Assembly: GCA_002696035.1 (NCBI GenBank)
Contig: NZQV01000026.1
Location: 186,001-250,000 of the forward strand
From: Balneola sp.
GTDB taxonomy: Bacteria; Bacteroidota; Rhodothermia; Balneolales; Balneolaceae
Length of the DNA stretch: 64,000 nucleotides
Direction of reading: 5' to 3'
Shown here: positions 1 to 64,000 of the stretch, piece after piece
Layout: each line of letters opens with the position of its first letter
How positions within the stretch are numbered: the stretch's first letter is position 1
Made by a program: the position numbers and the translations under genes
Notes under the pieces: model-generated
What the model was told of the DNA's origin: nothing
Database searches by the model: none
Seen by the model: only the letters and a program-made list of their open reading frames with translations

Positions 1-702
1 CCTTCTTACATTGAAGTAGAATTCGGGGAATACCAAACCGGGCAGCTTGCGGAGTTTTCGGAAGTACAGAATGAACAAGTAGCTCAACGCCCTGATCCTT
101 CTGAAACTCAACCTGAAGAACCCGTTGAAGAAGCTCCCGAGCCTGAAGTTACCCCTCAGCAAGAAATTGAGGAAGAAACTAAGCCGGTTGACCTCGCCGA
201 CCAGCAGGAAGAAATACAGGAAGACCCCGTAAATACACCAGAAACAGAACAAATAGATCCGAATCAAAAGGAAACTGAGCCCCAGGAAGAAGAAGTTGAA
301 ATACCACCCGTGGCACAGGAAAACGAAACCGTAACTGAAGGTGCTGACGAAAGCGGTGATGAAGACGGGGCCCGTGGCGACATGAATTCGGATCAGGGCA
401 TTGGGAATGATGAGGAAAAAACATCTCCTTACGAATTGAAGTGGGAGGGTGAAATTGACCGCTCGCCCATGGTACAACCTCTTCCTCAAAACTCAGCCAA
501 TACAGAGGCTGTTATTACCGTTCGTTTTGAAGTTCGCCCCGATGGAACTGTTGGACGCGTAATACCCCTCAAAAAAATGAATCCTGAGCTGGAACGGGAA
601 GTTATGAGCACGCTCCGAACCTGGCGCTTTTCTCGACTACCTAGCGGTGTCCCCCAGGAAACCCAATGGGGTACCATCACCTTCCGCTTTGTTTTTGATT
701 AG
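1..702 (+). CDS. TonB-family energy transducer, C-terminal part (5' end outside window)
   Basis: The reading frame is open from base 1, so the gene begins before the window and 233 residues are visible. A proline/glutamate-rich linker (roughly visible residues 20-110, with repeated PEEP/EEP/QEE) resembles the periplasm-spanning segment of TonB. The last ~85 residues match a TonB C-terminal domain: 'ITVRFEVRPDGTVGRV', then 'LEREVMSTLRTWRFSRLP' and a final 'ITFRFVFD' strand. TonB proteins transmit inner-membrane proton-motive force from ExbB/ExbD to outer-membrane receptors. The transmembrane anchor is not in view. The linker is far more acidic than the Lys-Pro linkers of enterobacterial TonB. 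An AgmX/PglI-type periplasmic protein with a TonB_C domain cannot be excluded. Confidence 0.8.
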   Translation, partial: PSYIEVEFGEYQTGQLAEFSEVQNEQVAQRPDPSETQPEEPVEEAPEPEVTPQQEIEEETKPVDLADQQEEIQEDPVNTPETEQIDPNQKETEPQEEEVEIPPVAQENETVTEGADESGDEDGARGDMNSDQGIGNDEEKTSPYELKWEGEIDRSPMVQPLPQNSANTEAVITVRFEVRPDGTVGRVIPLKKMNPELEREVMSTLRTWRFSRLPSGVPQETQWGTITFRFVFD

Positions 703-848
703 GTTCTCAAGTCTGATCTAAGACTTCGCCTGACCATTGGAACAAGCTTGACCTAACTATCAAGCACGCTGCATAAAAAACCAAGAAATGGTCTGACGAA
801 TAAAACAAAAGGTGAAACAGGGTCCAAGGACTCTAAAAACCCCGAGCT

Positions 849-1895
849 CTAATCTTTAGGATTTTTTTTCTCTTCAGCAGAAGTTTTTGAATCCTCCGAT
901 CCGTGTTTTATATCCTCATCCTTATCAGAATTAAAACCGGAGCGCACGTGCAGATCTCGCTGTGGGAATGGGATCTCGATATCATATTCAGCAAACTTAC
1001 GCACAATTGCCTGATTGAGTCGGTTTAGTACCTGATACCGTTGTTTTACATCCCGAATCCATACAAATAATTTCATGTCCCAGGAGGAGTCTCCAAAGTT
1101 ACGGAGCTGCACATCATGAGAGGGATGCTTCATCACATCTTCACTTTCCTCGGCTACTTCATTCAATGCCTTTAGCACTTTATCGAGATCGGAGGAATAG
1201 GATACGCCTACATCTACCCCCAAGCGGTAGGTAGGATCCCCATGCGAAAAGTTGATCACATCCTTCGACACAAACTCGGAGTTCGGTACAATGATAGAGA
1301 TATTATCTAAGGTCTTCACTTTGGTTGAACGGATGTTTATTTCTTCAACATCACCCTCAATATTATTCACCGAAACACGATCCCCAACACTAATCGGTCG
1401 CTCAAAAAGCACGATCAAACCTGAAATAAAATTCGAGGTTACGTTTTGAAGGCCAAAACCAATACCAACAGAGAGGAAACCGAAGATCACCGCGAGTCCC
1501 GTCATATTAATGCCCAGGAACTGGAATGAAATAAAGATCCCTATCACAACAATGATGTATTGCGACATCCGTGAAAGCGTATACCTCAAACCACCATCAT
1601 TTACGAAACGTGGCAAGATTCGCTTGTTAAGTACCCGCTTTACGAAAGAAGCCAGAAAGGAAAAACCGACCAACAGCAAAATAAAGATGATCAGCTTCAG
1701 AAATGTAACCGGCGTGTTCTGTATGGAAAACAGGTGAACCTGAAGCAGGTCCCAGATATACTGGAAAGTATCTGCCAGAGTATAATCGGATGGGTCGGGA
1801 AGCTGCATGGCCGAATCCGCAGATATTATACTGCCTCCACTATCGGGAGCTAATGAATCAATTTGAGTCGGCTGGGTTGTAGGGAGTTGTTTCAT
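849..1895 (-). CDS. MscS-family small-conductance mechanosensitive ion channel
   Basis: The product is 348 residues if the ATG at 1895 is used; a GTG at 1937 would add 14 residues. I prefer the ATG because a promoter-like TTTG-N19-TATTTTCC (1924-1954) and a terminator-like hairpin (1961-1989) lie just upstream. Three hydrophobic segments are followed by the canonical MscS pore and beta region: 'VIFGFLSVGIGFGLQNV', 'FISGLIVLFERPISVGDRV' and 'IRSTKVKTLDNISIIVPN'. The C-terminal cage domain ends in a charged, lysine-rich tail. Family members open under membrane tension to release solutes during hypo-osmotic shock. The gene stands alone on the minus strand, with an AT-rich lipoprotein gene divergently upstream. 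Confidence 0.88.
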   Translation of the reverse strand: MKQLPTTQPTQIDSLAPDSGGSIISADSAMQLPDPSDYTLADTFQYIWDLLQVHLFSIQNTPVTFLKLIIFILLLVGFSFLASFVKRVLNKRILPRFVNDGGLRYTLSRMSQYIIVVIGIFISFQFLGINMTGLAVIFGFLSVGIGFGLQNVTSNFISGLIVLFERPISVGDRVSVNNIEGDVEEINIRSTKVKTLDNISIIVPNSEFVSKDVINFSHGDPTYRLGVDVGVSYSSDLDKVLKALNEVAEESEDVMKHPSHDVQLRNFGDSSWDMKLFVWIRDVKQRYQVLNRLNQAIVRKFAEYDIEIPFPQRDLHVRSGFNSDKDEDIKHGSEDSKTSAEEKKNPKD

Positions 1896-1923
1896 GTGTC
1901 TCACGAAATTAGAGTTAGTCTTC

Positions 1924-1954
1924 GGAAAATAACGCACCTAAGGTAATCATCAAA
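1924..1954 (-). promoter_or_regulatory. Bacteroidota-type promoter candidate for the MscS gene
   Basis: On the minus strand there is TTTG (1951-1954), a 19-base spacer, and TATTTTCC (1924-1931). This approximates the TTTG / TAnnTTTG promoter of this phylum and lies about 30 bp upstream of the chosen ATG. The -7 box deviates at its end, so the call is tentative. Confidence 0.4.
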
Positions 1955-1960
1955 GAAACA

Positions 1961-1989
1961 AAAAAGGCCAACCGAATGGTCAGCCTTTA
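1961..1989 (-). terminator. Intrinsic terminator-like hairpin, minus-strand polarity
   Basis: Read on the minus strand, an 11-bp stem (with two G-U pairs) closes a 4-nt loop and is followed by a T run. On the plus strand the two wobbles become A-C mismatches, so the functional polarity is minus. It sits upstream of the MscS promoter, so it would insulate that promoter from minus-strand read-through. No minus-strand gene now ends nearby. Confidence 0.6.
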
Positions 1990-2130
1990 TTTCCAGGTAT
2001 ATACTGTAATGCGTTCTGATGGAGAGGGTTCCAAACCAATTCAAATTATGTTCCTTTTTGGGTAGTAAAAAATTGGAATAGTTATTCTAAAATAATTATA
2101 TCTAATGAGTACAAAATAAATAATCGGGTT

Positions 2131-3213
2131 ATGAGAACTATTGCTTTCTATATCATTATTTCAGCTTTTATATTTTCGGGCTGCAAACTTCTACAACCTA
2201 AATCTGTTTCAATCAACGATTCCGATTTAGAAAATAATTCAAATCTCGTTGAGGCCTCTCCAGATTATTATCTGGAATTTATAGGTTTAAAAAATTACAC
2301 AGCCCAACAGGTTGTCGATTCAATGAGGGCAAAACAAGGCAACACCGTTACCGGAGCAAAAGTGTTAAACGCATGCAGCGCCGTTATGCAAAGGGATCTT
2401 GGATTTGAATATTCCTCTTCTAAATTTGTTAACCCTAATTATGGATATATAACTTTAATTGAGTCTAAACCTGATTATGGGGTTGTTGAAAAGTCCCTTC
2501 CCAAAGACTCATTGGCGATCATAGAACATTGGTTCCCGGACGGCAAGGACATTAGTGATCCTGCTAACAAATTTTCAATGAATTTTTATTTACAATTCCT
2601 GAGAACTGATGGTGAGAAGCTTTCCATGAAGTATAAATTGATCTACAATAAATATGCTACGGAGGAGGAAAGGGAATTCACTGATGGGATCTTATCGCAC
2701 ATTAATCAATTAGATATGTCGAAGGAACTTCCATTAGCCAGAGAAACATTGAGATCAGACGGAAATTTAGCTAATCGATATATGGCACTAATCATTTTAA
2801 TGAGGTCCATGCCTACCAATAACGATCTTGGTTTAATTTTTGAGCAGTATTTTTATGATGACAATCACCTCAAGTCCTTCAGCACGTATGTTCTTCGTGA
2901 ATCTATTAAGCTCCGCCCTGATTTTGATTGGAGCAATACAACACATTCGGTAAGAAATCTGATCAATGGTGCTGCCGTCCATGACTATGACACCATTCTA
3001 AAAATATTAACCGACAACAATTTTTCTCCTGAGCTTGCTGACCAGGTATTAGATCCTCGCTCTCCTATACTTCAGGACTACCTCAACGCTTATGAATCGA
3101 GCATGAGTGAGAAAGCATTGAATTTAATTAAGCAATTGAGTGGTGATAAGGTTAATAACAAGAAAGAGGCCAACCAATGGTTGGCCTCTCAATATCATAA
3201 GGTTCAAAAATAG
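2131..3213 (+). CDS. Uncharacterised lipoprotein
   Basis: The 360-residue product starts with a short signal peptide and a lipobox, 'FIFSGC', with the acylated cysteine at residue 18. I recognise no domain in the mature part. It is rich in Asn, Asp, Leu and Lys and appears mainly helical toward the C-terminus. Codon use is visibly more AT-rich than in neighbouring genes (many aaa, att, tta, aat codons), suggesting more recent acquisition or relaxed constraint. The gene is divergent from the MscS gene and convergent with glycogen phosphorylase. Its last codons contain a perfect inverted repeat (3165-3189) that probably terminates the opposing gene. Probably membrane-attached in the envelope; function unknown. 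Confidence 0.7.
   Translation: MRTIAFYIIISAFIFSGCKLLQPKSVSINDSDLENNSNLVEASPDYYLEFIGLKNYTAQQVVDSMRAKQGNTVTGAKVLNACSAVMQRDLGFEYSSSKFVNPNYGYITLIESKPDYGVVEKSLPKDSLAIIEHWFPDGKDISDPANKFSMNFYLQFLRTDGEKLSMKYKLIYNKYATEEEREFTDGILSHINQLDMSKELPLARETLRSDGNLANRYMALIILMRSMPTNNDLGLIFEQYFYDDNHLKSFSTYVLRESIKLRPDFDWSNTTHSVRNLINGAAVHDYDTILKILTDNNFSPELADQVLDPRSPILQDYLNAYESSMSEKALNLIKQLSGDKVNNKKEANQWLASQYHKVQK
3165..3189 (-). terminator. Terminator hairpin of glycogen phosphorylase embedded in the opposing gene's 3' end
   Basis: A perfect 11-bp stem (3165-3175 / 3179-3189) closes a 3-nt loop. Read on the minus strand it is followed by the T-rich ttcttgttatt and lies 42 bp past the glgP stop. It is also coding sequence of the convergent lipoprotein gene. 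Its arm resembles that of the hairpin at 1961-1989 (shared aggccaacc). Confidence 0.65.
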
Positions 3214-3230
3214 ACTAGTATATCTTCAGC

Positions 3231-5705
3231 CTATTTCAAGCTTACTTTAGGTGCTTGCCAGATCTCATCATTGTAATCGTTAATGGTGCGGTCACTGGAG
3301 AATTTTCCGATGTTGGCGGTATTGAGAATCGCCATGCGGTTCCAGTCTTCCTGATCCTTGAATGCCTTAGAAACTTCGTCCTGCTTGTTTACATAGGCTT
3401 CAAAATCTGCCAGTACCATAAAGTAATCACCTTCATGTAGCAGCGCACTGATGATCGGCTCGAACAGGGATTTATCTCCATTACTAAAGAATCCATCCCG
3501 GATTTGGTCGACCGCTTCCTTCAGTTCTTCGTTGGCATTGTAATAATCCCACGGGTTATAACCTTCACGCCGCAGCTTTTCGATCTCCTCTTCTTCCAAT
3601 CCAAAGATGAAGATATTGTCATCACCAACTTCTTCTTTGATCTCCACATTCGCGCCATCAAGTGTACCGATCGTGAGCGCGCCGTTGAGGGCAAACTTCA
3701 TGTTTCCGGTTCCGGATGCTTCCATTCCTGCTGTAGAAATTTGCTCGGAGAGATTCGCTGCGGGAATAAGTTTTTCGGCCAGTGTAACGCTGTAGTTCTG
3801 AAGGAATACACACTTCAGCTTCTTATTGGTTTCCGGATCATTATTCACTACATCTGCAATACTGTTGATCAGTTTGATGTGCAGCTTCGCCATTGTGTAA
3901 CCCGGAGCCGCTTTCCCCGCAAATATCACCGTCCGTGGGCTAATATCGAGATCAGGATTTTCTTTGAGACGGTTGTATAACGTGATCACGTGCAGTGCTG
4001 CCATCAGCTGACGTTTATACTCGTGAATTCTCTTGATCTGAATGTCGAACATAGAGTTCGGATCAACATCCACGTCGTTGTGCTCCTTGATATATTCTGC
4101 AAGACGTTTCTTGTTCTCCAGCTTGATCTCTACAAATTTCTCGCGGAATTTTTTGTCATCCGCAAACTTGTTGATCTTCTTTAGCTCATCCAGATCCGTG
4201 ACCCAGTCATCTCCAATTTTATCAGAAATGAGATCAGATAGTTCAGGATTACATTGCTTTAGCCAGCGACGTGGAGTAATTCCATTCGTCTTATTGGTGA
4301 ATTTGTCGGGATACAGTTCCGCAAAATCTTTGAACATAGATTGCTTCAGCAAGCGGGAGTGCATAGCAGCAACACCGTTCACTTTTTTAGCTCCTACAAT
4401 TCCAAGGTGGGCCATGTGAACAACCGGGTGCTCGCCTTCACTTACAATACTCATGCGATTCATTCGATTCTTGTCATCGCCCAGATCCACTTTCACTTTA
4501 TCCAGAAAGCGACGGTTAATTTCGTAGATGATATTCAGGTGTCTTGGCAACAGATTCCGAACCAGGGAAACCGGCCATTTCTCCAGCGCTTCCGGTAATA
4601 GAGTGTGATTAGTGTATGCCATGGAATCTACCGTGATGTCCCAGGCTTTATCCCAGCTCATCCCTTCTTCATCCAACAGATATCGCATCAGCTCCGGAAT
4701 TGCCAGGTTGGGGTGCGTATCGTTGCACTGAATAGAAACTTTTTCGGGGAACTTGGTGAAGTCATCCGTCTGCTTTTTAAAGCGCCGGATGATATCCTGC
4801 ATAGATGCAGAAACAAGAAAATACTCCTGCTTTAGTCGCAATTCCTGCCCCACAAATACTTTGTCATTGGGATAAAGTACACGTGAAATGTTCTGCTCAA
4901 GCTGATTATCACGAACGGCGTCAATGTACTGCCCCTGATTAAAACTTTTCAGGTCAATGGCGGAAGATGATTCCGCTTTCCACAATCGCAGATAATTTAC
5001 CACTCCATTATCGTAACCGGGAATGGGTGTGTCGTAAGCAACCGCTTTAACGCGATGCGTGTTTTCCCAGCCATAACGGGTATCGCCATTACTTCCACTT
5101 ACCGTAGCTTGATTTCCGTAGAACTCAACCGGGTATTGAACTTTAGGGCGAACCAGATCCCATGGATTTCCATATTTCAACCATAGATCCGGGCGTTCTA
5201 TCTGGTACCCATCCTGAATTTTTTGGTAGAAGATGCCGTAGTCGTAACGGATCCCGTGACCAATAGCCGGAATTCCCAGTGTAGCCATCGAATCGAGGAA
5301 ACAAGCTGCAAGGCGACCTAAACCTCCGTTTCCAAGCCCGGCATCCCATTCCTGATCGCGGATGTCTTCATAGGAAAGGTCAACTTCACCCAATGCTTCT
5401 GCTACAACATCGCGGACATCAAGGTTCACCAACATGTTATCCATCAGGCGACCTATCAGGTATTCCATTGAGAGGTAATACACCCGTTTGGCATCGGTTT
5501 TATAATAATGCTGCTGGGTTTTCAACATCCGGTCGTTTAGCCGATCCATAATGGTGAGCGCCACGCTTTTGTATTTATCCCAGTTGGTAGTGGAATATTC
5601 ATCTTTAGCCAGCGTATGGCGGAGGTGCAACTTAATATCTTCGCGAAGTGAATCCTTATCCATTCCGGACCGGGTGTTCACATTTGTACTTTTTTTCTTA
5701 CTCAT
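3231..5705 (-). CDS. glgP: Glycogen/starch/maltodextrin phosphorylase
   Basis: The 824-residue GT35 enzyme has the usual family length. It phosphorolyses alpha-1,4-glucan from the non-reducing end to give glucose-1-phosphate. The N-terminal signature 'VYYLSMEYLIGRLMDNML' is clear. The pyridoxal-phosphate site 'EASGTGNMKFALNGALTIG' places the PLP lysine at about residue 670. Other family blocks are 'GLGNGGLGRLAACFLDSMA' and 'IQCNDTHPNLAIPELMRYL'. It starts with ATG. It is transcribed alone; the next upstream minus-strand gene, ispE, is separated by a repeat-rich gap. No other glycogen gene is in the window. GlgP and MalP cannot be distinguished from sequence alone. Confidence 0.96.
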   Translation of the reverse strand: MSKKKSTNVNTRSGMDKDSLREDIKLHLRHTLAKDEYSTTNWDKYKSVALTIMDRLNDRMLKTQQHYYKTDAKRVYYLSMEYLIGRLMDNMLVNLDVRDVVAEALGEVDLSYEDIRDQEWDAGLGNGGLGRLAACFLDSMATLGIPAIGHGIRYDYGIFYQKIQDGYQIERPDLWLKYGNPWDLVRPKVQYPVEFYGNQATVSGSNGDTRYGWENTHRVKAVAYDTPIPGYDNGVVNYLRLWKAESSSAIDLKSFNQGQYIDAVRDNQLEQNISRVLYPNDKVFVGQELRLKQEYFLVSASMQDIIRRFKKQTDDFTKFPEKVSIQCNDTHPNLAIPELMRYLLDEEGMSWDKAWDITVDSMAYTNHTLLPEALEKWPVSLVRNLLPRHLNIIYEINRRFLDKVKVDLGDDKNRMNRMSIVSEGEHPVVHMAHLGIVGAKKVNGVAAMHSRLLKQSMFKDFAELYPDKFTNKTNGITPRRWLKQCNPELSDLISDKIGDDWVTDLDELKKINKFADDKKFREKFVEIKLENKKRLAEYIKEHNDVDVDPNSMFDIQIKRIHEYKRQLMAALHVITLYNRLKENPDLDISPRTVIFAGKAAPGYTMAKLHIKLINSIADVVNNDPETNKKLKCVFLQNYSVTLAEKLIPAANLSEQISTAGMEASGTGNMKFALNGALTIGTLDGANVEIKEEVGDDNIFIFGLEEEEIEKLRREGYNPWDYYNANEELKEAVDQIRDGFFSNGDKSLFEPIISALLHEGDYFMVLADFEAYVNKQDEVSKAFKDQEDWNRMAILNTANIGKFSSDRTINDYNDEIWQAPKVSLK

Positions 5706-5720
5706 AAATCTTTTTTCTAT

Positions 5721-5884
5721 TGATATAGTGATACGGTGAAGAGTGATATGGTGATATAGTGATTAGGTGAGGTTCCCGATTCAATCTTCAAAGATAGTAT
5801 ATTACTTTTTCGACTGTTTAATTAGGTTTGAATGGTGAAATCCAACTCCATCACTATATCACCCTTCACTATATCACTTTATCA
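5721..5884. repeat. Paired inverted arrays of a ~8-bp GTGATATA-type repeat
   Basis: The left array (5721-5770) contains gtga units about every 8 bp (gtgatacg, gtgaaga, gtgatatg, gtgatata, gtgattag). The right array (about 5850-5888) is its inverse (tcactata, tcaccct, tcactata, tcacttta). The segments 5721-5754 and 5851-5884 form a 34-bp inverted repeat with 5 mismatches by hand alignment, about 96 bp apart. An exact 13-bp pair is 5751-5763 / 5850-5862. The right array supplies the ispE stop codon, so the element abuts or entered the end of that gene. Confidence 0.8.
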
Positions 5885-6754
5885 CCCTTCTTTTAAATAA
5901 ATTCCTTGGTCCGGCTTGAAATTTGGTCTTGTCAGGTTCGCCGGAAAACCGAGTTTATGAAACGACTCATACGCATTAATTGCAACAAAATCCTGTTCAA
6001 AAACACCAAAAACACTGGAACCGCTTCCACTCATACTGGCGTACTGAGCACCAAACTCGTAGAATTGATCTTTAAGGTTCCCAACTAGATGGAGGCGCGG
6101 AAATACCACCTTCTCCAAGTCGTTCATTAGCAAATACTCCCACTCATCGGGATCTTCGTCCACAAGCACATTCTTCAACGAGAAATCCGGCTCGGGATTA
6201 GGCTCACAAAACTGATAGGCTTCCGCCGTACTGCTTTCAATATTTGGGTATACCGTTACGATCCAGGAATCCGGTTGAATATCCAGAGGCTCGATCTCAT
6301 CACCAAGTCCTGTCGCAAAACCAGCTTCGCCTTTTATGAAAAAGGGAACATCTGCCCCAAGCTTTTGCCCCAGCCTGATCAGGTCATCCTGTGACAAACC
6401 CAGATTTGCGATCTTATTCATCATTCGCAGAATAGTGGCTGCATTACTACTGCCGCCGCCTAATCCTGCTCCAATCGGGATATTTTTTTCCACTTTGATA
6501 TTATACTCATCTTTCAGCCCGGCCTCTTGCTGTAACAAACGTATGGCTTTAACGATCAGATTCGATTCATCTACCGGAATTTTTGGATCGCTCATCTCCA
6601 GATGCATGCGTCCGGGAGTCACTTCAAAACGATCGCTCCATTCAATGAAAACAAAACCCGTTTCTATACTGTGATATCCATTTTCAAGTTTCTCGAGCAC
6701 ATTCAGCCCAAGGTTAATTTTTGCGTGGGAATTGGAGATCCAAAGTTCAGCCAT
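5882..6754 (-). CDS. ispE: 4-diphosphocytidyl-2-C-methyl-D-erythritol kinase
   Basis: The 290-residue GHMP kinase phosphorylates the 2-OH of CDP-methylerythritol in the non-mevalonate isoprenoid (MEP) pathway. It has an N-terminal 'SHAKINLGLNVLEKLENGYH' block, the ATP-binding glycine-rich loop 'PIGAGLGGGSSNAATIL', and the C-terminal 'ASMSGSGSSVFGVF' motif. Its ATG (6754) overlaps the end of the upstream cca gene by 8 bp, so the two are probably translationally coupled. Its last codon and stop (ggg tga) fall inside a repeat array (5850-5888). Length is normal for the family. Confidence 0.95.
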   Translation of the reverse strand: MAELWISNSHAKINLGLNVLEKLENGYHSIETGFVFIEWSDRFEVTPGRMHLEMSDPKIPVDESNLIVKAIRLLQQEAGLKDEYNIKVEKNIPIGAGLGGGSSNAATILRMMNKIANLGLSQDDLIRLGQKLGADVPFFIKGEAGFATGLGDEIEPLDIQPDSWIVTVYPNIESSTAEAYQFCEPNPEPDFSLKNVLVDEDPDEWEYLLMNDLEKVVFPRLHLVGNLKDQFYEFGAQYASMSGSGSSVFGVFEQDFVAINAYESFHKLGFPANLTRPNFKPDQGIYLKEG

Positions 6755-8162
6755 TGTTTAAAAAATCGTCTTTGTGTTTCATCATAAATTCAAAAGCAGC
6801 ATCATGATCGTTGGGAATATCCCCATTCAGGATCGCTTCTTTTACCGCATCTTTCACATCACCCACCGTTCTGCTTGGCTTGATGTTGAGCGCCTGCATG
6901 ATTTCATCCCCGGAAAGTGGATTTTTCCAGTTGCGAATGCGGTCTTTTTCTTCTACTTCTTTGATGCGCTGCTCTACATAATCAAAGTTCTGCTGATATT
7001 TTTCCTGCTTATACTCATTTTTTGTGGTCACATCAGCACGGCATAATTTCATCAGGTCGTCGATGTCATCACCGGCCTCATAAATTAGGCGGCGAATGGC
7101 AGAATCCGAAACCTCATCTGAAACCAAGGCAATGGGTCGTAAATGTAGCCGCACCAGCTTACGCACATACCGCATGCGTTCATCAAGGGGAAGTCCAAGC
7201 CGACGAAAAATTCGTTTGGTCCATTTTGCGCCGAGAGCATCATGTCCGTGAAAGGTCCAGCCCGCTTTTTTATGAAATCGCTGGGTGGGAGGCTTGGCGA
7301 TATCATGCATAATGGCCGACCAGCGCAGCCACAGGTCAGCGCCCAGTTCTATCACATTATCCAGTACTTTAAGGGTGTGCCAGAAATTATCTTTATGCCG
7401 AACACCGTTAACTTCCTTCACACCATGCAGTTCGTGCATCTCCGGGAAAAACTCTTTCAACAAACCGGTTTTAAAAAGCATAGTAAAACCCAGGGAGGGT
7501 TGATCGCTCATAATGATCTTATTCAGCTCCTCAATAATACGCTCTTTGGAGATGATATTGATACGGCCCGACATTTCCGTGATAGCCTCAAAGGTTTCTT
7601 CTTGGATCCTGAAATTGAGCTGAGAGGCAAAACGGATGGCGCGCATCATGCGAAGCGGATCATCACTGAAGGTTTGATGCGGATCGATAGGCGTTTTAAT
7701 ATTCTCGTTTCTGAGATCTTCCATCCCGTTAAACGGATCAATGAGCTCACCGTAATTTTCTTTATTCAGCGACCAGGAAAGTGCATTGATGGTAAGATCG
7801 CGCCGGAGCTGATCGTCCTCCAGCGTGCCATCTTCAACAAGGGGCTTGCGAGAATTTTTGCGATAGCTTTCTTTGCGGGCTCCCACAAATTCCAGTTCCA
7901 GCTCGCCAAACTTCACCTGAGCGGTTCCAAATTGCTTGTAAACCGCCAGCGATGATCCCTCGATCCTCGATGCAACTTCCTTAGCCAGATCTATTCCGGA
8001 GCCTACTGTAACAAAGTCGAGATCCATTTCTCCTTCTTTAACACGGCCCAGATAATAGTCGCGAACGTAGCCGCCTACAACGTATGCGGGCACGCCGAGC
8101 GACTCAGCTGCATCACGGATGGTTGAAAATACAGTTTGATGTAGTTGTGGTATGTTTTTCAT
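6747..8162 (-). CDS. cca: CCA tRNA nucleotidyltransferase / poly(A) polymerase-type, with HD domain
   Basis: The protein is 471 residues from the ATG at 8162; a TTG at 8171 would add three. It is a class II nucleotidyltransferase that builds or repairs the tRNA 3' CCA end. The motif 'YVVGGYVRDYYLGR', the catalytic acidic pair in 'EMDLDFVTVGSG', the 'RRDLTINALSW' motif and 'DDPLRMMRAIRFASQL' occur in order. A C-terminal HD phosphohydrolase-like domain follows ('WSAIMHDIAKPPTQRF', 'GHDALGA'), as in many bacterial PcnB/Cca proteins. It is the first gene of a two-gene unit with ispE. A poly(A) polymerase role cannot be separated by sequence, but with no second homologue in view CCA addition is the natural assignment. 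Confidence 0.9.
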   Translation of the reverse strand: MKNIPQLHQTVFSTIRDAAESLGVPAYVVGGYVRDYYLGRVKEGEMDLDFVTVGSGIDLAKEVASRIEGSSLAVYKQFGTAQVKFGELELEFVGARKESYRKNSRKPLVEDGTLEDDQLRRDLTINALSWSLNKENYGELIDPFNGMEDLRNENIKTPIDPHQTFSDDPLRMMRAIRFASQLNFRIQEETFEAITEMSGRINIISKERIIEELNKIIMSDQPSLGFTMLFKTGLLKEFFPEMHELHGVKEVNGVRHKDNFWHTLKVLDNVIELGADLWLRWSAIMHDIAKPPTQRFHKKAGWTFHGHDALGAKWTKRIFRRLGLPLDERMRYVRKLVRLHLRPIALVSDEVSDSAIRRLIYEAGDDIDDLMKLCRADVTTKNEYKQEKYQQNFDYVEQRIKEVEEKDRIRNWKNPLSGDEIMQALNIKPSRTVGDVKDAVKEAILNGDIPNDHDAAFEFMMKHKDDFLNNG

Positions 8163-8262
8163 GTGTTCCAAAGCACCGCAAAGATAGGAATGTTATTCGT
8201 TGCTTTCAGATGTTAACCAAGATATTTTAGCCGGACTAATTTCTTAAATCATATATCCCCAT

Positions 8263-8706
8263 ATGCGAGTTTATTTACTCCTACTTACTGTTTCTTTTTT
8301 CTTGATCTCCTGTGAACCTACACGAAGAGCTGCTCCTCCATTACCGCCTGGAGTTGAACGGGGACAAACCTGGGAAGAATCCGCTGACCATGGCTATACA
8401 GATGATATTTACATCACTCCAAGTTACACTACGTATCCATTGAAAGGTGCCCGAAATCTTCTGAATGCATTACATTCTACCTATCGAACCGAAAGCTGTA
8501 ATAATGCTCCTCGAAAGGCAACTATTCGTTATGTCATCAGCGAGGAAGGTGAAGTGATGAACATTCACCCAATTACACAATTAGAAAGCACGTGTGTAGA
8601 TAAAATTAGGGATGCTATACAAAAGTTTGAGTTCTTCCCGGCAGAACACAACGACCGATCTGTTAAAATGCTGATGGCAATTACTTTTAGCCGCGACAGG
8701 TTGTAA
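8263..8706 (+). CDS. Small lipoprotein with TonB_C-like domain (copy 1)
   Basis: The 147-residue lipoprotein has the lipobox 'LISC' (Cys17). After a proline-rich stretch ('PPLPPGVERG') the C-terminal half resembles a TonB C-terminal fold: 'ATIRYVISEEGEVMNIHP', then a helix 'VDKIRDAIQKFEFFPAEH' and a last strand 'VKMLMAITF'. It forms a tandem pair with the next gene: gapless, equal length, about 64 of 147 residues identical by hand count. Two conserved cysteines (in 'TESCNN' and 'STCVDK') could form a disulphide outside the cytoplasm. It lacks a transmembrane anchor or long linker, so it is not an ordinary TonB. Function unknown. Confidence 0.75.
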   Translation: MRVYLLLLTVSFFLISCEPTRRAAPPLPPGVERGQTWEESADHGYTDDIYITPSYTTYPLKGARNLLNALHSTYRTESCNNAPRKATIRYVISEEGEVMNIHPITQLESTCVDKIRDAIQKFEFFPAEHNDRSVKMLMAITFSRDRL

Positions 8707-8777
8707 GTTGTTTTCATATCAATTCAAAAAATTAGCCTCTCGTAACTGAAAATATATTATACCTCAATATTAAGAGC

Positions 8778-9221
8778 ATGCGATTCCTTTATTTACTTTT
8801 AATTTTTCTGATTCTTTCCATTTCATGTGCGCCTTCAAAAAAGCCTCTTCCATTTTTACCACCTGGAGTTGAGCTTGGTGCAACCTGGGCGGAGTCTAAA
8901 AAACATGGTTATGATGAAGAAGTTTATATTACACCTGAATTTATTGCGTATCCACTGAAGGGCAATCGCAGCTTGTTGCTTGATCTTCGTGATTCTTATA
9001 CTGAAAGTGTCTGCGAAAATGGGCCTTCACAATTATTACTTCAATATGTGATCAGCACAGAAGGATCCGTTATCGGAGTTCATCCCAAGCAGGATATAAA
9101 TCCAACCTGCAAAACTCATTTAACCCAAACACTTAAACGTATTGAATTTTTTTCTGCAGAACATTCAGATAAAAAAGTTAATATGCTGATGTCTACAATG
9201 ATTAATGACCGACGCTTTTAA
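8778..9221 (+). CDS. Small lipoprotein with TonB_C-like domain (copy 2)
   Basis: This is a 147-residue paralogue of the preceding gene, with lipobox 'SISC' (Cys17), 'LPPGVELGATWAESKKHGY', 'YITPEFIAYPLKGNRSL' and 'LQYVISTEGSVIGVHP'. Both internal cysteines seen in copy 1 are kept. The 71-bp gap between copies holds no obvious terminator, so co-transcription is likely. Divergence is spread along the whole length, including the signal peptide, which suggests an old duplication under continued selection. Likely attached to an envelope membrane; partner unknown. Confidence 0.75.
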   Translation: MRFLYLLLIFLILSISCAPSKKPLPFLPPGVELGATWAESKKHGYDEEVYITPEFIAYPLKGNRSLLLDLRDSYTESVCENGPSQLLLQYVISTEGSVIGVHPKQDINPTCKTHLTQTLKRIEFFSAEHSDKKVNMLMSTMINDRRF

Positions 9222-9251
9222 ACCTCTTTATATATCTCTAAGTCTTATACC

Positions 9252-9653
9252 ATGTCCAATTCGAAAAAATGGGTAATTGCCACCAACGGAACCAGATATG
9301 CCAGCGAAGCTGTAAAATATGCGGCCGAGCTTTTTCGGGATCTTCGGGTTGAACCGGAAGTCTACATCCTGGTGGTAGCCATAGATGAAGAATCCATCAG
9401 CGAAGCCCAGGCTATTACTGAAATGGCCAAGTTCTCTTTTGAAGATATCGCCGGCAAAGAAGGCCCGCTTACCACTATGGTTGAAGTCGGGGAACCCGGG
9501 AAAGTAATTATTGAGCAGTGCAAAAAGCTGGATGCCGACCACCTGTTTATTGGCGGGGCCGATTTTAAGTGGGATATTAATGATGATGGCCCGGGTGGAA
9601 TCAGCAACTATATCATCGAACATATTTCGGGTGGAGTTACCCTGCTCAAATAA
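9252..9653 (+). CDS. Universal stress protein (UspA) family protein
   Basis: The 133-residue single-domain protein shows the Usp alpha/beta pattern. It opens 'KKWVIATNGTRYASEAVKYA', and a later strand-loop 'HLFIGGADFKWDINDDG' precedes 'GGISNYIIEHISGGVTLLK', the equivalent of the G-x2-G-x9-G(S/T) nucleotide-binding loop. The first strand has Asn-Gly in place of the usual Asp-Gly/Ser, and the loop is altered, so nucleotide binding may be weak. Usp proteins are cytoplasmic and respond to stress. It follows the tandem lipoproteins by 30 bp on the same strand and may share their transcript. Confidence 0.7.
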   Translation: MSNSKKWVIATNGTRYASEAVKYAAELFRDLRVEPEVYILVVAIDEESISEAQAITEMAKFSFEDIAGKEGPLTTMVEVGEPGKVIIEQCKKLDADHLFIGGADFKWDINDDGPGGISNYIIEHISGGVTLLK

Positions 9654-9942
9654 GAGCATTCTGTCCTCCGTTCTGTTTGCCATTTGTAATGGCCTGTGCA
9701 ACAGAAAGGCATACAAGTACATGCCATTTTCTGTGAATCGAAAAAACTCCTTCCTTCACTAAGGACATATCCCGGGGAATGAGCTACAGACCAAGGTAAG
9801 GTTTTTCCTATCTGAACACGCCAAAACGATCAAATCCGGAAACCGGGTGCATGTATTTATGATGTCTCTAAACTTTTAAAACAGATCGGAATAATTAGCT
9901 AAGTAAAAGCCTGTTTTTTAGTACAATGGATCAAACCCAGGT
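9654..9942. other. Intergenic gap, nothing recognised
   Basis: This 289-bp stretch lies between the convergent UspA-like gene and a small zinc-finger gene. I see a short gccat/atggc palindrome near 9679 but no convincing terminator, RNA gene or ORF. Confidence 0.5.
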
Positions 9943-10158
9943 TTAATCTTCACCAAATTTCTTCTTTAGCTTTTCCCAAAAACTCTTCTTCAAATCACGT
10001 TTAGGAAGGTCATCGTTATGATGAACTCTGCAACTTTGGCAGGCTAATTTACCATTTACCGGCGTTAATTCTACTATATACCGACCTAATGGGCGGGGTT
10101 TTCCTTCAACAGCTCCACAAAAACTGCATTTTCTTTCTGTTTCCTCTTGTATACTCAA
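9943..10158 (-). CDS. Small four-cysteine zinc-finger protein
   Basis: The 71-residue protein contains 'CSFCG' and 'CQSC' spaced about 25 residues apart, a treble-clef/zinc-ribbon arrangement reminiscent of the ClpX zinc-binding domain. A very basic tail follows ('KRDLKKSFWEKLKKKFG'). The only available start is TTG at 10158; no ATG occurs in the frame. A tATATTTTG sequence overlaps the start and may be promoter. The cysteine pattern, basic tail and stand-alone position support a real gene. It might bind nucleic acid or a protein partner; function unknown. Confidence 0.6.
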   Translation of the reverse strand: MSIQEETERKCSFCGAVEGKPRPLGRYIVELTPVNGKLACQSCRVHHNDDLPKRDLKKSFWEKLKKKFGED

Positions 10159-10416
10159 AATATAAAAGTGATTCTTTTTCTTATTTTATCGGCCATGTCT
10201 TTTTTTTGTTAACCGATTTCTCAAATTATTGTTCCTTTGGTTTTGTTTCAACTCTATATCTTAAAACATTGAAAAATACATACTAGAGTAGGATTGTGCC
10301 ACCTCCCATTCGTTCAAAAAAATTCTCTTCTATATCCGACTATCTCACTTCCGTTTTCTTTCAAAACTCCTTTACCCTATTTTAGCTTTCGTTGTTAGCA
10401 ATCAAATACATCCTCC

Positions 10417-11253
10417 GTGACTTTAGACCTGTTTGAACCGGCCGCGCTTACCCAAAAACAAAGGGTAAATAATGCGATGGGTGAGGAATTACCTCCTCAT
10501 AACCCGGGCGTATATACTATGTACGACCGCCACGATCAGGTTTTGTATGTGGGGAAAGCCAAGGATCTTCAGCAACGAGTCACTTCATACCGCTATTCAA
10601 AATCCAAAAAAATACAGCGGATGATCGCTCATCTCGAGCGTATTTCCTGCGAGGTCTGCAACTCCGAAACCGATGCCATCCTGCTGGAAAACTTACTGAT
10701 CCGCTCGTTGCGACCGCCTTTCAATCACGCCAACAAAAAGCCTGAAACCTACTACTATATTTCCACCGCGCGCCGGGGTAACAAACGAGAGTTCCGGCTC
10801 TCCATGCGCGTGCTTGATGATTATCCGAATGTGTATGGATGTTTTAAAGGTCACCTGAAGACGAGGAAGGGGCTGGGGGCGATGCTTAAGTTGCTATACC
10901 TTTTTGAAACCCCCATCCAAAGTGCGCACTATCTCCCCAGCCAGCTCTTGAACCGCATCACCCCGCAAAAATTTCAGCTTAACCTGAATACCCAAATTGG
11001 AGTCTTGACAGACCAGTTTTTAAAGGGAAGTTCGGGGTTGTTAGCAGATGAACTGGAAGAGCGTGTCATGAGTACCAAATTCAAAGACCGGTTCACCGAA
11101 AACTATTTCGATAATGAACTGGAACAGCTCCGGATGTTTTACACACTGGGTCCCAATCGTAATTTCCGGATGAAAAAAGAGCTGGGCTTGGAATCAGTAC
11201 TCATAAACCAAGACGAGATCGACGACCTGCTGGCTTTGATGAAGCAGAGGTAG
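10417..11253 (+). CDS. Stand-alone GIY-YIG nuclease related to UvrC N-terminus / Cho
   Basis: The 278-residue protein starts with GTG. Residues ~28-110 are a GIY-YIG domain: 'PGVYTMYDRHDQVLYVGKAK', the arginine in 'LQQRVTSYR', and the catalytic glutamate in 'ETDAILLENLLIRSLRPPFN'. This matches the 3'-incision domain of UvrC. The UvrB-binding, RNase H-like and HhH modules of full UvrC are absent. A ~160-residue C-terminal extension follows, as in Cho-type proteins. It probably nicks DNA during repair, perhaps as an alternative 3' incision nuclease in excision repair. It is transcribed alone and convergent with a nitroreductase, with an interspersed repeat in the gap. Confidence 0.8.
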   Translation: MTLDLFEPAALTQKQRVNNAMGEELPPHNPGVYTMYDRHDQVLYVGKAKDLQQRVTSYRYSKSKKIQRMIAHLERISCEVCNSETDAILLENLLIRSLRPPFNHANKKPETYYYISTARRGNKREFRLSMRVLDDYPNVYGCFKGHLKTRKGLGAMLKLLYLFETPIQSAHYLPSQLLNRITPQKFQLNLNTQIGVLTDQFLKGSSGLLADELEERVMSTKFKDRFTENYFDNELEQLRMFYTLGPNRNFRMKKELGLESVLINQDEIDDLLALMKQR

Positions 11254-11284
11254 TAGCTCGGTATATTTCTTGATCGGTTTTATT

Positions 11285-11354
11285 TGTTCCAAGGCAGAGC
11301 GATTGGAACAAGACAGTGTTTTTATACCTCGCTCCTGACGCTCTGCGTCGGAAC
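11285..11354. repeat. Interspersed palindromic element, GTTCC-GCAGAGCG family (copy 1)
   Basis: A 7-bp hairpin (11285-11291 / 11304-11310) carries gcagagcg in its loop. That loop region is complementary to 11339-11354, giving a 16-bp inverted repeat (11286-11301) with 2 mismatches. A second copy with the same core occurs at 62371-62452. It sits between convergent genes. Confidence 0.75.
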
Positions 11355-11368
11355 GAATAATGTGACCT

Positions 11369-12019
11369 CTACATCTCAATCCAGTCCATATAATCTCCAG
11401 CCTCGCCTCTTTTATCGGCATTCTTCCCCGTTTTGGTTTGAGCCGTTTCGGGAATCTCGTCGGGAAAAAAGAAGATCGCCCCTAATAAAATCTCATGGCT
11501 GGGAATACCCATGAATTCCAACACTTTTGGTTTCCGCATGATCCCGCCGGAAGACCAGTAAGCATTGATTCCCCGTGAAGTCGCTGCCAGCAGTAAATTC
11601 TGAATAGCAGCACCTGTAGCCGCAATGTGCTCCATATTTTTCAGGTTGGGGTGAAACTTACGGGATAGCTTTCGGGTGCGCTCAGGCAGCCAGGTGGTAA
11701 TGATCAGTCCATCTGCAGCGGCAAGCATTTGCTTAATCCCATCCGGAGCCTTTTGTGGTTTATCTGCATTGAAAGCCTTGAGTAAATTTCTGCAACTTTC
11801 CCCGTCCAACGCATGAAAACGCCAGGGCTCGATCCCTTTCAACTCCCCAGATCGCTGGGGCTCTGCACTTTCATAATGGAAGGGAGCCTGACCAGCAAGC
11901 TCCATCAGCTCTTCCATGGTTTTTTTGAAGTCTTTGCCTTTGGAAGCAGGTAATGGATTTTGGGGATCAACCCGGACTTTAAGGGTTTTTCGGGCGCGGA
12001 TGGCGTTGTCTGTTTTCAT
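11369..12019 (-). CDS. Nitroreductase-family FMN oxidoreductase
   Basis: The product is 216 residues from the ATG at 12019, which has an AT-rich leader typical here. The frame extends to 12109, but the extra 30 residues overlap a palindromic repeat and look non-coding. Family features are 'RKTLKVRVDPQNPLP' at the N-terminus, the FMN/substrate face 'EPWRFHALDGESCRNLL', the helix 'HIAATGAAIQNLLLAATSRG' and 'YWSSGGIMRKPKVLEFMGI', and a terminal 'ILLGAIFF' strand. Such enzymes reduce nitro compounds, quinones or enones using NAD(P)H. Substrate cannot be inferred. Monocistronic on the minus strand. Confidence 0.85.
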   Translation of the reverse strand: MKTDNAIRARKTLKVRVDPQNPLPASKGKDFKKTMEELMELAGQAPFHYESAEPQRSGELKGIEPWRFHALDGESCRNLLKAFNADKPQKAPDGIKQMLAAADGLIITTWLPERTRKLSRKFHPNLKNMEHIAATGAAIQNLLLAATSRGINAYWSSGGIMRKPKVLEFMGIPSHEILLGAIFFFPDEIPETAQTKTGKNADKRGEAGDYMDWIEM

Positions 12020-12066
12020 ATTATTCTTATTTATTAGTCTTACATCCATGTCATTTAACCATTCAT

Positions 12067-12090
12067 GTTCTTTTGTGCCGACAAAAGAAC
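12067..12090. repeat. Palindromic 'ttcttttg' hairpin motif (copy 1)
   Basis: A perfect 10-bp stem (12067-12076 / 12081-12090) around gccg is followed by caaaag. The tail gaaccaaaag is shared with the minus-strand hairpin at 15425-15452. I recall similar dispersed motifs in Bacteroidota genomes. It lies upstream of the nitroreductase start. Confidence 0.55.
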
Positions 12091-12238
12091 CAAAAGCTCT
12101 CAACTGCAAAATAAGAACTAAAGCTGACTACACTACGCTAAAACAGATCAATGCTCCTTAACGGGGTTAAACATCATCCATCTCCCTCAGCGGTATGATT
12201 TGTTTCTTAACGTTCATTTTTCTAGGGTTGAATAGTAT

Positions 12239-13927
12239 TCATTCATTATAAACGTCAGGGAGATCGTTTTCGTAGAGGATCACATCTCCGGCACGGGCAT
12301 GTTTTTTAACCAGTTCGTTGGCTTCGAAAAGCGAATTAACCACGCGGACATTCATAGCCGTGGAGTCGTGTTCTTTGATACCTTCTAAGATGGGCTTCGA
12401 GCGTTCTTCGCCCACCAGTATAGCGAGATCAAGATTCGCTTTTCCAATGGCCTCTCCAAACTTTCGGTTTTCCTCTTCCTGTATCTCGCCCAACTCTATC
12501 ATTCCTGGAGTGATGATGATCCGCTGCCCGGATTCAAACTCTGCCAGTATTTCCACTGCATTTTTAGCGCCCACAGGATTGGAATTAAAGGCATCATCGA
12601 TCACAAACAGATCGCCATTCTGCTTGAGCTCTAATCGATGTTCAATCGGTTCGATCCTGGAAGCAGCAAGAGCCATCGTCTTCAGCCGCAACCCAAAGTG
12701 ATGCGCCACCCCAACCGCCAGCAGTAAATTCTGCGCATTGTGTGCACCCAGTAATTTGGTTTGAAATTTCTCGGTTTCATCCCCAATTGTTACATCAAAA
12801 GACATTCCCGATGTATCATAGCTGATGTTGTTTCCCTGAATTTCACCAGTATTCAGTCCCGTCAAGATTCGTGAAATTTCATCCCGGTCTGCCCCCATTT
12901 TTGAGACGCGCGGATCGTCGGCATTCAGGATGGCCACATCACCGGCTTCCAAATTATCAACCAGCGTGCCTTTTTCGCGGGCTATTACATTTTGCGAGCC
13001 AAAGGTTTCAAGGTGTGCCACCCCTACATTGGTTACCACCGAAATATCCGGTTTGGCGATATCACACAGCTCCTGAATATTTCCTTCATATCGTGCTCCC
13101 ATTTCCAGAATCAGGATCTGATGGTTCGACTGCAAGTCGTTGTTGATGACTTTACAGATTCCCATCGGGGTATTGTAGCTGCCGGGTGTTGAGCACACAC
13201 TAAATCGCTCTTTCAGCAGGTCGCGGATCATAAATTTAGTACTCGTTTTTCCGTAGCTGCCGGTTATGGCGATCACTTTAAGATCGGGAATGGAAGCAAG
13301 TTTCTTACGCGCCTGTTTTTTGAATCCGTTCTGTATGTACCGCTCTACCGGCTTTGTCATCAGGCCGGAAAGTAAGATATAAAACGGGATGATCATGGTG
13401 CCAAAAGCCCACCCAAAAACCAGAATTATCAGATCAAAATTTAGCAACCCACTAAAATGATTGGACAGTGGGAGCTCATAAAATGGAACCAGTCCGGTAA
13501 AGCTCATGTACGTAAAACTGAACGGAATTACCGCAGATAATGCAAAATACGGAACCGATAATCGCCAAACCCGGGCGGTAAACACAAGCGGCTTTTTCAC
13601 CTTCTCAGATCTATACCGGGATACGGAGCCGAACCAGAAATAACTGAGTATCAGAAACACAAGGGCAAGGGAAGTATAGGTAATTCGCTCCAGGATCCAC
13701 TCATCAAACCATAAAAACAGAAAAACTAAAATATTGATGAGCGCAATGTTTGGAGGAATGATCTTCTCGTCCCAATGAGATTTCATCCACTGCCAGAACT
13801 CATTATTCTTATATCCGACCTGTTGGTAGTTGTGAAGGAAAAAACGTGAGCGATACCAGGTGTAGCGCATCAGGATGAGACAAAATAGAATAGCTCCTGT
13901 ATTCAGGAGGGTGTAATACCAGTTCAA
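12239..13927 (-). CDS. MurF-type Mur ligase with N-terminal membrane domain
   Basis: The 562-residue protein is predicted from a TTG at 13927; the first in-frame ATG would remove transmembrane segment 1. Residues ~1-200 hold several hydrophobic segments ('LLNTGAILFCLILM', 'INILVFLFLWF', 'TSLALVFLILSYFWFG', 'LILVFGWAFGTMIIPFYILL'). Then comes a complete Mur ligase: P-loop 'VIAITGSYGKTSTK', 'LILEMGARYEGNI', 'PDISVVTNVGVAHLETFGS', 'VDNLEAGDVAILNADDPRV' and the C-terminal 'FVIDDAFNSNPVGAKNAVEIL'. MurF adds D-Ala-D-Ala to UDP-MurNAc-tripeptide in the cytoplasm. Membrane tethering suggests a specialised or accessory ligase. No other mur genes are nearby, so the chromosomal murF may lie elsewhere. 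Confidence 0.82.
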   Translation of the reverse strand: MNWYYTLLNTGAILFCLILMRYTWYRSRFFLHNYQQVGYKNNEFWQWMKSHWDEKIIPPNIALINILVFLFLWFDEWILERITYTSLALVFLILSYFWFGSVSRYRSEKVKKPLVFTARVWRLSVPYFALSAVIPFSFTYMSFTGLVPFYELPLSNHFSGLLNFDLIILVFGWAFGTMIIPFYILLSGLMTKPVERYIQNGFKKQARKKLASIPDLKVIAITGSYGKTSTKFMIRDLLKERFSVCSTPGSYNTPMGICKVINNDLQSNHQILILEMGARYEGNIQELCDIAKPDISVVTNVGVAHLETFGSQNVIAREKGTLVDNLEAGDVAILNADDPRVSKMGADRDEISRILTGLNTGEIQGNNISYDTSGMSFDVTIGDETEKFQTKLLGAHNAQNLLLAVGVAHHFGLRLKTMALAASRIEPIEHRLELKQNGDLFVIDDAFNSNPVGAKNAVEILAEFESGQRIIITPGMIELGEIQEEENRKFGEAIGKANLDLAILVGEERSKPILEGIKEHDSTAMNVRVVNSLFEANELVKKHARAGDVILYENDLPDVYNE

Positions 13928-14067
13928 ATTGTTCAGATTGATTTAAAATTAAAGCCGCTTACTCTCCGGCTAAGTTATGAAATTCTCAGGAATTCGATAT
14001 CGGTTAAGAACCTTACTATATTCACCGCGCAATCACATTGAATGTTTCAAAAAATGAAAAGAAATAT

Positions 14068-15072
14068 ATGAAATTAATTATCCCAATGGCCGGACGGGGT
14101 ACCCGTGTTCGCCCACATTCGCACACCGTTCCCAAGCCACTGCTTCCTGTAGCCGGAACCATGATCGTTGAACGCATCGTAGAAACTTTTAAACGTACGC
14201 TCGATCGCGACATTACTGAGATCGTGTATATTCTGGGGCCAGATTTTGGTGAAGACATCAAAGAACCGCTCCGCGAGATGAGCAAGCGACATAACGCCAA
14301 GGCCCTTTTTGAAGTACAGGCCGAAGCTCTTGGAACGGCCCATGCCGTTGCTATGGCTAAAGAGCACTTAGATGGCGAAGTGATCATTGCCTTTGCAGAT
14401 ACTATTTTTGACAGCGAAGAGCCCTTCGATCTTGGAGATGCCGATAGTGTGATCTGGCTGAAGAAAGTGGAAGACCCTTCCCGCTTTGGCGTTGCCGTTC
14501 ATGAAGGTGATACCATCACCGGATTTGTGGAAAAGCCCAAAGAGTTTATTTCGGACCTTGCCATTATTGGGGTGTATTACTTCAAGGACGGAAATTATTT
14601 CAAGAAGCAGATCGAATGGGTATTGGATAACGATATGAAAGGACCGGGAGGAGAATACTTCCTCACCGCTGCGCTCGACAAGATGATCAAAGACGGTAAG
14701 ATCTTTAAAACGGCTACCGTTGATGAATGGCTGGATTGCGGAACCCTGCCGGCATGGCTGGAAACGACCGGTATCATCACCGAAAAAGAATTTAACGGTG
14801 TGGATGAAAGCAAATACCCGGGCTCTACCATCATTCCGCCCGTTTTTATTGGTGAAGGCGTGAAAATTGAAAATAGTACAGTTGGGCCCAAAGTCTGCAT
14901 CGAAGAAAACACCACGATCAGGAATTCCAAAGTGGAAAACACGATCATTCGAGATAATGCTGAGATTCAGGATTCGGAGATCGCCGGTTCAACAATTGGC
15001 GCTTTCACAAATCTCAACAACGTAAAAGGCAAAGTAGATGTAGGCGATCACAGTAGTTTGAACATCGAATAG
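14068..15072 (+). CDS. Sugar-phosphate nucleotidyltransferase with left-handed beta-helix tail
   Basis: The product is 334 residues from the ATG at 14068; an upstream TTG (14038) would add 10 unlikely residues before the conserved start. The N-terminal 'MKLIIPMAGRGTRVRPHS' and 'TVPKPLLPVAGTMIVERIVE' are the NTP_transferase signature. A Mg/nucleotide-binding Asp lies in 'IIAFADTIFD', and 'GFVEKPKEF' is also typical. From about residue 255 hexapeptide-like repeats appear ('KIENSTVGPKVCIEENTTI', 'SKVENTIIRDNAEI'), forming a short left-handed helix. Such enzymes make NDP-sugars (dTDP-, UDP- or GDP-) for envelope glycans. The nucleotide and sugar cannot be read from sequence. A strong terminator follows at 15105-15129. 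Confidence 0.85.
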   Translation: MKLIIPMAGRGTRVRPHSHTVPKPLLPVAGTMIVERIVETFKRTLDRDITEIVYILGPDFGEDIKEPLREMSKRHNAKALFEVQAEALGTAHAVAMAKEHLDGEVIIAFADTIFDSEEPFDLGDADSVIWLKKVEDPSRFGVAVHEGDTITGFVEKPKEFISDLAIIGVYYFKDGNYFKKQIEWVLDNDMKGPGGEYFLTAALDKMIKDGKIFKTATVDEWLDCGTLPAWLETTGIITEKEFNGVDESKYPGSTIIPPVFIGEGVKIENSTVGPKVCIEENTTIRNSKVENTIIRDNAEIQDSEIAGSTIGAFTNLNNVKGKVDVGDHSSLNIE

Positions 15073-15104
15073 AGAACATCGAACGTACAACTCTGAACGA
15101 TTAT

Positions 15105-15129
15105 AAAGGCTCCTTTGGGAGCCTTTTTT
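15105..15129 (+). terminator. Intrinsic terminator of the nucleotidyltransferase gene
   Basis: A 9-bp GC-rich stem (15105-15113 / 15118-15126) with a 4-nt loop is followed by a T run, 33 bp after the stop codon. A classical Rho-independent terminator. Confidence 0.85.
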
Positions 15130-15156
15130 GTTTGAGGGCCTGAAACGAATAACCAC

Positions 15157-15241
15157 TTAGGACGGGCAGCTTGCCCGTTCGTTATTAATTCAAGACAAAT
15201 ATTTCATTTCAGGCATCGGCGGACAGGCTGTCCGCCCTACG
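15157..15241 (+). repeat. Composite palindromic interspersed element, copy A
   Basis: Hairpin 1 (15162-15178, 7-bp stem, loop gct) is followed 40 bp later by hairpin 2 (15218-15236, 8-bp stem, tgtccgcc arm). The flanks are ttagg at the left and cctacg at the right, approximating terminal inverted repeats CGTAGG/CCTACG. Copies B (30047-30245) and C (36324-36409, reversed) share both hairpins. All three lie between convergent genes. Confidence 0.85.
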
Positions 15242-15424
15242 TTTATATGGGCGTTGTATGGAGGGATTGAGTTGAAATTCATTGCTTTTGACTGATTCGG
15301 TAATTGGTTTTCAACGCTCGGTGAACACAGCGAAAATTTTCTGTTTGACGAGTTTCGGTCCATGAATTTATAATTGGTAAATAGTCTGACCGAAACGAGG
15401 AGTTAAAGTTTTCTTGATCTTTTG

Positions 15425-15452
15425 GTTCGTTTTGGATCAAGCCAAAATGAAC
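15425..15452. repeat. Palindromic 'ttcttttg' hairpin motif (copy 2)
   Basis: On the minus strand an 11-bp stem with one mismatch (gttcattttgg / ccaaaacgaac) is followed by caaaagatc. It shares the gaaccaaaag-type tail with 12067-12100. Both sit just beyond gene ends or starts in otherwise empty DNA. Confidence 0.5.
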
Positions 15453-15516
15453 AGGGGGTGGGAACGGGCACAATAGTTTTTAAGGCAAGTTACAGAATAA
15501 AAATTCACCAAGGTTA

Positions 15517-16314
15517 TTACGTAACCTTTTGATTCTTCAAGATCTTATTCAGCAAGGTTGGGGAAAACCGCTGCACCCAAAGCGCCAGGCCTTCCTTTAA
15601 GCCGGTTACATAGATCTCCTCTTTCTGCGATTTGATCTTTGGGAGCACTTTTTCCACCATCTCCTCGGCCGTCATAGCGTTGGAGTGGGCATCACCCATT
15701 TTATTGAACTTGGAGCCGTCGCCTGTCAGCGCATTTTTAGAAATATTGGTTTTGATGAAACCCGGGCAAAGTAATGTGATTGCTACATCGTGCTCATACA
15801 TCTCCTGCCGCAGCGAATTAAAAAAGCCCTGAACCGCATGTTTGCTCGCTGCATATCCGGATCGAAACTTCGTACCAATTTTCCCGGCTACGCTACTCGT
15901 GACGATGATGTGCCCACTTTTCCTTTCCACCATATGGGGAAGTACCTGTTTTGTTAAACCAACAGCCCCAAAGTAGTTTATCTCCATCAGCCGCCGGTAG
16001 GTTTCCATTTCGGAATCCATCACCGTGGACCGCTGGCTAACGCCCCCATTATTCATCAAAACATCAATTTGACCAAAAGCTTGGATCGCTTCTTTGGTTT
16101 TTTGGGGGAAGGATTCTGTGTCCATAAGGTCCAGCGTGAGTACTTTTACGTTCGAAGTATCTTCACCTAAACTATCTTTTACTTCCTGTAAAGCATCTTC
16201 TCGTCGGGATGATAAAATGATATTTGCACCTTCCTTATAAAACGCCCGTGCAAACGCCTCTCCAATTCCTGAAGATGCGCCGGTGATCCAAATGGTTTTT
16301 CCTTGGTAATTCAT
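15517..16314 (-). CDS. Short-chain dehydrogenase/reductase
   Basis: The 265-residue classical SDR has the Rossmann motif 'WITGASSGIGEAFARAF', 'NNGGVSQRS' in place of NNAG, the catalytic Ser in 'VTSSVAGKIG', and the Tyr-Lys pair in 'YAASKHAVQGF'. It is followed by 'LCPGFIKTNIS'. The 'SSRREDALQ' after strand 2 suggests NADP preference. The C-terminal region 'LALWVQRFSPTLLNKILKN' is amphipathic and resembles DHRS7/DltE-like SDRs that associate with membranes. It reduces or oxidises an unidentified alcohol/carbonyl substrate. Monocistronic and convergent with the nucleotidyltransferase. Confidence 0.9.
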   Translation of the reverse strand: MNYQGKTIWITGASSGIGEAFARAFYKEGANIILSSRREDALQEVKDSLGEDTSNVKVLTLDLMDTESFPQKTKEAIQAFGQIDVLMNNGGVSQRSTVMDSEMETYRRLMEINYFGAVGLTKQVLPHMVERKSGHIIVTSSVAGKIGTKFRSGYAASKHAVQGFFNSLRQEMYEHDVAITLLCPGFIKTNISKNALTGDGSKFNKMGDAHSNAMTAEEMVEKVLPKIKSQKEEIYVTGLKEGLALWVQRFSPTLLNKILKNQKVT

Positions 16315-16384
16315 TCCGAAATATTATTTTTGAACAAAGTTAAGCATTAGGGATTTATAGAACAGCTTTTCTTGATCTACAAGA

Positions 16385-16409
16385 AAGCAGTTTGCAGTAA
16401 GCAGAATGC
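16385..16409 (+). repeat. Left arm of 25-bp perfect inverted repeat flanking the S23 gene
   Basis: The 25-base arm is the exact reverse complement of 16804-16828. Internally it is a three-unit heptad (gcagttt gcagtaa gcagaat). It lies 21 bp before the S23-like start codon. Confidence 0.95.
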
Positions 16410-16430
16410 CGTCACAAAAAACGGGAAATT

Positions 16431-16798
16431 ATGTATCAGGGCTTTAAAGATTTAAAAGTATATCAATTATCTTATAAGTTAGCGATGGAAATTTTTAAGG
16501 TATCGAAAAACTTCCCCCGTGAAGAAAAGTATTCATTAACCGATCAGGTGCGACGTTCATCAAGATCAATCCCAACAAACATCGCCGAGGCATTCAGAAA
16601 AGAAGATATACTAAACATTTTGTAAGCAAATTAACCGATTCGGATGCTGAATGCTCAGAAACACTTGTTTGGGTTGATTTTGCCTTTGACTGTGGCTATA
16701 TCAATAAAGAACAACATCACTATTTTAACAAAAAGTATGAAGAAGTTGGTAAAATGCTTGGCTCCATGATTCAGTCGCCTGAAAAATTTACATTGTAA
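16431..16798 (+). pseudogene. S23 / four-helix-bundle (23S rRNA IVS-type) protein gene with -1 frameshift
   Basis: The N-terminal part (16431-16625, 64 codons) reads 'MYQGFKDLKVYQLSYKLAME' and 'YSLTDQVRRSSRSIPTNIAE', diagnostic of the S23 four-helix-bundle family encoded by 23S rRNA intervening sequences. It then stops early. Adding one A to the AAAA run after 16587 restores the family C-terminus in another frame: 'WVDFAFDCGYINKEQHHYF' and 'YEEVGKMLGSMIQSPEKF', ending at the TAA at 16796-16798. So the intact gene would encode about 122 residues. The defect sits in a homopolymer, so it may be a real inactivating deletion, a slippage-tolerant gene or a sequencing error. The gene is enclosed by a perfect 25-bp inverted repeat and lies outside any rRNA. 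Confidence 0.88.
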
Positions 16799-16803
16799 AA
16801 ACT

Positions 16804-16828
16804 GCATTCTGCTTACTGCAAACTGCTT
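16804..16828 (-). repeat. Right arm of 25-bp perfect inverted repeat flanking the S23 gene
   Basis: Exact reverse complement of 16385-16409, starting 5 bp after the restored S23 stop codon. It is followed at once by tatattta (16831-16838), a -7-like box about 30 bp before the next gene, so the element abuts the promoter of the response-regulator operon. Confidence 0.95.
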
Positions 16829-16868
16829 ACTATATTTACAGAAAACACCTTAACACAAATCATATACG

Positions 16869-17570
16869 ATGAGTAATAAACACACCATCCTTTTAATGGA
16901 GGACGAAGAAGAGTCCGGTGAAATGCTGGCCAATTTTTTAGAATTGAATAACTTTGAAGTCCTTTGGGCTAAAGACGGGAAAAAGGCAATTGAATATATT
17001 GAGGATAACGCCAACGATATCCATCTCGCTATTTTAGATATCATGGTTCCCCATCATGACGGGAAGGAAGTGTGCAGAATCATTCGTCAACATCCGGTGA
17101 TCTATGATATTCCCGTTTTATTTTTGACGGCAAGGGATGAAGAAAAGGACGAGATCGAAGGGCTGGAATTAGGCGCTGATGACTACATCAAAAAACCCGC
17201 AAGCCTGAACCTGGTGAAAGCTCATGTAGAAACACAACTTCGTCGCCGCTCTCCCGATAAAAGTAACTGGATCCAATATGGAAAAGTGTATGTAGATCTT
17301 GACTCCAAGGAGATGTACATCAACGATGAGCTCATTGATCTGACGCACACGGAATACACCATTGCAGAAATGATCTTTCAAAACCCTAAACTGGTATACA
17401 GCCGTCAGCAGATTCTGGAAAAGATCTCGGATGAGGATAAATATGTATTTGACCGCACTGTAGATGTGCACGTAAAAAACCTGCGTCTTAAAATGGGCGA
17501 TGAAGGCAAGCTCATCAAAACCTACCGGGGCGTAGGATATGGATTCAATAAAGAATACCTGCACGCATGA
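16869..17570 (+). CDS. OmpR/PhoB-family response regulator
   Basis: The 233-residue protein has an N-terminal receiver domain with acidic pocket 'LLMEDEEESGE', phospho-acceptor Asp57 in 'AILDIMVPHHDG', 'FLTARDEEKDEIEG' and the switch lysine in 'GADDYIKKPASL'. The C-terminal winged helix contains 'DLTHTEYTIAEMIFQNP' and 'DRTVDVHVKNLRLKMG', ending 'IKTYRGVGYGFNKE'. Phosphorylation by the overlapping downstream kinase would control DNA binding. Targets are unknown. The stop overlaps the kinase start by 4 bp (ATGA). A -7-like tatattta lies ~31 bp upstream next to the S23 element's right arm. Confidence 0.95.
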   Translation: MSNKHTILLMEDEEESGEMLANFLELNNFEVLWAKDGKKAIEYIEDNANDIHLAILDIMVPHHDGKEVCRIIRQHPVIYDIPVLFLTARDEEKDEIEGLELGADDYIKKPASLNLVKAHVETQLRRRSPDKSNWIQYGKVYVDLDSKEMYINDELIDLTHTEYTIAEMIFQNPKLVYSRQQILEKISDEDKYVFDRTVDVHVKNLRLKMGDEGKLIKTYRGVGYGFNKEYLHA

Positions 17571-18976
17571 AAATTCGATCCAAACTGGCGTGGACCTACA
17601 TCATTCTGCTCATCACCGGGATCATTACTATAAGCGCTTATTCTATTCTCACTATTCGCAGTTTTTTACTGGATGAAGGAATCGAGCAATTTGAGCGAGA
17701 CGCCCGTTCTATGGGGCTTGCAGCCAGCAGCTTTGACGATAACGCACTCTTTGACGACAAGATCACCCAGTTAGCACAGCTCTCACAATACGAAATAGCG
17801 GCCTATAACAGTACCGGAAAACGATTTTTAACCTTTCCTGAATATGCTTTTGAGGGAGTTGAAGATGAACTTTCCAATGAAATGCTTGAGAGCCTGGAAC
17901 GCCGTGATAGCACGCCCATCATCCAAAACACCGATAGCTCTCCAAAGCTGGTCGCCTATATAGATCTTGGGGAATCCGAAAATAAGGCAAACTACCTGCG
18001 GATCAGCCAGGACAAAGGGCAATATTATGCTGCAGTAGCCAGTATACGGCATATTATTTATGCTGGAATGATCTTTTCCATTGGTGCAGTCATCATCGTT
18101 AGCTTTTTGTTTGCCCGATATATGGCCGCGCCTATCATGAAGCTGGACGAGGCCGCAAATGACATCGCCCGCGGGAATCTGGATCGCAAAATTGACCTTA
18201 ACAGAAACGATGAATTCGGTACGCTGGCCGACTCCCTTAATCACATGGCCGAAACTCTTCGCGCAGATAATGAGAAACTGAAAAGGCTCAACGAAAAACA
18301 AAGTCAGTTTTTTGCAGATATTACGCACGAGATCCGAAACCCCCTTCATACCATATCGGGAGCGATGGAAATGATACAGCTCGAACAACTCCCCCCGGAG
18401 AAGAAGGAGCAATATATGAATACAGCACAGAAGCAGATCAGGCGGGTGGCACGTCTGTTCGAAGACATCAAAACGCTGCAGCGCTACGATTTTGATGACA
18501 GTTTCATCAACATGCAAACCATTGACCTGAAAGATCTTGTAGACGAAGTGAAGGCCGTATATCAACCCATTGCCGAGAAAAAGAGCCTGAAGTTGCAAAC
18601 ACAAAATATTACTTCATGTCCGGTGACTGCAGATCCCGATAAAATTGAGCAAGTGCTGGATAATCTTGTTTCAAATGCCATCAAATACACGCTGGAAGGA
18701 CGTGTTGTAATAGGCTTTAAAAAGGATGATGATGAAGTTGAGGTCTATGTGAAAGATACCGGGCCCGGTATTGGCAGTGAGCACCTCGACCGCCTTTTTG
18801 ACCGCTTTTACCGAACCGATAAGGCGCGTTCCCGGGATAAAGGGGGGACAGGATTGGGACTTTCTGTAGTGAAGGGCATTTTAAAAGCTCATCAAACTGA
18901 TATTAAAGTTGAAAGTGAAGAAGGGAAGGGCAGCCGTTTCTTTTTCAAGCTTCCCATTCAGCATGAAACCAGTTAA
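17567..18976 (+). CDS. Membrane sensor histidine kinase, HAMP-type
   Basis: The 469-residue kinase has TM1 near residues 8-30, a ~130-residue extracytoplasmic sensor region, and TM2 near 160-180 ('IIYAGMIFSIGAVIIVSFLF'). A HAMP linker follows ('MKLDEAANDIARGNLDRKID'). The H-box 'FFADITHEIRNPLHTISGAM' carries the phospho-accepting His. The catalytic domain shows N, G1 and G2 boxes: 'NLVSNAIKYTLEG', 'VKDTGPGIG', 'RDKGGTGLGLSVVKG'. It pairs with the overlapping OmpR regulator. The signal is unknown. Its 3' end overlaps the convergent aquaporin gene by 32 bp. Confidence 0.94.
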   Translation: MKIRSKLAWTYIILLITGIITISAYSILTIRSFLLDEGIEQFERDARSMGLAASSFDDNALFDDKITQLAQLSQYEIAAYNSTGKRFLTFPEYAFEGVEDELSNEMLESLERRDSTPIIQNTDSSPKLVAYIDLGESENKANYLRISQDKGQYYAAVASIRHIIYAGMIFSIGAVIIVSFLFARYMAAPIMKLDEAANDIARGNLDRKIDLNRNDEFGTLADSLNHMAETLRADNEKLKRLNEKQSQFFADITHEIRNPLHTISGAMEMIQLEQLPPEKKEQYMNTAQKQIRRVARLFEDIKTLQRYDFDDSFINMQTIDLKDLVDEVKAVYQPIAEKKSLKLQTQNITSCPVTADPDKIEQVLDNLVSNAIKYTLEGRVVIGFKKDDDEVEVYVKDTGPGIGSEHLDRLFDRFYRTDKARSRDKGGTGLGLSVVKGILKAHQTDIKVESEEGKGSRFFFKLPIQHETS

Positions 18977-19589
18977 ACAGAAGAGCTGCAATTGCCCCGC
19001 CAGCCAGTGGGGCAACGGTGTAGAGCGGAACATGTACCAATGAATTACCATTCTGCAACAGATCAACCAAAGCCGGACCTACAGAGATGGCCGGGTTCAA
19101 AACTCCTTCTGAGATCGGGGAAGCCACCATCAACATTCCGGCAAAAGTAAGCCCGATAACCACACCGCTCAGTTTGCTCTTCCGGTGGGTGTTGGTGAAG
19201 GAAAAGACAAGCATCACCAAAACAAAAACAAGGGCAAAAAAGGCCTCAGCAAAGGCTTGCTGATACACATTAGTGGTTTCTGGCGGTTCAACATAAAAAG
19301 CCATTTCTGCCAAAAAGTAGTAAGCCAGGGCTGCTAAAAAGCCACCTAAGAGCTGGCTGAGGGCATAACCCGAAAACTGCCCAAAAGTAAGTCTTCCTTT
19401 CAGGAAAAAAGCCAGGGATACCGCCGGGTTGAAATGCGCCCCGGATATGCGCTCACCAACATACACGAATGCCATTAATGTGAGCCCAACAGCTAAAGGC
19501 TCTCCCGTTATGGCGTATACCAACACCACAAAAAAAGAGCCAAATGCTTCCATGAAGTATTTGTCTATACTCTTATCGCTAGTATTCAA
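18945..19589 (-). CDS. MIP-family aquaporin / glycerol channel
   Basis: The 214-residue six-helix channel has both pore NPA motifs, in 'GAHFNPAVSLAFFLKG' and 'EGVLNPAISVGPALVD'. The predicted start is TTG at 19589. The first ATG (19553) would cut into the conserved N-terminal block 'DKYFMEAFGSFFVVLV', so the TTG start is preferred. Selectivity residues cannot be assigned with confidence. After the second NPA there is no Asp at the position typical of glycerol facilitators, which leans toward water (AqpZ-like). The C-terminus overlaps the convergent kinase by 32 bp, so the two transcripts are antisense there. Confidence 0.88.
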   Translation of the reverse strand: MNTSDKSIDKYFMEAFGSFFVVLVYAITGEPLAVGLTLMAFVYVGERISGAHFNPAVSLAFFLKGRLTFGQFSGYALSQLLGGFLAALAYYFLAEMAFYVEPPETTNVYQQAFAEAFFALVFVLVMLVFSFTNTHRKSKLSGVVIGLTFAGMLMVASPISEGVLNPAISVGPALVDLLQNGNSLVHVPLYTVAPLAGGAIAALLFNWFHAEWEA

Positions 19590-19754
19590 TTATATCTCCT
19601 AGTGTCCTTCCTTGCGGCAGAAACTACCTGCCGGTAAAAGAAATTGCAAGCTGAGCTTTATTTAAATTGTAAAAATATAATCTTCTCAGCTTTCTCCTTT
19701 ATTGACTTCAAAAATGCTAGAAAAAGCCTATTTTGGACTTCCTAAATTTATTCT

Positions 19755-20063
19755 ATGAAATATTTTCAACATCTAAAATCGAAGTGGGACATTGAAAGCA
19801 ACTGGCAGGTTTTCATCATTTTGCTGGTTTTTTCTATAACTGGCTTTAGTGCTGTTTTTGCTCGTAAACTTGTCTTTAGCTTGCTTGGTATAGCTGAATC
19901 TGATCCATTTTGGCTGAAGACATTGGTTTGGCTGCTCACCATTATGCCACTTTACAATATTTTCCTATTAACGTACGGTGCAATTTTTGGACAATTTCAA
20001 TTTTTCTGGGGATTCTTTAAAAAGATGATGCGCCGTTTTGTGCCGGGCAATTCAAACTCATAA
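19755..20063 (+). CDS. Small membrane protein, DUF6787-like
   Basis: The 102-residue protein has two hydrophobic segments ('VFIILLVFSITGFSAVFA' and 'TLVWLLTIMPLYNIFLLTYG') and a short basic tail ('FKKMMRRFVPGNSNS'). The opening 'KSKWDIESNWQVFIILLVF' recalls the DUF6787 family of Bacteroidota, in which 'W.i.s..q...i..vFa.TG..s' is conserved; this is from memory. Function unknown. The stop codon overlaps the stop of the convergent YjbR-like gene by a few bases. Confidence 0.65.
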   Translation: MKYFQHLKSKWDIESNWQVFIILLVFSITGFSAVFARKLVFSLLGIAESDPFWLKTLVWLLTIMPLYNIFLLTYGAIFGQFQFFWGFFKKMMRRFVPGNSNS

Positions 20064-20402
20064 ACTTTGGCGCGCTTTTTCGGGAAGCTTAGCTACTACC
20101 AACTCGTAGGAGTGCCGGGTCAATTCTTTTATGAGATCATCCTGTAAAGCCCCCTTCATGCTCACAGTATTCCAGTGCTTTTTATTCATATGATATCCCG
20201 GCTTGATCTCCTCGTAAGCCGCTCGTAATTCTAACGCTCTCACGGGATCACATTTTAGATTGATGCTCTTGAATTCATCTACATTCGTCAGCGCGAACAT
20301 CTTTCCCCTAACTTTAAAAACCAACGTATTCTCATCAAAAGGAAAGTCTTCTGATGCTCCGGGCAAAGACATGCAAAAATTATAGAAAGCTTCGATGTTC
20401 AT
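20058..20402 (-). CDS. MmcQ/YjbR-family protein
   Basis: The 114-residue protein shows the family pattern: 'FYNFCMSLPGASEDFPFDEN' at the start, 'LVFKVRGKMFALTNVDEF', 'INLKCDPVRALELRAAYEEI', 'PGYHMNKKHWNTVSM', and a terminal helix 'DLIKELTRHSYELVVAKLP'. Members adopt a double-wing-like fold and are often labelled DNA-binding, but the molecular role is not established. The ends of this gene and the convergent membrane-protein gene overlap by six bases. A lipoprotein gene lies upstream on the same strand, 22 bp away. Confidence 0.85.
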   Translation of the reverse strand: MNIEAFYNFCMSLPGASEDFPFDENTLVFKVRGKMFALTNVDEFKSINLKCDPVRALELRAAYEEIKPGYHMNKKHWNTVSMKGALQDDLIKELTRHSYELVVAKLPEKARQSL

Positions 20403-20423
20403 TTCTTAAGCGCCTCCAACTAA

Positions 20424-20780
20424 CTAAGGATAGAGTGGATAGGTATCATTTCCATTATCTCCGATGCAGTTTGTCCATAGGAAAAAGACTTCCTCTGCAT
20501 CTTCATCGTAACCCATTATCTCTTCATATGGATATTCAACAGAAGTATTTGCCGACAGATTAGGCTCAAAATTATTACAGGGGTCCACGAGACGAATTCG
20601 TGCTGCCGTTTCGCTTTCAATAGCCTGAAAAAAGACATCCGTATTGGTATTGTTGGTGATCTCAAGATTTGGAGGAACTGCCTGAACGTCAACTGAGGAT
20701 CCCTCATGTTGTTGGTCACACCCAATGAATGACAAGGTAATCATCGCAAGTACTGACAGTATCATAAGGTCATACTTCAT
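20424..20780 (-). CDS. Uncharacterised small lipoprotein
   Basis: The 118-residue protein has a signal peptide and lipobox 'SFIGC' (Cys21). The mature part is acidic. It begins like an immunoglobulin-type strand ('NLEITNNTNTDVFFQAIE') and has two further cysteines ('DPCNNF', 'TNCIGD') that could pair. No family recognised. The order YjbR-like, this gene, DUF423 on one strand with short gaps suggests a loose operon. Confidence 0.65.
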   Translation of the reverse strand: MKYDLMILSVLAMITLSFIGCDQQHEGSSVDVQAVPPNLEITNNTNTDVFFQAIESETAARIRLVDPCNNFEPNLSANTSVEYPYEEIMGYDEDAEEVFFLWTNCIGDNGNDTYPLYP

Positions 20781-20831
20781 GATCAGCTAAAATTATTTGT
20801 ATTCTGTCTGAATATAGAAGGTTTTCGGAAT

Positions 20832-21209
20832 TTAGAAAGCCTCTCTAAAAAACTGCACGGCCAACACAACCCATCCGGCTATAAAAGCCAGTCCGCCAAT
20901 GGGTGTAATAGCGCCGAACCAACCAATTCCACTAAGACAAAGCGTATACAGACTCCCGGAAAAAACCACAATGCCCGCTAAAATAAGAGAAGCTGGCCAG
21001 GTAATGGCTATTTCAAACTGAGTGCCGATCAGGGCGATCAACATCAAACCCAGGGCATGCCAGGCATGATATTGAACAGCAGTTTGCCAGGTTTCCAGTC
21101 GCTCGGCTGAAAGAATATTCTTGAGGGCATGGGCTCCAAAAGCTCCGGCTGCTACAGCAATAGCCAGCAGAATTGCTGCGATGGCAATAATGATCTTTGG
21201 ATTGGACAT
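20832..21209 (-). CDS. DUF423-family membrane protein (YgdD-like)
   Basis: The 125-residue protein has four hydrophobic segments and the family hallmark 'AAGAFGAHALKNIL', followed by 'WQTAVQYHAWHALGLMLIAL'. 'FSGSLYTLCLSGIGWFGAIT' and 'PIGGLAFIAGWVVLA' complete the DUF423 pattern. It is an inner-membrane protein of unknown function, conserved at this length across bacteria. No specific context clue is present. Confidence 0.88.
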   Translation of the reverse strand: MSNPKIIIAIAAILLAIAVAAGAFGAHALKNILSAERLETWQTAVQYHAWHALGLMLIALIGTQFEIAITWPASLILAGIVVFSGSLYTLCLSGIGWFGAITPIGGLAFIAGWVVLAVQFFREAF

Positions 21210-21313
21210 TTGGTGAATTTGTTAATGGTTATTCTTTATTTGGAAAATGTGATAAGCTACCTGTGAAAGTTAATAAATACCCAATTAACGATTACACTAA
21301 TAACAAATAACCA

Positions 21314-21976
21314 TCAACCAGTAACAAACCCGATCTCTTTATGCGAGCCATCACAAAATGGCTTGGTTGAAGACCCTCCACAGCGACAGTAACTCATCTT
21401 TTTACTGCAGGTTTCGCGGCCTGTATCCGCGCCTACCAGGTCGTAATTTCCTTCCACCAAAAACGGGGCATTTTTATATAAAGTGACGGACAATTCTCCG
21501 CCTTTTCCCTGAACCGGATCTGTCCGCAACCGCTCTGCGTTATAGCTTGTATCCGCTTTGAAATTTGCAGAAATATGGGAATTATCACAAAGGGGTTTAT
21601 TCTTGGATTTACCGCAACGGCACATCGCCACACGGGTGTCTTTGAGAACAACCTCTCCATCCAGGTCCTTGATCACCACTTCTCCATGTATATATAGCGG
21701 TCCGTCTTTTTCTATGGTGATCACATTTTGCGCAGGTGGCTGCTCGGTCTTCTCAGAGCTCTTCACCTCATAATGCAGTGCGCCGGTCGGGCAGCGTTCA
21801 ATCACTTCTGTCAACTCCTCTACCGAAGCCAGTTCAGGTTTCACCCACGGTTTACGATCGGGATCAAAAACTTTCGGCAGGCCACGCACACATTCGGCTG
21901 CGTGTATACACCGCTCTTTATCCCAGGTTACTTTTATCTCATCGGTGGAGTAGGGCAGAATCTTTTCTTTCATCAT
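21314..21976 (-). CDS. Ferredoxin-like (Fer4_19) plus two CDGSH iron-sulfur domains
   Basis: The 220-residue protein has three metal modules. Residues ~12-70 match a monocluster ferredoxin-like domain with Cys23, Cys29 and Cys62 ('CIHAAECVRGLPKVF', 'CPTGALHYE'). Two CDGSH motifs follow: Cys119, Cys121, Cys130, His134 and Cys197, Cys199, Cys208, His212, each of the 3-Cys/1-His type that binds a redox-active 2Fe-2S cluster. Such fusions are probably cytoplasmic electron carriers or Fe-S sensors. The start is MMK at 21976, where either Met may serve. A stand-alone gene with no obvious redox partner next to it. Confidence 0.88.
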   Translation of the reverse strand: MMKEKILPYSTDEIKVTWDKERCIHAAECVRGLPKVFDPDRKPWVKPELASVEELTEVIERCPTGALHYEVKSSEKTEQPPAQNVITIEKDGPLYIHGEVVIKDLDGEVVLKDTRVAMCRCGKSKNKPLCDNSHISANFKADTSYNAERLRTDPVQGKGGELSVTLYKNAPFLVEGNYDLVGADTGRETCSKKMSYCRCGGSSTKPFCDGSHKEIGFVTG

Positions 21977-22024
21977 ATACCAAAATTAATTCAATTGTTT
22001 TCTGATTATACCAAAGCCATTTCA

Positions 22025-22882
22025 TCAAACCAAGTTCTGCTGGTCCGAACAAAGTTCTTCAGCTTCTTTCAACACATTTTCTATTTTTGAATGATTGAAC
22101 CGAAGCTCTGCTAACAAATTTTCATTGTCCAACAGCTGCTGGCAGTGAACAACCTTTTCTTCCAGAATCCGTTGCTTTTCCTTTTTTGTAAGGCTTGATA
22201 GGCCCGTTATGGGGTGAATCTGAGTTTGTTCCAGCATGGCCTTCAATCCCTGACCCTCGGGATGATTCCAGCTCAGCAACTTCAGGTTCATGCAGTTTGC
22301 GTATTGGATAGCATCAGAAGTGAACCGCGTGTTGTTTACTACATAACCCACATGTTTCTTTGACCGGAGATCACTCTTTTGCTTCCATCCCTCCGACACA
22401 TCTGCAAAACGGGATTGCACATAAAGCGGTATCGTAACATTGGAGTGATGATCTTGCCGGTTGTGAAATTTGCACTCAATCATGAACACCTCCTCTTCAT
22501 TCTGAGCGATCACATCAACTTCATGAGATACACATTTGCCTTGTACCACTTCCCCAACCTGTGTTGAATATCCAAGTTTTTTGAACATTTCCGAGATCAG
22601 AACTTCAAAAGGATAGCCGGAGGGACCCAGTTCCAGTAATGATTCCTTCAGCTTATACCGACTGGCCACCCGCTTCGATTTCTTTTTTATGAGCCGATAT
22701 GCTTCGCTGTAGATCTTTTTGGTAGTGGTTCCATCTTTAAAAAAACCATTCTCTTTCAAATGATCGATCACCATGCTGAGGACATGAGGCTCGGCTCCTG
22801 CATTCCGCAATGAACGTTTCAATTTACTCAGCTTAAACTTTTCGCGCTCTCCCGTTGCCTTGATCACTTCAAATGAATGCAT
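22025..22882 (-). CDS. ATP-cone domain fused to Mrr-like PD-(D/E)XK nuclease
   Basis: In this 285-residue protein, residues 1-~90 resemble an ATP-cone, the regulatory nucleotide-binding domain of ribonucleotide reductases and NrdR ('VIKATGEREKFKLSKLKRSL', 'IYSEAYRLI'). Residues ~90-200 form a restriction-endonuclease-like fold: 'PFEVLISEMFKKLGYSTQVG', then Asp123 in 'HEVDVIA' and Glu136-x-Lys138 in 'MIECKFHNR', a complete PD-(D/E)XK site of Mrr type. A charged helical tail follows. This suggests a nucleotide-sensing DNA nuclease. It has no partner methylase or toxin/antitoxin neighbour, so its role (repair, stress or defence) is open. Confidence 0.8.
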   Translation of the reverse strand: MHSFEVIKATGEREKFKLSKLKRSLRNAGAEPHVLSMVIDHLKENGFFKDGTTTKKIYSEAYRLIKKKSKRVASRYKLKESLLELGPSGYPFEVLISEMFKKLGYSTQVGEVVQGKCVSHEVDVIAQNEEEVFMIECKFHNRQDHHSNVTIPLYVQSRFADVSEGWKQKSDLRSKKHVGYVVNNTRFTSDAIQYANCMNLKLLSWNHPEGQGLKAMLEQTQIHPITGLSSLTKKEKQRILEEKVVHCQQLLDNENLLAELRFNHSKIENVLKEAEELCSDQQNLV

Positions 22883-23084
22883 CTGCTTTTTCTTTATGAA
22901 TGATGAACTTCAAAGTATTGAATTAACCACAGTGTTTTTCTGCAATTCTGAATGCCAAAAAAGTAGGTTTTCCAGATAAATTAGTTTTTGTTCTGAGACA
23001 ATCTTTCACACGTTCTGCATGTTTCTTGTTATACTTACGAGTGCTATTTTGATTCACCTGCAAATCATAAAAAAGTTTAGTTAT

Positions 23085-24734
23085 ATGCGTTTTTCCATTC
23101 TCCCTGTTTTCGCTTTTGTTTTCATGTTGGGATGTTCAACCTCCCCGGCCGACCGTGCCGCAAACACCATCAACAAAGACTCCCTGTTGAGGCACATCGA
23201 AACCCTTTCTGACGACAGTTTTCTTGGTCGCGGAACAGGAACTGAGGGCGAACAAATGACTGTAGATTACCTGGTCAAAGAATTTGAGAGGATGAATATA
23301 CAGCCGGCCGCTGATGACGGAAGTTACACACAGGAATTTCCGCTGCTGGGGCAAACTACTTCCAATGCAAAAATGTCCGTGAGTACCAATGGGCGCGCTC
23401 CATTTGCTCTTCAATATTTCGATGAATTCATGGCATGGCCGGCGAATCAGGCAGAAGAAGTGAATGTGCGAAATGCCGAGCTTGTATATGTAGGCTATGG
23501 TATCCAGGCGCCGGAGGAGAATTGGGATGACTTTAAAGGTGCAGATGTTGAAGGAAAGATCCTTGTCATCAAAAATAACGACCCGGAATATGATCCTGAC
23601 CTTTTTGCCGGCAAAACCCGTCTTTATTATGGTCGCTACGACTACAAATATGAGAAGGCAAAAGAAATGGGGGCCCTGGGAGCCATCATAATTCACACCC
23701 CAGAAACTGCTGGTTATGGCTGGAACGTGGTTTCCAATGGGTGGAACCGTGAGCGATTTTACCTGAAAGGAAACGGCAATGCCTCACAAACCAATACCGA
23801 ATTCAATGGCTGGCTGACACAGCAGGCAAGTCGAACTTTGTTTGACGAAGCGGGCCTCAACCTCGCCGAAATGATGCAAAGAGCTGACAGCAGTGACTTT
23901 GAACCGGTTCCGCTGAATGGTGTCCGCCTTAACGTGAGCATGGATGCCGATTATCGTGAAATTCAATCCAAAAACGTAATAGCCAAAATTGAAGGGAATG
24001 ATCCCGAACTTAACGACGAATACCTCTTACTAACCGCTCACCTCGATCACCTTGGCATTACCAGTGCTGTTGAGGGTGACTCTGTCAACAACGGGGCCTC
24101 TGATAATGCAGCAGGTGTTGCCGCCTTGCTCGAAATGATGCGCGGCTACAAAGACATTCAACCCGTTCTGAAACGAAGTGTACTGGCCCTGGTCGTGAGT
24201 GCAGAGGAAGTTGGACTGCTGGGATCGCAGTACTGGGCCGAGAACCCCACCGTACATCCCGGAAATATTTCTGCAAACATTAACCTGGATGGAATGAATG
24301 TATATGGAAAGACCAAGGATGTTGTAGTGGTTGGATATGGCCGGACCTCACTTAGTGACCTGCTTGAGGAAGAAGCCCAAAAACAAGGCCGCACCGTAAA
24401 ACCAGATCCCTACCCGGAGCGCGGGTATTTCTATCGCTCCGATCATTTCAATATGGCCAAAGTTGGAATTCCGGCCATTTTCCCGAATCCCGGAACAGAG
24501 TACATCGGAAAGGGAAAAGGTTTCCTTGCCGTTCGTGACAGCGTTGCTGATGCAAATTATCATACCGTAAATGATGAGATCAATGAATATTGGGATCTGA
24601 GCGGAGCAGAAGCGGATACGCGATTATTCTTTCTTACCGGATTCAGGGCTATAAATCATGATGATCTTCAATCCTGGAAACAAGGAGATGAATTTGAAGC
24701 CACTCGGTTAAAAATGTTGCAAAACCGCCCTTAG
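23085..24734 (+). CDS. M28-family zinc aminopeptidase lipoprotein with PA domain
   Basis: The start at 23085 gives a 549-residue preprotein with lipobox 'FMLGC' (Cys17); an upstream frame start at 23019 would add 22 residues that spoil the signal peptide. A protease-associated insert is seen near 'VYVGYGIQAPEENWDDFKG' and 'KEMGALGAIIIHTPE'. The M28 metal site is complete: 'LTAHLDHLG', 'NNGASDNAAGVAALLEM', 'VVSAEEVGLLGSQYW', 'NINLDGMN' and a final His in 'YRSDHFNMAKVGIPAIF'. It would cleave N-terminal residues from peptides in the periplasm or at the cell surface. Monocistronic. Confidence 0.92.
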   Translation: MRFSILPVFAFVFMLGCSTSPADRAANTINKDSLLRHIETLSDDSFLGRGTGTEGEQMTVDYLVKEFERMNIQPAADDGSYTQEFPLLGQTTSNAKMSVSTNGRAPFALQYFDEFMAWPANQAEEVNVRNAELVYVGYGIQAPEENWDDFKGADVEGKILVIKNNDPEYDPDLFAGKTRLYYGRYDYKYEKAKEMGALGAIIIHTPETAGYGWNVVSNGWNRERFYLKGNGNASQTNTEFNGWLTQQASRTLFDEAGLNLAEMMQRADSSDFEPVPLNGVRLNVSMDADYREIQSKNVIAKIEGNDPELNDEYLLLTAHLDHLGITSAVEGDSVNNGASDNAAGVAALLEMMRGYKDIQPVLKRSVLALVVSAEEVGLLGSQYWAENPTVHPGNISANINLDGMNVYGKTKDVVVVGYGRTSLSDLLEEEAQKQGRTVKPDPYPERGYFYRSDHFNMAKVGIPAIFPNPGTEYIGKGKGFLAVRDSVADANYHTVNDEINEYWDLSGAEADTRLFFLTGFRAINHDDLQSWKQGDEFEATRLKMLQNRP

Positions 24735-24885
24735 ATTGACACAAACTATTGTTTAAACATAAAGGCTTTTATGCCGGATGTTTACTATTTTAAATTATTG
24801 AAATTGCTTTAGGTTATATAGGTTAGAGGACAGGCGTGGAGCCCTGCGGACCTCAATAAAAATAATTCTCTTAATTAGCTCAGGT

Positions 24886-26715
24886 ATGGTGACACATTCT
24901 TATTGGAAGTGGAATATCCGGGACGACTCATTTGAATTAGGCTCATCATTTTGGGTGAGGATTCAGGAGAAATATCCTGAACATTTTTCTACACCCAATA
25001 AAGCCAAAGATTTTTTTGTTCATACAGAACTGGATAGTGTTAAAGAGTCTTTGCAAAGGACGATCGCCCGTTCTGGAAATTCTTTGTTTTCCCTTAGCAC
25101 CAGTCACCGGCTTACAAATCCAGCTCACAGCTTTTCGTTAAATTGGTCGGGAGAAGTTTTTGGTTCTAAGTCTACCCCCCAGGAACCCTATTTTATTATT
25201 GGTGAAGTAACAGGAGCCTCCCAGAAAAACGGCCTTTCTTTACAAATGCCCGACCATCCGGAGTTTTATCAACAATTGATGGATAACCTTCCGGATAGTG
25301 TGTTTTTCAAAGATCTTGAAAGCCGATTTATTGCCATCAACAAAGCTTGTGCTGGAAAATTTGGGTTAGATGATCCCTCTGAAGCTATTGGAAAAACCGA
25401 CTTCGATTTCTTTAACCTTTCTCACGCCCAGCAAGCTTTTGAAGATGAGCAGGAGATCATAAAAACCGGAAATCCGTTAATTCATAAAACAGAAAAGGAA
25501 GTATACCTGGACGAGGAAACAGAACCTACATGGACTTCAACCAGCAAGCTCCCGCTTTACAACGGTGACGGCACTATTATTGGCACCTTTGGGGTTTCAA
25601 CCGATATCACAACTCAAAAAAGAGCCCAGGAGCAAAATGAGCGACTCCGAAGTCAGCTTGTTTCCGTTTTTGATTCAGACCCCAACATGCTTTTTGTAAA
25701 AGACTGGTCTGGCAAATATATATTGGTGAATCAGGCCAAGGCCGATTTCCATGGCTTAGCAAAAGAAGAGCTCATCGGGAAAACTGATTTTGATCTGGAT
25801 GTGGGTAAGAAGAATGCAGAGACGTTTTTAAAGACCGACCGTCATGTAATTGATCAGAATGAATCGGTTTTTATTCCGGAAGATTCCATTGCCGGCCCAA
25901 ATGGTAATACCACTTGGTATCAGACCATTAAAGTCCCTTTTCAGCTTGTAGAATCTGAGAAGAAAGCAGCCTTGTCTATTGTGATGGATATCACAGAACA
26001 AAAAAAGAGAGAGATTGAGCTCAATGAATCACTGGATATCATCAGCCATCAAAACCAGAGGTTAACCAATTTTACTCATATAGTATCACATAACCTCAGA
26101 AACCATGCCGGGGGTATTTCCATGCTGCTGGAACTTATTTCGATGGAAGATTCGGATGAGGAAAGGAAGGAAAATATTGAGCAGCTCAGAGTTCTTTCAG
26201 ACCGGTTAAATGAAACTATCAGAGATCTAAATGAGATCATTGATCAGCAGTATAAAGACCGGAAAGTAGAGCGAAAAGTTAACATAAAAGAGTTTGTGGA
26301 TAAAACCATTCAAATTCTCACCAACGAGATGAAGGCTAAAAATGCCTCAATCACCCTGGATATGCCGGAAAACCTCTGCTTTACCTATAATCCAGCTTAC
26401 CTTGAAAGTATTTTGCTGAATTTATTATCCAATGCGCTCAAATATAGCCACCCCGACCGAGAACCCAAGATCCACGTAGAATGTCATAAAGCTGGAGAGC
26501 AAGTTTTCCTGAAGGTGGAAGACAACGGAAAAGGCATTGACCTGGAAAAACACGGCGATCAGCTTTTTGGTATGTATAAAACCTTTCATGGCAATAAGAA
26601 TGCAAAGGGAATAGGGTTATACATCACTAAAAATCAAATTGAAAGTATGGGGGGTGAAATTGATATTGAAAGCACTCCGGGCGAAGGCACCACTTTTAAG
26701 ATTCGGCTGAACTGA
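24886..26715 (+). CDS. Soluble multi-PAS sensor histidine kinase
   Basis: The 609-residue protein has no transmembrane segment. A divergent first PAS-like region (~1-110) is followed by two clear PAS/PAC repeats, each with the same 'FFKD/FVKD ... IGKTDFD' core (e.g. 'MDNLPDSVFFKDLESRF', 'LFVKDWSGKYILVNQAKADF'). The dimerisation domain carries the H-box 'FTHIVSHNLRNHAGGISMLL'. The ATPase part has 'ILLNLLSNALKYSHPDREPK', 'VEDNGKGIDL' and 'NAKGIGLYITKNQIESMGG'. It senses a cytoplasmic signal and has no adjacent response regulator, so it is an orphan kinase. It starts with ATG. Confidence 0.92.
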   Translation: MVTHSYWKWNIRDDSFELGSSFWVRIQEKYPEHFSTPNKAKDFFVHTELDSVKESLQRTIARSGNSLFSLSTSHRLTNPAHSFSLNWSGEVFGSKSTPQEPYFIIGEVTGASQKNGLSLQMPDHPEFYQQLMDNLPDSVFFKDLESRFIAINKACAGKFGLDDPSEAIGKTDFDFFNLSHAQQAFEDEQEIIKTGNPLIHKTEKEVYLDEETEPTWTSTSKLPLYNGDGTIIGTFGVSTDITTQKRAQEQNERLRSQLVSVFDSDPNMLFVKDWSGKYILVNQAKADFHGLAKEELIGKTDFDLDVGKKNAETFLKTDRHVIDQNESVFIPEDSIAGPNGNTTWYQTIKVPFQLVESEKKAALSIVMDITEQKKREIELNESLDIISHQNQRLTNFTHIVSHNLRNHAGGISMLLELISMEDSDEERKENIEQLRVLSDRLNETIRDLNEIIDQQYKDRKVERKVNIKEFVDKTIQILTNEMKAKNASITLDMPENLCFTYNPAYLESILLNLLSNALKYSHPDREPKIHVECHKAGEQVFLKVEDNGKGIDLEKHGDQLFGMYKTFHGNKNAKGIGLYITKNQIESMGGEIDIESTPGEGTTFKIRLN

Positions 26716-26842
26716 CCTTCCTTCCATAGAGCCCACTTATAGTAAAGATCGCCAAATACAATGGTTTGTTAATGTTGAAAGGTTCAGATAAACCTTATCT
26801 TAAAGCACTCACAATTCACTCACTTACAAATTTCAGATTCTT

Positions 26843-28069
26843 TTGAGTTACCTTGCATTTGTCCTCCAAGAGAGAAAAGTGCTAAGTTTTGGTTTGTCAT
26901 TCACTTTCTTTTCCAGTTTTGGACAAACTTTTCTTATCTCACTTTTTGTTCCTTTTTTTCTTACCGACTTTAACCTCTCCAATGCAGCCTTTGGCTCCAT
27001 TTATTCCGGTGCAACTCTAGCCAGTGCAGCCATACTTCCATATCTCGGAAAATGGATCGATGTTTTGCCTATCGGACGATATAGTTTATATGTAGCTTCA
27101 GGTTTATTAGTGGCGGCATTAACCATGGCTTTTTCCTGGCATATCGGTTTTTTGTTTGCCGGAATTTTAATGCTTCGTCTTGCCGGACAAGGCCTGAGTG
27201 GCCACACTGCGGAAACTGCCATGGCGCGCTATTTCAATTTACAGCGTGGTAAAGCACTCAGTATTTCCAGTTTAGGTTATCCCATTGGGGAAGGACTTTT
27301 ACCCGTTGCTATCGCAGCTGTTTTGGCTATCACAAGCTGGCGTGTTACCTGGGGCATAATTGCAGGAGTTATCGCCTTTGTCTTCATTCCGTACATTCTG
27401 TACGTACTCCGGAAAACTGAGATAGAGGAAAGAAATCATACCGTTAAAAAAACATCCCAATCCGATGATGAATCTTCTTCAAATGCCTACATGCAGATAG
27501 TAGGAGAGCCCCGCTTTTGGTTCATCTTGCCAGCTGTTCTGATTCCTCCTTTTTGGGCAACGGGATTATTTTTATATCAGGTTTCCATTGCTGAACAATT
27601 AGGATGGACTGCCGCAATCATTGCTTCCGCCTTTATCTTTTTTGCTTCAGCTCGCATCATCAGCTCACTGGGCGTTGGTCCTGTTATTGACAAATTAAGT
27701 GCTCAAACCATCTTTCCGTTTTACCTGATTCCGCTGGGACTTGGCTTGGGGATGGCTTATTTCCACCCGGGAGTTTGGTCTGCTTTTGTGTATATGGCAC
27801 TCATCGGAATGACTATGGGTTTTGGCAGCACAACTAAATCAGCACTCTGGGCAGAGATTTATGGCGAAGACATGATCGGAACCGTGCGCTCCCTGTTTGC
27901 TTCAGTCATGGTTTTCAGTACCGCCATAAGTCCTTTTTTATTGGGCTGGTTGTTAGACAACAATGTCGCCATGGAATCAATTTTACTCTATGCCATCGGC
28001 ACGGTGGTTATTGGCAGCATTCTGTCCTATGTGGGACTTCGAAACGAACCTGAACTTCAGGAAAGTTAA
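26843..28069 (+). CDS. Major facilitator superfamily transporter
   Basis: The 408-residue polytopic protein has about 12 hydrophobic segments. The predicted start is TTG at 26843, because the first in-frame ATG lies about 90 residues in, beyond the first helices. The loop 'AAILPYLGKWIDVLPIGRY' is the MFS A-motif equivalent, and 'RLAGQGLSGHTAETAMARYF' and 'RGKALSISSLGYPIGEGLLP' fit an OFA/oxalate-formate-like or nitrate-like MFS group. The central cytoplasmic loop is charged and serine-rich. The substrate cannot be inferred. No transport-related gene is adjacent; a DsbA-like gene follows by 80 bp. Confidence 0.85.
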   Translation: MSYLAFVLQERKVLSFGLSFTFFSSFGQTFLISLFVPFFLTDFNLSNAAFGSIYSGATLASAAILPYLGKWIDVLPIGRYSLYVASGLLVAALTMAFSWHIGFLFAGILMLRLAGQGLSGHTAETAMARYFNLQRGKALSISSLGYPIGEGLLPVAIAAVLAITSWRVTWGIIAGVIAFVFIPYILYVLRKTEIEERNHTVKKTSQSDDESSSNAYMQIVGEPRFWFILPAVLIPPFWATGLFLYQVSIAEQLGWTAAIIASAFIFFASARIISSLGVGPVIDKLSAQTIFPFYLIPLGLGLGMAYFHPGVWSAFVYMALIGMTMGFGSTTKSALWAEIYGEDMIGTVRSLFASVMVFSTAISPFLLGWLLDNNVAMESILLYAIGTVVIGSILSYVGLRNEPELQES

Positions 28070-28151
28070 ACTGCAGTAAAATTCATGAATGTTATTGCGG
28101 CTAAATAAGTTTTGGTGATTAGACAGCAACCAAAAAATTAAAACAGTATTT

Positions 28152-28799
28152 ATGAAAATAGATATTTGGTCAGACATAGCGTGCCCGTTTTGCTACATTG
28201 GCAAGCGACATCTTGAAAAGGCACTAGAACAGATGCCTGATATTGATGTAGAAATTAATTGGAAAAGCTTTGAATTAGATCCCAACGCACCGGTTGACTC
28301 TGATCTTGATATCTACGACACACTCGCCAAAAAATACGGTCGCGATCGCAGCTGGGCGCAACAAATGAATAACAACATGGTTGAGATGGCTTCCAAGGCT
28401 GGACTTGATTACGATATGGATTCCGTTAAACCCACCAACTCCTTTAACGCCCATCAGCTGCTGCACCTTGCTAAAACTCACAACAAACAGGACGAAATGA
28501 AAGAGACCCTGCTTTCGGCCTATTTCACAGAAGGAAAACATGTTGGTGATGTAGATCAGCTGGTAGAAATTGCAGATACAGTAGGTATCGATAAAGATGA
28601 AGCCCGACATGTGTTAGAAGAGAACACATATTCCGAACAAGTTATGGCCGACATTGAAGAAGCCCATCGCATTGGGGTGCAGGGCGTGCCTTTCTTTTAC
28701 ATAAATAACAAATATGGCCTATCTGGAGCTCAACCGGTAGATGTTTTTGTAGATACATTACAACAAATTGAGGACGAAGCTAAACAAGCTGCCTCATAG
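28152..28799 (+). CDS. DsbA-family (FrnE-like) thiol oxidoreductase
   Basis: The 215-residue protein has a CPFC active site (Cys11, Cys14) in 'IWSDIACPFCYIGKRHLEKA' and the cis-proline loop 'GVQGVPFFYINNKYGLSGAQ', defining the FrnE/2-hydroxychromene isomerase branch of the thioredoxin superfamily. The helical insertion ('NSFNAHQLLHLAKTHNKQDE') is typical. There is no signal peptide, so it acts in the cytoplasm, probably in disulphide exchange or oxidative stress. A weak hairpin overlapping its stop (28798-28812) may terminate it. Confidence 0.93.
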   Translation: MKIDIWSDIACPFCYIGKRHLEKALEQMPDIDVEINWKSFELDPNAPVDSDLDIYDTLAKKYGRDRSWAQQMNNNMVEMASKAGLDYDMDSVKPTNSFNAHQLLHLAKTHNKQDEMKETLLSAYFTEGKHVGDVDQLVEIADTVGIDKDEARHVLEENTYSEQVMADIEEAHRIGVQGVPFFYINNKYGLSGAQPVDVFVDTLQQIEDEAKQAAS

Positions 28800-28812
28800 G
28801 CTAAAATAGCCT
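28798..28812 (+). terminator. Short hairpin at the end of the DsbA-family gene
   Basis: A 6-bp stem (28798-28803 / 28807-28812) with an aaa loop overlaps the stop codon and precedes a loose T-rich stretch ending ttttttaa (28821-28828). The weak stem makes this tentative. Confidence 0.4.
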
Positions 28813-28895
28813 TCTTATCATTTTTTAAGAACGTGAATTTGACGTCCTTCTCATTTTGAAATAGATTCTGTTTCAACTCAAATCAATTTAATACC

Positions 28896-30038
28896 ATGAA
28901 AAAATTAGTACTACTTCTTGTTTCTGCAACAGTTTTTGCAGCTTGCAGTACTTCAGATAATACCAACAATGCCGCTTTTGTAACCTTATTGGGGAACGAT
29001 ACTCTGGCCGTGGAGGAATTCACTATCACGGATTCAAGCATCACAACACAGGTGATCTTGAGAAGCCCTGAAACCCAGATCTCTACTTACATCATGGAAT
29101 TCGATGAATTTGGAGGGATAGAACAAATGGTTCAAACAGACCACGCAGCGTCTGTAGGTTTTTCAGACGAAGGGGCCACTGCACGCAGCATCACCAAGAT
29201 TGGCGATAGCTTGCGAATTGATGTTATGGCAGAAAATGGCGAGGTGAACAGTTATGCAGCTCCTTACGAGCCGGGCACACTTCCGTTTATTGATATGGTG
29301 CACTGGCCATTTGAAGTCGCTTTCCAAAATGCTGCTGAAGCCGGACAGGATAGCATAAATCAACCTTTCTTATCCGGAAACCGTATTTCCAATTTTGTGA
29401 TCGCTGCAATCGAAGGCGACTCCATGACCATCCGGCATCCTTTTCGCGGGGTGATGGGAGTGAATGTCACTAGCGGAGGCGGAATTCAAAATCTTGACGC
29501 CAGCCTAACTACCCGTAAGCTTAAAGTAAAACGCGTTGATGATCTTGATATGCAAGCACTGGCAAACCGTTTTGCCCGAAACCCTGTTGGTGAACTTTCT
29601 GGTGCTGTTTCCGCTGAGTTTCAGTTCCGGGACACTAACTTCAGAGTCGATTTCGGTTCACCCCAAAAACGCGGACGTGACCTTTTTGGAAACATTGTGC
29701 CGTGGGGCGAGCGATGGAGGACTGGAGCCAACCGCGCTACACATTTCTATACATCCAATGACTTGATGTTTGGTGACCTGGAAGTTCCTGCCGGTGAGTA
29801 CACCTTATTTACTATTCCGAAACAGGATGGAGGAACGCTCATCATCAATAAACAAACCGGACAAAATGGACAGTCCTATGACCAAAGCCGTGACCTTGGT
29901 CGGGTGCCGATGGAAATTTCCACTAAAGAAGAAATTACTGAGGCCTTCACTATTAGAGTGGAAGAAACTGAGGAAGGTGGACAGCTCAACCTGATCTGGG
30001 GTGAAACCGTATTTTCCTCAGACTTCACAGTACAGTAG
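28896..30038 (+). CDS. DUF2911-domain lipoprotein
   Basis: The 380-residue lipoprotein (lipobox 'VFAAC', Cys17) has an N-terminal half that I do not recognise. It has a C-terminal DUF2911 domain: 'VDFGSPQKRGRDLFGNIVPW', 'RWRTGANRATHFYTSNDLMF', 'GDLEVPAGEYTLFTIP'. DUF2911 proteins are common envelope proteins in Bacteroidota; their function is unknown. The N-terminal part contains 'GDSMTIRHPFRGVMGVNVTS', probably beta-rich. It is followed by a palindromic interspersed element (copy B). Confidence 0.85.
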   Translation: MKKLVLLLVSATVFAACSTSDNTNNAAFVTLLGNDTLAVEEFTITDSSITTQVILRSPETQISTYIMEFDEFGGIEQMVQTDHAASVGFSDEGATARSITKIGDSLRIDVMAENGEVNSYAAPYEPGTLPFIDMVHWPFEVAFQNAAEAGQDSINQPFLSGNRISNFVIAAIEGDSMTIRHPFRGVMGVNVTSGGGIQNLDASLTTRKLKVKRVDDLDMQALANRFARNPVGELSGAVSAEFQFRDTNFRVDFGSPQKRGRDLFGNIVPWGERWRTGANRATHFYTSNDLMFGDLEVPAGEYTLFTIPKQDGGTLIINKQTGQNGQSYDQSRDLGRVPMEISTKEEITEAFTIRVEETEEGGQLNLIWGETVFSSDFTVQ

Positions 30039-30046
30039 AAATGAAT

Positions 30047-30245
30047 ACGTAGTGGTCGGGCAGCTTGCCCGACCATCTCAAGATCTAAAATCAAATTAGT
30101 TTTTAGAATAGACTGTTGATTTGAAGATAACTATTAGATTCACGGGAATGACCAACTCATCATTTCTTGTCAGTCTAAGCTTAATTTTTATCCTGAATTT
30201 CAGGTAATTTCGTCAACAAAGGGCGGACAAGTTGTCCGCCCTACG
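30047..30245 (+). repeat. Composite palindromic interspersed element, copy B
   Basis: Hairpin 1 (30053-30075, 10-bp stem, loop gct) and hairpin 2 (30221-30241, 9-bp stem, loop agt) are 145 bp apart, against about 40 bp in copies A and C, so copy B carries roughly 105 extra bases. The ends are cgtag and ctacg. An unrelated small palindrome (30191-30203) lies inside. Located between convergent genes. Confidence 0.85.
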
Positions 30246-30274
30246 CTTTTGCAATTACATTTTAAACGCTATAA

Positions 30275-30305
30275 AAAAAGGGAAGTCATTACGACTTCCC
30301 TTTTT
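30275..30305. terminator. Bidirectional intrinsic terminator
   Basis: A 13-bp stem (30275-30287 / 30293-30305) with A run and T run on opposite sides and a 5-nt loop. It works in either direction. It lies 29 bp past the stop of the minus-strand coiled-coil gene and would also stop read-through from the DUF2911 gene. Confidence 0.9.
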
Positions 30306-30333
30306 ACTTTTACAAATAATGTGCGAGTCAGGA

Positions 30334-31068
30334 TCAGATAGAGAGCTCTTCTTTGGCATTGTCGAAAAACGACTGATCTACCACAATACGTCCGCTGTTT
30401 TCATCAATGATGATCTTATTCTTGCGGCGGACTTCAACTTGTGTTTGCGGAGGCAGCGCCATTCCAAGAGCGGCACCGCGGTCCATGGCTACAACAGCCA
30501 TTCCGTTGTTCAAGCCTTCGCGAAGACGTTTATAGCTGCGCATATATCGATCATCGATCTCTTCTTCGACCTCTTTGCGTTTTTTCATCAGCTTATCTTC
30601 TTCGTCCTGTGTAGATTTAACGACGTCATCTAGGCTGCTGCTCTTTTCATCGAAAGCTTCTTTGGCCTCATTAAGCTCCTCCTTTGCTTCTTCAATTTCA
30701 GGAGCAATTGCTTCCTTTCGCTTCTCGATTTCAATAATGCGGGATTCCGCATTTTCAATAACTTGTTTTTGCGCCTCAATTTCTTTGGTGAGGGCATCAT
30801 ACTCTCGGTTATTGCGTACGTTCAGCTGCTGATCTTCATATTTTTCGATCTTCTCTTTTGCACTTTCAAGATCCAGGTTCAGCTTATTCAGTTCAACGGA
30901 TAGGTTTTTCTCTTCCTCTTCCAGATTATTCAGTTTTGCTTCTTTACGAGCAATATCTGTTTCCAGATCTAAAACTTCTTCAGGAAGATCGCCTCTCAGT
31001 TGCTTCAGTTCGTCTATGCGACTGTCAATGTATTGGAGATTGGCTAATTTTTGTAATACTTCTTTCAT
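30334..31068 (-). CDS. Coiled-coil protein of the C4-type zinc-ribbon (YbgI-partner/CT398) family, cysteines lost
   Basis: The product is 244 residues from the ATG at 31068, 10 bp after the nif3 stop; a longer frame to 31119 overlaps nif3 and is not preferred. Residues ~1-170 form a long heptad-rich coiled coil ('LEEEEKNLSVELNKLNLDLE', 'EIEEAKEELNEAKEAFDE'). The C-terminus ('RGAALGMALPPQTQVEVRRK', 'IIIDENSGRIVVD') aligns with the zinc-ribbon domain of this family. The metal-binding Cys-x2-Cys pairs (expected near GxxCGxC and CPxCGR) are replaced by Ala, Leu, Asp and Asn/Ser. It pairs with Nif3 on one transcript, a common association. Function unknown. Confidence 0.82.
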   Translation of the reverse strand: MKEVLQKLANLQYIDSRIDELKQLRGDLPEEVLDLETDIARKEAKLNNLEEEEKNLSVELNKLNLDLESAKEKIEKYEDQQLNVRNNREYDALTKEIEAQKQVIENAESRIIEIEKRKEAIAPEIEEAKEELNEAKEAFDEKSSSLDDVVKSTQDEEDKLMKKRKEVEEEIDDRYMRSYKRLREGLNNGMAVVAMDRGAALGMALPPQTQVEVRRKNKIIIDENSGRIVVDQSFFDNAKEELSI

Positions 31069-31078
31069 GGAGTGAGGG

Positions 31079-32140
31079 TCAGCTTGATTGAATAGTTTTC
31101 GGTTCAGGATCCGATACATAAATTTGCATCGGGTTGGTTACGGTTCGGGTGACAGATACTTCAAGGTCTTCAAATGCAGATGCCAATTCATTTTTGAGGG
31201 CTTCTGCTACGGGAAATTCACTTTCATAATGTCCTACGTCCAATAGCAGAAAATCATCTTTTTCGGTGAAATAATCGTGGTACTTAATGTCGGCGGTTAC
31301 AAAAGCATCGGCGCCGGCGGCAATGGCTTTATTCTTCAAAAACACACCGGCACCGCCACAAACGGCTACTTTCTGGATGCGTTCTACATCACCGGAAAAT
31401 CGGATAGCCCGTACGTTCAGTGCTTTTGATACAAGGTGCAAAAATTCATTCTTACCAATTCCTTCATCGGGATATTCTCCAACAACGCCCATCCCAAAAT
31501 TTTGTGAGGTGGAGGCAAGGTCTACAACCTGGAAACTTCCTTCCTTCAGCATCCCTTCATTTTCCAGGGCTTTTTTAAGTACAGATACATTATGCTGATC
31601 GATGATAGCTTCAAAGCATTTCAACCCATCTTCGCGGCTGTCCACTTCAAAATAATGAGCTTCCTCTGCGGAATGGTAATTCAATAATTTCAGAACGGCG
31701 TCGCTGTCATCGTGATTGGTAATCAAGCGTATCTTTCGGCTGATGTCGTAGTTCTTATCTAAAAACCGCAGGTTATCGAGGCCCAGCATATTGGCAAGTA
31801 CAAAGGAAACACCATCAAGTGCTGCGTCTAAATTCGTGTGGGCTACCAACAGCCCGATATCATTCTTGATGAGTTTATAGATAATGCGGCCTTGCTCATC
31901 GGTGGGATTGATGCTTCCGATCTTACCAAAGATCAGCGGATGATGAGCAACGATAAGTTCACAACCTTTCTCTATGGCTTCAGCTACCACGGCCTCGGTT
32001 ACATCAAGGCAAGTTAAGATGGAAGAAGTGCTGGCGTCTGGGTCTCCTACAAGTAATCCGACGTTATCGTAATCCATTTTCACCTGAGGCGGTGCCCACT
32101 GGTTGAGGAAGGTAGATATTTGCCGGATTCGAGTCGCCAT
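31079..32140 (-). CDS. Nif3-like dinuclear metal centre protein (DUF34)
   Basis: The 353-residue protein has family metal-ligand motifs 'LIVAHHPLIFGKIGSI', 'LLVAHTNLDAALDGVSFVLA' and 'LLLDVGHYESEFPVAEAL'. An inserted middle domain lies between the two Nif3 halves, as in YqfO-type members ('AHYFEVDSREDGLKCFEAII'). Older annotation calls this GTP cyclohydrolase I type 2, which is poorly supported; the true role, possibly metallochaperone or repair of damaged metabolites, is open. It starts at ATG 32140 and is followed 10 bp later by the coiled-coil gene, so it is co-transcribed with it. Confidence 0.92.
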   Translation of the reverse strand: MATRIRQISTFLNQWAPPQVKMDYDNVGLLVGDPDASTSSILTCLDVTEAVVAEAIEKGCELIVAHHPLIFGKIGSINPTDEQGRIIYKLIKNDIGLLVAHTNLDAALDGVSFVLANMLGLDNLRFLDKNYDISRKIRLITNHDDSDAVLKLLNYHSAEEAHYFEVDSREDGLKCFEAIIDQHNVSVLKKALENEGMLKEGSFQVVDLASTSQNFGMGVVGEYPDEGIGKNEFLHLVSKALNVRAIRFSGDVERIQKVAVCGGAGVFLKNKAIAAGADAFVTADIKYHDYFTEKDDFLLLDVGHYESEFPVAEALKNELASAFEDLEVSVTRTVTNPMQIYVSDPEPKTIQSS

Positions 32141-32337
32141 GCTATCTATCCCCCTGGTGTTTAAAACCCGATAATTGGAGAAGGATTGAAATTGTGAATC
32201 TAAATTTTGTCAATATGAACAATTAACCAGTAATTAAGATGTCTTTAGAGCTTCCAAAAATAAGGGTTATTGATGAATGATAAAAGCTTATCTTATGCTT
32301 AATTATAGAAACCGTTAAAAAGAACCCTTTTTTTGAC

Positions 32338-33042
32338 ATGAGTGACCAAGATATTGCCCAAAATCTGAAATCCATTCAGCAAAAAATTGAAACCACAGCT
32401 AAATCAGCAGGCAGAGATCCTGAAGAGATCACGCTGGTTGCCGTCAGCAAAACAAAGCCTGTAAACGATATCTACGAGGCTATGACAGCAGGCCAGCTCC
32501 ATTTTGGTGAGAACCGCATGAAGGAGCTGGAAGATAAAATGCTGGAGATAGAAACTCCGGATGTTGTTTGGCATTTCATCGGAAACCTTCAAACCAACAA
32601 GATCAAATACATTGCTGACCGCGTGAACTGGATACATTCTGTTGAGAAGGCCAAGTACCTGAAAGAAATTGAAAAGCGCGCCGGGAATGAAAACCGGGTT
32701 GTAAACGCCCTTATCCAAGTCAACATCAGCGATGAAAAACAAAAAGGCGGATGCAAACCTGAAGATCTTGCCGGCATCCTGGAGTCAGCCAAAGATTACA
32801 AACACGTACAAGTTCGCGGACTGATGGGAATGGCCACTTTTGTGGATGATCCAGAGGATATTCGCTCAGAATTCAAACTACTGAAAGAGTTGTTCGATTC
32901 GCACCAAAAATATAATGGAGAAAGCGTGAAGCTTGAGCATCTCTCCATGGGAATGACCAACGACATGGAAGTAGCCATTGAGGAAGGAGCTACTATGCTT
33001 CGAATAGGGAGTGCAATATTTGGCGAACGCAACTATGATTAA
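32338..33042 (+). CDS. yggS: YggS-family pyridoxal-phosphate homeostasis protein
   Basis: The 234-residue alanine-racemase-like TIM barrel has the PLP lysine (Lys38) in 'ITLVAVSKTKPV'. It shows 'HFGENRMKELEDKM', 'WHFIGNLQTNKIKYI', 'HSVEKAKYLKEIEKRA' and 'LSMGMTNDMEVAIEEGATML' with 'IGSAIFGERNY' at the end, all signatures of PLPBP/YggS. It binds PLP and buffers vitamin B6 pools without racemase activity. It is the first gene of a co-directional run leading to divIVA, an association often seen for yggS homologues and cell-division genes. Confidence 0.95.
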   Translation: MSDQDIAQNLKSIQQKIETTAKSAGRDPEEITLVAVSKTKPVNDIYEAMTAGQLHFGENRMKELEDKMLEIETPDVVWHFIGNLQTNKIKYIADRVNWIHSVEKAKYLKEIEKRAGNENRVVNALIQVNISDEKQKGGCKPEDLAGILESAKDYKHVQVRGLMGMATFVDDPEDIRSEFKLLKELFDSHQKYNGESVKLEHLSMGMTNDMEVAIEEGATMLRIGSAIFGERNYD

Positions 33043-33096
33043 CTTGATGCGTATTCTTTTTCGTTGTTAATTACATCATAATTTAATTCTATTCAT

Positions 33097-33408
33097 ATGT
33101 TATTCGGACTTCCCTGGTACGCTATAGTTGCAATTGTTTCGGTGGCTGGCGGCTTATTTTACGCCTACAAAGAAAAAGAAATGGAGCTGGAAGGAAAGCG
33201 CATGGGCGGCGCTCGCGAATTAAATGAACTTCGACAAGTTGTTCATAACCTGAAATCGCGGGTTGAAAACCTCGAAGCTATTGTAACCGAGGAACGTTCT
33301 TCCCGTTCTGATCATAACTCAGACGGACTCGGTGATATTGAGATCGATGAAGAAGAGAGACCTTCTGATTCCGATTCATCAAGCATCAAAAATAATTTAA
33401 GGAGCTGA
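33097..33408 (+). CDS. Small single-pass membrane protein, PspB-like layout
   Basis: The 103-residue protein has an N-terminal transmembrane helix ('WYAIVAIVSVAGGLFYAYKE'), a short helix with heptad character ('LRQVVHNLKSRVENLEAIV') and an acidic disordered tail ('GDIEIDEEERPSDS'). The layout resembles PspB/envelope-stress membrane proteins, but without clear homology. It is followed 1 bp later by a gene with the same layout and tail motif. A Shine-Dalgarno GGAG near its end serves the next gene. Probably part of the yggS-divIVA operon. Confidence 0.7.
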   Translation: MLFGLPWYAIVAIVSVAGGLFYAYKEKEMELEGKRMGGARELNELRQVVHNLKSRVENLEAIVTEERSSRSDHNSDGLGDIEIDEEERPSDSDSSSIKNNLRS

Positions 33409-33409
33409 T

Positions 33410-33766
33410 ATGTCGCCCGAAGAAATGTTAGTCGCGGTTATTGCCATTGTTGGGGGACTTGGCTTTGCCTCATTCCTTTTTTGGGGAGTGTACAGTCTTA
33501 TCAAACAATGGATAAACCGCAAAAGCGGAAGCAATATTGACCCTCAGTTTTTCAAAGCGCTCGGAGAATTTAAAAAGAATACAGAGCGACGCATTTCTAA
33601 CCTCGAATCCATCATTTCTGAGATGGAAGAAGAACAATATCGACTGAATGAAACTGAGGAACATAAAACTATGGGAGAAATTGAAATAGAAGAAGAGGAA
33701 GTGCGTTCAGAATCAAAATCTGAAAAAGATGATGACAGCAATCTGCGCAACATGTTAAATGAATAA
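33410..33766 (+). CDS. Small single-pass membrane protein related to the preceding one
   Basis: The 118-residue protein has an N-terminal helix ('VAVIAIVGGLGFASFLFWGV'), a coiled segment 'RRISNLESIISEMEEEQYRL' and an acidic tail 'MGEIEIEEEEVRSES', closing with 'SNLRNMLNE'. The motifs NLE-x-I and G-[DE]-IEI-[DE]EEE recur in the preceding 103-residue protein, so the two are diverged paralogues or functional partners. The ATG at 33410 follows the previous stop by one base, with GGAG six bases upstream. Next downstream is divIVA. Confidence 0.7.
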   Translation: MSPEEMLVAVIAIVGGLGFASFLFWGVYSLIKQWINRKSGSNIDPQFFKALGEFKKNTERRISNLESIISEMEEEQYRLNETEEHKTMGEIEIEEEEVRSESKSEKDDDSNLRNMLNE

Positions 33767-33811
33767 ATGCTATTTTAAATACGCTTTAAGGACGACTAAA
33801 AACACTGCTTT

Positions 33812-34477
33812 ATGAAACTGACTCCGCTTGAAATTAAACAACAGACCTTCGAAAAAAGTCTCCGGGGATATGATACCGCCGATGTACAAGCTTTTCTGAC
33901 CCTTGTTTCCAATGAGTTCGAGCATCTTATGAACAAAAATAAGGAGCTTGAGCAAGAGATCGAGAAGCTGACTGACCGTGTTAAGCACTACGAGCGCGTG
34001 GAAGATGCTCTTCACGAAACTTTGCAAACGGCCAAGGAATCGATGGAGCAAAAAGTGTCCGGAGCACGGCAAGAAGCCAAGAGCATGGTGGAGAAAGCAG
34101 AGATGGAAGCAGATGCTATCATTCAGGATGCCAATCACAACCGGCAGCAGATCCGGCAAAGCATTTTACGATTACTGGATCGCCGGGAAGAGATCATCAA
34201 TGGAATCTCCAATTATCTGGATAATGCCAAAAAATCGGTAGAGCAGTTCAGTAAGGATGAAATGGAGGTTTTTAAACTTCCAAAAGAAGAACAGCTGGAA
34301 GAAGCGATTGAAAGCGCCAGCGAATCCTCTTCGAAGGCAAAATTTATGCTGGATGAGAATGATGACGAAGCGGATGGCTCCGATCAGAACTCCAGGAAAC
34401 TCAGTGAAGAGGAAGAAGACCATGCTTTCCCGCCGGGCAGCGATCGCCTCGACGATATTTTAGATGAAATAGATTAG
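33812..34477 (+). CDS. divIVA: DivIVA-domain coiled-coil protein
   Basis: The 221-residue protein has the DivIVA N-terminal signature 'LTPLEIKQQTFEKSLRGYDT', then 'DVQAFLTLVSNEFEHLM'. A long coiled coil (~residues 35-160) contains 'LEQEIEKLTDRVKHYERVED' and 'AKSMVEKAEMEADAIIQDAN'. The tail is acidic ('EEEEDHAFPPGSDRLDDIL'). DivIVA senses membrane curvature and recruits division or polar-growth factors. It is well known in Gram-positives and also found in Balneolota/Rhodothermota-type lineages. The two upstream membrane proteins may be partners. The next gene (pnp) begins 56 bp later. Confidence 0.9.
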   Translation: MKLTPLEIKQQTFEKSLRGYDTADVQAFLTLVSNEFEHLMNKNKELEQEIEKLTDRVKHYERVEDALHETLQTAKESMEQKVSGARQEAKSMVEKAEMEADAIIQDANHNRQQIRQSILRLLDRREEIINGISNYLDNAKKSVEQFSKDEMEVFKLPKEEQLEEAIESASESSSKAKFMLDENDDEADGSDQNSRKLSEEEEDHAFPPGSDRLDDILDEID

Positions 34478-34533
34478 TACATAGCGTATTTTCAGCGTCT
34501 AAATTTAACACTATTGCCAGCCTTCCACGCTTT

Positions 34534-35370
34534 ATGAACTACGATACAGTTGAAGAATTCCGCACTAAAAGAGACGAAGCCGTTCAATTCATCAAGGGAG
34601 AAACTAACTTCCAGCCAGAATATTTACTGATTCTTGGAACCGGGCTTGGTCAGCTCGCCGATGAGATCGAAGCCGTACATACCATCAGTTACGCTGACAT
34701 TCCCCACTTTCCGGTTTCTACGGTTGAAAGTCATGCCGGGAAATTGATCTTCGGTAAACTCGGCGGTAAAGAAGTTGTAGCCATGCAGGGACGCTTTCAC
34801 TATTACGAAGGCTATACCATGCAACAGATCGCGTTTCCTGTTCGTGTGGCCAAAGCTGTTGGCGCACAAAGCCTGTTGGTGAGTAATGCCGCCGGTGGAC
34901 TGAATACCAATTTCAGTAAAGGCGATATCATGCTTATCAATGACCACATCAACTTTCAGGGAGATAATCCACTGATTGGTCCCAATGATGATGAACTGGG
35001 CCCTCGCTTTCCAGACATGAGCGAACCGTATACAGAGCGACTTTTAGAATTAGCTGAAAATGTAGCGTTGGATCATTCCATTAAAATGCACCAAGGGGTT
35101 TATTTGGCAGTCACCGGCCCAATGCTGGAAACGAAAGCCGAGTATCGCTATATGCGAAATTTAGGGGCTGATGTTGTGGGCATGAGTACCGTGCCTGAAG
35201 TGATCTCAGCCGTTCACATGGGTATGGATGTATTGGGAATTTCAGTGATCACCGACGAATGTTTTCCTGATGCCCTTGAGCCCGTTGATATTGAAGATGT
35301 TCTGGCCGCAGCAGCTATGGCTGAGCCCAAATTAACGCAGGTTATCGTTCAAGTTTTAGAGAGACTCTAA
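34534..35370 (+). CDS. Purine nucleoside phosphorylase (trimeric, PNP-I type)
   Basis: The 278-residue enzyme has blocks 'LLILGTGLGQLADEIE', 'FPVSTVESHAGKLIFGKLGG', 'MQGRFHYYEGYTMQQIAFP', 'LLVSNAAGGLNTNFSKGD' and 'NDHINFQGDNPLIGPND'. The substrate loop 'GPMLETKAEYRYMRNLGADV' leads to 'VGMSTVPEVISAVHMGMDVL'. These match trimeric purine nucleoside phosphorylases (PunA/DeoD-II-like). The enzyme cleaves inosine and guanosine with phosphate to release base and ribose-1-phosphate in the cytoplasm. It lies in the yggS-divIVA gene run. Confidence 0.93.
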   Translation: MNYDTVEEFRTKRDEAVQFIKGETNFQPEYLLILGTGLGQLADEIEAVHTISYADIPHFPVSTVESHAGKLIFGKLGGKEVVAMQGRFHYYEGYTMQQIAFPVRVAKAVGAQSLLVSNAAGGLNTNFSKGDIMLINDHINFQGDNPLIGPNDDELGPRFPDMSEPYTERLLELAENVALDHSIKMHQGVYLAVTGPMLETKAEYRYMRNLGADVVGMSTVPEVISAVHMGMDVLGISVITDECFPDALEPVDIEDVLAAAAMAEPKLTQVIVQVLERL

Positions 35371-35377
35371 CAGCTAT

Positions 35378-35406
35378 TTATCCACAAAAAGCGTAACTTT
35401 TCCACA
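35378..35406. promoter_or_regulatory. Two DnaA-box-like sites upstream of the acidic-protein gene
   Basis: TTATCCACA (35378-35386, perfect consensus) and TTTTCCACA (35398-35406, one mismatch) lie in the same orientation, 20 bp apart. They sit between the pnp stop and the start of the next gene. Two boxes are too few for an origin; DnaA-dependent regulation or titration is possible. Confidence 0.45.
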
Positions 35407-35469
35407 AGGCCTTGCATTATTTGATGCAATTTCTTTTTTATAATAAACACCAACTAATAGCCTGCCTAT

Positions 35470-36246
35470 ATGCCTCAGCATTTTGATGGTTTCGACGATG
35501 AACAGTGGGATGAATTCAAGTGGGAAGCTCATCTGAATGAAGTTGAGAGAAAGAGCGAACAACTACGGAAATTTATAGCCTCAGACCCAAAAGGTAATAT
35601 CCCCCGCTGGCTTACTCTTTTACAGGAAAGCCAAAATGAAGACGATGCTTTTGAGGCGTATGTGGAAGAAGAATTACTCATGGACGAAGCTTACTTCCCC
35701 GAAGATGAGGATGACTGGGAAGATGAAGACGAAGACTTTGACGACGAAGATTTCCTGTTTGGACTGGATGAGTTTTCCAGCCTTGATGACGATGAATTTG
35801 ACGATTTTGATGCCGGTGACGAATGGAAAAGCTTAAGCGATGATTATGTGTATTCCGATTACGCTGAGCTTGAAAGTCTGGACATTTATCTGGATGCCAA
35901 AGATCTTGCGGTTGACATCTTAAGACTGACGGAAGCTTTTCACCCAAAACATCAGACCAAAGAGTTCCAGGAGTTTGTGGATGAGGTTTTGAAGATCGGT
36001 GCAAAAATTGCCGGCGGACATTCCTTCGGTTTCGAACAGGATTACATTGGGGCTAATATTGCATACTCCAAAAAAGCGCTCCACTGTGCCAATCATTCCC
36101 TGGAGCTTCTTCAGGGATTCAAAAAGAAGGGACTGTTCTACAAAAAGCTATATATAGAACTTCACGCTCAGCTATTCGAACTTCGAAATGACATTGGTAT
36201 TTACATCCAGGAGCTGAGAGACCAATTTCATTTGGGACTAGAGTAA
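35470..36246 (+). CDS. Uncharacterised acidic cytoplasmic protein
   Basis: The 258-residue protein has no signal peptide. Residues ~75-125 are an extremely acidic stretch of Asp/Glu/Phe ('DEDDWEDEDEDFDDEDFLFG'), presumably disordered. The C-terminal half is helical ('LDIYLDAKDLAVDILRLTEA', 'IAYSKKALHCANHSLELLQG') and could be a helical bundle. I do not recognise a family. Two DnaA-box-like sites lie in its upstream gap. It ends the plus-strand cluster; repeat element copy C follows. Confidence 0.7.
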   Translation: MPQHFDGFDDEQWDEFKWEAHLNEVERKSEQLRKFIASDPKGNIPRWLTLLQESQNEDDAFEAYVEEELLMDEAYFPEDEDDWEDEDEDFDDEDFLFGLDEFSSLDDDEFDDFDAGDEWKSLSDDYVYSDYAELESLDIYLDAKDLAVDILRLTEAFHPKHQTKEFQEFVDEVLKIGAKIAGGHSFGFEQDYIGANIAYSKKALHCANHSLELLQGFKKKGLFYKKLYIELHAQLFELRNDIGIYIQELRDQFHLGLE

Positions 36247-36323
36247 AAACTCTCCTTAGGTGATATCGTAATGGAACACGGATGTTGCGGATAATCACGA
36301 AAAGGAATGAAGTCTATAAAAAA

Positions 36324-36409
36324 GTAGGGCGGACAGCTTGTCCGCCCATTGTTGAAAGACTAAGTAATTGATTCTTGGTCAAATAAACGGGCAATCTGCC
36401 CGTCCTACG
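36324..36409 (-). repeat. Composite palindromic interspersed element, copy C (reversed)
   Basis: Hairpin 2 type (36327-36347, 9-bp stem, loop gct) comes first and hairpin 1 type (36387-36403, 7-bp stem, loop atc) second, again about 40 bp apart. The ends are gtag and ctacg. Orientation is opposite to copies A and B. It lies between the convergent acidic-protein and asparaginase genes. Confidence 0.85.
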
Positions 36410-36420
36410 AGGGCGTTTGT

Positions 36421-37446
36421 TTAATCTTCCCAGATGCCTACATCTTTGTTGCCTTCAGAATCGATGGCGGCGCGGAACATGGAACCGGTGTTGGTTCGCA
36501 TCGAGAACACTCCGTATTTGTCTACTGCGATGAAGCCGGCATCTCCGGGATTTAGCACCTCATTCACCAAATAGTTCATAGAGGCTTTCAGGTCATTTCC
36601 CTCATATTTGTAGTGAGCAGCAAGCGTATGTGCAGATACGCTCAACATAATTTTCTCACCCCAACCCGTAGCAGAAACCGCCACTTGATCGTTGGCATAG
36701 GTTCCGGAGCCAATGATAGGCACATCACCTACACGACCAAATTTCTTGTTGGTCATGCCGCCGGTGGAAGTTGCCGCAGCGAGATTACCATCTTTATCTT
36801 TAGCTACAGCTCCTACGGTTCCATATTTCCAAGCTTTTTCTTCTGGGGTTTCAAGGAGGTTACTGGATTCCTGTTTTTCCCGCTCCAGCGCTCTTTGCAA
36901 TGAACGGTATCTGCTTTCAGTATAAAAGTATTCGGGATCAACACGTTCTACATCCACTTGGTCGGCAAAAGTTTCTGCCCCCTCGGCCGCAAAAAACACA
37001 TGGCGTGATTCTGTCATCACTTTCCGGGCAAGAGAAATTGGATTCTTCACTGTAGTGACTCCGGTTACCGCGCCCGCATTTAGATTAGAACCATCCATGA
37101 TAGCGGCATCCAGTTCGTTCGTTCCTTCAGAAGTAAAAACTGCTCCCTTTCCGGCATTGTACAATTCATTGTCTTCCAGGTAATTCACCGTTTTTTCGAT
37201 GGCATCAAGAGCTGAACCACCATTTTCAAGAATTTCAGCACCAATAGTAAGCGCTTCTTCCAGTGATTCCATATACGCCTGCTGTCGTTCTTCAGGCATA
37301 TCCTTTGAAACGGCTCCGGCTCCACCATGAAGGGCAATGGACCATTCTTTGGTTTCCGGATTGGTATTATTAGACTGTTCTGTAGGCTGACACGCAACCA
37401 GCAGCAGCACAAATGAATAAGTAAAGATCGTAGTTAGTGTTCTCAT
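36421..37446 (-). CDS. Isoaspartyl peptidase / plant-type L-asparaginase, lipoprotein
   Basis: The 341-residue Ntn-hydrolase precursor has a lipobox 'LLVAC' (Cys19), then 'WSIALHGGAGAVSKDMPEE', the family opening. 'LYNAGKGAVFTSEGTNELDA' and 'MDGSNLNAGAVTGV' follow. The autoproteolytic nucleophile Thr (about residue 210) lies in 'YGTVGAVAKDKDGNLAAATS', with the downstream 'TGGMTNKKFGRVGDVPIIGS'. The enzyme self-cleaves into alpha and beta chains and hydrolyses beta-aspartyl peptides or asparagine. The lipoprotein signal places it in the periplasm or on a membrane. Monocistronic. Confidence 0.93.
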   Translation of the reverse strand: MRTLTTIFTYSFVLLLVACQPTEQSNNTNPETKEWSIALHGGAGAVSKDMPEERQQAYMESLEEALTIGAEILENGGSALDAIEKTVNYLEDNELYNAGKGAVFTSEGTNELDAAIMDGSNLNAGAVTGVTTVKNPISLARKVMTESRHVFFAAEGAETFADQVDVERVDPEYFYTESRYRSLQRALEREKQESSNLLETPEEKAWKYGTVGAVAKDKDGNLAAATSTGGMTNKKFGRVGDVPIIGSGTYANDQVAVSATGWGEKIMLSVSAHTLAAHYKYEGNDLKASMNYLVNEVLNPGDAGFIAVDKYGVFSMRTNTGSMFRAAIDSEGNKDVGIWED

Positions 37447-37639
37447 AGCTATAATTGATTAGGTTTCAATAGATTATACCACGGTTTTTCTCAAGATTAA
37501 AGTTCGGGTTTCCCCATTTACCGTTTTTAATCACATCGCCTCTCCATTCACCGAACAAATTCACCCATTCATCGAAAAGATTTCTTCCGATTCGTGTACC
37601 TTCTTTTCTTTGGGGTGAACTAAAACTAATTGCATTACC

Positions 37640-38296
37640 ATGAAACGGAATTTTTCTAAAATCGCACTATTCAGCGTTTTGTTATTCGGCCTTTCCGGTT
37701 GTTTTCTAAAATCAGTTCACCCGCTTGTTTCCGATACCGAAGCCATTGAATTTGATCAGGTGAAAGGAACATGGGAAAGTGAAGACGAACGATTCACGTT
37801 CATTAAAGAAGGAGAGTGGGAGGATGTAACCTTTAATGATATACAAGGGCAAGATCTTAGTGTAACCATGTCTGACACAGGAACTGATTCTTCCCACAAA
37901 TCAAACCCATCCTACCTCGTTCTCTATGAAGATCTAACAAAAGAAGATCCGGACAGTGTGTATTTCATTGGTAAATTTATTCAGTTAAAGCAAGAATTCT
38001 ACCTTGATCTTTATCCCCTTGACGCTTTTGATCTCGATTTTAGGTCGAGCCATTTTTTGCCGGTTCATACCTTTTCAAAAGTTGAACTTTGGGCCGACAG
38101 TATTTCCATACATTTATTTCGTGACTCTTGGATCGAAGACCAAATTCGGGATCACAAAGTGCGCATTAAACATGAGGCGCTGGAAGAAGGAATTTTGATC
38201 ACAGCATCGACGGAAGAGTTGCAGCAATTCATCAAAAAATACGGAACTGTTACAGAAGCTTACCGAGATCCCATTTCTTTAAAGCGTGTGAATTAA
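37640..38296 (+). CDS. Lipoprotein co-transcribed with a LytS/LytTR pair
   Basis: The 218-residue lipoprotein has lipobox 'GLSGC' (Cys21). The mature region is beta-rich ('SYLVLYEDLTKEDPDSVYFI', 'FIQLKQEFYLDLYP', 'HKVRIKHEALEEGILITAST'), possibly a lipocalin/Cpxa-like beta barrel, but I assign no family. Its stop (TAA) is followed directly by the ATG of the LytS-type kinase, so translation is coupled. This suggests it serves as an input or accessory factor for that kinase. Confidence 0.72.
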   Translation: MKRNFSKIALFSVLLFGLSGCFLKSVHPLVSDTEAIEFDQVKGTWESEDERFTFIKEGEWEDVTFNDIQGQDLSVTMSDTGTDSSHKSNPSYLVLYEDLTKEDPDSVYFIGKFIQLKQEFYLDLYPLDAFDLDFRSSHFLPVHTFSKVELWADSISIHLFRDSWIEDQIRDHKVRIKHEALEEGILITASTEELQQFIKKYGTVTEAYRDPISLKRVN

Positions 38297-39328
38297 ATGA
38301 AGCTTCCTGATATCAATATCAAAAAACTATTTCTATATCTCGTGTTCTGGGCAATTTCCTTTTATGTCGGGTTGGAGCTCTTTAGCCGGACAGATGAAAT
38401 TCGTGCCATCGATGTCGTCTACACCTTACTTTTCATGTTGCCTTTTGTTTTTGTCGTTTCAGTTCATGCCTTTCACCTGGTACCCAATTATTTGGCAAAA
38501 TCCATGTTTTGGGCTTATGGTTTGACATTATTGTGTCTTTTGGGGACCATTTTTCCCATCTATAATTTTTCATATCTCATTCTTTCTGAATGGTTCTTTC
38601 CCCAATATTATCTGGTTGGAAACTACACTCCTTTTGAAGTCATGGGTTTTGGACTGCTTTTCATTCTTATCAGTTCTTCTTTAGAATTCGCCCGGTCTTG
38701 GTTTGAAGGTCTTCAGGCTAAGAATCGAGTTTCAGAATTAGAGACCGAGAAAGTGGCGTCAGAACTGAAAGCGTTGAGGGCGCAGGTGAATCCGCATTTT
38801 CTATTCAATTCATTGAATACCATTTACAGTGAGGCACTCAAAAGATCGGAGAAAGCTCCTAAACTGATCCTCAAGCTTTCTGATATGCTACGCTATGTAG
38901 TGGATAAAATGGATCAGGATAGAGTTTTACTTCAGGAAGAGATCGACTATCTCAAGAATTTTGCAGAGCTTCACAAAGAAAGACTGAATGAGCCTTCTAA
39001 GGTGAAATTTATACTTTCAGGAGATTTTAATTCCTATAAAATTTCACCATTGTTGCTGCTCAACTTTGTAGAGAATAGTTTTAAACATGCTGACCTGACT
39101 GAGGATAATGCCTTTATCTCCATTGAGATCTCAACAAAAGGGAAAGTACTTATTTTAAAATGTTCGAACTCTTTTTACGGAGATTCATCTTTAAAGGATA
39201 AGTCTTCCGGTTCCGGAATCGAGAACGCAAAACGTCGGCTGGAGCTTTCTTATCCCGATCGGCATTATTTGCATATTGGGAAGTCCGAAAACACCTATCA
39301 CCTTGAACTTAAGCTGGAGTTGGATTGA
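38297..39328 (+). CDS. LytS-type (His_kinase) membrane sensor kinase
   Basis: The 343-residue kinase has four hydrophobic segments in residues ~10-135 and no large extracytoplasmic loop. A short coiled coil ('LETEKVASELKALRAQ') leads to the PF06580 signature 'QVNPHFLFNSLNTIYSEA' with the phospho-accepting His. The ATPase region shows 'LLLLNFVENSFKHADLTED' and 'SSGSGIENAKRRLELSYP'. It pairs with the LytTR regulator whose ATG overlaps its stop by one base (TGATG). Such systems usually respond to envelope or nutrient signals. Confidence 0.93.
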   Translation: MKLPDINIKKLFLYLVFWAISFYVGLELFSRTDEIRAIDVVYTLLFMLPFVFVVSVHAFHLVPNYLAKSMFWAYGLTLLCLLGTIFPIYNFSYLILSEWFFPQYYLVGNYTPFEVMGFGLLFILISSSLEFARSWFEGLQAKNRVSELETEKVASELKALRAQVNPHFLFNSLNTIYSEALKRSEKAPKLILKLSDMLRYVVDKMDQDRVLLQEEIDYLKNFAELHKERLNEPSKVKFILSGDFNSYKISPLLLLNFVENSFKHADLTEDNAFISIEISTKGKVLILKCSNSFYGDSSLKDKSSGSGIENAKRRLELSYPDRHYLHIGKSENTYHLELKLELD

Positions 39329-40002
39329 TGCGCTGCCTGATCATAGACGACGAACCTGCCGCCCGTGATATTCTCAAAACCTACCTTTCTGACACGGAGG
39401 AAGTACAACTTATTGGGGAGTGTAAAAATGCACTGGAGGCGAGAACACTACTAAAAGAACACGATATCGACCTCATATTTCTCGACATAAACATGCCACG
39501 GCTGTCGGGGATCGACTTTCTCAAAACGCTGGATCATCCACCCAAAGTCATTTTGACAACCGCCTATTCTGAGTATGCCCTGGAAAGCTATGAACTGAAT
39601 GTAATCGACTATTTGCTTAAACCTTTTTCCTTTGAACGGTTCTTAAAAGCGGTAGAGAAAGCAGGCCGAACCCTATCGGAAACTAATTCTGATACGGAAT
39701 ACATCACCATAAAAGCGGATGGGAAGTTATACCGGCTTCATTACGGGGAGATCTTATTTGCCGAAAGTCAGGGTGATTATCTTACGGTTCACACCAAAAA
39801 TGAAAAGATCACTTTTTACCAAACGCTGAAAGACTTTTGCGACCGTTTGCCGGAAAGTCAATTTGTCCGAATTCACCGCTCGTACCTCGTCTCGCTTTTG
39901 CATATCAATTTTATTGAGGGGAATCTGGTACAGATAGCTGACCATAAACTACCGATCGGAAATTCCTATAAAGAGGCTTTCATTAAAAAATATACGGCAT
40001 AA
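39328..40002 (+). CDS. LytTR-family response regulator
   Basis: The 224-residue protein starts at ATG 39328, sharing one base with the kinase stop; a TTG one codon earlier is not needed. It has a receiver with 'LIIDDEPAARDILKTYL', phospho-Asp53 in 'LIFLDINMPRLSGIDFL', 'TTAYSEYALESYELNVIDYL' and 'KPFSFERFLKAVEKA'. The LytTR DNA-binding domain follows: 'YITIKADGKLYRLHYGEILF', 'FVRIHRSYLVSLLHI' and 'IADHKLPIGNSYKEAFIK'. It binds promoters as a dimer on paired direct repeats. Its targets are not identifiable here. A bidirectional terminator follows. Confidence 0.94.
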   Translation: MRCLIIDDEPAARDILKTYLSDTEEVQLIGECKNALEARTLLKEHDIDLIFLDINMPRLSGIDFLKTLDHPPKVILTTAYSEYALESYELNVIDYLLKPFSFERFLKAVEKAGRTLSETNSDTEYITIKADGKLYRLHYGEILFAESQGDYLTVHTKNEKITFYQTLKDFCDRLPESQFVRIHRSYLVSLLHINFIEGNLVQIADHKLPIGNSYKEAFIKKYTA

Positions 40003-40003
40003 A

Positions 40004-40034
40004 AAAAGGCAACCGCTATCAACAGTTGCCTTTT
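40004..40034. terminator. Bidirectional intrinsic terminator
   Basis: A 10-bp stem (40004-40013 / 40025-40034) has A-rich and T-rich sides and an 11-nt loop, between the LytTR gene and the convergent yceI gene. It serves both. Confidence 0.85.
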
Positions 40035-40064
40035 GGTTTTCGGGGTACAAATATGAAACAATGT

Positions 40065-40604
40065 TTAAGCTTCTTCAGCTACTTGCTCTACAACCTGGAC
40101 GTTCATGTGCAGCTTCACATTGTCGCCAACAACTACGTTACCGGCTTCCGTTACTGCATTCCATTTCAGGTTAAATTCTTTACGATTTATGGTTCCGTTG
40201 ATCTCAAAACCAGCTTTGGTTTGTCCGTATGGATCGCCAACCGTTCCGCCGTGTGTTACATCCAAAGTCACTTCTTTGGTGATGTCACGGATGGTAAGGT
40301 TCCCGGTCAGTTCGTAATCATCCCCACCGGTATTTTTGAAAGAGGTAGACTCAAATTTCATTTTCGGGAATTCCTCTGCATTGAAGAAATCATCTGATTT
40401 CAGGTGTGTATCACGATCTGTCTGATTGGTGTCAATGCTGTCAATATCTGCTTCAAAAGTAACCTTTGCGCCTTCAAAAGAATCCCCTTTTGTTTCTATC
40501 GATCCGTTAAAAGAACGGAAATAGCCTGTTACGGTGGAGATCACCAGGTGCTTTACTTTAAATTGAATTTCGGAGTGGGTCGGGTCAATATTCCAAGTTG
40601 CCAT
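40065..40604 (-). CDS. YceI-family lipocalin-like protein
   Basis: The 179-residue protein has the complete YceI beta-barrel pattern: 'WNIDPTHSEIQFKVKHLVIS', 'VTGYFRSFNGSIETKGD', 'DRDTHLKSDDFFNAEEFPKM', 'LTGNLTIRDITKEVTLDVTH' and 'RKEFNLKWNAVTEAGNVVVG'. Family members bind polyisoprenoid or amphiphilic ligands. No signal peptide is present, so this copy is probably cytoplasmic, unlike the periplasmic E. coli protein. Monocistronic, convergent with the LytTR operon and divergent from doxX. Confidence 0.93.
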   Translation of the reverse strand: MATWNIDPTHSEIQFKVKHLVISTVTGYFRSFNGSIETKGDSFEGAKVTFEADIDSIDTNQTDRDTHLKSDDFFNAEEFPKMKFESTSFKNTGGDDYELTGNLTIRDITKEVTLDVTHGGTVGDPYGQTKAGFEINGTINRKEFNLKWNAVTEAGNVVVGDNVKLHMNVQVVEQVAEEA

Positions 40605-40703
40605 AATAATATGTATTACCTAATTGATTAGTGTTAAATAGTTTAATGTTGAACTAAATATACGCACTTATAACATCACCGCGCAATAGAAAGTTCCTAT
40701 CGG

Positions 40704-40717
40704 TTCAATTGATTGAA
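40704..40717. promoter_or_regulatory. Palindromic operator candidate between divergent yceI and doxX
   Basis: ttcaattgattgaa is a 6-bp-arm palindrome in the 245-bp divergent gap. Its form is like operators of MarR/HxlR-type repressors. No such regulator gene lies in the window, so this is suggestive only. Confidence 0.35.
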
Positions 40718-40849
40718 TTGGTTCAATAATTCATGCCACAACCCCTTAAGTTTCAGGTTAGATATATTTTCCACGAAAGCCTTGGGATGAAACGACCTAG
40801 CCTAAAACAGGGTTCTCAATATTGACTTTTAACCTCGATCTATTCCGCC

Positions 40850-41260
40850 ATGTTCAAAAAACTATTATCAACGAATGCCGATAAATTTATAAGCCTTAAT
40901 TATTCTCTCTTTTTACTTCGCTTTGGAGCCGGTGCGCTCATTTTCACGCATGGCTTACCTAAACTAATGAAGGTTTTTTCCGGTGATTTTTCATTTGCAG
41001 ATCCCATTGGAATTGGACCTGAACTTTCTATGATCCTTGCTGCTTTTGCGGAAGGTATCTGCGGATTATTTGTAGCCCTTGGACTCTGGACACGCTTTGC
41101 TGCTATTGTTCTTTCCATCAATATGGCGGTAGCGTTCTTTTTTGCCCATGCGGGAGATCCATTCAGCACAAAAGAAAAATCGCTGCTGTTTCTGCTCATG
41201 TTTGTTGTGATCCTCTTTACCGGAGCCGGCAAATACTCTATCGACCAAAAATTGAGCTGA
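40850..41260 (+). CDS. DoxX-family membrane protein
   Basis: The 136-residue four-helix membrane protein has 'YSLFLLRFGAGALIFTHGLP', 'ILAAFAEGICGLFVALGLWT', 'RFAAIVLSINMAVAFFFAHA' and 'LLFLLMFVVILFTGAGKYSI', the DoxX layout. Family members are linked to thiol/oxidative stress or quinone-linked oxidoreduction, but roles vary. It is divergent from yceI, which in some bacteria shares regulation with doxX-like genes. Confidence 0.87.
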   Translation: MFKKLLSTNADKFISLNYSLFLLRFGAGALIFTHGLPKLMKVFSGDFSFADPIGIGPELSMILAAFAEGICGLFVALGLWTRFAAIVLSINMAVAFFFAHAGDPFSTKEKSLLFLLMFVVILFTGAGKYSIDQKLS

Positions 41261-41305
41261 TTTAACCTTTTAAGTTTGTAAAAACAGCTCTAAACCTACA
41301 TATCC

Positions 41306-41327
41306 TTCAGTTTTGCTTCAAACTTGG
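41306..41327 (+). promoter_or_regulatory. OmpR-type direct-repeat operator upstream of the response regulator
   Basis: Two 11-bp units, ttcagttttgc and ttcaaacttgg, lie in phase, followed by a -7-like TATCTTAG (41332-41339) just before the ATG at 41347. tccttcagtttt (41303-41314) recurs exactly at 43318-43329, upstream of the receptor gene. Eleven-base phasing is what OmpR/PhoB dimers bind in tandem. Likely autoregulation. Confidence 0.6.
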
Positions 41328-41346
41328 GTGTTATCTTAGTAGCGAT

Positions 41347-42036
41347 ATGAAATTACTTATCGTTGAAGATAATGCCGACCTGCTGGATAACATCCTGACT
41401 TACCTTAAACGGGAGGGCTATCTTTGCGAGACGGCTCAGAATTATGATGAAGCCTTCGACAAGATCATGTCCTACACCTATGATGTCGTACTCATTGATA
41501 TCATGATCCCGGGTGGCAACGGCCTTCAGGTTTTACGGGAACTGAAGTCGGTCAACCCCGAAACCGGCACCATCATTATTTCTGCCAAAAACTCTCTGGA
41601 CGATAAAGTTCAGGGACTGGAGCTTGGCGCCGACGATTATCTCACCAAGCCCTTTCAGCTTGCGGAACTTCAGGCACGGATCAAAGCGGTAAATCGTCGC
41701 AATAATCTTGGGGGTACTGAAATTGTTCGCGTTAACGAGATCTCCATCAACACCAAAACTATGGAGGTTACAGCAGATGATACCCCCGTTGACCTGACGC
41801 CCAAGGAGTACGAGCTGCTGGTGTATTTTGCCTCCAATAAAAATCACGTGCTTTCCAAGCAGACCATTGCCGAGCATCTTTGGGGAGATTATGTAGATCA
41901 TCTCGATAACCTGGATTTTGTGTATCAACACATCAAAAATCTTCGCAAAAAACTGGTGAATGCCGGGGCACAGAATTACATCGAAAGTGTGTATAGTATT
42001 GGCTATAAGTTGAATACAACGCCGAAAACCGCATGA
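41347..42036 (+). CDS. OmpR/PhoB-family response regulator (receptor-linked)
   Basis: The 229-residue protein has a receiver with 'LLIVEDNADLLDNILTYLKR', phospho-Asp51 in 'VVLIDIMIPGGNGLQVLREL', 'IIISAKNSLDDKVQGLELGA' and 'DDYLTKPFQLAELQARIKAV'. The winged-helix part is 'VDLTPKEYELLVYFASNKNH', 'HLDNLDFVYQHIKNLRKKLV' and 'NYIESVYSIGYKLN'. It overlaps the kinase gene by 4 bp. A tandem 11-bp repeat lies at 41306-41327 and a matching one before the outer-membrane receptor at 43414, so this regulator probably controls both itself and the receptor. Confidence 0.95.
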   Translation: MKLLIVEDNADLLDNILTYLKREGYLCETAQNYDEAFDKIMSYTYDVVLIDIMIPGGNGLQVLRELKSVNPETGTIIISAKNSLDDKVQGLELGADDYLTKPFQLAELQARIKAVNRRNNLGGTEIVRVNEISINTKTMEVTADDTPVDLTPKEYELLVYFASNKNHVLSKQTIAEHLWGDYVDHLDNLDFVYQHIKNLRKKLVNAGAQNYIESVYSIGYKLNTTPKTA

Positions 42037-43307
42037 AACTGATCACCAAATTCCTCCTTATTTATCTGCTTGTGAGCCTGATCGTGCTCAGCATAGCCGG
42101 CGTGTTGTCTTATTACATCATTAAGGGAGAAATTGACAAAGAATTGCAATGGGAATTTCTGGACCGCATTGACCGCGTCACCTATTTAATGGAAGAGGGC
42201 AAAACCTTCGATGCAAATGAAGTCAATTCAGACGAGAATCTCATTATTAAACCCCTGAATGAGTACCGCAAAAATGACATCCGCATTGCCGATACTCTGA
42301 TCTGGGATCATCGGCTGGAGCAAGAAGAACGGAACGTAAAAGTTTCTGCATACCGTAATATTGGCGATACCACCTATTACATATCCACCTATGGGAATAT
42401 GATCGAATCAGATGATATCACTGAAGCGGTCGTAACCATTTTGCTCTGGATATTGGGAATGCAGGTGATCGGCGCACTGGGAATTGGATATTTTGTATCG
42501 GGTCCGCTTTTCAAACCTTTCAGAAATACCTTAAAGCGTATTCAGAATTTTAAACTCAATGAAAAAGAATACCTGAAGGCCGAGCCCACCAATGTGAGTG
42601 AATTCAATGACCTGAATATCTTTGTGGAAGAAATGACCAAGAAAGCCGTTTCTGACTATAAAAACCTCAAGGAATTTGCTGAAAATGCCTCTCATGAATT
42701 GCAAACACCACTGGCTATCGCAAAAGGAAAACTGGAACTGCTTGCCGAAACCGATCTTTCTGCCGAACAATTTAAATACGTGGAGAACCTGGAGCGTACC
42801 GTTAAAAAGCTTTCCCGACTGAGTGAGTCGCTCGCCTTGCTAACCAAAATTGAAAACCATGAGTTTGAAAACAGTCAGGAAGTGAATTTGTCCGGAATGA
42901 TAAAAGAGAGCATAGACTCGTTCCGCGAATTCACCGATCTTCATGAGCTACATATCGATACTGATATTGCCGATGGGGTGGTCATCAACATCCATCCCGT
43001 GCTGGCCGATATCCTGTGGACAAACCTCTATCAAAATGCAATTCGGCATAACATTGAAAATGGATCCATCCGGATAGTCTTAACTGATGACACGCTTTCC
43101 ATTTCCAATACCGGAAAGGATCTCGATTTTGATCCTGAATTATTATTTGAACGGTTTAAAAAAGGCGATCAAAACTCAAACTCCATTGGACTTGGGCTGT
43201 CTATCATAAACCGGATCTGTGATCAGGCAGGCTTCTCAATTTCCTACACCACCGAAAAAGGCTGGCACTCTATCCAAATTACATTAAAGAGTGTAAAAAC
43301 GGGCTAA
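42033..43307 (+). CDS. Membrane sensor histidine kinase (receptor-linked)
   Basis: The 424-residue kinase has TM1 ('FLLIYLLVSLIVLSIAGVLS') and TM2 (~residues 130-155, 'VTILLWILGMQVIGALGIGY') bracketing a ~100-residue periplasmic region. There is no clear HAMP; a short helix leads to the H-box 'FAENASHELQTPLAIAKGKL'. The ATPase domain has 'LWTNLYQNAIRHNIENG' and 'NSNSIGLGLSIINRICDQAG', with a short or degenerate G1 box ('SNTGKDLDF'). It phosphorylates the overlapping OmpR regulator. The signal is unknown, but the receptor gene follows at once. Confidence 0.92.
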   Translation: MKLITKFLLIYLLVSLIVLSIAGVLSYYIIKGEIDKELQWEFLDRIDRVTYLMEEGKTFDANEVNSDENLIIKPLNEYRKNDIRIADTLIWDHRLEQEERNVKVSAYRNIGDTTYYISTYGNMIESDDITEAVVTILLWILGMQVIGALGIGYFVSGPLFKPFRNTLKRIQNFKLNEKEYLKAEPTNVSEFNDLNIFVEEMTKKAVSDYKNLKEFAENASHELQTPLAIAKGKLELLAETDLSAEQFKYVENLERTVKKLSRLSESLALLTKIENHEFENSQEVNLSGMIKESIDSFREFTDLHELHIDTDIADGVVINIHPVLADILWTNLYQNAIRHNIENGSIRIVLTDDTLSISNTGKDLDFDPELLFERFKKGDQNSNSIGLGLSIINRICDQAGFSISYTTEKGWHSIQITLKSVKTG

Positions 43308-43309
43308 AC

Positions 43310-43342
43310 TTCAGAATTCCTTCAGTTTTCGCTCAAATTTCA
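43310..43342 (+). promoter_or_regulatory. Triple 11-bp direct repeat operator upstream of the receptor gene
   Basis: Three in-phase units: ttcagaattcc (43310-43320), ttcagttttcg (43321-43331), ctcaaatttca (43332-43342). Twelve bases (tccttcagtttt) and the following tcaaa match the site at 41303-41321. The repeat begins two bases after the kinase stop and ends 71 bp before the receptor ATG. This is good evidence for binding by the adjacent OmpR-type regulator. Confidence 0.65.
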
Positions 43343-43413
43343 GGCATGATTCTCTCCTAACTTTCATTAGTGAACATGACTATTCAACCAGATAAGAGCA
43401 GAATCATATCATC

Positions 43414-45834
43414 ATGAAAAAACTATTTACCTTTATTTTTATCGCCGCTTTCCAACTGGGGGGCATCGCGTTTGTAAGCGCTCAAAATGCTGAGGTAGCA
43501 GGCACTGTTGTCGATAATGACTCCAATCCCTTAGTGAATGCAACCGTGGCTTTATATGAACCCGGTGGGGATGAGATCATTTCCGGAACAGCCACAGGTG
43601 TAGATGGTAATTTCAGCATAGAAACAGAGCCGGGCACTTACCAAGTGAAGGTTTCATTTCTTTCTTTCAAGGAGTTTTCACAGGAAATAACGCTGGAGAA
43701 CGATCAATCGCTGGATCTGGGTACCATTTCCTTGCAGCCCACCCAGGAGAGCTTAGGAGATGTGGAAGTGCAGGGACAACGTTCTTACATGGAAATGAAT
43801 TTTGACAGCCGCAGCTTTAATGTGGAAGATGATGTAACCAGCCTGGGAGGATCGGCGCTGGATGTGCTCGATAACGTCCCTTCTATTACTACCGATTTTG
43901 AAGGAAATGTGAGCCTGCGTGGAAACCAAGGCGTACAAATTCTGATCAATGGCAGGCCATCTAATTTAGTCAGAAATGGTACCGAAGCACTCAGCAGTAT
44001 TCCGGCCAGCATGATCGAAGAAGTCAAGATCATCACCAATCCATCGGCCCGCTACTCTGCTGATGGAACCGGCGGAATTATAGATATTATTTTGGTTGAT
44101 GATGCCCAGCTTGGCTTTAACGGAAGCGTAAGAGCAAATGCAGGCTATCCACAGGATTACGGACTGGGAGCAAATTTGAACTATCAACGCAACAAAGTAA
44201 ACTGGTTTTTAAATACAGAAGTAGAGTACGGAAACAGACCCGAAACAGGACGAACTTTTCAAAGCTTTAGCCGCGATACGACCTACATATATAACGAGCG
44301 ATCTGAGACGGATGAAATTGAACGTGAAGCGAATATTAATTTCGGGGCCGATGTCTTTCTGCCCGGCGAACAGATATTGACGCTCGAGTCACGAATTAAC
44401 CTTGAGAACGAAGTTGAAGATCGTGTGTCACGTTACACCGATTATGAGCCAACCAACGATGAAATTTTCCGTTCTATAGATGAAAACTGGGACATTCTGC
44501 AACGGACAACCCGCGATATATATGAAGAACAACGCGAGAGTGATTTTGACGTCCGGGCTCAGTATGAAAATACATTTAATGGAAACAGAGATCATCAGTT
44601 AGTTGCCGACCTGGATTTTGAATTTGGGGAAGAAAACGGAGAAACCGACTTTGATCAAAACATTGTAGAAGGAACCGGAGAGGAACTTCAACAGCGATCT
44701 TTTTCCGGTGAAGTCTATCGCGAAGCTCGCTTTGATGTGGATTATGAACAACCCATTGGGGAGGGAGGACGTTTTGAAGCTGGCCTTCGACTTAACTATG
44801 ACTGGCAGGACAGCGACTATCGTATTGAAGAACTCCGCAATGGCAGCTGGGTAGATGCTCAGGAAAATTCAGGTATAGCAGATAACTTTATTTACCTGGA
44901 AAGTGTAAATGCCCTGTATGCCATTTATTCCGGAGAGTTTGAGCCTTTTACCTATCAAATTGGTTTAAGAGCCGAAAATACGCTTATCGAAACCGAGCTG
45001 GATAACTCCGGCAACAAAAGTTCTCAAAATTATACCGACCTTTTTCCGAGTCTGTTTATGTCCTACATGTTGAACGACCTGAATTCATTTCAGGTTAGTT
45101 ACAGCCGCAGAATTTCCCGCCCATGGTCAGGAGAGTTATTGCCATTCGTGGAAGTTCAGGACGACCGCAACCGGCGTGCAGGAAATCCCAACCTGGAGCC
45201 CGAGTTCAGTGATTCTTATGAATTGGGTTATTTAAGGTATTGGGAAACCGGGTCGGTTCTGACCAGCCTGTACTATCGCCACCGTACCCAGGTTGTGGAA
45301 GATGTTTCAATTATCGAGAATGGGATCACCACCCGAACACCCATCAACCTGGCCACTGAAGATGCCTGGGGAGTGGAGTTTTCCGCCGATCAGGAATTAT
45401 TTGAAGGATTATCACTTTCCGGAAGCCTGAATATTTATCAATCCTATCGTGAGGGTGAATATCTGGGTCAGGTTTATGATAGTGAAGATGAAACCTATTC
45501 CAGCAGGTTACGCATTCGCTGGCAATTTCTGGAGGGATGGAATTTTCAGTCGTATATCTTTTTCCGCGGAGCACAGCAAACCACACAGGGTACACGGGGA
45601 GCACGATCTTTTGTAGGAAGCGGGCTATCCAAAGAGTTATTGGACGGCAAAGCTTCCATATCACTCAACGTTCGGGACTTATTCAATTCCCGTAATAGCG
45701 ACCGAGAGATCATTGAACCTTATTCCTATACCAACAGCAAATACAGCTGGTCGAGCCGAAGCTTTCGGTTAAATTTCCGCTATAACTTTGGTGGCAACAA
45801 TGACGATGGGAGACGTGGCGGAGGGCGCCGTTAG
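43414..45834 (+). CDS. TonB-dependent-receptor-like outer-membrane beta-barrel protein
   Basis: The 806-residue precursor has a signal peptide ending near 'AFVSAQNAEV' and an N-terminal carboxypeptidase-regulatory-like beta domain ('VAGTVVDNDSNPLVNATVAL'). A plug domain follows ('LGGSALDVLDNVPSITTDFE', 'VSLRGNQGVQILINGRPSNL', 'MIEEVKIITNPSARYSADG'). The rest is a beta-barrel rich in aromatic alternating strands. It ends with 'NFGGNNDDGRRGGGRR', a Gly/Arg tail in place of the usual terminal Phe. This is the OMP_b-brl_3 branch of receptors common in Bacteroidota. The ligand is unknown. Regulation by the preceding OmpR/HK pair is likely from the shared operator. Confidence 0.9.
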   Translation: MKKLFTFIFIAAFQLGGIAFVSAQNAEVAGTVVDNDSNPLVNATVALYEPGGDEIISGTATGVDGNFSIETEPGTYQVKVSFLSFKEFSQEITLENDQSLDLGTISLQPTQESLGDVEVQGQRSYMEMNFDSRSFNVEDDVTSLGGSALDVLDNVPSITTDFEGNVSLRGNQGVQILINGRPSNLVRNGTEALSSIPASMIEEVKIITNPSARYSADGTGGIIDIILVDDAQLGFNGSVRANAGYPQDYGLGANLNYQRNKVNWFLNTEVEYGNRPETGRTFQSFSRDTTYIYNERSETDEIEREANINFGADVFLPGEQILTLESRINLENEVEDRVSRYTDYEPTNDEIFRSIDENWDILQRTTRDIYEEQRESDFDVRAQYENTFNGNRDHQLVADLDFEFGEENGETDFDQNIVEGTGEELQQRSFSGEVYREARFDVDYEQPIGEGGRFEAGLRLNYDWQDSDYRIEELRNGSWVDAQENSGIADNFIYLESVNALYAIYSGEFEPFTYQIGLRAENTLIETELDNSGNKSSQNYTDLFPSLFMSYMLNDLNSFQVSYSRRISRPWSGELLPFVEVQDDRNRRAGNPNLEPEFSDSYELGYLRYWETGSVLTSLYYRHRTQVVEDVSIIENGITTRTPINLATEDAWGVEFSADQELFEGLSLSGSLNIYQSYREGEYLGQVYDSEDETYSSRLRIRWQFLEGWNFQSYIFFRGAQQTTQGTRGARSFVGSGLSKELLDGKASISLNVRDLFNSRNSDREIIEPYSYTNSKYSWSSRSFRLNFRYNFGGNNDDGRRGGGRR

Positions 45835-45837
45835 GCT

Positions 45838-47619
45838 TCATTCCTCTTTTTTAAAGAGTAAGTTGAACCGGGTTCCATTGCTATCGCTTTCATAATAGTA
45901 TTCTGCTTTTACCTGCTCCGATAGCATATCAATTAATTTCACCCCTAAAGATGAACCTTCTTTGGGAGTGAAATTATCCGGCAAACCAATTCCGTCATCA
46001 CATATGGTCAGCTGCATATAATCTTCAATATCCGTCCCTTTAAGCTCAATTGTGATGTTTCCTTTTTCTCTTCCTTTAAAGGCATGTTTGTAAATATTGG
46101 TGAGTACTTCGTTCACGATCAAAGAACAGGGAAGTGCATTCGTCAGCGACATCTTCACCGGCTCACACTGAAAGTTTAAGGTAACATCCGTTTTACCCTG
46201 GAATGATTTCTGAATACTCTTAGCCAAGAGCTGAAGGCGATCTGCAAATTCGATCTCTTCATAACTATTTGATTTATAGAGCTGCTCATGGATACTAGCC
46301 ATAGTATTTATGCGCGCCACACTATCAAAAAGCCGCTTCAGTACTTCTTCATTATCCTCACTGGCTGCTTGCAGTTGCAGTAAGCCGGTTAAAACCGACA
46401 GGTTATTTTTGATGCGGTGATTCACTTCAGCCAACAGCGTTTCCTTTTGCTTTAGAGCATCCAGAATTTCTTCCTGCTTTGCTATTCGCTCGGTAACATC
46501 TCGGGTGTTGGCTACATATCCTTTTACAGCAGGGTCTTCACTCAAATTGGTGATCGTGGTTTCCAGCCATCGCCAGTTTTCATCAGCATCTAAAAAACGA
46601 TACGGTTTAAGTTGCGTTGTTTTTCTGAAATCAAGATCCGAAAACTGTCTTTTGATGCGGCTCACATCTTCTTTGTGAATAAAATCAAACGCATTCTTCC
46701 CCATAAACTGATCTGGGCGAATACCCAATACATGTTTTGAGGCCGGACTTACATAAGTGTAAATAGCATCTTCATCCAAAATGGCGATCATGTCCATTCC
46801 ATAGCGAACCATCGCCTTAAACCGCCGTTCGTTGTGTTCAAGATCCTCTTCAGCTTTACGCCGGTCTGTAACATTTTGGCTGATTCCATAAAACCGAATG
46901 CATTCGCCTTCCTCATTATATTCCGGCTCTCCCGTGGCTCGTATCCATCTTTCATCCCCCTTGCCGCTTATGATCTTGAGTTCTACATCAAACGGGATTT
47001 GGTTTTCAATAGCATCGGTTGCTGCTTTTTCAAAAGTATCACGATGGTATCCTTCTTTAAATAGCTGAATGGTGCTTTCCACATCGGGATTATGATCGGT
47101 ATCAAAACCGTGCACTTCTTTGGTTACATCCGACCAGTGCAGCTCGTCGTTTATCATATCATACTCCCACGTGCCTATGTGAGCTAGCTTGTAAGCTTTA
47201 TCCAGTAGTTTTTGCTCTTCCTGCAGATCCAGCCGTGCAAGAATCCGGATCACTTTTGCACCAACATTTTGTGCCAGCACGTTCGCTAACTTCTGCTCTT
47301 CCTCCGAAAAGGTACGCTTTGCCCCGCTGTAAATTTGCAGCCGAAGCAGCCCATCATCATTCAAGTCGGCGTTTGAATCAATGCTCCATTCACCTTCTTT
47401 GAATTTTTCAGCCTGAAATTTCTTTCCCTTTAATTCAAAAGATGCTTTAATGTCTTCAGGATAAATCCACTTTTCAGAAATAAGGTGAGCCGCTTGCTCC
47501 AATAAAGAGCGAACGGAAAGTGACTGTTCATCAAGTTCGGAAATCCCCTGAAATAACGCTGATTGCCTTTGCAAAAGCGTGCGCATTTCTTCACGTGAAG
47601 TTACATTCTTAATGTCCAT
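45838..47619 (-). CDS. Soluble PAS histidine kinase of the HisKA_2 (HWE-like) class
   Basis: The 593-residue protein has no transmembrane segment. An N-terminal GAF-like region (~1-130) precedes PAS repeats with PAC tails ('IRFYGISQNVTDRRKAEEDL', 'MDMIAILDEDAIYTYVSPA', 'ATTITNLSEDPAVKGYV'-type). The HisKA_2 motif is 'LLAEVNHRIKNNLSVLTGLL', and the ATPase half has 'LPCSLIVNEVLTNIYKHAF', 'ICDDGIGLPDNF' and 'SSLGVKLIDMLSEQVKAEY'. This kinase class often feeds stress-response regulators. No adjacent regulator. The gene ends three bases from the receptor's stop, convergently. Confidence 0.92.
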   Translation of the reverse strand: MDIKNVTSREEMRTLLQRQSALFQGISELDEQSLSVRSLLEQAAHLISEKWIYPEDIKASFELKGKKFQAEKFKEGEWSIDSNADLNDDGLLRLQIYSGAKRTFSEEEQKLANVLAQNVGAKVIRILARLDLQEEQKLLDKAYKLAHIGTWEYDMINDELHWSDVTKEVHGFDTDHNPDVESTIQLFKEGYHRDTFEKAATDAIENQIPFDVELKIISGKGDERWIRATGEPEYNEEGECIRFYGISQNVTDRRKAEEDLEHNERRFKAMVRYGMDMIAILDEDAIYTYVSPASKHVLGIRPDQFMGKNAFDFIHKEDVSRIKRQFSDLDFRKTTQLKPYRFLDADENWRWLETTITNLSEDPAVKGYVANTRDVTERIAKQEEILDALKQKETLLAEVNHRIKNNLSVLTGLLQLQAASEDNEEVLKRLFDSVARINTMASIHEQLYKSNSYEEIEFADRLQLLAKSIQKSFQGKTDVTLNFQCEPVKMSLTNALPCSLIVNEVLTNIYKHAFKGREKGNITIELKGTDIEDYMQLTICDDGIGLPDNFTPKEGSSLGVKLIDMLSEQVKAEYYYESDSNGTRFNLLFKKEE

Positions 47620-47795
47620 CCAGATCGTAAAGTGTAAATTGTTTATCCCTGCGAGAAGGTACTAAAAATGTTTTTTAATGTTAACGTTTTTAATGATTTG
47701 GATGAACTTAACTTGAACTCATATCGAACGGATTCCTTTGCTATCAGGTTATTAAAGTGCTTTTAGCAAACAATCCAATCTATCCAAAACTTCTT

Positions 47796-48995
47796 ATGGG
47801 TTTAAAGAAAACCATTTTTATTTCTGCATCTGTTTTGGTCGGAGCCGCGGCTTTGATCCTCTTGATATTTTCTACCGAGCCGGAGGCCTCCCGGGAAACA
47901 GCAACCAAAGAAACTCCCATGTTGGTTCAGGTAACAGAAACCCAGCAGGGTAATTTCACCCCAACAATTACTGCTACCGGAACGGTGATCCCTTCACAAG
48001 AGATCATGCTTAGTCCACGCGTAAGCGGACAGGTAGTTGACCGCTCTCCCAATTTTACCCCGGGCGGATATGTTGAAGAAGGAGAGAGGTTATTACAAAT
48101 AGATCCCTCAGATTATCAAACGGCATTAACACAGGCCCAAAGTGACCTGCGGCAGGCAAGATCGGAACTGCAACGCGAGTTAGGATTACAACAAGCAGCC
48201 CAGCGGGAGTATGACTTATTGGAGGACAGCCTTTCCCCGGCAAACCGTGCTTTGGTTTTACGAGAGCCTCAGCTTGAGTCGGTACGGGCACAGGTTGAAG
48301 CGGCAGAATCTAATGTAAGACAAGCGGAATTGAACCTGGAACGCACTACGGTCAGGGCTCCATTTTCAGGACACGTACTTGCCCGTAATGTAAATCTCGG
48401 CTCGTTGGTTTCTCCTGGACAAGACCTGGGGCAACTGGTTGGAATGGACTCCTACTGGATCGAAACCACCGTTCCGGTTTCCAAACTGAGGTGGCTTAGT
48501 TTTGATGACCGGCAAGGTGAAAACGGGTCGCCGGTAAAAATACAAAATCGTACGGCATGGCTGCCTGATGAATATCGCTCGGGCTATTTATATAGTCGTT
48601 TGGGTTCTTTGGAAAATGAGACAAGAATGGCCCGCGTGCTCGTTGAAGTTCCTGATCCGCTGGCGCGACAGACAAAAAATACCGGAAAGCCTGAATTGAT
48701 CATCGGTTCCTTCCTGCAGGTAGAGATGCAAGCGCAGACTTTAGAGAATGTGGTGAGAGTAAACCGTGATTACATCCGGCAAAACCAAACATTGTGGGTA
48801 AAGGAAAACGACACTTTAAGTATCCGGGACATCAATATTCGCTTTGAAGATGAAAATTATGCGTACATCACTGAAGGCTTAGAAGGAGGAGAACACGTAG
48901 TAACTACAAATCTTGCTACCGTCCGTAATGGGGCTCCATTGCGATTGGCTGAGGATGCCAGAATGAACTCCGAAGCCCAAATGGAGCAGCAATAA
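47796..48995 (+). CDS. RND efflux periplasmic adaptor (membrane fusion protein)
   Basis: The product is 399 residues from ATG 47796; a GTG at 47757 would add 13 residues before a good signal-anchor. N-terminal hydrophobic segment '[20 protein letters not shown]'. The adaptor core has '[20 protein letters not shown]', the lipoyl half-motifs and a hairpin ('[20 protein letters not shown]', '[20 protein letters not shown]'), then '[20 protein letters not shown]'. It links the inner-membrane pump to an outer-membrane channel. Its last codons overlap the pump gene start by one base. No TolC-like partner is adjacent. Confidence 0.93.
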
Positions 48996-51900
48996 TGAGT
49001 AATACCGATCCGCAAGAAAGCAGTTTCTTTTCCGGGCCAATCTCTTATATGGCCCAAAATCCCATTGCAGCAAATTTGATCATGATCATTTTGCTGGGCG
49101 GTGGAATCTGGACCATGTTCAACATCCAGAAAGAAGTCTATCCTGAATATGAACTGGATTATGTTGATGTAAGCGTTGTCTATCCTGGTTCTGCGCCGGC
49201 TGAAGTTGAGCAAGGCATTTTACGTCCGGTTGAAGAAGCTATTCGTGGCGTTCAGGGCATCAAAGAAATTACTTCCGAGGCCAACGAAGGCTCCGGAAAT
49301 GTGGCGATAGAATTAGTAGCCGGCTCCGACCGCATGCAGGTATTCCAGGATATAGATCAAGCTGTTAATCGGATCACTACTTTCCCGGATGATATTGAAG
49401 AGCCCGAAGTCCGCCTTAGATCGAACCAGCGCGAGGTTATGGAGGTCGGGCTATATGGAGATACTGATATCTGGACACTCCGTAAGCTGGCTGAGCAAAT
49501 ACGGGATGAGTTGTTAAGTACAGAAACCATCACCCAGGTAGAAATTGGCAATGTCCCTGATTTTGTAACTCATGTTGAAATTCCTCGCCATACCCTTCGT
49601 GAATATGATCTCACGCTGGGAGAAGTTGCACAACTGATTTTTGAGTCCAGTGAAGACATTCCCGCAGGAGCTGTTGAAACAAGTTCCGGTGAAATTCTAT
49701 TACGCATGCAGGAGCGCAAACAGTTTGCCGATGAGTTTGCTGAAATTGAGATCATTCGTACCCAATCAGGCGGTGTCGTTACTCTTGGTGATATTGCTGA
49801 GATTCGAGATGGATTTGAGGAAGTTGGCTTTCACGGACAGTTCAACCGTCAGCCTTCCGTAAGTGTTGGGGTTTACAGAATTGGTGATCAGTCTCCGCTG
49901 GATATTGAAGAAACCGTCCTCGATGTAATGGAAACTGCCCAGGAGACCTTTCCCGCGGGCATCCAATATCGCGTAGACAGCAACACCGCCGAAGATTACA
50001 GAGAGCGCCTCAGTTTACTCACCGAAAATGGTTTGATAGCTATACTTATCGTGCTTTCTATATTGGCTCTTTTCCTTGAATTCCGCCTCGCTTTTTGGGT
50101 AATGATGGGAATGACTATCTCGTTTGTAGGAGCCGTTTTGTTTCTTCCTCTTGCAAACCTCAGCATCAATATGATCTCCATGTTTGGTTTCCTCGTAGTG
50201 CTGGGAATTGTGGTAGATGATGCCATTGTGGTGGGCGAGAATGTCTACGAATTTCGTCAACAGGGAATGAACAATCTTGAGGCAGCCATTGCCGGAGCCC
50301 GGGATATGAGCAAGCCGGTTACTTTTAGTATTATGACCAATATTATCGCTTTTGTTCCGCTTTTATTTATTCCTGGAGTTACAGGAAAATATTGGTGGCC
50401 TCTGCCTGCTGTAGTAATTATTGTATTAGCAGTTTCGCTCTTCGAAGCCTTGTTTGTGTTGCCTGCACACCTGGCTCATACCAAAAGAGAAAAGACCGGA
50501 AAAGCTGCCCAAAAGATCGAAGAGTGGCAGCAGAAATTTGCAGGGAAATTCAATCATTTTATAAATACCCAATACCGGTGGTTTCTGGACCTATGCCTTC
50601 AAAACCGATATATCTCCATTAGTACAGCCGTAGCATTATTATTGGTTGTGGGTGGCTACGGCTATAGTGATCACATGGGAATTGTATTAATGCCAGAAGA
50701 ACCTGCAGATGAAATCGAAGCCGGTGTTTCTCTTCCTGTAGGCACCACCAACGAGAAAGCGGCTAAAGTAGCCGAAGATATCACGAATTCAACCTACCGG
50801 ATGTTTGAAGAAAACAACTTGTTTGAGGTTGCGGAAGGCATCAAAACCAATGTTAGAGGGCAGGATTTCATTGATGTTGAAATTGTGATGAAGCCACCGG
50901 CAGAGCGGGATATGTCAACACCGGAACTTATTCAGCTTTGGCGCGATGAGATCGGCGACCTTGAGGGCATAGACCAAATTACGTTTGAGGCAGAACGAGG
51001 GCCGGCCGGTTATCAGCAAGATATTAGTGTAGACCTGAGCCATTCAGATATCAATGTGCTGGAGCGGGCAAGTTCTACATTCTTCACTCGTATGGAATCG
51101 TTTACCAATACCCGAGATGTGAACGACAATTATAATCGCGGAAAGCAACAGTTCAATTTCAAACTATTGCCGGAAGGGCGAAAACTTGGGCTTACTTCAG
51201 AGGATGTTGGTCAACAAGTCAGAAATGCCTTTTATGGAGCTCTCGCCAAAAGACAACTCCGCGGAACCAATGAAGTAGAAGTACGTGTCAAACTTCCCAA
51301 GGAAGAGCGTATGGATCTCTACAATCTTCAAAATTTTGTACTCCGCACCGATGGCGGAATTGAAGTTCCTTTGCTTGATGTGGTTGAAATTGAACCAAGC
51401 GAAGCATTTACCAGTATCAATCGCCGGGATGGGCGCCGGGTTGTAACTGTAGGAATGGATGTGGAACCGGCCAGCGCCATCAATCAGGTGATCCAATCTA
51501 TGGAAGCTGAAATTCTGCCTCAACTCCGTGAAGAGTTTGCTGGGATCACCTGGAGTTTTGAGGGAAGTCAGGCCGAGATGAGAGAATCAACCCAAGCACT
51601 TTGGGGTGGGTTTTTCATGGCATTGTTGGTGATCTATGCTTTGCTGGCTGTGGCTTTTAAAAGTTATGCTCAACCTCTTATTGTGATGGGCGCCATTCCT
51701 TTCGGCATCGTGGGAGCTGTGATCGGGCACATTTTACTTGGCTACGATCTATCTCTAGTTAGTTTGATGGGAGTGATCGCACTCTCCGGAGTGGTACTCA
51801 ACGATTCGCTTATTATGATCGACTATGCCAATAAAAAGCGTAAGAAAGGCGACTCGGTATATGATGCTATTCATGAGGCCGGCTTGCGTCGCTTTCGTCC

Positions 51901-52147
51901 CATTATCTTAACCACGCTTACTACTTTTGGCGGGCTGACTCCCATCATCCTCGAAACTTCTATACAAGCCACGCAGCTCATTCCAATGGCTATTTCGCTC
52001 GGTTTCGGAATCGTATTTGCCACATCTATTATTCTAGTGTTGGTACCATGTCTCTATCTCATATTGGAAGATGTGGTTTCTTCTTTTAAAGAATTTACAG
52101 GGAACAGAAATTCAAGTTCTTTGAATGAGGCTACGCCGACTTCTTGA
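48995..52147 (+). CDS. RND-family efflux permease (AcrB/MexF-like)
   Basis: The 1050-residue inner-membrane pump has the RND layout: TM1, a large periplasmic porter domain, TM2-6, a second porter domain, and TM8-12. The TM4 proton relay is '[20 protein letters not shown]', with the paired Asp of the RND family, and the second-half equivalent is '[20 protein letters not shown]'. '[20 protein letters not shown]' near the N-terminus is typical. It exports hydrophobic compounds or metals by proton antiport. Substrate unknown. It forms an operon with the adaptor, whose stop overlaps its ATG. Confidence 0.95.
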
Positions 52148-52249
52148 TAGCTTTGGGTTCAAGATGAAATTAAACCTTTAAGAAGTTGATGTTCTTATCG
52201 TGGCCAACCCCTCTGATAGTTCATATAAATGTGCGGTAGTAAAATTTAG

Positions 52250-52269
52250 ATTCCCTTCTTCAAGGGAAT
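52250..52269. terminator. Hairpin between convergent RND pump and glpD genes
   Basis: An 8-bp stem (52250-52257 / 52262-52269) with a 4-nt loop. On the minus strand it is followed by an AT-rich stretch (ctaaattttac). It has no strong T run in either direction, so it is tentative. Confidence 0.4.
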
Positions 52270-52297
52270 GATGGGGCACGTCAGATCAGAAAAACCA

Positions 52298-53860
52298 TCA
52301 ATTAAGAATATAATTCTTGGCTACCTGTTTGTATTCCTTCACTTCCTGTTGCACCCAGGCTTCATCTTTACCAAACTCTCTTGCCAACAATCGGCCGACT
52401 TCCGGAGCCATTTCGACGCTAGCTTTGGCATCAAGCAAAAGCGCCCGAGTTCTTCGGGAAAGCACATCTTCTATCGTCTGTGCCATTTCATTCCGAACCG
52501 CCCAAACCACTTCGGCTTTCAAATAGGGAAGGTCGGGATGCAGTTTTTCTCCCAGCTCAGGCTCATCTTCTATCAATTTATTCAACGCTACTTTATCCGA
52601 ACCATACACAAAAAGGTGATCTTTGCGATCTACATTTTTAAGCCACCCATGAATGCGTAATTCCTTCGTCGGCGTTTCCTTCACATCTAGTCCGGCAACC
52701 ATAGCCGCCTGATCGATCGTGTCTTCTGCCATTTTTCTGTAAGTTGTCCATTTTCCACCCGCAATAGTTACCAAACCAGATTCAGAAACCTGGATATGAT
52801 GACTTCTGGAGATTTCAGACGTGTCTTTGGCATCAGGTGGTTTCACCAGGGGACGAATACCGGCAAACACGCTTTTCACATCATCTCGATCCGGATCTTT
52901 CGTCAGGTATTGAGCCGCATGCCGTAACACAAATTCGATCTCTTCCTCTAATGCGATCGGTTCCAACGAAGCTTTATCCACCGGTGTATCTGTTGTTCCC
53001 ACGATCACTTTATCGTGCCAGGGAACCGCAAATAATACACGGCCATCATCGGTGTGGGGAACCATAATGGCAGAATCGCCGGGCAGAAATTCCTTATCTA
53101 ACACCAAATGAATACCCTGTGCATACTGAATGATCTTTTTATGACCTTCTTCATCCATTTCCAGGATATCATCTGAGAAAATTCCCGTGGCGTTAATTAC
53201 CACCCGTGCGTTGATCTCAAAATCTTCCCCATTCAACATATCGCGGACCTTAACGCCTTCAATAAAACCCTTTCCGTTTTTCTCCAGCCCAATCACTTTC
53301 ATATAATTCAGGGGAAAACCGCCTTCATCGTTCATGGTTTGTGCGAGATTGATAGAAAGCCGGGAGTCATCAAATTGGCCATCATAATAAATAACCCCGC
53401 CACGCAGTCCTTCAGGCTCTAATGTTGGGATCTTTTCCAGCGTCTCTTCTTTGGACAGGTTTTTGGATTTGTTGATCCCTAGTTTTCCAGCGAGTGCATC
53501 GTACACCTTCATTCCCACCCCATAAAACGGCCCGTTCCACCATTCATAACTTGGCACAATAAAAGACTGATGACTTACCAAATGAGGCGCATTTTGAATG
53601 AGCAATCCCCGTTCGTGTAAGGCTTCTATCACCAACGAAACATCGCCCTGCTGTAAATATCGGACGCCACCGTGTACAAGCTTGGTACTGCGACTTGAGG
53701 TGCCTTTCGAAAAGTCATGCATTTCCAAAAGTAAGGTTTTGTAACCACGAGCGGCCGCATCTACGCCAACGCCGAGACCTGTTGCCCCGCCACCAATTAC
53801 GACCACATCCCAGTAGTCATTGAAGTTTTTGATGTGATTCAGAAATTTTGCTCGGTTCAT
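52298..53860 (-). CDS. glpD: FAD-dependent glycerol-3-phosphate dehydrogenase
   Basis: The 520-residue protein has an N-terminal FAD-binding motif 'DVVVIGGGATGLGVGVDAAA' and the diagnostic 'SKGTSSRSTKLVHGGVRYLQ'. Later come 'NATGIFSDDILEMDEEGHKK', 'VLFAVPWHDKVIVGTTDTPV' and 'GLVTIAGGKWTTYRKMAEDT', plus a C-terminal helical domain. It oxidises glycerol-3-phosphate to dihydroxyacetone phosphate and passes electrons to quinone at the inner membrane. No glpK/glpF neighbour is present; the aquaporin gene in the window is far away. Confidence 0.95.
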   Translation of the reverse strand: MNRAKFLNHIKNFNDYWDVVVIGGGATGLGVGVDAAARGYKTLLLEMHDFSKGTSSRSTKLVHGGVRYLQQGDVSLVIEALHERGLLIQNAPHLVSHQSFIVPSYEWWNGPFYGVGMKVYDALAGKLGINKSKNLSKEETLEKIPTLEPEGLRGGVIYYDGQFDDSRLSINLAQTMNDEGGFPLNYMKVIGLEKNGKGFIEGVKVRDMLNGEDFEINARVVINATGIFSDDILEMDEEGHKKIIQYAQGIHLVLDKEFLPGDSAIMVPHTDDGRVLFAVPWHDKVIVGTTDTPVDKASLEPIALEEEIEFVLRHAAQYLTKDPDRDDVKSVFAGIRPLVKPPDAKDTSEISRSHHIQVSESGLVTIAGGKWTTYRKMAEDTIDQAAMVAGLDVKETPTKELRIHGWLKNVDRKDHLFVYGSDKVALNKLIEDEPELGEKLHPDLPYLKAEVVWAVRNEMAQTIEDVLSRRTRALLLDAKASVEMAPEVGRLLAREFGKDEAWVQQEVKEYKQVAKNYILN

Positions 53861-54033
53861 AACATCCTCTTTTTGGGTTGGCTGACAATTCGAATATGTT
53901 ACTAAAAGGAATGAATGCGAAATTAAATTCCCTTTTCTTTACCATTTATATACATCTTTTCGATTATAAACGAGAACAAAAGACCCTACCCAGATTTTTA
54001 AAATGATCTCAATAAGCGTATAATCATTGAGCA

Positions 54034-54049
54034 ACTTAATCGGTTAAGT
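54034..54049. promoter_or_regulatory. LacI-type operator candidate upstream of the lyase
   Basis: acttaatcggttaagt has 6-bp arms around a central CG, with one asymmetric inner pair. The form TTAAnCGnTTAA is typical of LacI/PurR-family operators. It is 31 bp before the lyase ATG, where a bound repressor would block initiation. No lacI-family gene is in view. Confidence 0.5.
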
Positions 54050-54079
54050 AAAACTTTTTCTTTATAATCCCTGGGCTTT

Positions 54080-57055
54080 ATGACAATCCTTTGTAATCGT
54101 TTCAATCTTTCCTCAATTATATCAGTAAGTCAAAGATTTGTCTGTGCAGGGTTACTTTTCTGTCTCTTTTTCACTTTTTCATCTTCCATACAGGCGCAAC
54201 AAAAAAAAGTAGAAAACCTTAAACGGGGATTGATAGCAGCTGAAAAGGATGATGGCTACTATTTAAGCTGGAGACTGCTTGGAAATGAATCGTATGATAC
54301 GGGCTTTAATATTTACCGAGGCACCCAAAAGTTGAATGCGGAACCTATTACAGGGGCAACCCAATATGAGGACAGCACTGTCGATACTTTTGAGAATTAT
54401 ACCGTTCGTGCTGTCATAAATGGGGAAGAGCAATCGGCTTCTGAAAACGCTCATGTTTTAACTTCAACCCAAGATCATGAAGCTGCTTTTTTAGAAATTC
54501 CCTTGAATAAACCAAATAGAGGTGAACATGGAGGAACTTATAGCCCTAATGATTTATCGGCAGGAGATTTAACCGGTAATGGAGAATATGAGATCATCGT
54601 AAAATGGGATCCTTCAAATTCAAAAGATAACTCCCAATCCGGAACTACTGATAATGTATATCTGGATGCATATACCCTGGAAGGCAAAATGTTATGGCGC
54701 ATTGACCTGGGTCCAAATATCAGAGCAGGCGCTCATTACACGCAATTTATGGTGTATGATTTTAATGGAAATGGAAAAGCGGAGTTAATGGTAAAAACGG
54801 CCCCGGGAACTCGTGATGGAACAGGAAATTTCATCTCTTCTGGTCCCGCCGCTGATGCCGATCACGATGCCATTTACCGAAATAGCAGTGGATACATTCT
54901 TGATGGTCCAGAATATCTTTCTGTTTTTGAAGGACCCACTGGTGCAGAAATTGATACCGATGATTACATCCCAGCCAGGGGAAATGTCAGCGATTGGGGC
55001 GATAGCTATGGTAACCGGGTTGATCGGTTTTTGGCTGGAGTCGCATATCTTGATGGAGAAAACCCGAGTGCCATCTTTGCCCGTGGTTATTATTCTCGCA
55101 TGACGGTTGCAAGCTGGGATCTCGAAAATGGGGATTTGGTGCATCGTTGGTTATTTGATACTGATGATGCTGAATATGGCAACGAATGGACCAGCCAGGG
55201 AAATCACCAACTCTCCATCATTGATGTTGACAATGATAATAAGCAAGAAGTCGTGTATGGCTCTGTTGTTATTGATGATGATGGCTTGGGACTTCATACC
55301 ACCGGTTTGGGTCATGGCGACGCGCTGCATGCTACTTTTATGGATAAAGACGCGACGGTGCCTTACATCTTTATGCCGCATGAGGAAGATGTGCCCGGCG
55401 TCTCCCTTAGAAAAGGCGATGATGGCACCATGGTTTTCCGAAAAGACAAAAGTGGTGATGTAGGAAGGGGCGTTGCAGCTCACCTTGATGTAGATTACCC
55501 GGGGTTTCAGTTTTGGGCCTCCAGTGATCTCGGTTTATATAACACCACCGGTGACCGGGTCGGAAGTGTTCCAAATTCCATTAACCATGTTATTTGGTGG
55601 GATGGGGAATTAAGCCGGGAACTTTTAGATGGTACTTCCATCACTAAATGGAATATCAATGGCGGTCGGGCAGAACAACTTTTCAGAAGTCTTCAGGGAT
55701 TATCTATTAACTCTACAAAATCAAATCCAAATTTACAGGCCGATCTTTTTGGGGATTGGAGGGAAGAAGTATTGCTACGGAGTGGCAGTAATAACAAAAT
55801 CCTGGTTTTTTCTTCCACTATCCCTACCACTCACCGCTTATATACCTTTATGCACGATCCAACATACCGGGTCGCCATCGCCTGGCAAAATTCTGGTTAT
55901 AATCAGCCCCCACATCCTGGTTATTATGTAGCAGGTGATATGGATTTTCCAGTGCAAAAACCAAACATCACCATCATAGAAAATGAATTTTCAGCCTGTG
56001 CCCCATCTTCACTTCAATCCGGCTTATCGGTTGGTGATGGAGATTTTCAACAGGTTGCTAAAGCTGCTATTGAAGAAGGCGGACAAGTTACACTCAGCCC
56101 ATCTGCTGAAGAAACCGGAAGCTGGGTTTGGCGGGGTCCGGGTAATTTTTCAAGTACCGAGAAAGAGGTTACGCTTGAAAACATCACACCTGACATGAGT
56201 GGAATTTATACCGTCACTTTTGAGAATTCGTGCGGAACTACCAACCGGCTATCATTTGTGGTTGATGTCCTCCAAAACTCCTGGGGCTTCGAGGATGGCA
56301 CCTTTCAGGGCTGGACGATAAACGAAGATCATGGATCTGTTTCTTTAGCAAAATCCACAAAATACGAGGGCTTTTATTCTGCTGAGCTAACCGGTTCGTA
56401 TGGAAGTGATTCTGTCTCCTTGGATTTTATGGATCCGCTAAACAAGTCTGGCATAAAAAATGGAAACTGGATCAACTTCAAAGTGTTTATTCCTGAAGAT
56501 AAACGATCATCTATTTCTGAAGTAGCCATTTATCACCGTCATGGAAACAACTGGGAAAGTGAAGATCATGTCTGGGCAGAAACTACTTTTTCTATAGATG
56601 AGCTGGAAACCAATACCTGGATAACTTTATCGGGGCAGCTGAGCCAGGAATTTAATTCAGAAAACCTGTTGGTAATGGGAATATTGGTTAGGCAACCTGA
56701 ATCAACTTATCCTAAAATTTTTATTGATAACATTCATTTTACAGATCTACGCCCCACAAGTAATGAAATCCAGGATCTCAATCTCCCACATCAAATCTCA
56801 CTGGGACAAAACTTTCCCAATCCTTTTAACCCAACTACTCAGATCCCTTTTCACCTCCCTAAAAGCGAAACCATAACCATTGCGGTTTACAATAGCATGG
56901 GACAGAAAGTTCAGGATATTGTATCCAACAAGACTTTTCCCCCGGGGTCACACGCTGTTTCTTTCAATGGTGAAGGTTTTTCCTCAGGTATATATTTCTA
57001 CAGATTGACCACCGAAAGTTTCGTGGAAACCAAAAAGCTGAATCTGATCAAATAA
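54080..57055 (+). CDS. Secreted rhamnogalacturonan lyase (PL11-like) with T9SS sorting domain
   Basis: The 991-residue precursor has a signal peptide (~1-40, ending near 'SSSIQAQQKK'). Residues ~42-130 are fibronectin-like. The catalytic propeller (~145-640) shows 'NRGEHGGTYSPNDLSAGD', 'LGPNIRAGAHYTQFMVYDFN', 'ELMVKTAPGTRDGTGNF', 'RGNVSDWGDSYGNRVDRFLA' and Asp-rich calcium-type loops, matching polysaccharide lyase family 11. An Ig-like region (~650-720) and a carbohydrate-binding-like beta-sandwich (~730-880) follow. The end (~905-991) is a type-A T9SS sorting domain ('LGQNFPNPFNPTTQIPFHLP'). It would cleave pectin RG-I backbone outside the cell. A LacI-type operator candidate lies just upstream. 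Confidence 0.9.
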   Translation: MTILCNRFNLSSIISVSQRFVCAGLLFCLFFTFSSSIQAQQKKVENLKRGLIAAEKDDGYYLSWRLLGNESYDTGFNIYRGTQKLNAEPITGATQYEDSTVDTFENYTVRAVINGEEQSASENAHVLTSTQDHEAAFLEIPLNKPNRGEHGGTYSPNDLSAGDLTGNGEYEIIVKWDPSNSKDNSQSGTTDNVYLDAYTLEGKMLWRIDLGPNIRAGAHYTQFMVYDFNGNGKAELMVKTAPGTRDGTGNFISSGPAADADHDAIYRNSSGYILDGPEYLSVFEGPTGAEIDTDDYIPARGNVSDWGDSYGNRVDRFLAGVAYLDGENPSAIFARGYYSRMTVASWDLENGDLVHRWLFDTDDAEYGNEWTSQGNHQLSIIDVDNDNKQEVVYGSVVIDDDGLGLHTTGLGHGDALHATFMDKDATVPYIFMPHEEDVPGVSLRKGDDGTMVFRKDKSGDVGRGVAAHLDVDYPGFQFWASSDLGLYNTTGDRVGSVPNSINHVIWWDGELSRELLDGTSITKWNINGGRAEQLFRSLQGLSINSTKSNPNLQADLFGDWREEVLLRSGSNNKILVFSSTIPTTHRLYTFMHDPTYRVAIAWQNSGYNQPPHPGYYVAGDMDFPVQKPNITIIENEFSACAPSSLQSGLSVGDGDFQQVAKAAIEEGGQVTLSPSAEETGSWVWRGPGNFSSTEKEVTLENITPDMSGIYTVTFENSCGTTNRLSFVVDVLQNSWGFEDGTFQGWTINEDHGSVSLAKSTKYEGFYSAELTGSYGSDSVSLDFMDPLNKSGIKNGNWINFKVFIPEDKRSSISEVAIYHRHGNNWESEDHVWAETTFSIDELETNTWITLSGQLSQEFNSENLLVMGILVRQPESTYPKIFIDNIHFTDLRPTSNEIQDLNLPHQISLGQNFPNPFNPTTQIPFHLPKSETITIAVYNSMGQKVQDIVSNKTFPPGSHAVSFNGEGFSSGIYFYRLTTESFVETKKLNLIK

Positions 57056-57068
57056 GATCCAGCAAAGC

Positions 57069-57959
57069 TCAATCTTTTGTTATCATTGCTTTAGAGAACG
57101 CCTCTTTCCCAATATCACAAACCCGCTCTCCCTGGTCAAAATCAAAAACACCACAGGCGTTTCGCGGAATTTCGATGAGGTGATCAGGATTATACATCTC
57201 GATGGTAAGTTCTGTTAACCGATCCTGGGTAAAGCTAAAAGTACTGTCCATGAGCTCGATCAGTGAAAAGGATTCTTCTTCAGCCGGAAGTTCTACTTTT
57301 GCCTTTGTCTTTCGCTTTGATTTCATGGAATCAGGAAGTAATTTATCGAACCACTTTTGCATCTCTTCAAGCTTATCGGGTTCCGGTGGTTTATCGTATT
57401 TCGAGTTCGGCCGACCATTCAAATTCACCGCCACGATCTCTGCACCTTTTTCTTTCTTTACCAGATTAATGGGAAGAGGATTCAGCACACCGCCATCCAC
57501 AAGCACCTTGCCATCTTCCACCACGGGGACAAAAAATCCCGGAATAGAAACGGATGCCCGCAAAGCTTTATAGAGATCTCCTTTTTTAAAATGAACTTCT
57601 TTGTGATGCCGCATATCGGTTGCCACAGCCGTAAAAGGGATGTCGAAGTCTTCAATGTTTTCATTGCCCGTCACTTCAATATGCTTAGCAAAGAGTTTTT
57701 CTCCTTTTACAAATCCCTGTTTGGCAAAGGTGAAATCCAGTAGATCAAAAACTCCTTTCCGGTTCAGGCCAAGTATCCATTCTTTGTATTCCGGGAGATG
57801 ACCTGCCGCATAAATTCCACCAACCACTGCACCCATCGAACATCCGATCACTTCAACAATTTCATATCCGGCTTTTTCCAGTTCCTCTATCACCGCAATG
57901 TGAGCTATTCCCCGCGCACCGCCGCTTCCCAATACTAAATGGACTTTTTTCTTTGCCAT
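57069..57959 (-). CDS. Patatin-like phospholipase (RssA-like)
   Basis: The 296-residue protein has the oxyanion loop 'LVLGSGGARGIAHIAVIEEL', the nucleophile Ser41 in 'IGCSMGAVVGGIYAAG', and the catalytic Asp in the DGG motif 'KVLVDGGVLNPLPINL' (about residue 155). A Ser-Asp dyad acyl hydrolase acting on phospholipids or acyl esters. There is no signal peptide, so it is cytoplasmic, resembling RssA/NTE-type proteins and not secreted effectors. A lysine-rich segment ('KSKRKTKAKVELPAEEE') precedes the C-terminal part. Monocistronic; stop 13 bp from the convergent lyase stop. Confidence 0.9.
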   Translation of the reverse strand: MAKKKVHLVLGSGGARGIAHIAVIEELEKAGYEIVEVIGCSMGAVVGGIYAAGHLPEYKEWILGLNRKGVFDLLDFTFAKQGFVKGEKLFAKHIEVTGNENIEDFDIPFTAVATDMRHHKEVHFKKGDLYKALRASVSIPGFFVPVVEDGKVLVDGGVLNPLPINLVKKEKGAEIVAVNLNGRPNSKYDKPPEPDKLEEMQKWFDKLLPDSMKSKRKTKAKVELPAEEESFSLIELMDSTFSFTQDRLTELTIEMYNPDHLIEIPRNACGVFDFDQGERVCDIGKEAFSKAMITKD

Positions 57960-58058
57960 ACTAAATATCCTTCAAATTGTTCTTGTTATGACAATATCAT
58001 TTCAACTGACAAAATGAATTAACATATTAATGAATAATCAACTATCAATTTTACTGTC

Positions 58059-58679
58059 ATGTATCCCTTTTTACGAATAGTCATCGCTGTTACCGTTATT
58101 ACTTTGCTGGCCATTTTTGGATGTCGTAATAACAGTTCTAAAACTTCGGAAACCCTGAGTGAAGAGGAAATCGCATCTTACCAGAAAACCGGGAGTCACC
58201 TGGCTACATCAACACAAAAAGTGTTAGCATCTAATTTGATCAACGCAATTGAAAATGGGGGGCCGGTGAACGCACTCGCTTTTTGTAATATTGAAGCCCT
58301 TCCGCTTACAGATAGTATGGCTGTGGAACTGGAAACGCACATCAAACGTGTTTCGGATCAGCCCAGAAATCCTCAAAATCAGGCAAACAAAGATGAGCTT
58401 GCATACATCAAAAAGACAAAAAATCAATTGCGCGAAGGACAGGAAGTACAACCTTCAATCCAGGCCAAAAATGGCAGCGTGACCGGCTATTACCCCATCA
58501 TCACCAACCAATTATGTATGCAGTGCCACGGCAGTGAAGGCTCACAAATAGATCAGACTACCTTAACCAAGATCAAAGAATTATATACCGAAGATAAAGC
58601 CACCGGTTATTCTGTTGGGGAATTGCGTGGAATCTGGGTAGTTGAAATGGAAAAGGATGTTATTACCGATCCTGAATAA
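58059..58679 (+). CDS. DUF3365-type c-heme-binding lipoprotein
   Basis: The 206-residue lipoprotein (lipobox 'LAIFGC', Cys22) has one covalent heme motif CMQCH (Cys153, Cys156, His157) in 'ITNQLCMQCHGSEG'. The flanking 'VNALAFCNIEALPLTDSMA' and 'GYSVGELRGIWVVEME' match DUF3365 (Tll0287-like), a PAS-like fold seen in sensor or photosynthetic contexts. It probably acts in the periplasm as a redox or gas sensor, or as an electron carrier. No partner is adjacent. Confidence 0.85.
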   Translation: MYPFLRIVIAVTVITLLAIFGCRNNSSKTSETLSEEEIASYQKTGSHLATSTQKVLASNLINAIENGGPVNALAFCNIEALPLTDSMAVELETHIKRVSDQPRNPQNQANKDELAYIKKTKNQLREGQEVQPSIQAKNGSVTGYYPIITNQLCMQCHGSEGSQIDQTTLTKIKELYTEDKATGYSVGELRGIWVVEMEKDVITDPE

Positions 58680-58700
58680 GTAAATTTCATATCCTGATCT

Positions 58701-59594
58701 TCATTGTTCCATATTCTTCAGGATCCCATCTTTCACATCGGTCAAACTTTCCACCTTTTCAAAGGACTGAACCGATTCTCCATGAACAAACAAGGGTACC
58801 ATATTCCGGGTGTGGGTTTTAGTGGAAAGATCTTCGAGGTTGCCGTGGTCGCTGGTTATGACCAAAGTATCACTGCTTTTCTTGTTTTTGATGATATGCA
58901 GCAGGAATTCATCCAAAGGTTTGAGAACGCGCTCGGCATCTTCCTGCTTTTGTTTGTGGCCGGCTTTGTCGGTTAGATAATATTCGTATAAAACCAGGTC
59001 ATAATCCGAGGCCACACTTAACAACCTTTCTGCTGCATCAGTTGGAGTGATCTTTGGAATATCGATTCCCAATTTTTCACGCCAGGCATTTTGGACGATC
59101 TCTGCCGTTAACGCTTCTTCATTCAAAACATCCTCAGTAGAGTTCAATTTCACCCCAGCACTTTTGGTCATTAGTGTGGTACAACTCCACCGATTTCGTT
59201 TTTTAGCATGCTGAAAGAAAATGGGCGGATAAGCATTCATAAAATACGGATTCTTTCCAGCTTCCTTCACTGCGTGAAAGATGCTTTCATTCTTCAGGAA
59301 GGGCTTGATGCCGGAGTGAGGAAATGGCCCAAAATGTTTGCCAATTTCTTTGGCTGCATTTTGTCCGGTAAATAGAGTGGTCTGTCCGGTTCCGCTTTGG
59401 GGCAATCCTTCTACACCCAGATTAGCATCGATAGGTTTGAATAATAGATCTTTTTGAAAGACTGGGTTTGCCTGATCATTGAATAAACCATCGGTCAGGA
59501 TCTCGAAAGACTCATACCTGTTTTCGCTGAAGGGATTTTCGGGAGCATCTTTTCCCAATCCTACGCCGTCAATAAAAATGAAAATAACTGCCAT
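58701..59594 (-). CDS. Alkaline-phosphatase-superfamily metalloenzyme (phosphomutase-like)
   Basis: The 297-residue protein has the metal-binding Asp in 'VIFIFIDGVGLGKDAPENPF', the catalytic Ser/Thr loop 'EGLPQSGTGQTTLFTGQNAA', 'YDLVLYEYYLTDKAGHKQKQ', and the second metal site 'LVITSDHGNLEDLSTKTHTR' with His pairs. The pattern resembles cofactor-independent phosphoglycerate mutase/phosphopentomutase enzymes but is shorter than iPGM (~510 residues), with a small cap domain. The substrate is not deducible. Followed upstream by a repeat element and dtd on the same strand. Confidence 0.85.
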   Translation of the reverse strand: MAVIFIFIDGVGLGKDAPENPFSENRYESFEILTDGLFNDQANPVFQKDLLFKPIDANLGVEGLPQSGTGQTTLFTGQNAAKEIGKHFGPFPHSGIKPFLKNESIFHAVKEAGKNPYFMNAYPPIFFQHAKKRNRWSCTTLMTKSAGVKLNSTEDVLNEEALTAEIVQNAWREKLGIDIPKITPTDAAERLLSVASDYDLVLYEYYLTDKAGHKQKQEDAERVLKPLDEFLLHIIKNKKSSDTLVITSDHGNLEDLSTKTHTRNMVPLFVHGESVQSFEKVESLTDVKDGILKNMEQ

Positions 59595-59627
59595 TGCTAA
59601 ATTTTAAACTAAGATAATTCTTCTTCT

Positions 59628-59780
59628 GTTGTCATCCTGAGCGCTCTAAAAGCTGAAATCTTGATCGCGAAGGATCTCAACGAATAATACAACCCATTAC
59701 TTTAAACTTTGTCCCGAGCATTCGGGATCGCGTAATACTACCCCTTCCCAATAACAATCTTAATGCGCTCGGGGTGACAC
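59628..59780. repeat. Interspersed element with tgtcatcctgagcg-type terminal inverted repeats
   Basis: The 16-base ends at 59629-59644 and 59765-59780 are inverted with 13 matches. A perfect central palindrome tcccga-gcat-tcggga (59712-59727) and a gcgaaggatctc segment lie between. The end sequence resembles repeats I recall from many bacterial genomes, including Bacteroidota. It fills the gap between two minus-strand genes. Confidence 0.6.
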
Positions 59781-59837
59781 TTATTACTGGTAATTTTATA
59801 TCAAAAAAAGAAGTCCTTAAACTAACATTGTATTATT

Positions 59838-60278
59838 CTACTTCTCTAAAATTATAGTAACCGGTCCATCGTTCTCGAGCTTTACACTCATCATAGCTCC
59901 GAATTCTCCGGTTTGGATATTCAGATCCGTATTGGTTTTGAACCACTCTATCATGTCTTCATACATGGGTTCGGCTTTTTCGGGACGAGCTGCTTCGATG
60001 AAACTCGGCCGGGTACCTTTATCGGAATTGGCATATAGGGTGAATTGGGAAACCAGTAAAACCCCACCTCCAACATCCTGTACTGATCTATTCATTTTGC
60101 CTTCCTCATCTTCAAATATCCGAAGCTTGGCAATCTTCTTACAGATCCATTCCATTTGCTCTTTGGTATCGTCCTCGTGTATTCCGATCAATACTAAAAG
60201 ACCTTGTTCAATGGCCCCGGTAATTTCCTTATCTACCATCACCGAAGAAGATTTCACGCGCTGAATGACTGCTTTCAT
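59838..60278 (-). CDS. dtd: D-aminoacyl-tRNA deacylase
   Basis: The 146-residue protein has the full Dtd signature: 'MKAVIQRVKSSSVMVDKEIT', the catalytic Ser-Gln motif 'LLVSQFTLYANSDKGTRPS', and the C-terminal Gly-Pro loop 'GAMMSVKLENDGPVTIILE'. It removes D-amino acids (and Gly from tRNA-Ala) from mischarged tRNAs in the cytoplasm. Length is standard. Its start abuts the oriC-like region, so its promoter must lie within or next to the DnaA-box cluster. Confidence 0.96.
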   Translation of the reverse strand: MKAVIQRVKSSSVMVDKEITGAIEQGLLVLIGIHEDDTKEQMEWICKKIAKLRIFEDEEGKMNRSVQDVGGGVLLVSQFTLYANSDKGTRPSFIEAARPEKAEPMYEDMIEWFKTNTDLNIQTGEFGAMMSVKLENDGPVTIILEK

Positions 60279-60775
60279 AAACTGTGGATATGTGGATTAC
60301 TATGTGGATTACTCATTGATAAAAGTTGGATAACTCAAACCGGTCATAATTGTCAACAGGTTTCAACAATTAAATACCTCTATCAACAATTCAAAAGAAT
60401 AACTTTTGGTGTGAATGATGGTTTGCTCACTTTTATGTTCAAAATATATAAACTTGTGGATTACTAATTTCAAACTCTTTTAAAGTACTGATTTTTAAAG
60501 GCGAGTTATACACAAAACTATCCACATGTTTTACGCACCTGCTTTATAAATCGGGATAAAAAAGTTATCCACTTATCCACACTCTCTACTACTATTATTA
60601 AACCAATTAAATCATATACTAATTATCTCTTAGGTGTGGAAAAGTGTGAGAAAAAGTTCAAAAAACACTCTGATATTCCTTCTATATTTGTGTGTTGTAA
60701 GCAATCAACAAAATATGTAGTGCATTCATCTACTTAGATCTTATTCACTACAAAACTTCTGATCTGATAGGATCC
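60279..60775. other. Candidate chromosomal replication origin (oriC) with DnaA-box cluster
   Basis: This 497-bp AT-rich gap holds many DnaA-box-like 9-mers. Minus-strand type: 60283-60291 (TGTGGATAT), 60291-60299, 60303-60311 and 60455-60463 (all TGTGGATTA), and 60635-60643 (TGTGGAAAA). Plus-strand type: 60506-60514 (TTATACACA), 60518-60526 (CTATCCACA), 60565-60573 (TTATCCACT) and a perfect TTATCCACA at 60573-60581. An AT-rich stretch (60588-60632) next to the tight pair at 60565-60581 could be the unwinding element. No dnaA gene is in the window. A -7-like TATATTTG (60683-60690) near the right end likely drives the next gene. Confidence 0.78.
60683..60690 (+). promoter_or_regulatory. Promoter -7 box candidate for the DinB/YfiT-purM unit
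   Basis: TATATTTG matches the TAnnTTTG consensus exactly and lies ~85 bp before the ATG at 60776. A clear -33 TTTG is not evident at the right spacing, so the call is moderate. Confidence 0.4.
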
Positions 60776-61300
60776 ATGAACAAGCAATTTCCCATCGGTA
60801 AACCCTCTTATTCCAAGAATCATTCTCTGGATTTACGAGAGCAATGGATCGATGATATAGCTTTACTTCCTGAGCGTATTCGAAATGAAATTAAAGGCTG
60901 TTCGGATGATGTACTATTGAGTCCTTATCGGGAAGACGGCTGGACCGTTCGGCAGGTGATTGAACATTTGGTAGACAGCCACATGAATACAGTCATTCGA
61001 ATAAAAACAGCACTAACTGAAGATGATCCAACCATTCGTCCCTACAATGAAACAGCCTGGGCTGAAGTTGGATTCCAGTTTGAAATTCCACTGGAACTCA
61101 CCCTCGAGATGCTGGAGAATATTCATGAGATCATTGTTCGTATCTATCAAAGCTTAGATGAGCAGCAATGGCAACGGACCTATACCAACCCAGAATCCGG
61201 CCAAACCTTTACGCTTGATCATTCCTTAGCCCATTATGCATGGCATTCCAATCATCATTTAGCTCATATTAAACTCGTAACCCAAGAAGAAAAATCGTAG
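60776..61300 (+). CDS. YfiT/DinB-family putative metal-dependent protein
   Basis: The 174-residue protein has the four-helix DinB_2 layout with metal-ligand histidines: 'TVRQVIEHLVDSHMNTVIRI' and 'AHYAWHSNHHLAHIKL', plus the opening 'FPIGKP' typical of YfiT/BstA bacillithiol S-transferase-like proteins. It may act as a thiol transferase or metal-dependent hydrolase; thiol identity is unknown, since bacillithiol is found in some Bacteroidota-related taxa. It is the first gene downstream of the oriC candidate and is followed 6 bp later by purM, so the two are co-transcribed. Confidence 0.85.
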   Translation: MNKQFPIGKPSYSKNHSLDLREQWIDDIALLPERIRNEIKGCSDDVLLSPYREDGWTVRQVIEHLVDSHMNTVIRIKTALTEDDPTIRPYNETAWAEVGFQFEIPLELTLEMLENIHEIIVRIYQSLDEQQWQRTYTNPESGQTFTLDHSLAHYAWHSNHHLAHIKLVTQEEKS

Positions 61301-61306
61301 CAATTT

Positions 61307-62314
61307 ATGTCAGATAAGAAACGAATGACGTATAAAGATTCCGGTGTAGATATCAAGGCCGGGGAAGAAATGGTAGAATCCATTAAGGGAGTAGTGAAAG
61401 ATACTCACGGACCGGAAGTACTACATAACATTGGAGGATTTGGAGGATTCTTTAAACCTGATCTGGGGTCCTATAAAAAACCGGTCTTTATCAGTTCTGT
61501 AGATGGTGTGGGAACGAAATTGATCGTTGCTTTTAAAGCCGGAAAGTATGAAACCGTTGGACAAGATCTTGTAAATCACTGTGTGAATGATATTGCTGTA
61601 TGCGGAGCCAAACCGTTGTTCTTTCTGGATTATTTTTCAACCGGTAAACTGGAACAGCATGTTGGGGTTGATGTGGTGAAAGGATTCGCCAAAGCCTGTA
61701 AGGAAAACGGTGTTGCTCTGATTGGGGGGGAAACAGCCGAAATGCCTGATATTTATGATACGGGGGAATTTGACCTGGCCGGAACCATTGTTGGAATTGT
61801 GGATGAAGACAAAGTGATCAATGGCTCTGATATTCAAAAAGGAGATGTGCTATTGGGATTCAAAAGCTCAGGATTACACACCAATGGATATTCCCTGGCT
61901 CGGAAAGTGCTCTTCAGTAAATACAAGGTTGAAAACTATGTAGAAGAACTTGGTAGTACCGTTGGGGATGAATTGCTGAAAGTGCATAGATCGTATTTGT
62001 CACTCATCACTGAATTAAAGGAACTGCCGGGTATAAATGGATTTTCCCATATCACCGGTGGCGGAATTGTTGGAAACACCAAACGCATTCTCCCCGAAGG
62101 AATGAAACTCGATATTGACTGGGATGCCTGGGAACGCCCGCCGGTCTATAATTTGATTCAAGAAATTGGCAATGTTCCCGAAGAGGATATGCAAGCCACT
62201 TTCAATTTAGGGGTTGGGTTGATCGCTGTGGTTTCAGAAAGCAAAGTGGATGCAGTGAAAGCAAAAGCTGAAGAGTTTGGAGAAGAGGTTATTTTGGTTG
62301 GTTCTGTAGTTTGA
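61307..62314 (+). CDS. purM: Phosphoribosylformylglycinamidine cyclo-ligase (AIR synthetase)
   Basis: The 335-residue enzyme of purine biosynthesis converts FGAM to AIR with ATP in the cytoplasm. Signature blocks are 'MTYKDSGVDIKAGEEMVESI', 'ISSVDGVGTKLIVAFKAGKY', 'VGQDLVNHCVNDIAVCGAKP', 'LFFLDYFSTGKLEQHVG', 'VALIGGETAEMPDIYDTGEF' and 'SGLHTNGYSLARKVLFS', ending with 'ATFNLGVGLIAVVSESKVDA'. Length is standard. No other pur gene is nearby. Confidence 0.97.
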   Translation: MSDKKRMTYKDSGVDIKAGEEMVESIKGVVKDTHGPEVLHNIGGFGGFFKPDLGSYKKPVFISSVDGVGTKLIVAFKAGKYETVGQDLVNHCVNDIAVCGAKPLFFLDYFSTGKLEQHVGVDVVKGFAKACKENGVALIGGETAEMPDIYDTGEFDLAGTIVGIVDEDKVINGSDIQKGDVLLGFKSSGLHTNGYSLARKVLFSKYKVENYVEELGSTVGDELLKVHRSYLSLITELKELPGINGFSHITGGGIVGNTKRILPEGMKLDIDWDAWERPPVYNLIQEIGNVPEEDMQATFNLGVGLIAVVSESKVDAVKAKAEEFGEEVILVGSVV

Positions 62315-62370
62315 AATTTTGAATGATGGATTGTGGATTTAAAAAAACTAACAATTAAAGATCTTATCCT

Positions 62371-62452
62371 CGCTCTGCGTTGGAGCGTATTTCTTAGTAC
62401 ATCAGTTATTTAAAAAAATATCCATCGGTTCCAACGCAGAGCGTGTGGAACC
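62371..62452. repeat. Interspersed palindromic element, GTTCC-GCAGAGCG family (copy 2)
   Basis: A 14-bp perfect inverted repeat (62371-62384 / 62430-62443) encloses 45 bp. The right arm also forms a small ggttcc/ggaacc hairpin (62427-62432 / 62447-62452) with the gcagagcg core in its loop, as in copy 1 at 11285-11354, with the arms in reversed order. Confidence 0.8.
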
Positions 62453-62567
62453 AGGTAAGGTAGAAGACTATCCGCTTAATCCGTGTTCTATTCCCATTTC
62501 TAAATAAGCCCCATCAATCCTATCTTCAGGCGGAAAATGATTCTAATTTTTTTATTCCAGATAAACT

Positions 62568-63665
62568 ATGCTAAACCGATTCAAGGCTTTTGTGCGGGCG
62601 AACCAGCGGTATCTGCCGGTGGTCTTTTTTATGGTCGGTTTTTTGTGGGATTCACTGACGCTTGGCAGAATTGATCGCCTCTATGATCAGATCATTCTAA
62701 GCACATACCTGACGTCACTTACCGTGTGCTTATACCTGTTCAATCTTTCCGGAGATGATAAATGGGAAGGGACGTTTTTTGAGAAATACGAGGTTTATCT
62801 GCCGTTGGCCATTCAGTTTTTTCTTGGGGGATTGTGCAGTGCGTACGTGATCTATTTTTCCCGTAGTGTTTCCTTTTCCAAGACCATCATCTTTTTCATC
62901 ATCTTGGTGATCCTGCTCTTTGCCAATGAATTACTTAAAAAGCGGATCTCCAATAAGTACCTGCAGTTCAGCGCTTACTTTTTTGTGAATTTTACCTTCT
63001 TTACGTTTTTCATTCCCGTGCTGCTGAAGAGTATGAATACCTTCTTGTTTATGCTTTCGGGTGCTATCAGTTTAAGTATTACTTTAGCGCTTATCGTTTA
63101 TATCTACAACGGCAGTCCTTCAACCCAGAAAGAAATAAGCATGGGCAAAATGACCGGGTTGATTGTAGGTATCTACCTTCTAATAAACTCGTTCTATTTT
63201 CTCAATTTGATTCCCCCCGTACCACTGGCTATGGAATCCGGATTAGTGGCTCATAATGTGGAGCGGAATATGGAATCTGATGAATATTATGTGACCTATG
63301 AGCAGAATCCATGGTACAAAATTTGGAGAGATAATATGTACGAACATCATTATCAGGCGGGCGACAGCGTATTTGTATTTACTTCAATTTTTGCGCCCTC
63401 AAATCTAAAGGAATCGGTGTTGCATAGGTGGAAATGGTATAGTCCGCATACCGGAAAATGGGAAATGATCGATGAAATTGGATTCGAAATTACCGGTGGA
63501 CGTGATGGCGGTTTCCGTGGCTATACTTTCAAAAGCAACATGATGGAAGGGCAGTGGAAAGTGGATGTTATAACCAACGATGAATTGGTTTTAGGGATCA
63601 TAAATTTTGAAATTGAAACTGATTCCATGGCTCAAACCAAGCGTTTAAATACAAAGGTCTTTTAA
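62568..63665 (+). CDS. DUF2914-domain membrane protein
   Basis: The 365-residue protein has about seven hydrophobic segments in the first ~215 residues (e.g. 'YLPVVFFMVGFLWDSLTLG', 'AYFFVNFTFFTFFIPVLL', 'TGLIVGIYLLINSFYFLNLI'). A C-terminal DUF2914 domain is seen with 'SVFVFTSIFAPSNLKESVLH', 'RWKWYSPHTGKWEMIDEIGF' and 'GYTFKSNMMEGQWKVDVITN'. The domain is probably extracytoplasmic. Function unknown. A truncated membrane-protein gene follows 15 bp later. Confidence 0.87.
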   Translation: MLNRFKAFVRANQRYLPVVFFMVGFLWDSLTLGRIDRLYDQIILSTYLTSLTVCLYLFNLSGDDKWEGTFFEKYEVYLPLAIQFFLGGLCSAYVIYFSRSVSFSKTIIFFIILVILLFANELLKKRISNKYLQFSAYFFVNFTFFTFFIPVLLKSMNTFLFMLSGAISLSITLALIVYIYNGSPSTQKEISMGKMTGLIVGIYLLINSFYFLNLIPPVPLAMESGLVAHNVERNMESDEYYVTYEQNPWYKIWRDNMYEHHYQAGDSVFVFTSIFAPSNLKESVLHRWKWYSPHTGKWEMIDEIGFEITGGRDGGFRGYTFKSNMMEGQWKVDVITNDELVLGIINFEIETDSMAQTKRLNTKVF

Positions 63666-63680
63666 TGATATCTTTTGGGT

Positions 63681-64000
63681 ATGATTGAAAATAATCCCGA
63701 ACAACCGGAAGAAAATATCACCTCCGGTCTTTCTAGCTTAAAACTACTCATTCTCTCCCTGGTTTCGGCTAATATCTATGTGTTCTTTTCATTTTTGATC
63801 ATTCGGTATTGGCATGACGGGGATGTATTCGACCTTTTTAACAGTTCGTTTTCGGTATGGATGCAGCTGGGGATTGGCGTAGGAGTCGGTATTGTTTTGG
63901 CTGTCGTGGTTTATGTTGTTATTACCTATACACCAGTTTCTGACATTCTTTCCGATTTTTCTGTTTTCAATGCACTTTCTGAAGCCGAATTCTCGGTGTT
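63681..64000 (+). CDS. Polytopic membrane protein, N-terminal part only (3' end outside window)
   Basis: From ATG 63681 the frame is open to the window end (106 complete codons). A polar start ('MIENNPEQPEENITSGL') is followed by two hydrophobic segments ('LKLLILSLVSANIYVFFSF' and 'LGIGVGVGIVLAVVVYVVIT'). The N-terminal arrangement before a polar stretch ('SDILSDFSVFNALSEAEF') recalls CPBP intramembrane proteases, but no catalytic motif is visible, so the call stays open. Probably co-transcribed with the DUF2914 gene. Confidence 0.6.
   Translation, partial: MIENNPEQPEENITSGLSSLKLLILSLVSANIYVFFSFLIIRYWHDGDVFDLFNSSFSVWMQLGIGVGVGIVLAVVVYVVITYTPVSDILSDFSVFNALSEAEFSV

Follow-up and report, generated by a model that had tools for sequence, protein, structure and literature searches.

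The elements of the basal unwinding system (BUS), as set out in parts of two papers (PMC8287927, PMC10721633), are two DnaA boxes, a spacer with a GC-rich region averaging 4 bp, and repeated 3'-GAT-5' DnaA-trios. The BUS-type oriC of Bacillus subtilis (DnaA-boxes 6/7 plus DnaA-trios), covered by the same parts of these papers, consists of tandem boxes, a short spacer and 3'-GAT-5' triplets, followed by the unwinding site. For Clostridioides difficile, the passages on oriC2 in PMC7561715 place a trio, 5'-CACCTACTACTATTACTACTATGA-3', upstream of the predicted unwinding region and locate DnaA-dependent opening in the same oriC2 region, which is part of a bipartite origin in the dnaA region. The oriC of Escherichia coli and that of Yersinia pestis lie between gidA and mioC, according to an excerpt of PMC10225481, and the relevant section on Melioribacter roseus, of the Bacteroidetes/Chlorobi group, gives a predicted oriC of 303 bp between dnaA and dnaN, with a GC-skew switch and DnaA binding sites (PMC3534657).

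Here, we analyzed a window of 64,000 nucleotides (G000:C3:186001-250000) from the genome (3.97 Mb, 27 contigs) of a Gracilimonas-group bacterium of the order Balneolales. Our literature searches found no published origin for Balneolales, and no work pairing a Balneolota genus name with oriC was among the matches listed; computed catalogues, for example DoriC, could hold predictions for closed genomes. With high confidence, we conclude that this bacterium has its chromosomal replication origin, oriC, in the intergenic gap that separates dtd from the yfiT/DinB-purM unit. This reading, which an initial annotation of the window had put forward, is strongly supported by GC-skew minima, order-wide synteny and parS-like sites nearby. 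The gap is an oriC of the ordinary DnaA type. Its address, which is shared across the order, is unusual, and what is new is this address and its fixity in Balneolales, apart from dnaA and parB.

Like the B. subtilis origin, the gap has tandem boxes, a short spacer and 3'-GAT-5' triplets, followed by a proposed unwinding site; unlike it, the gap is not located beside dnaA and forms one continuous region from dtd to (yfiT)-purM. The C. difficile trio CACCTACTACTATTACTACTATGA, in the portion of PMC7561715 that deals with it, is much like the CTACTACTATTATTA of the gap, whereas dnaA is here on another contig. As in E. coli and Y. pestis, mnmG (gidA) is in the neighborhood, but in the window's genome the mnmG/rsmG junction is located 15 kb to the right of the core, with two parS-like sites at the junction, and the immediate neighbors of the gap are dtd and yfiT-purM. 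The combination of a GC-skew switch with DnaA binding sites is shared with the predicted M. roseus origin; the position between dnaA and dnaN is not.

The gap has a G+C content of 30% and contains nine DnaA-box-like 9-mers between 60283 and 60643 (at most one mismatch to TTATCCACA; starts and strands 60283-, 60291-, 60303-, 60455-, 60506+, 60518+, 60565+, 60573+ and 60635-). The box at 60573+ is perfect and shares one base with the end of the 60565+ box. The strict pattern TTATCCACA-N0-12-TTATNCACA gave no matches in the window's genome, because the two abutting boxes, TTATCCACT-TTATCCACA, have one T in common. The clustering is directly visible: at the same threshold, the whole window contains 37 boxes against 17.3 expected, and across 444 kb of the contig, 400-bp stretches elsewhere reach three at most. 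When the 497 bp of the gap were shuffled preserving dinucleotides (n = 5000), the mean was 0.25 boxes and the maximum three, and none of the 5000 shuffles reached nine.

All of the boxes named in the initial annotation, which had reported a dense cluster on both strands, are present, and so is the AT-rich tract that it had noted beside the tight pair. Pfam domains also bore out the flanking genes that it had named, Dtd, a DinB_2/YfiT-like protein and PurM. Its statement that the gap holds no ORF needs a small correction, since a mechanical 87-aa ORF with a TTG start (60204-60467, + strand) runs into the gap from the antisense strand of dtd; we regard it as probably not a gene. A known RNA element inside the gap was ruled out, as Rfam gave nothing above gathering scores at 59000-62500. 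A sigma-70 promoter scan found two promoters against a shuffle mean of 3.0, and hence no excess. The features of the region are collected in Table 1.

Table 1. Features of the probable oriC region and its flanking genes (window coordinates; box positions such as -8 are counted from the core, and fractions refer to the aligned sequences)
Feature	Position	Strand	Basis or conservation
dtd, D-aminoacyl-tRNA deacylase, left landmark	59838..60278	-	PF02580, E 1.4e-61
Probable oriC region, whole intergenic gap from dtd to the yfiT/DinB-purM unit	60279..60775	none	Boxes, skew minimum, synteny
Left DnaA-box group: 60283-60291, 60291-60299, 60303-60311	60283..60311	-	
Palindrome AAAAGAATAACTTTT	60393..60407	none	Kept in the genus and part of the family
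DnaA box TAATCCACA	60455..60463	-	Position -118 recurs in 13/29
DnaA boxes TTATACACA and CTATCCACA	60506..60526	+	Positions -67 and -55 recur in 18/29 each
Core tandem DnaA boxes TTATCCACTTATCCACA	60565..60581	+	Left box (position -8) in 29/29
4-nt spacer, core boxes to trios	60582..60585	+	
Putative DnaA-trios: + strand CTACTACTATTATTA, i.e., 3'-GATGATGATAATAAT-5' on the - strand	60586..60600	-	
AT-rich (82% A+T) stretch, proposed unwinding element	60587..60631	none	
DnaA box TTTTCCACA, right end of the AT-rich stretch	60635..60643	-	
TATATTTG, possible promoter of yfiT-purM	60683..60690	+	TTCTATATTT or similar in many relatives (by eye)
DinB/YfiT-like protein	60776..61300	+	PF12867 (DinB_2)
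purM, AIR synthase, right landmark	61307..62314	+	PF00586, PF02769

The left box group repeats the right core pair in inverted form (19 nt, 89% complementary, 261 nt apart), and its positions -282 and -270 from the core each recur in 10 of 29 aligned sequences. Its first box (60283-60291) starts four bases from the dtd start codon, and DnaA could therefore affect the expression of dtd. The exact core TTATCCACTTATCCACA is present as a single copy in the window's genome. By eye, most relatives have a box similar to TTTTCCACA at the same place, and some lack the DinB/YfiT-like gene between the gap and purM. The possible promoter element TATATTTG resembles the Bacteroidota-type -7 element.

To the right of the core pair, the 4-nt spacer is followed by five putative trio triplets, and when the following 40 bp were shuffled 200 times, only two of the shuffles scored this high. 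All nine genus members fetched, the window included, have an unbroken run of three to five triplets, and in the genus the predicted core layout matches the published BUS definition. Among 29 aligned sequences, a run of at least three triplets is kept in 14 under our scoring rule, and the other 15 are without a run of three NTN triplets within 8 nt of the core; the trios are therefore clear in the genus and degenerate or absent outside it. The mean trio score of the 29 sequences was 3.4 against 1.3 in shuffles that ignore how the core was picked. For this test, a core had to carry CTA 2-7 nt after the box, which partly builds the first trio into the selection.

By analogy with established DnaA and BUS biology, from which we infer the origin activity of the gap, DnaA would bind the boxes of the left group, those in the middle and the tandem pair of the core (60565-60581). 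A DnaA-ATP filament would then grow rightward from the core pair, over the 4-nt spacer and onto the - strand trios (60586-60600), and might open the AT-rich stretch up to about 60631. The helicase would be loaded at the opened stretch, and firing would send out two forks in opposite directions. Filament growth onto trios is a likelier step within the genus than outside it, where the sequence evidence is weaker.

If the gap acts as an origin, the GC skew should switch near it, and the initial annotation had proposed looking for a cumulative minimum within a few kb of 60.5 kb. Over the 444 kb of contig used (C3:6001-450000), the minimum was found at window position 61283, 0.7 kb from the core boxes; this figure overstates the precision, because the trough is broad, with a nearly flat curve from about 12000 to 68000, so that the switch is placed to some tens of kb. 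The 8-kb skew values of this contig are mostly negative to the left and mostly positive to the right of the minimum, so a switch near the site is seen directly. We ran the skew on stretches of 297-820 kb picked around dtd in five genomes, the window's and four others. In a member of the same genus (G006, 400 kb), the minimum was 44 bp from the orthologous core. The other three genomes represent three further families: in G026 (400 kb) the minimum lay 0.2 kb from the core, in G030, where 820 kb of its single 4.29-Mb contig were used, 2 kb from the first boxes, and in G028 (297 kb) 21 kb from the orthologous site. The G030 minimum is shallow: it reaches -4202, and a second dip, near 400 kb, comes to -3998, about 5% higher. 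In the window's contig, the keto (G+T) skew is lowest at window position 26830, 34 kb off. Mechanical ORFs show a weak strand bias to the right of the site (82 + versus 53 -) and none to the left (89 - versus 85 +), and within 100 kb to the left the bias is the opposite of that expected (40 + versus 32 -).

The broad trough and the 21-kb offset in G028 would also suit a real start outside the gap, up to about 20 kb away, with the boxes as an accessory part of a divided origin; mnmG/rsmG, which includes the classic gidA landmark and lies at such a distance, would be a place for it. We consider this highly improbable, as the G006 and G026 minima fall practically on the core and no other cluster of more than three boxes per 400 bp was found in the stretches scanned.

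The reading of the gap itself as oriC was also examined for conservation. We found dtd in 35 of 37 genomes, including the window's own, and 30 loci were fetched. In 27 of these 30, again counting the window's, at least four boxes lie in 400 bp beside dtd; of the other three, two include little of the gap (18 bp in L047, 200 bp in L040), and L045 has three boxes. The G030 gap between dtd and purM has seven boxes in 400 bp. Thirty sequences were aligned, 28 fetched loci plus L063 and L064, with L062 and L065 (which match L028 and L042) left out. A recognizable core is present in 29 of the 30 and missing in G029. The left core box (position -8) was found in 29/29 and the right box in 27/29 (at most two mismatches), the background for aligned box positions being 0.07 per position and strand at this threshold. 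The cores in the alignment were selected for a right box with CTA 4-5 nt behind it, so that the left box, but neither the right box nor the spacer, counts as independent evidence.

The core pattern TTDTVMACHWHTCMACANNNNCTA, which combines the tandem boxes with CTA, occurs once each in 54 of 117 genomes of the class, and its reversed control in none of the 117. Within the order, it was found exactly once in 46 of 57 sampled genomes, and in all 46 the match is flanked by dtd and purM and lies at 281-316 bp from the start codon of dtd, a geometry that can be read directly from the sequences. The alignment from which the pattern was drawn holds 19 of these 46 matches, and the other 27 are independent; 20 of the 46 come from the first dtd genome set (19 of them aligned) and 26 from genomes first drawn for the TTDTVMACHWHTCMACANNNNCTA scan. 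The pattern is absent from the remaining 11 of the 57 genomes, G030 among them; eight of these keep dtd and purM 461-585 bp apart, two have the two genes on different contigs, and in one no dtd was found. The dtd/oriC/purM synteny whose examination in relatives the initial annotation had suggested is thus kept across the order.

Box clusters also occur at some plasmid origins, and one might take the cluster for the origin of a plasmid, or some other element, that has integrated. This reading has a negligible chance of being right in view of the skew minima, the housekeeping neighbors and the order-wide retention, with nearly constant spacing, between two housekeeping genes. A search for plasmids with Dtd gave no lead, and a plasmid-derived origin was rejected on the grounds that every one of the pattern matches across the order lies between dtd and purM.

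An oriC beside dnaA is common but not obligatory. In the window's genome, dnaA is on contig C22 and dtd on C3, so that the gap is not adjacent to dnaA. Sixteen genomes of the order have both genes on one contig, 149-832 kb apart in 14 of them; the exceptions are G065 (about 46 kb) and G083 (about 400 kb if its single contig is circular). The 5' side of dnaA corresponds to L021:9582-9852 on contig C22. At the 5' end of dnaA, four boxes (at most one mismatch) lie in about 270 bp, among them two perfect boxes that are 99 bp apart in the window's genome and 97-99 bp apart when 10/10 relatives are included; a TTTTCCACA pair 11 bp apart is present in the window's genome and in 6/10 relatives. This box set probably serves DnaA autoregulation.

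The box set beside dnaA speaks for a true origin there. The cluster in the gap would then serve DnaA titration or regulation, either in the manner of datA/DARS or by placing dtd and purM under DnaA control; with the left boxes at the dtd translation start, regulation of dtd is plausible in addition. The initial annotation had named an equally dense cluster next to dnaA as an argument against its own reading, and what we found there is four boxes against the nine of the gap. The skew is negative on both sides of dnaA in the window's genome (20 kb). In G030, dnaA is at position 691 of the record, and twenty spaced 20-kb samples were negative near both record ends and mostly positive at about 0.65-2.17 Mb; because of the negative values near both ends, there is no skew switch at dnaA in this genome. 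With fewer boxes and a negative skew on both sides, a dnaA-linked origin was rejected. A titration or regulatory role in place of an origin is also at odds with the skew minimum at or near the cluster in five genomes, with putative trios and an AT-rich element that would suit an unwinding site, and with the parS-like sites near the cluster, and we regard it as very unlikely.

A chromosomal oriC is usually found near parS segregation sites where parS exists. We searched 12 genomes of the order, chosen mostly for long contigs, for TGTTNCACGTGNAACA, which we take to be the parS motif, with at most one mismatch. All 12 have parS-like sites 13-68 kb from the candidate origin, exact in eight and with one mismatch in four (G070, G083, G094 and G114), so that the linkage was observed throughout this sample. 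Five further parS-like sites were found, one per genome: those of G000, G087 and G094 lie on other contigs, that of G006 is 127 kb away and that of G083 39 kb. The reversed control gave one site in 3 of the 12 genomes. The pair at the mnmG(gidA)/rsmG(gidB) junction of the window's genome consists of two perfect sites (TGTTTCACGTGAAACA) 148 bp apart, at C3:261921 and 262069 (L011:11921 and L011:12069), about 12 kb past the right end of the window. The ParB_N match in these 12 genomes is on another contig or, in G001, G030, G049 and G083, at least 0.66 Mb off; the sole match in the window's genome is on contig C14. It thus seems that dnaA and parB can move away from an origin that keeps parS, and in the window's genome also mnmG/rsmG, in its vicinity.

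These results locate the probable replication origin of a bacterial order and describe its internal anatomy, and they add a BUS-type origin in a group for which our literature searches found none described. The dtd/oriC/purM landmark can help to circularize genomes, to order contigs and to derive growth rates from coverage; a record that begins at dnaA, such as that of the single-contig G030, starts about 270 kb from the origin. A further idea, which we offer as an unlikely speculation, is that the cis-acting origin, uncoupled from the trans-acting dnaA and parB, has been fixed in the divergent dtd-purM promoter gap for the history of the order. The near-rigid 281-316 bp geometry would then give the assembled orisome a second role, as repressor or timer of dtd and purM, and would in this way tie purine synthesis and D-amino-acid proofreading to the initiation cycle.

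Outside the order, the arrangement differs. Among the best 80 of at least 584 named dtd loci, four are from Balneolales and have six to eight boxes per 400 bp, and the other 76 have zero to two; a box cluster beside dtd is therefore not general. In 17 outside genomes with dtd and purM on one contig, the two genes were, by eye, never within 250 kb of each other. The TTDTVMACHWHTCMACANNNNCTA pattern was present in 8 of 60 genomes outside the order, one copy each (G115, G044, G113, G129, G088, G043, G117 and G086), and on its own contig none of these eight matches has dtd or purM closer than 300 kb. A dnaA-family match (PF00308) shares the contig in seven of the eight, at 9-70 kb, and a parS-like site does so in six, at 36-110 kb; the reversed parS control gave matches in three of the eight genomes. 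Sister lineages may thus start replication from a related core elsewhere in the genome; these sites are possible sister-lineage origins, located neither directly beside dnaA nor near dtd.
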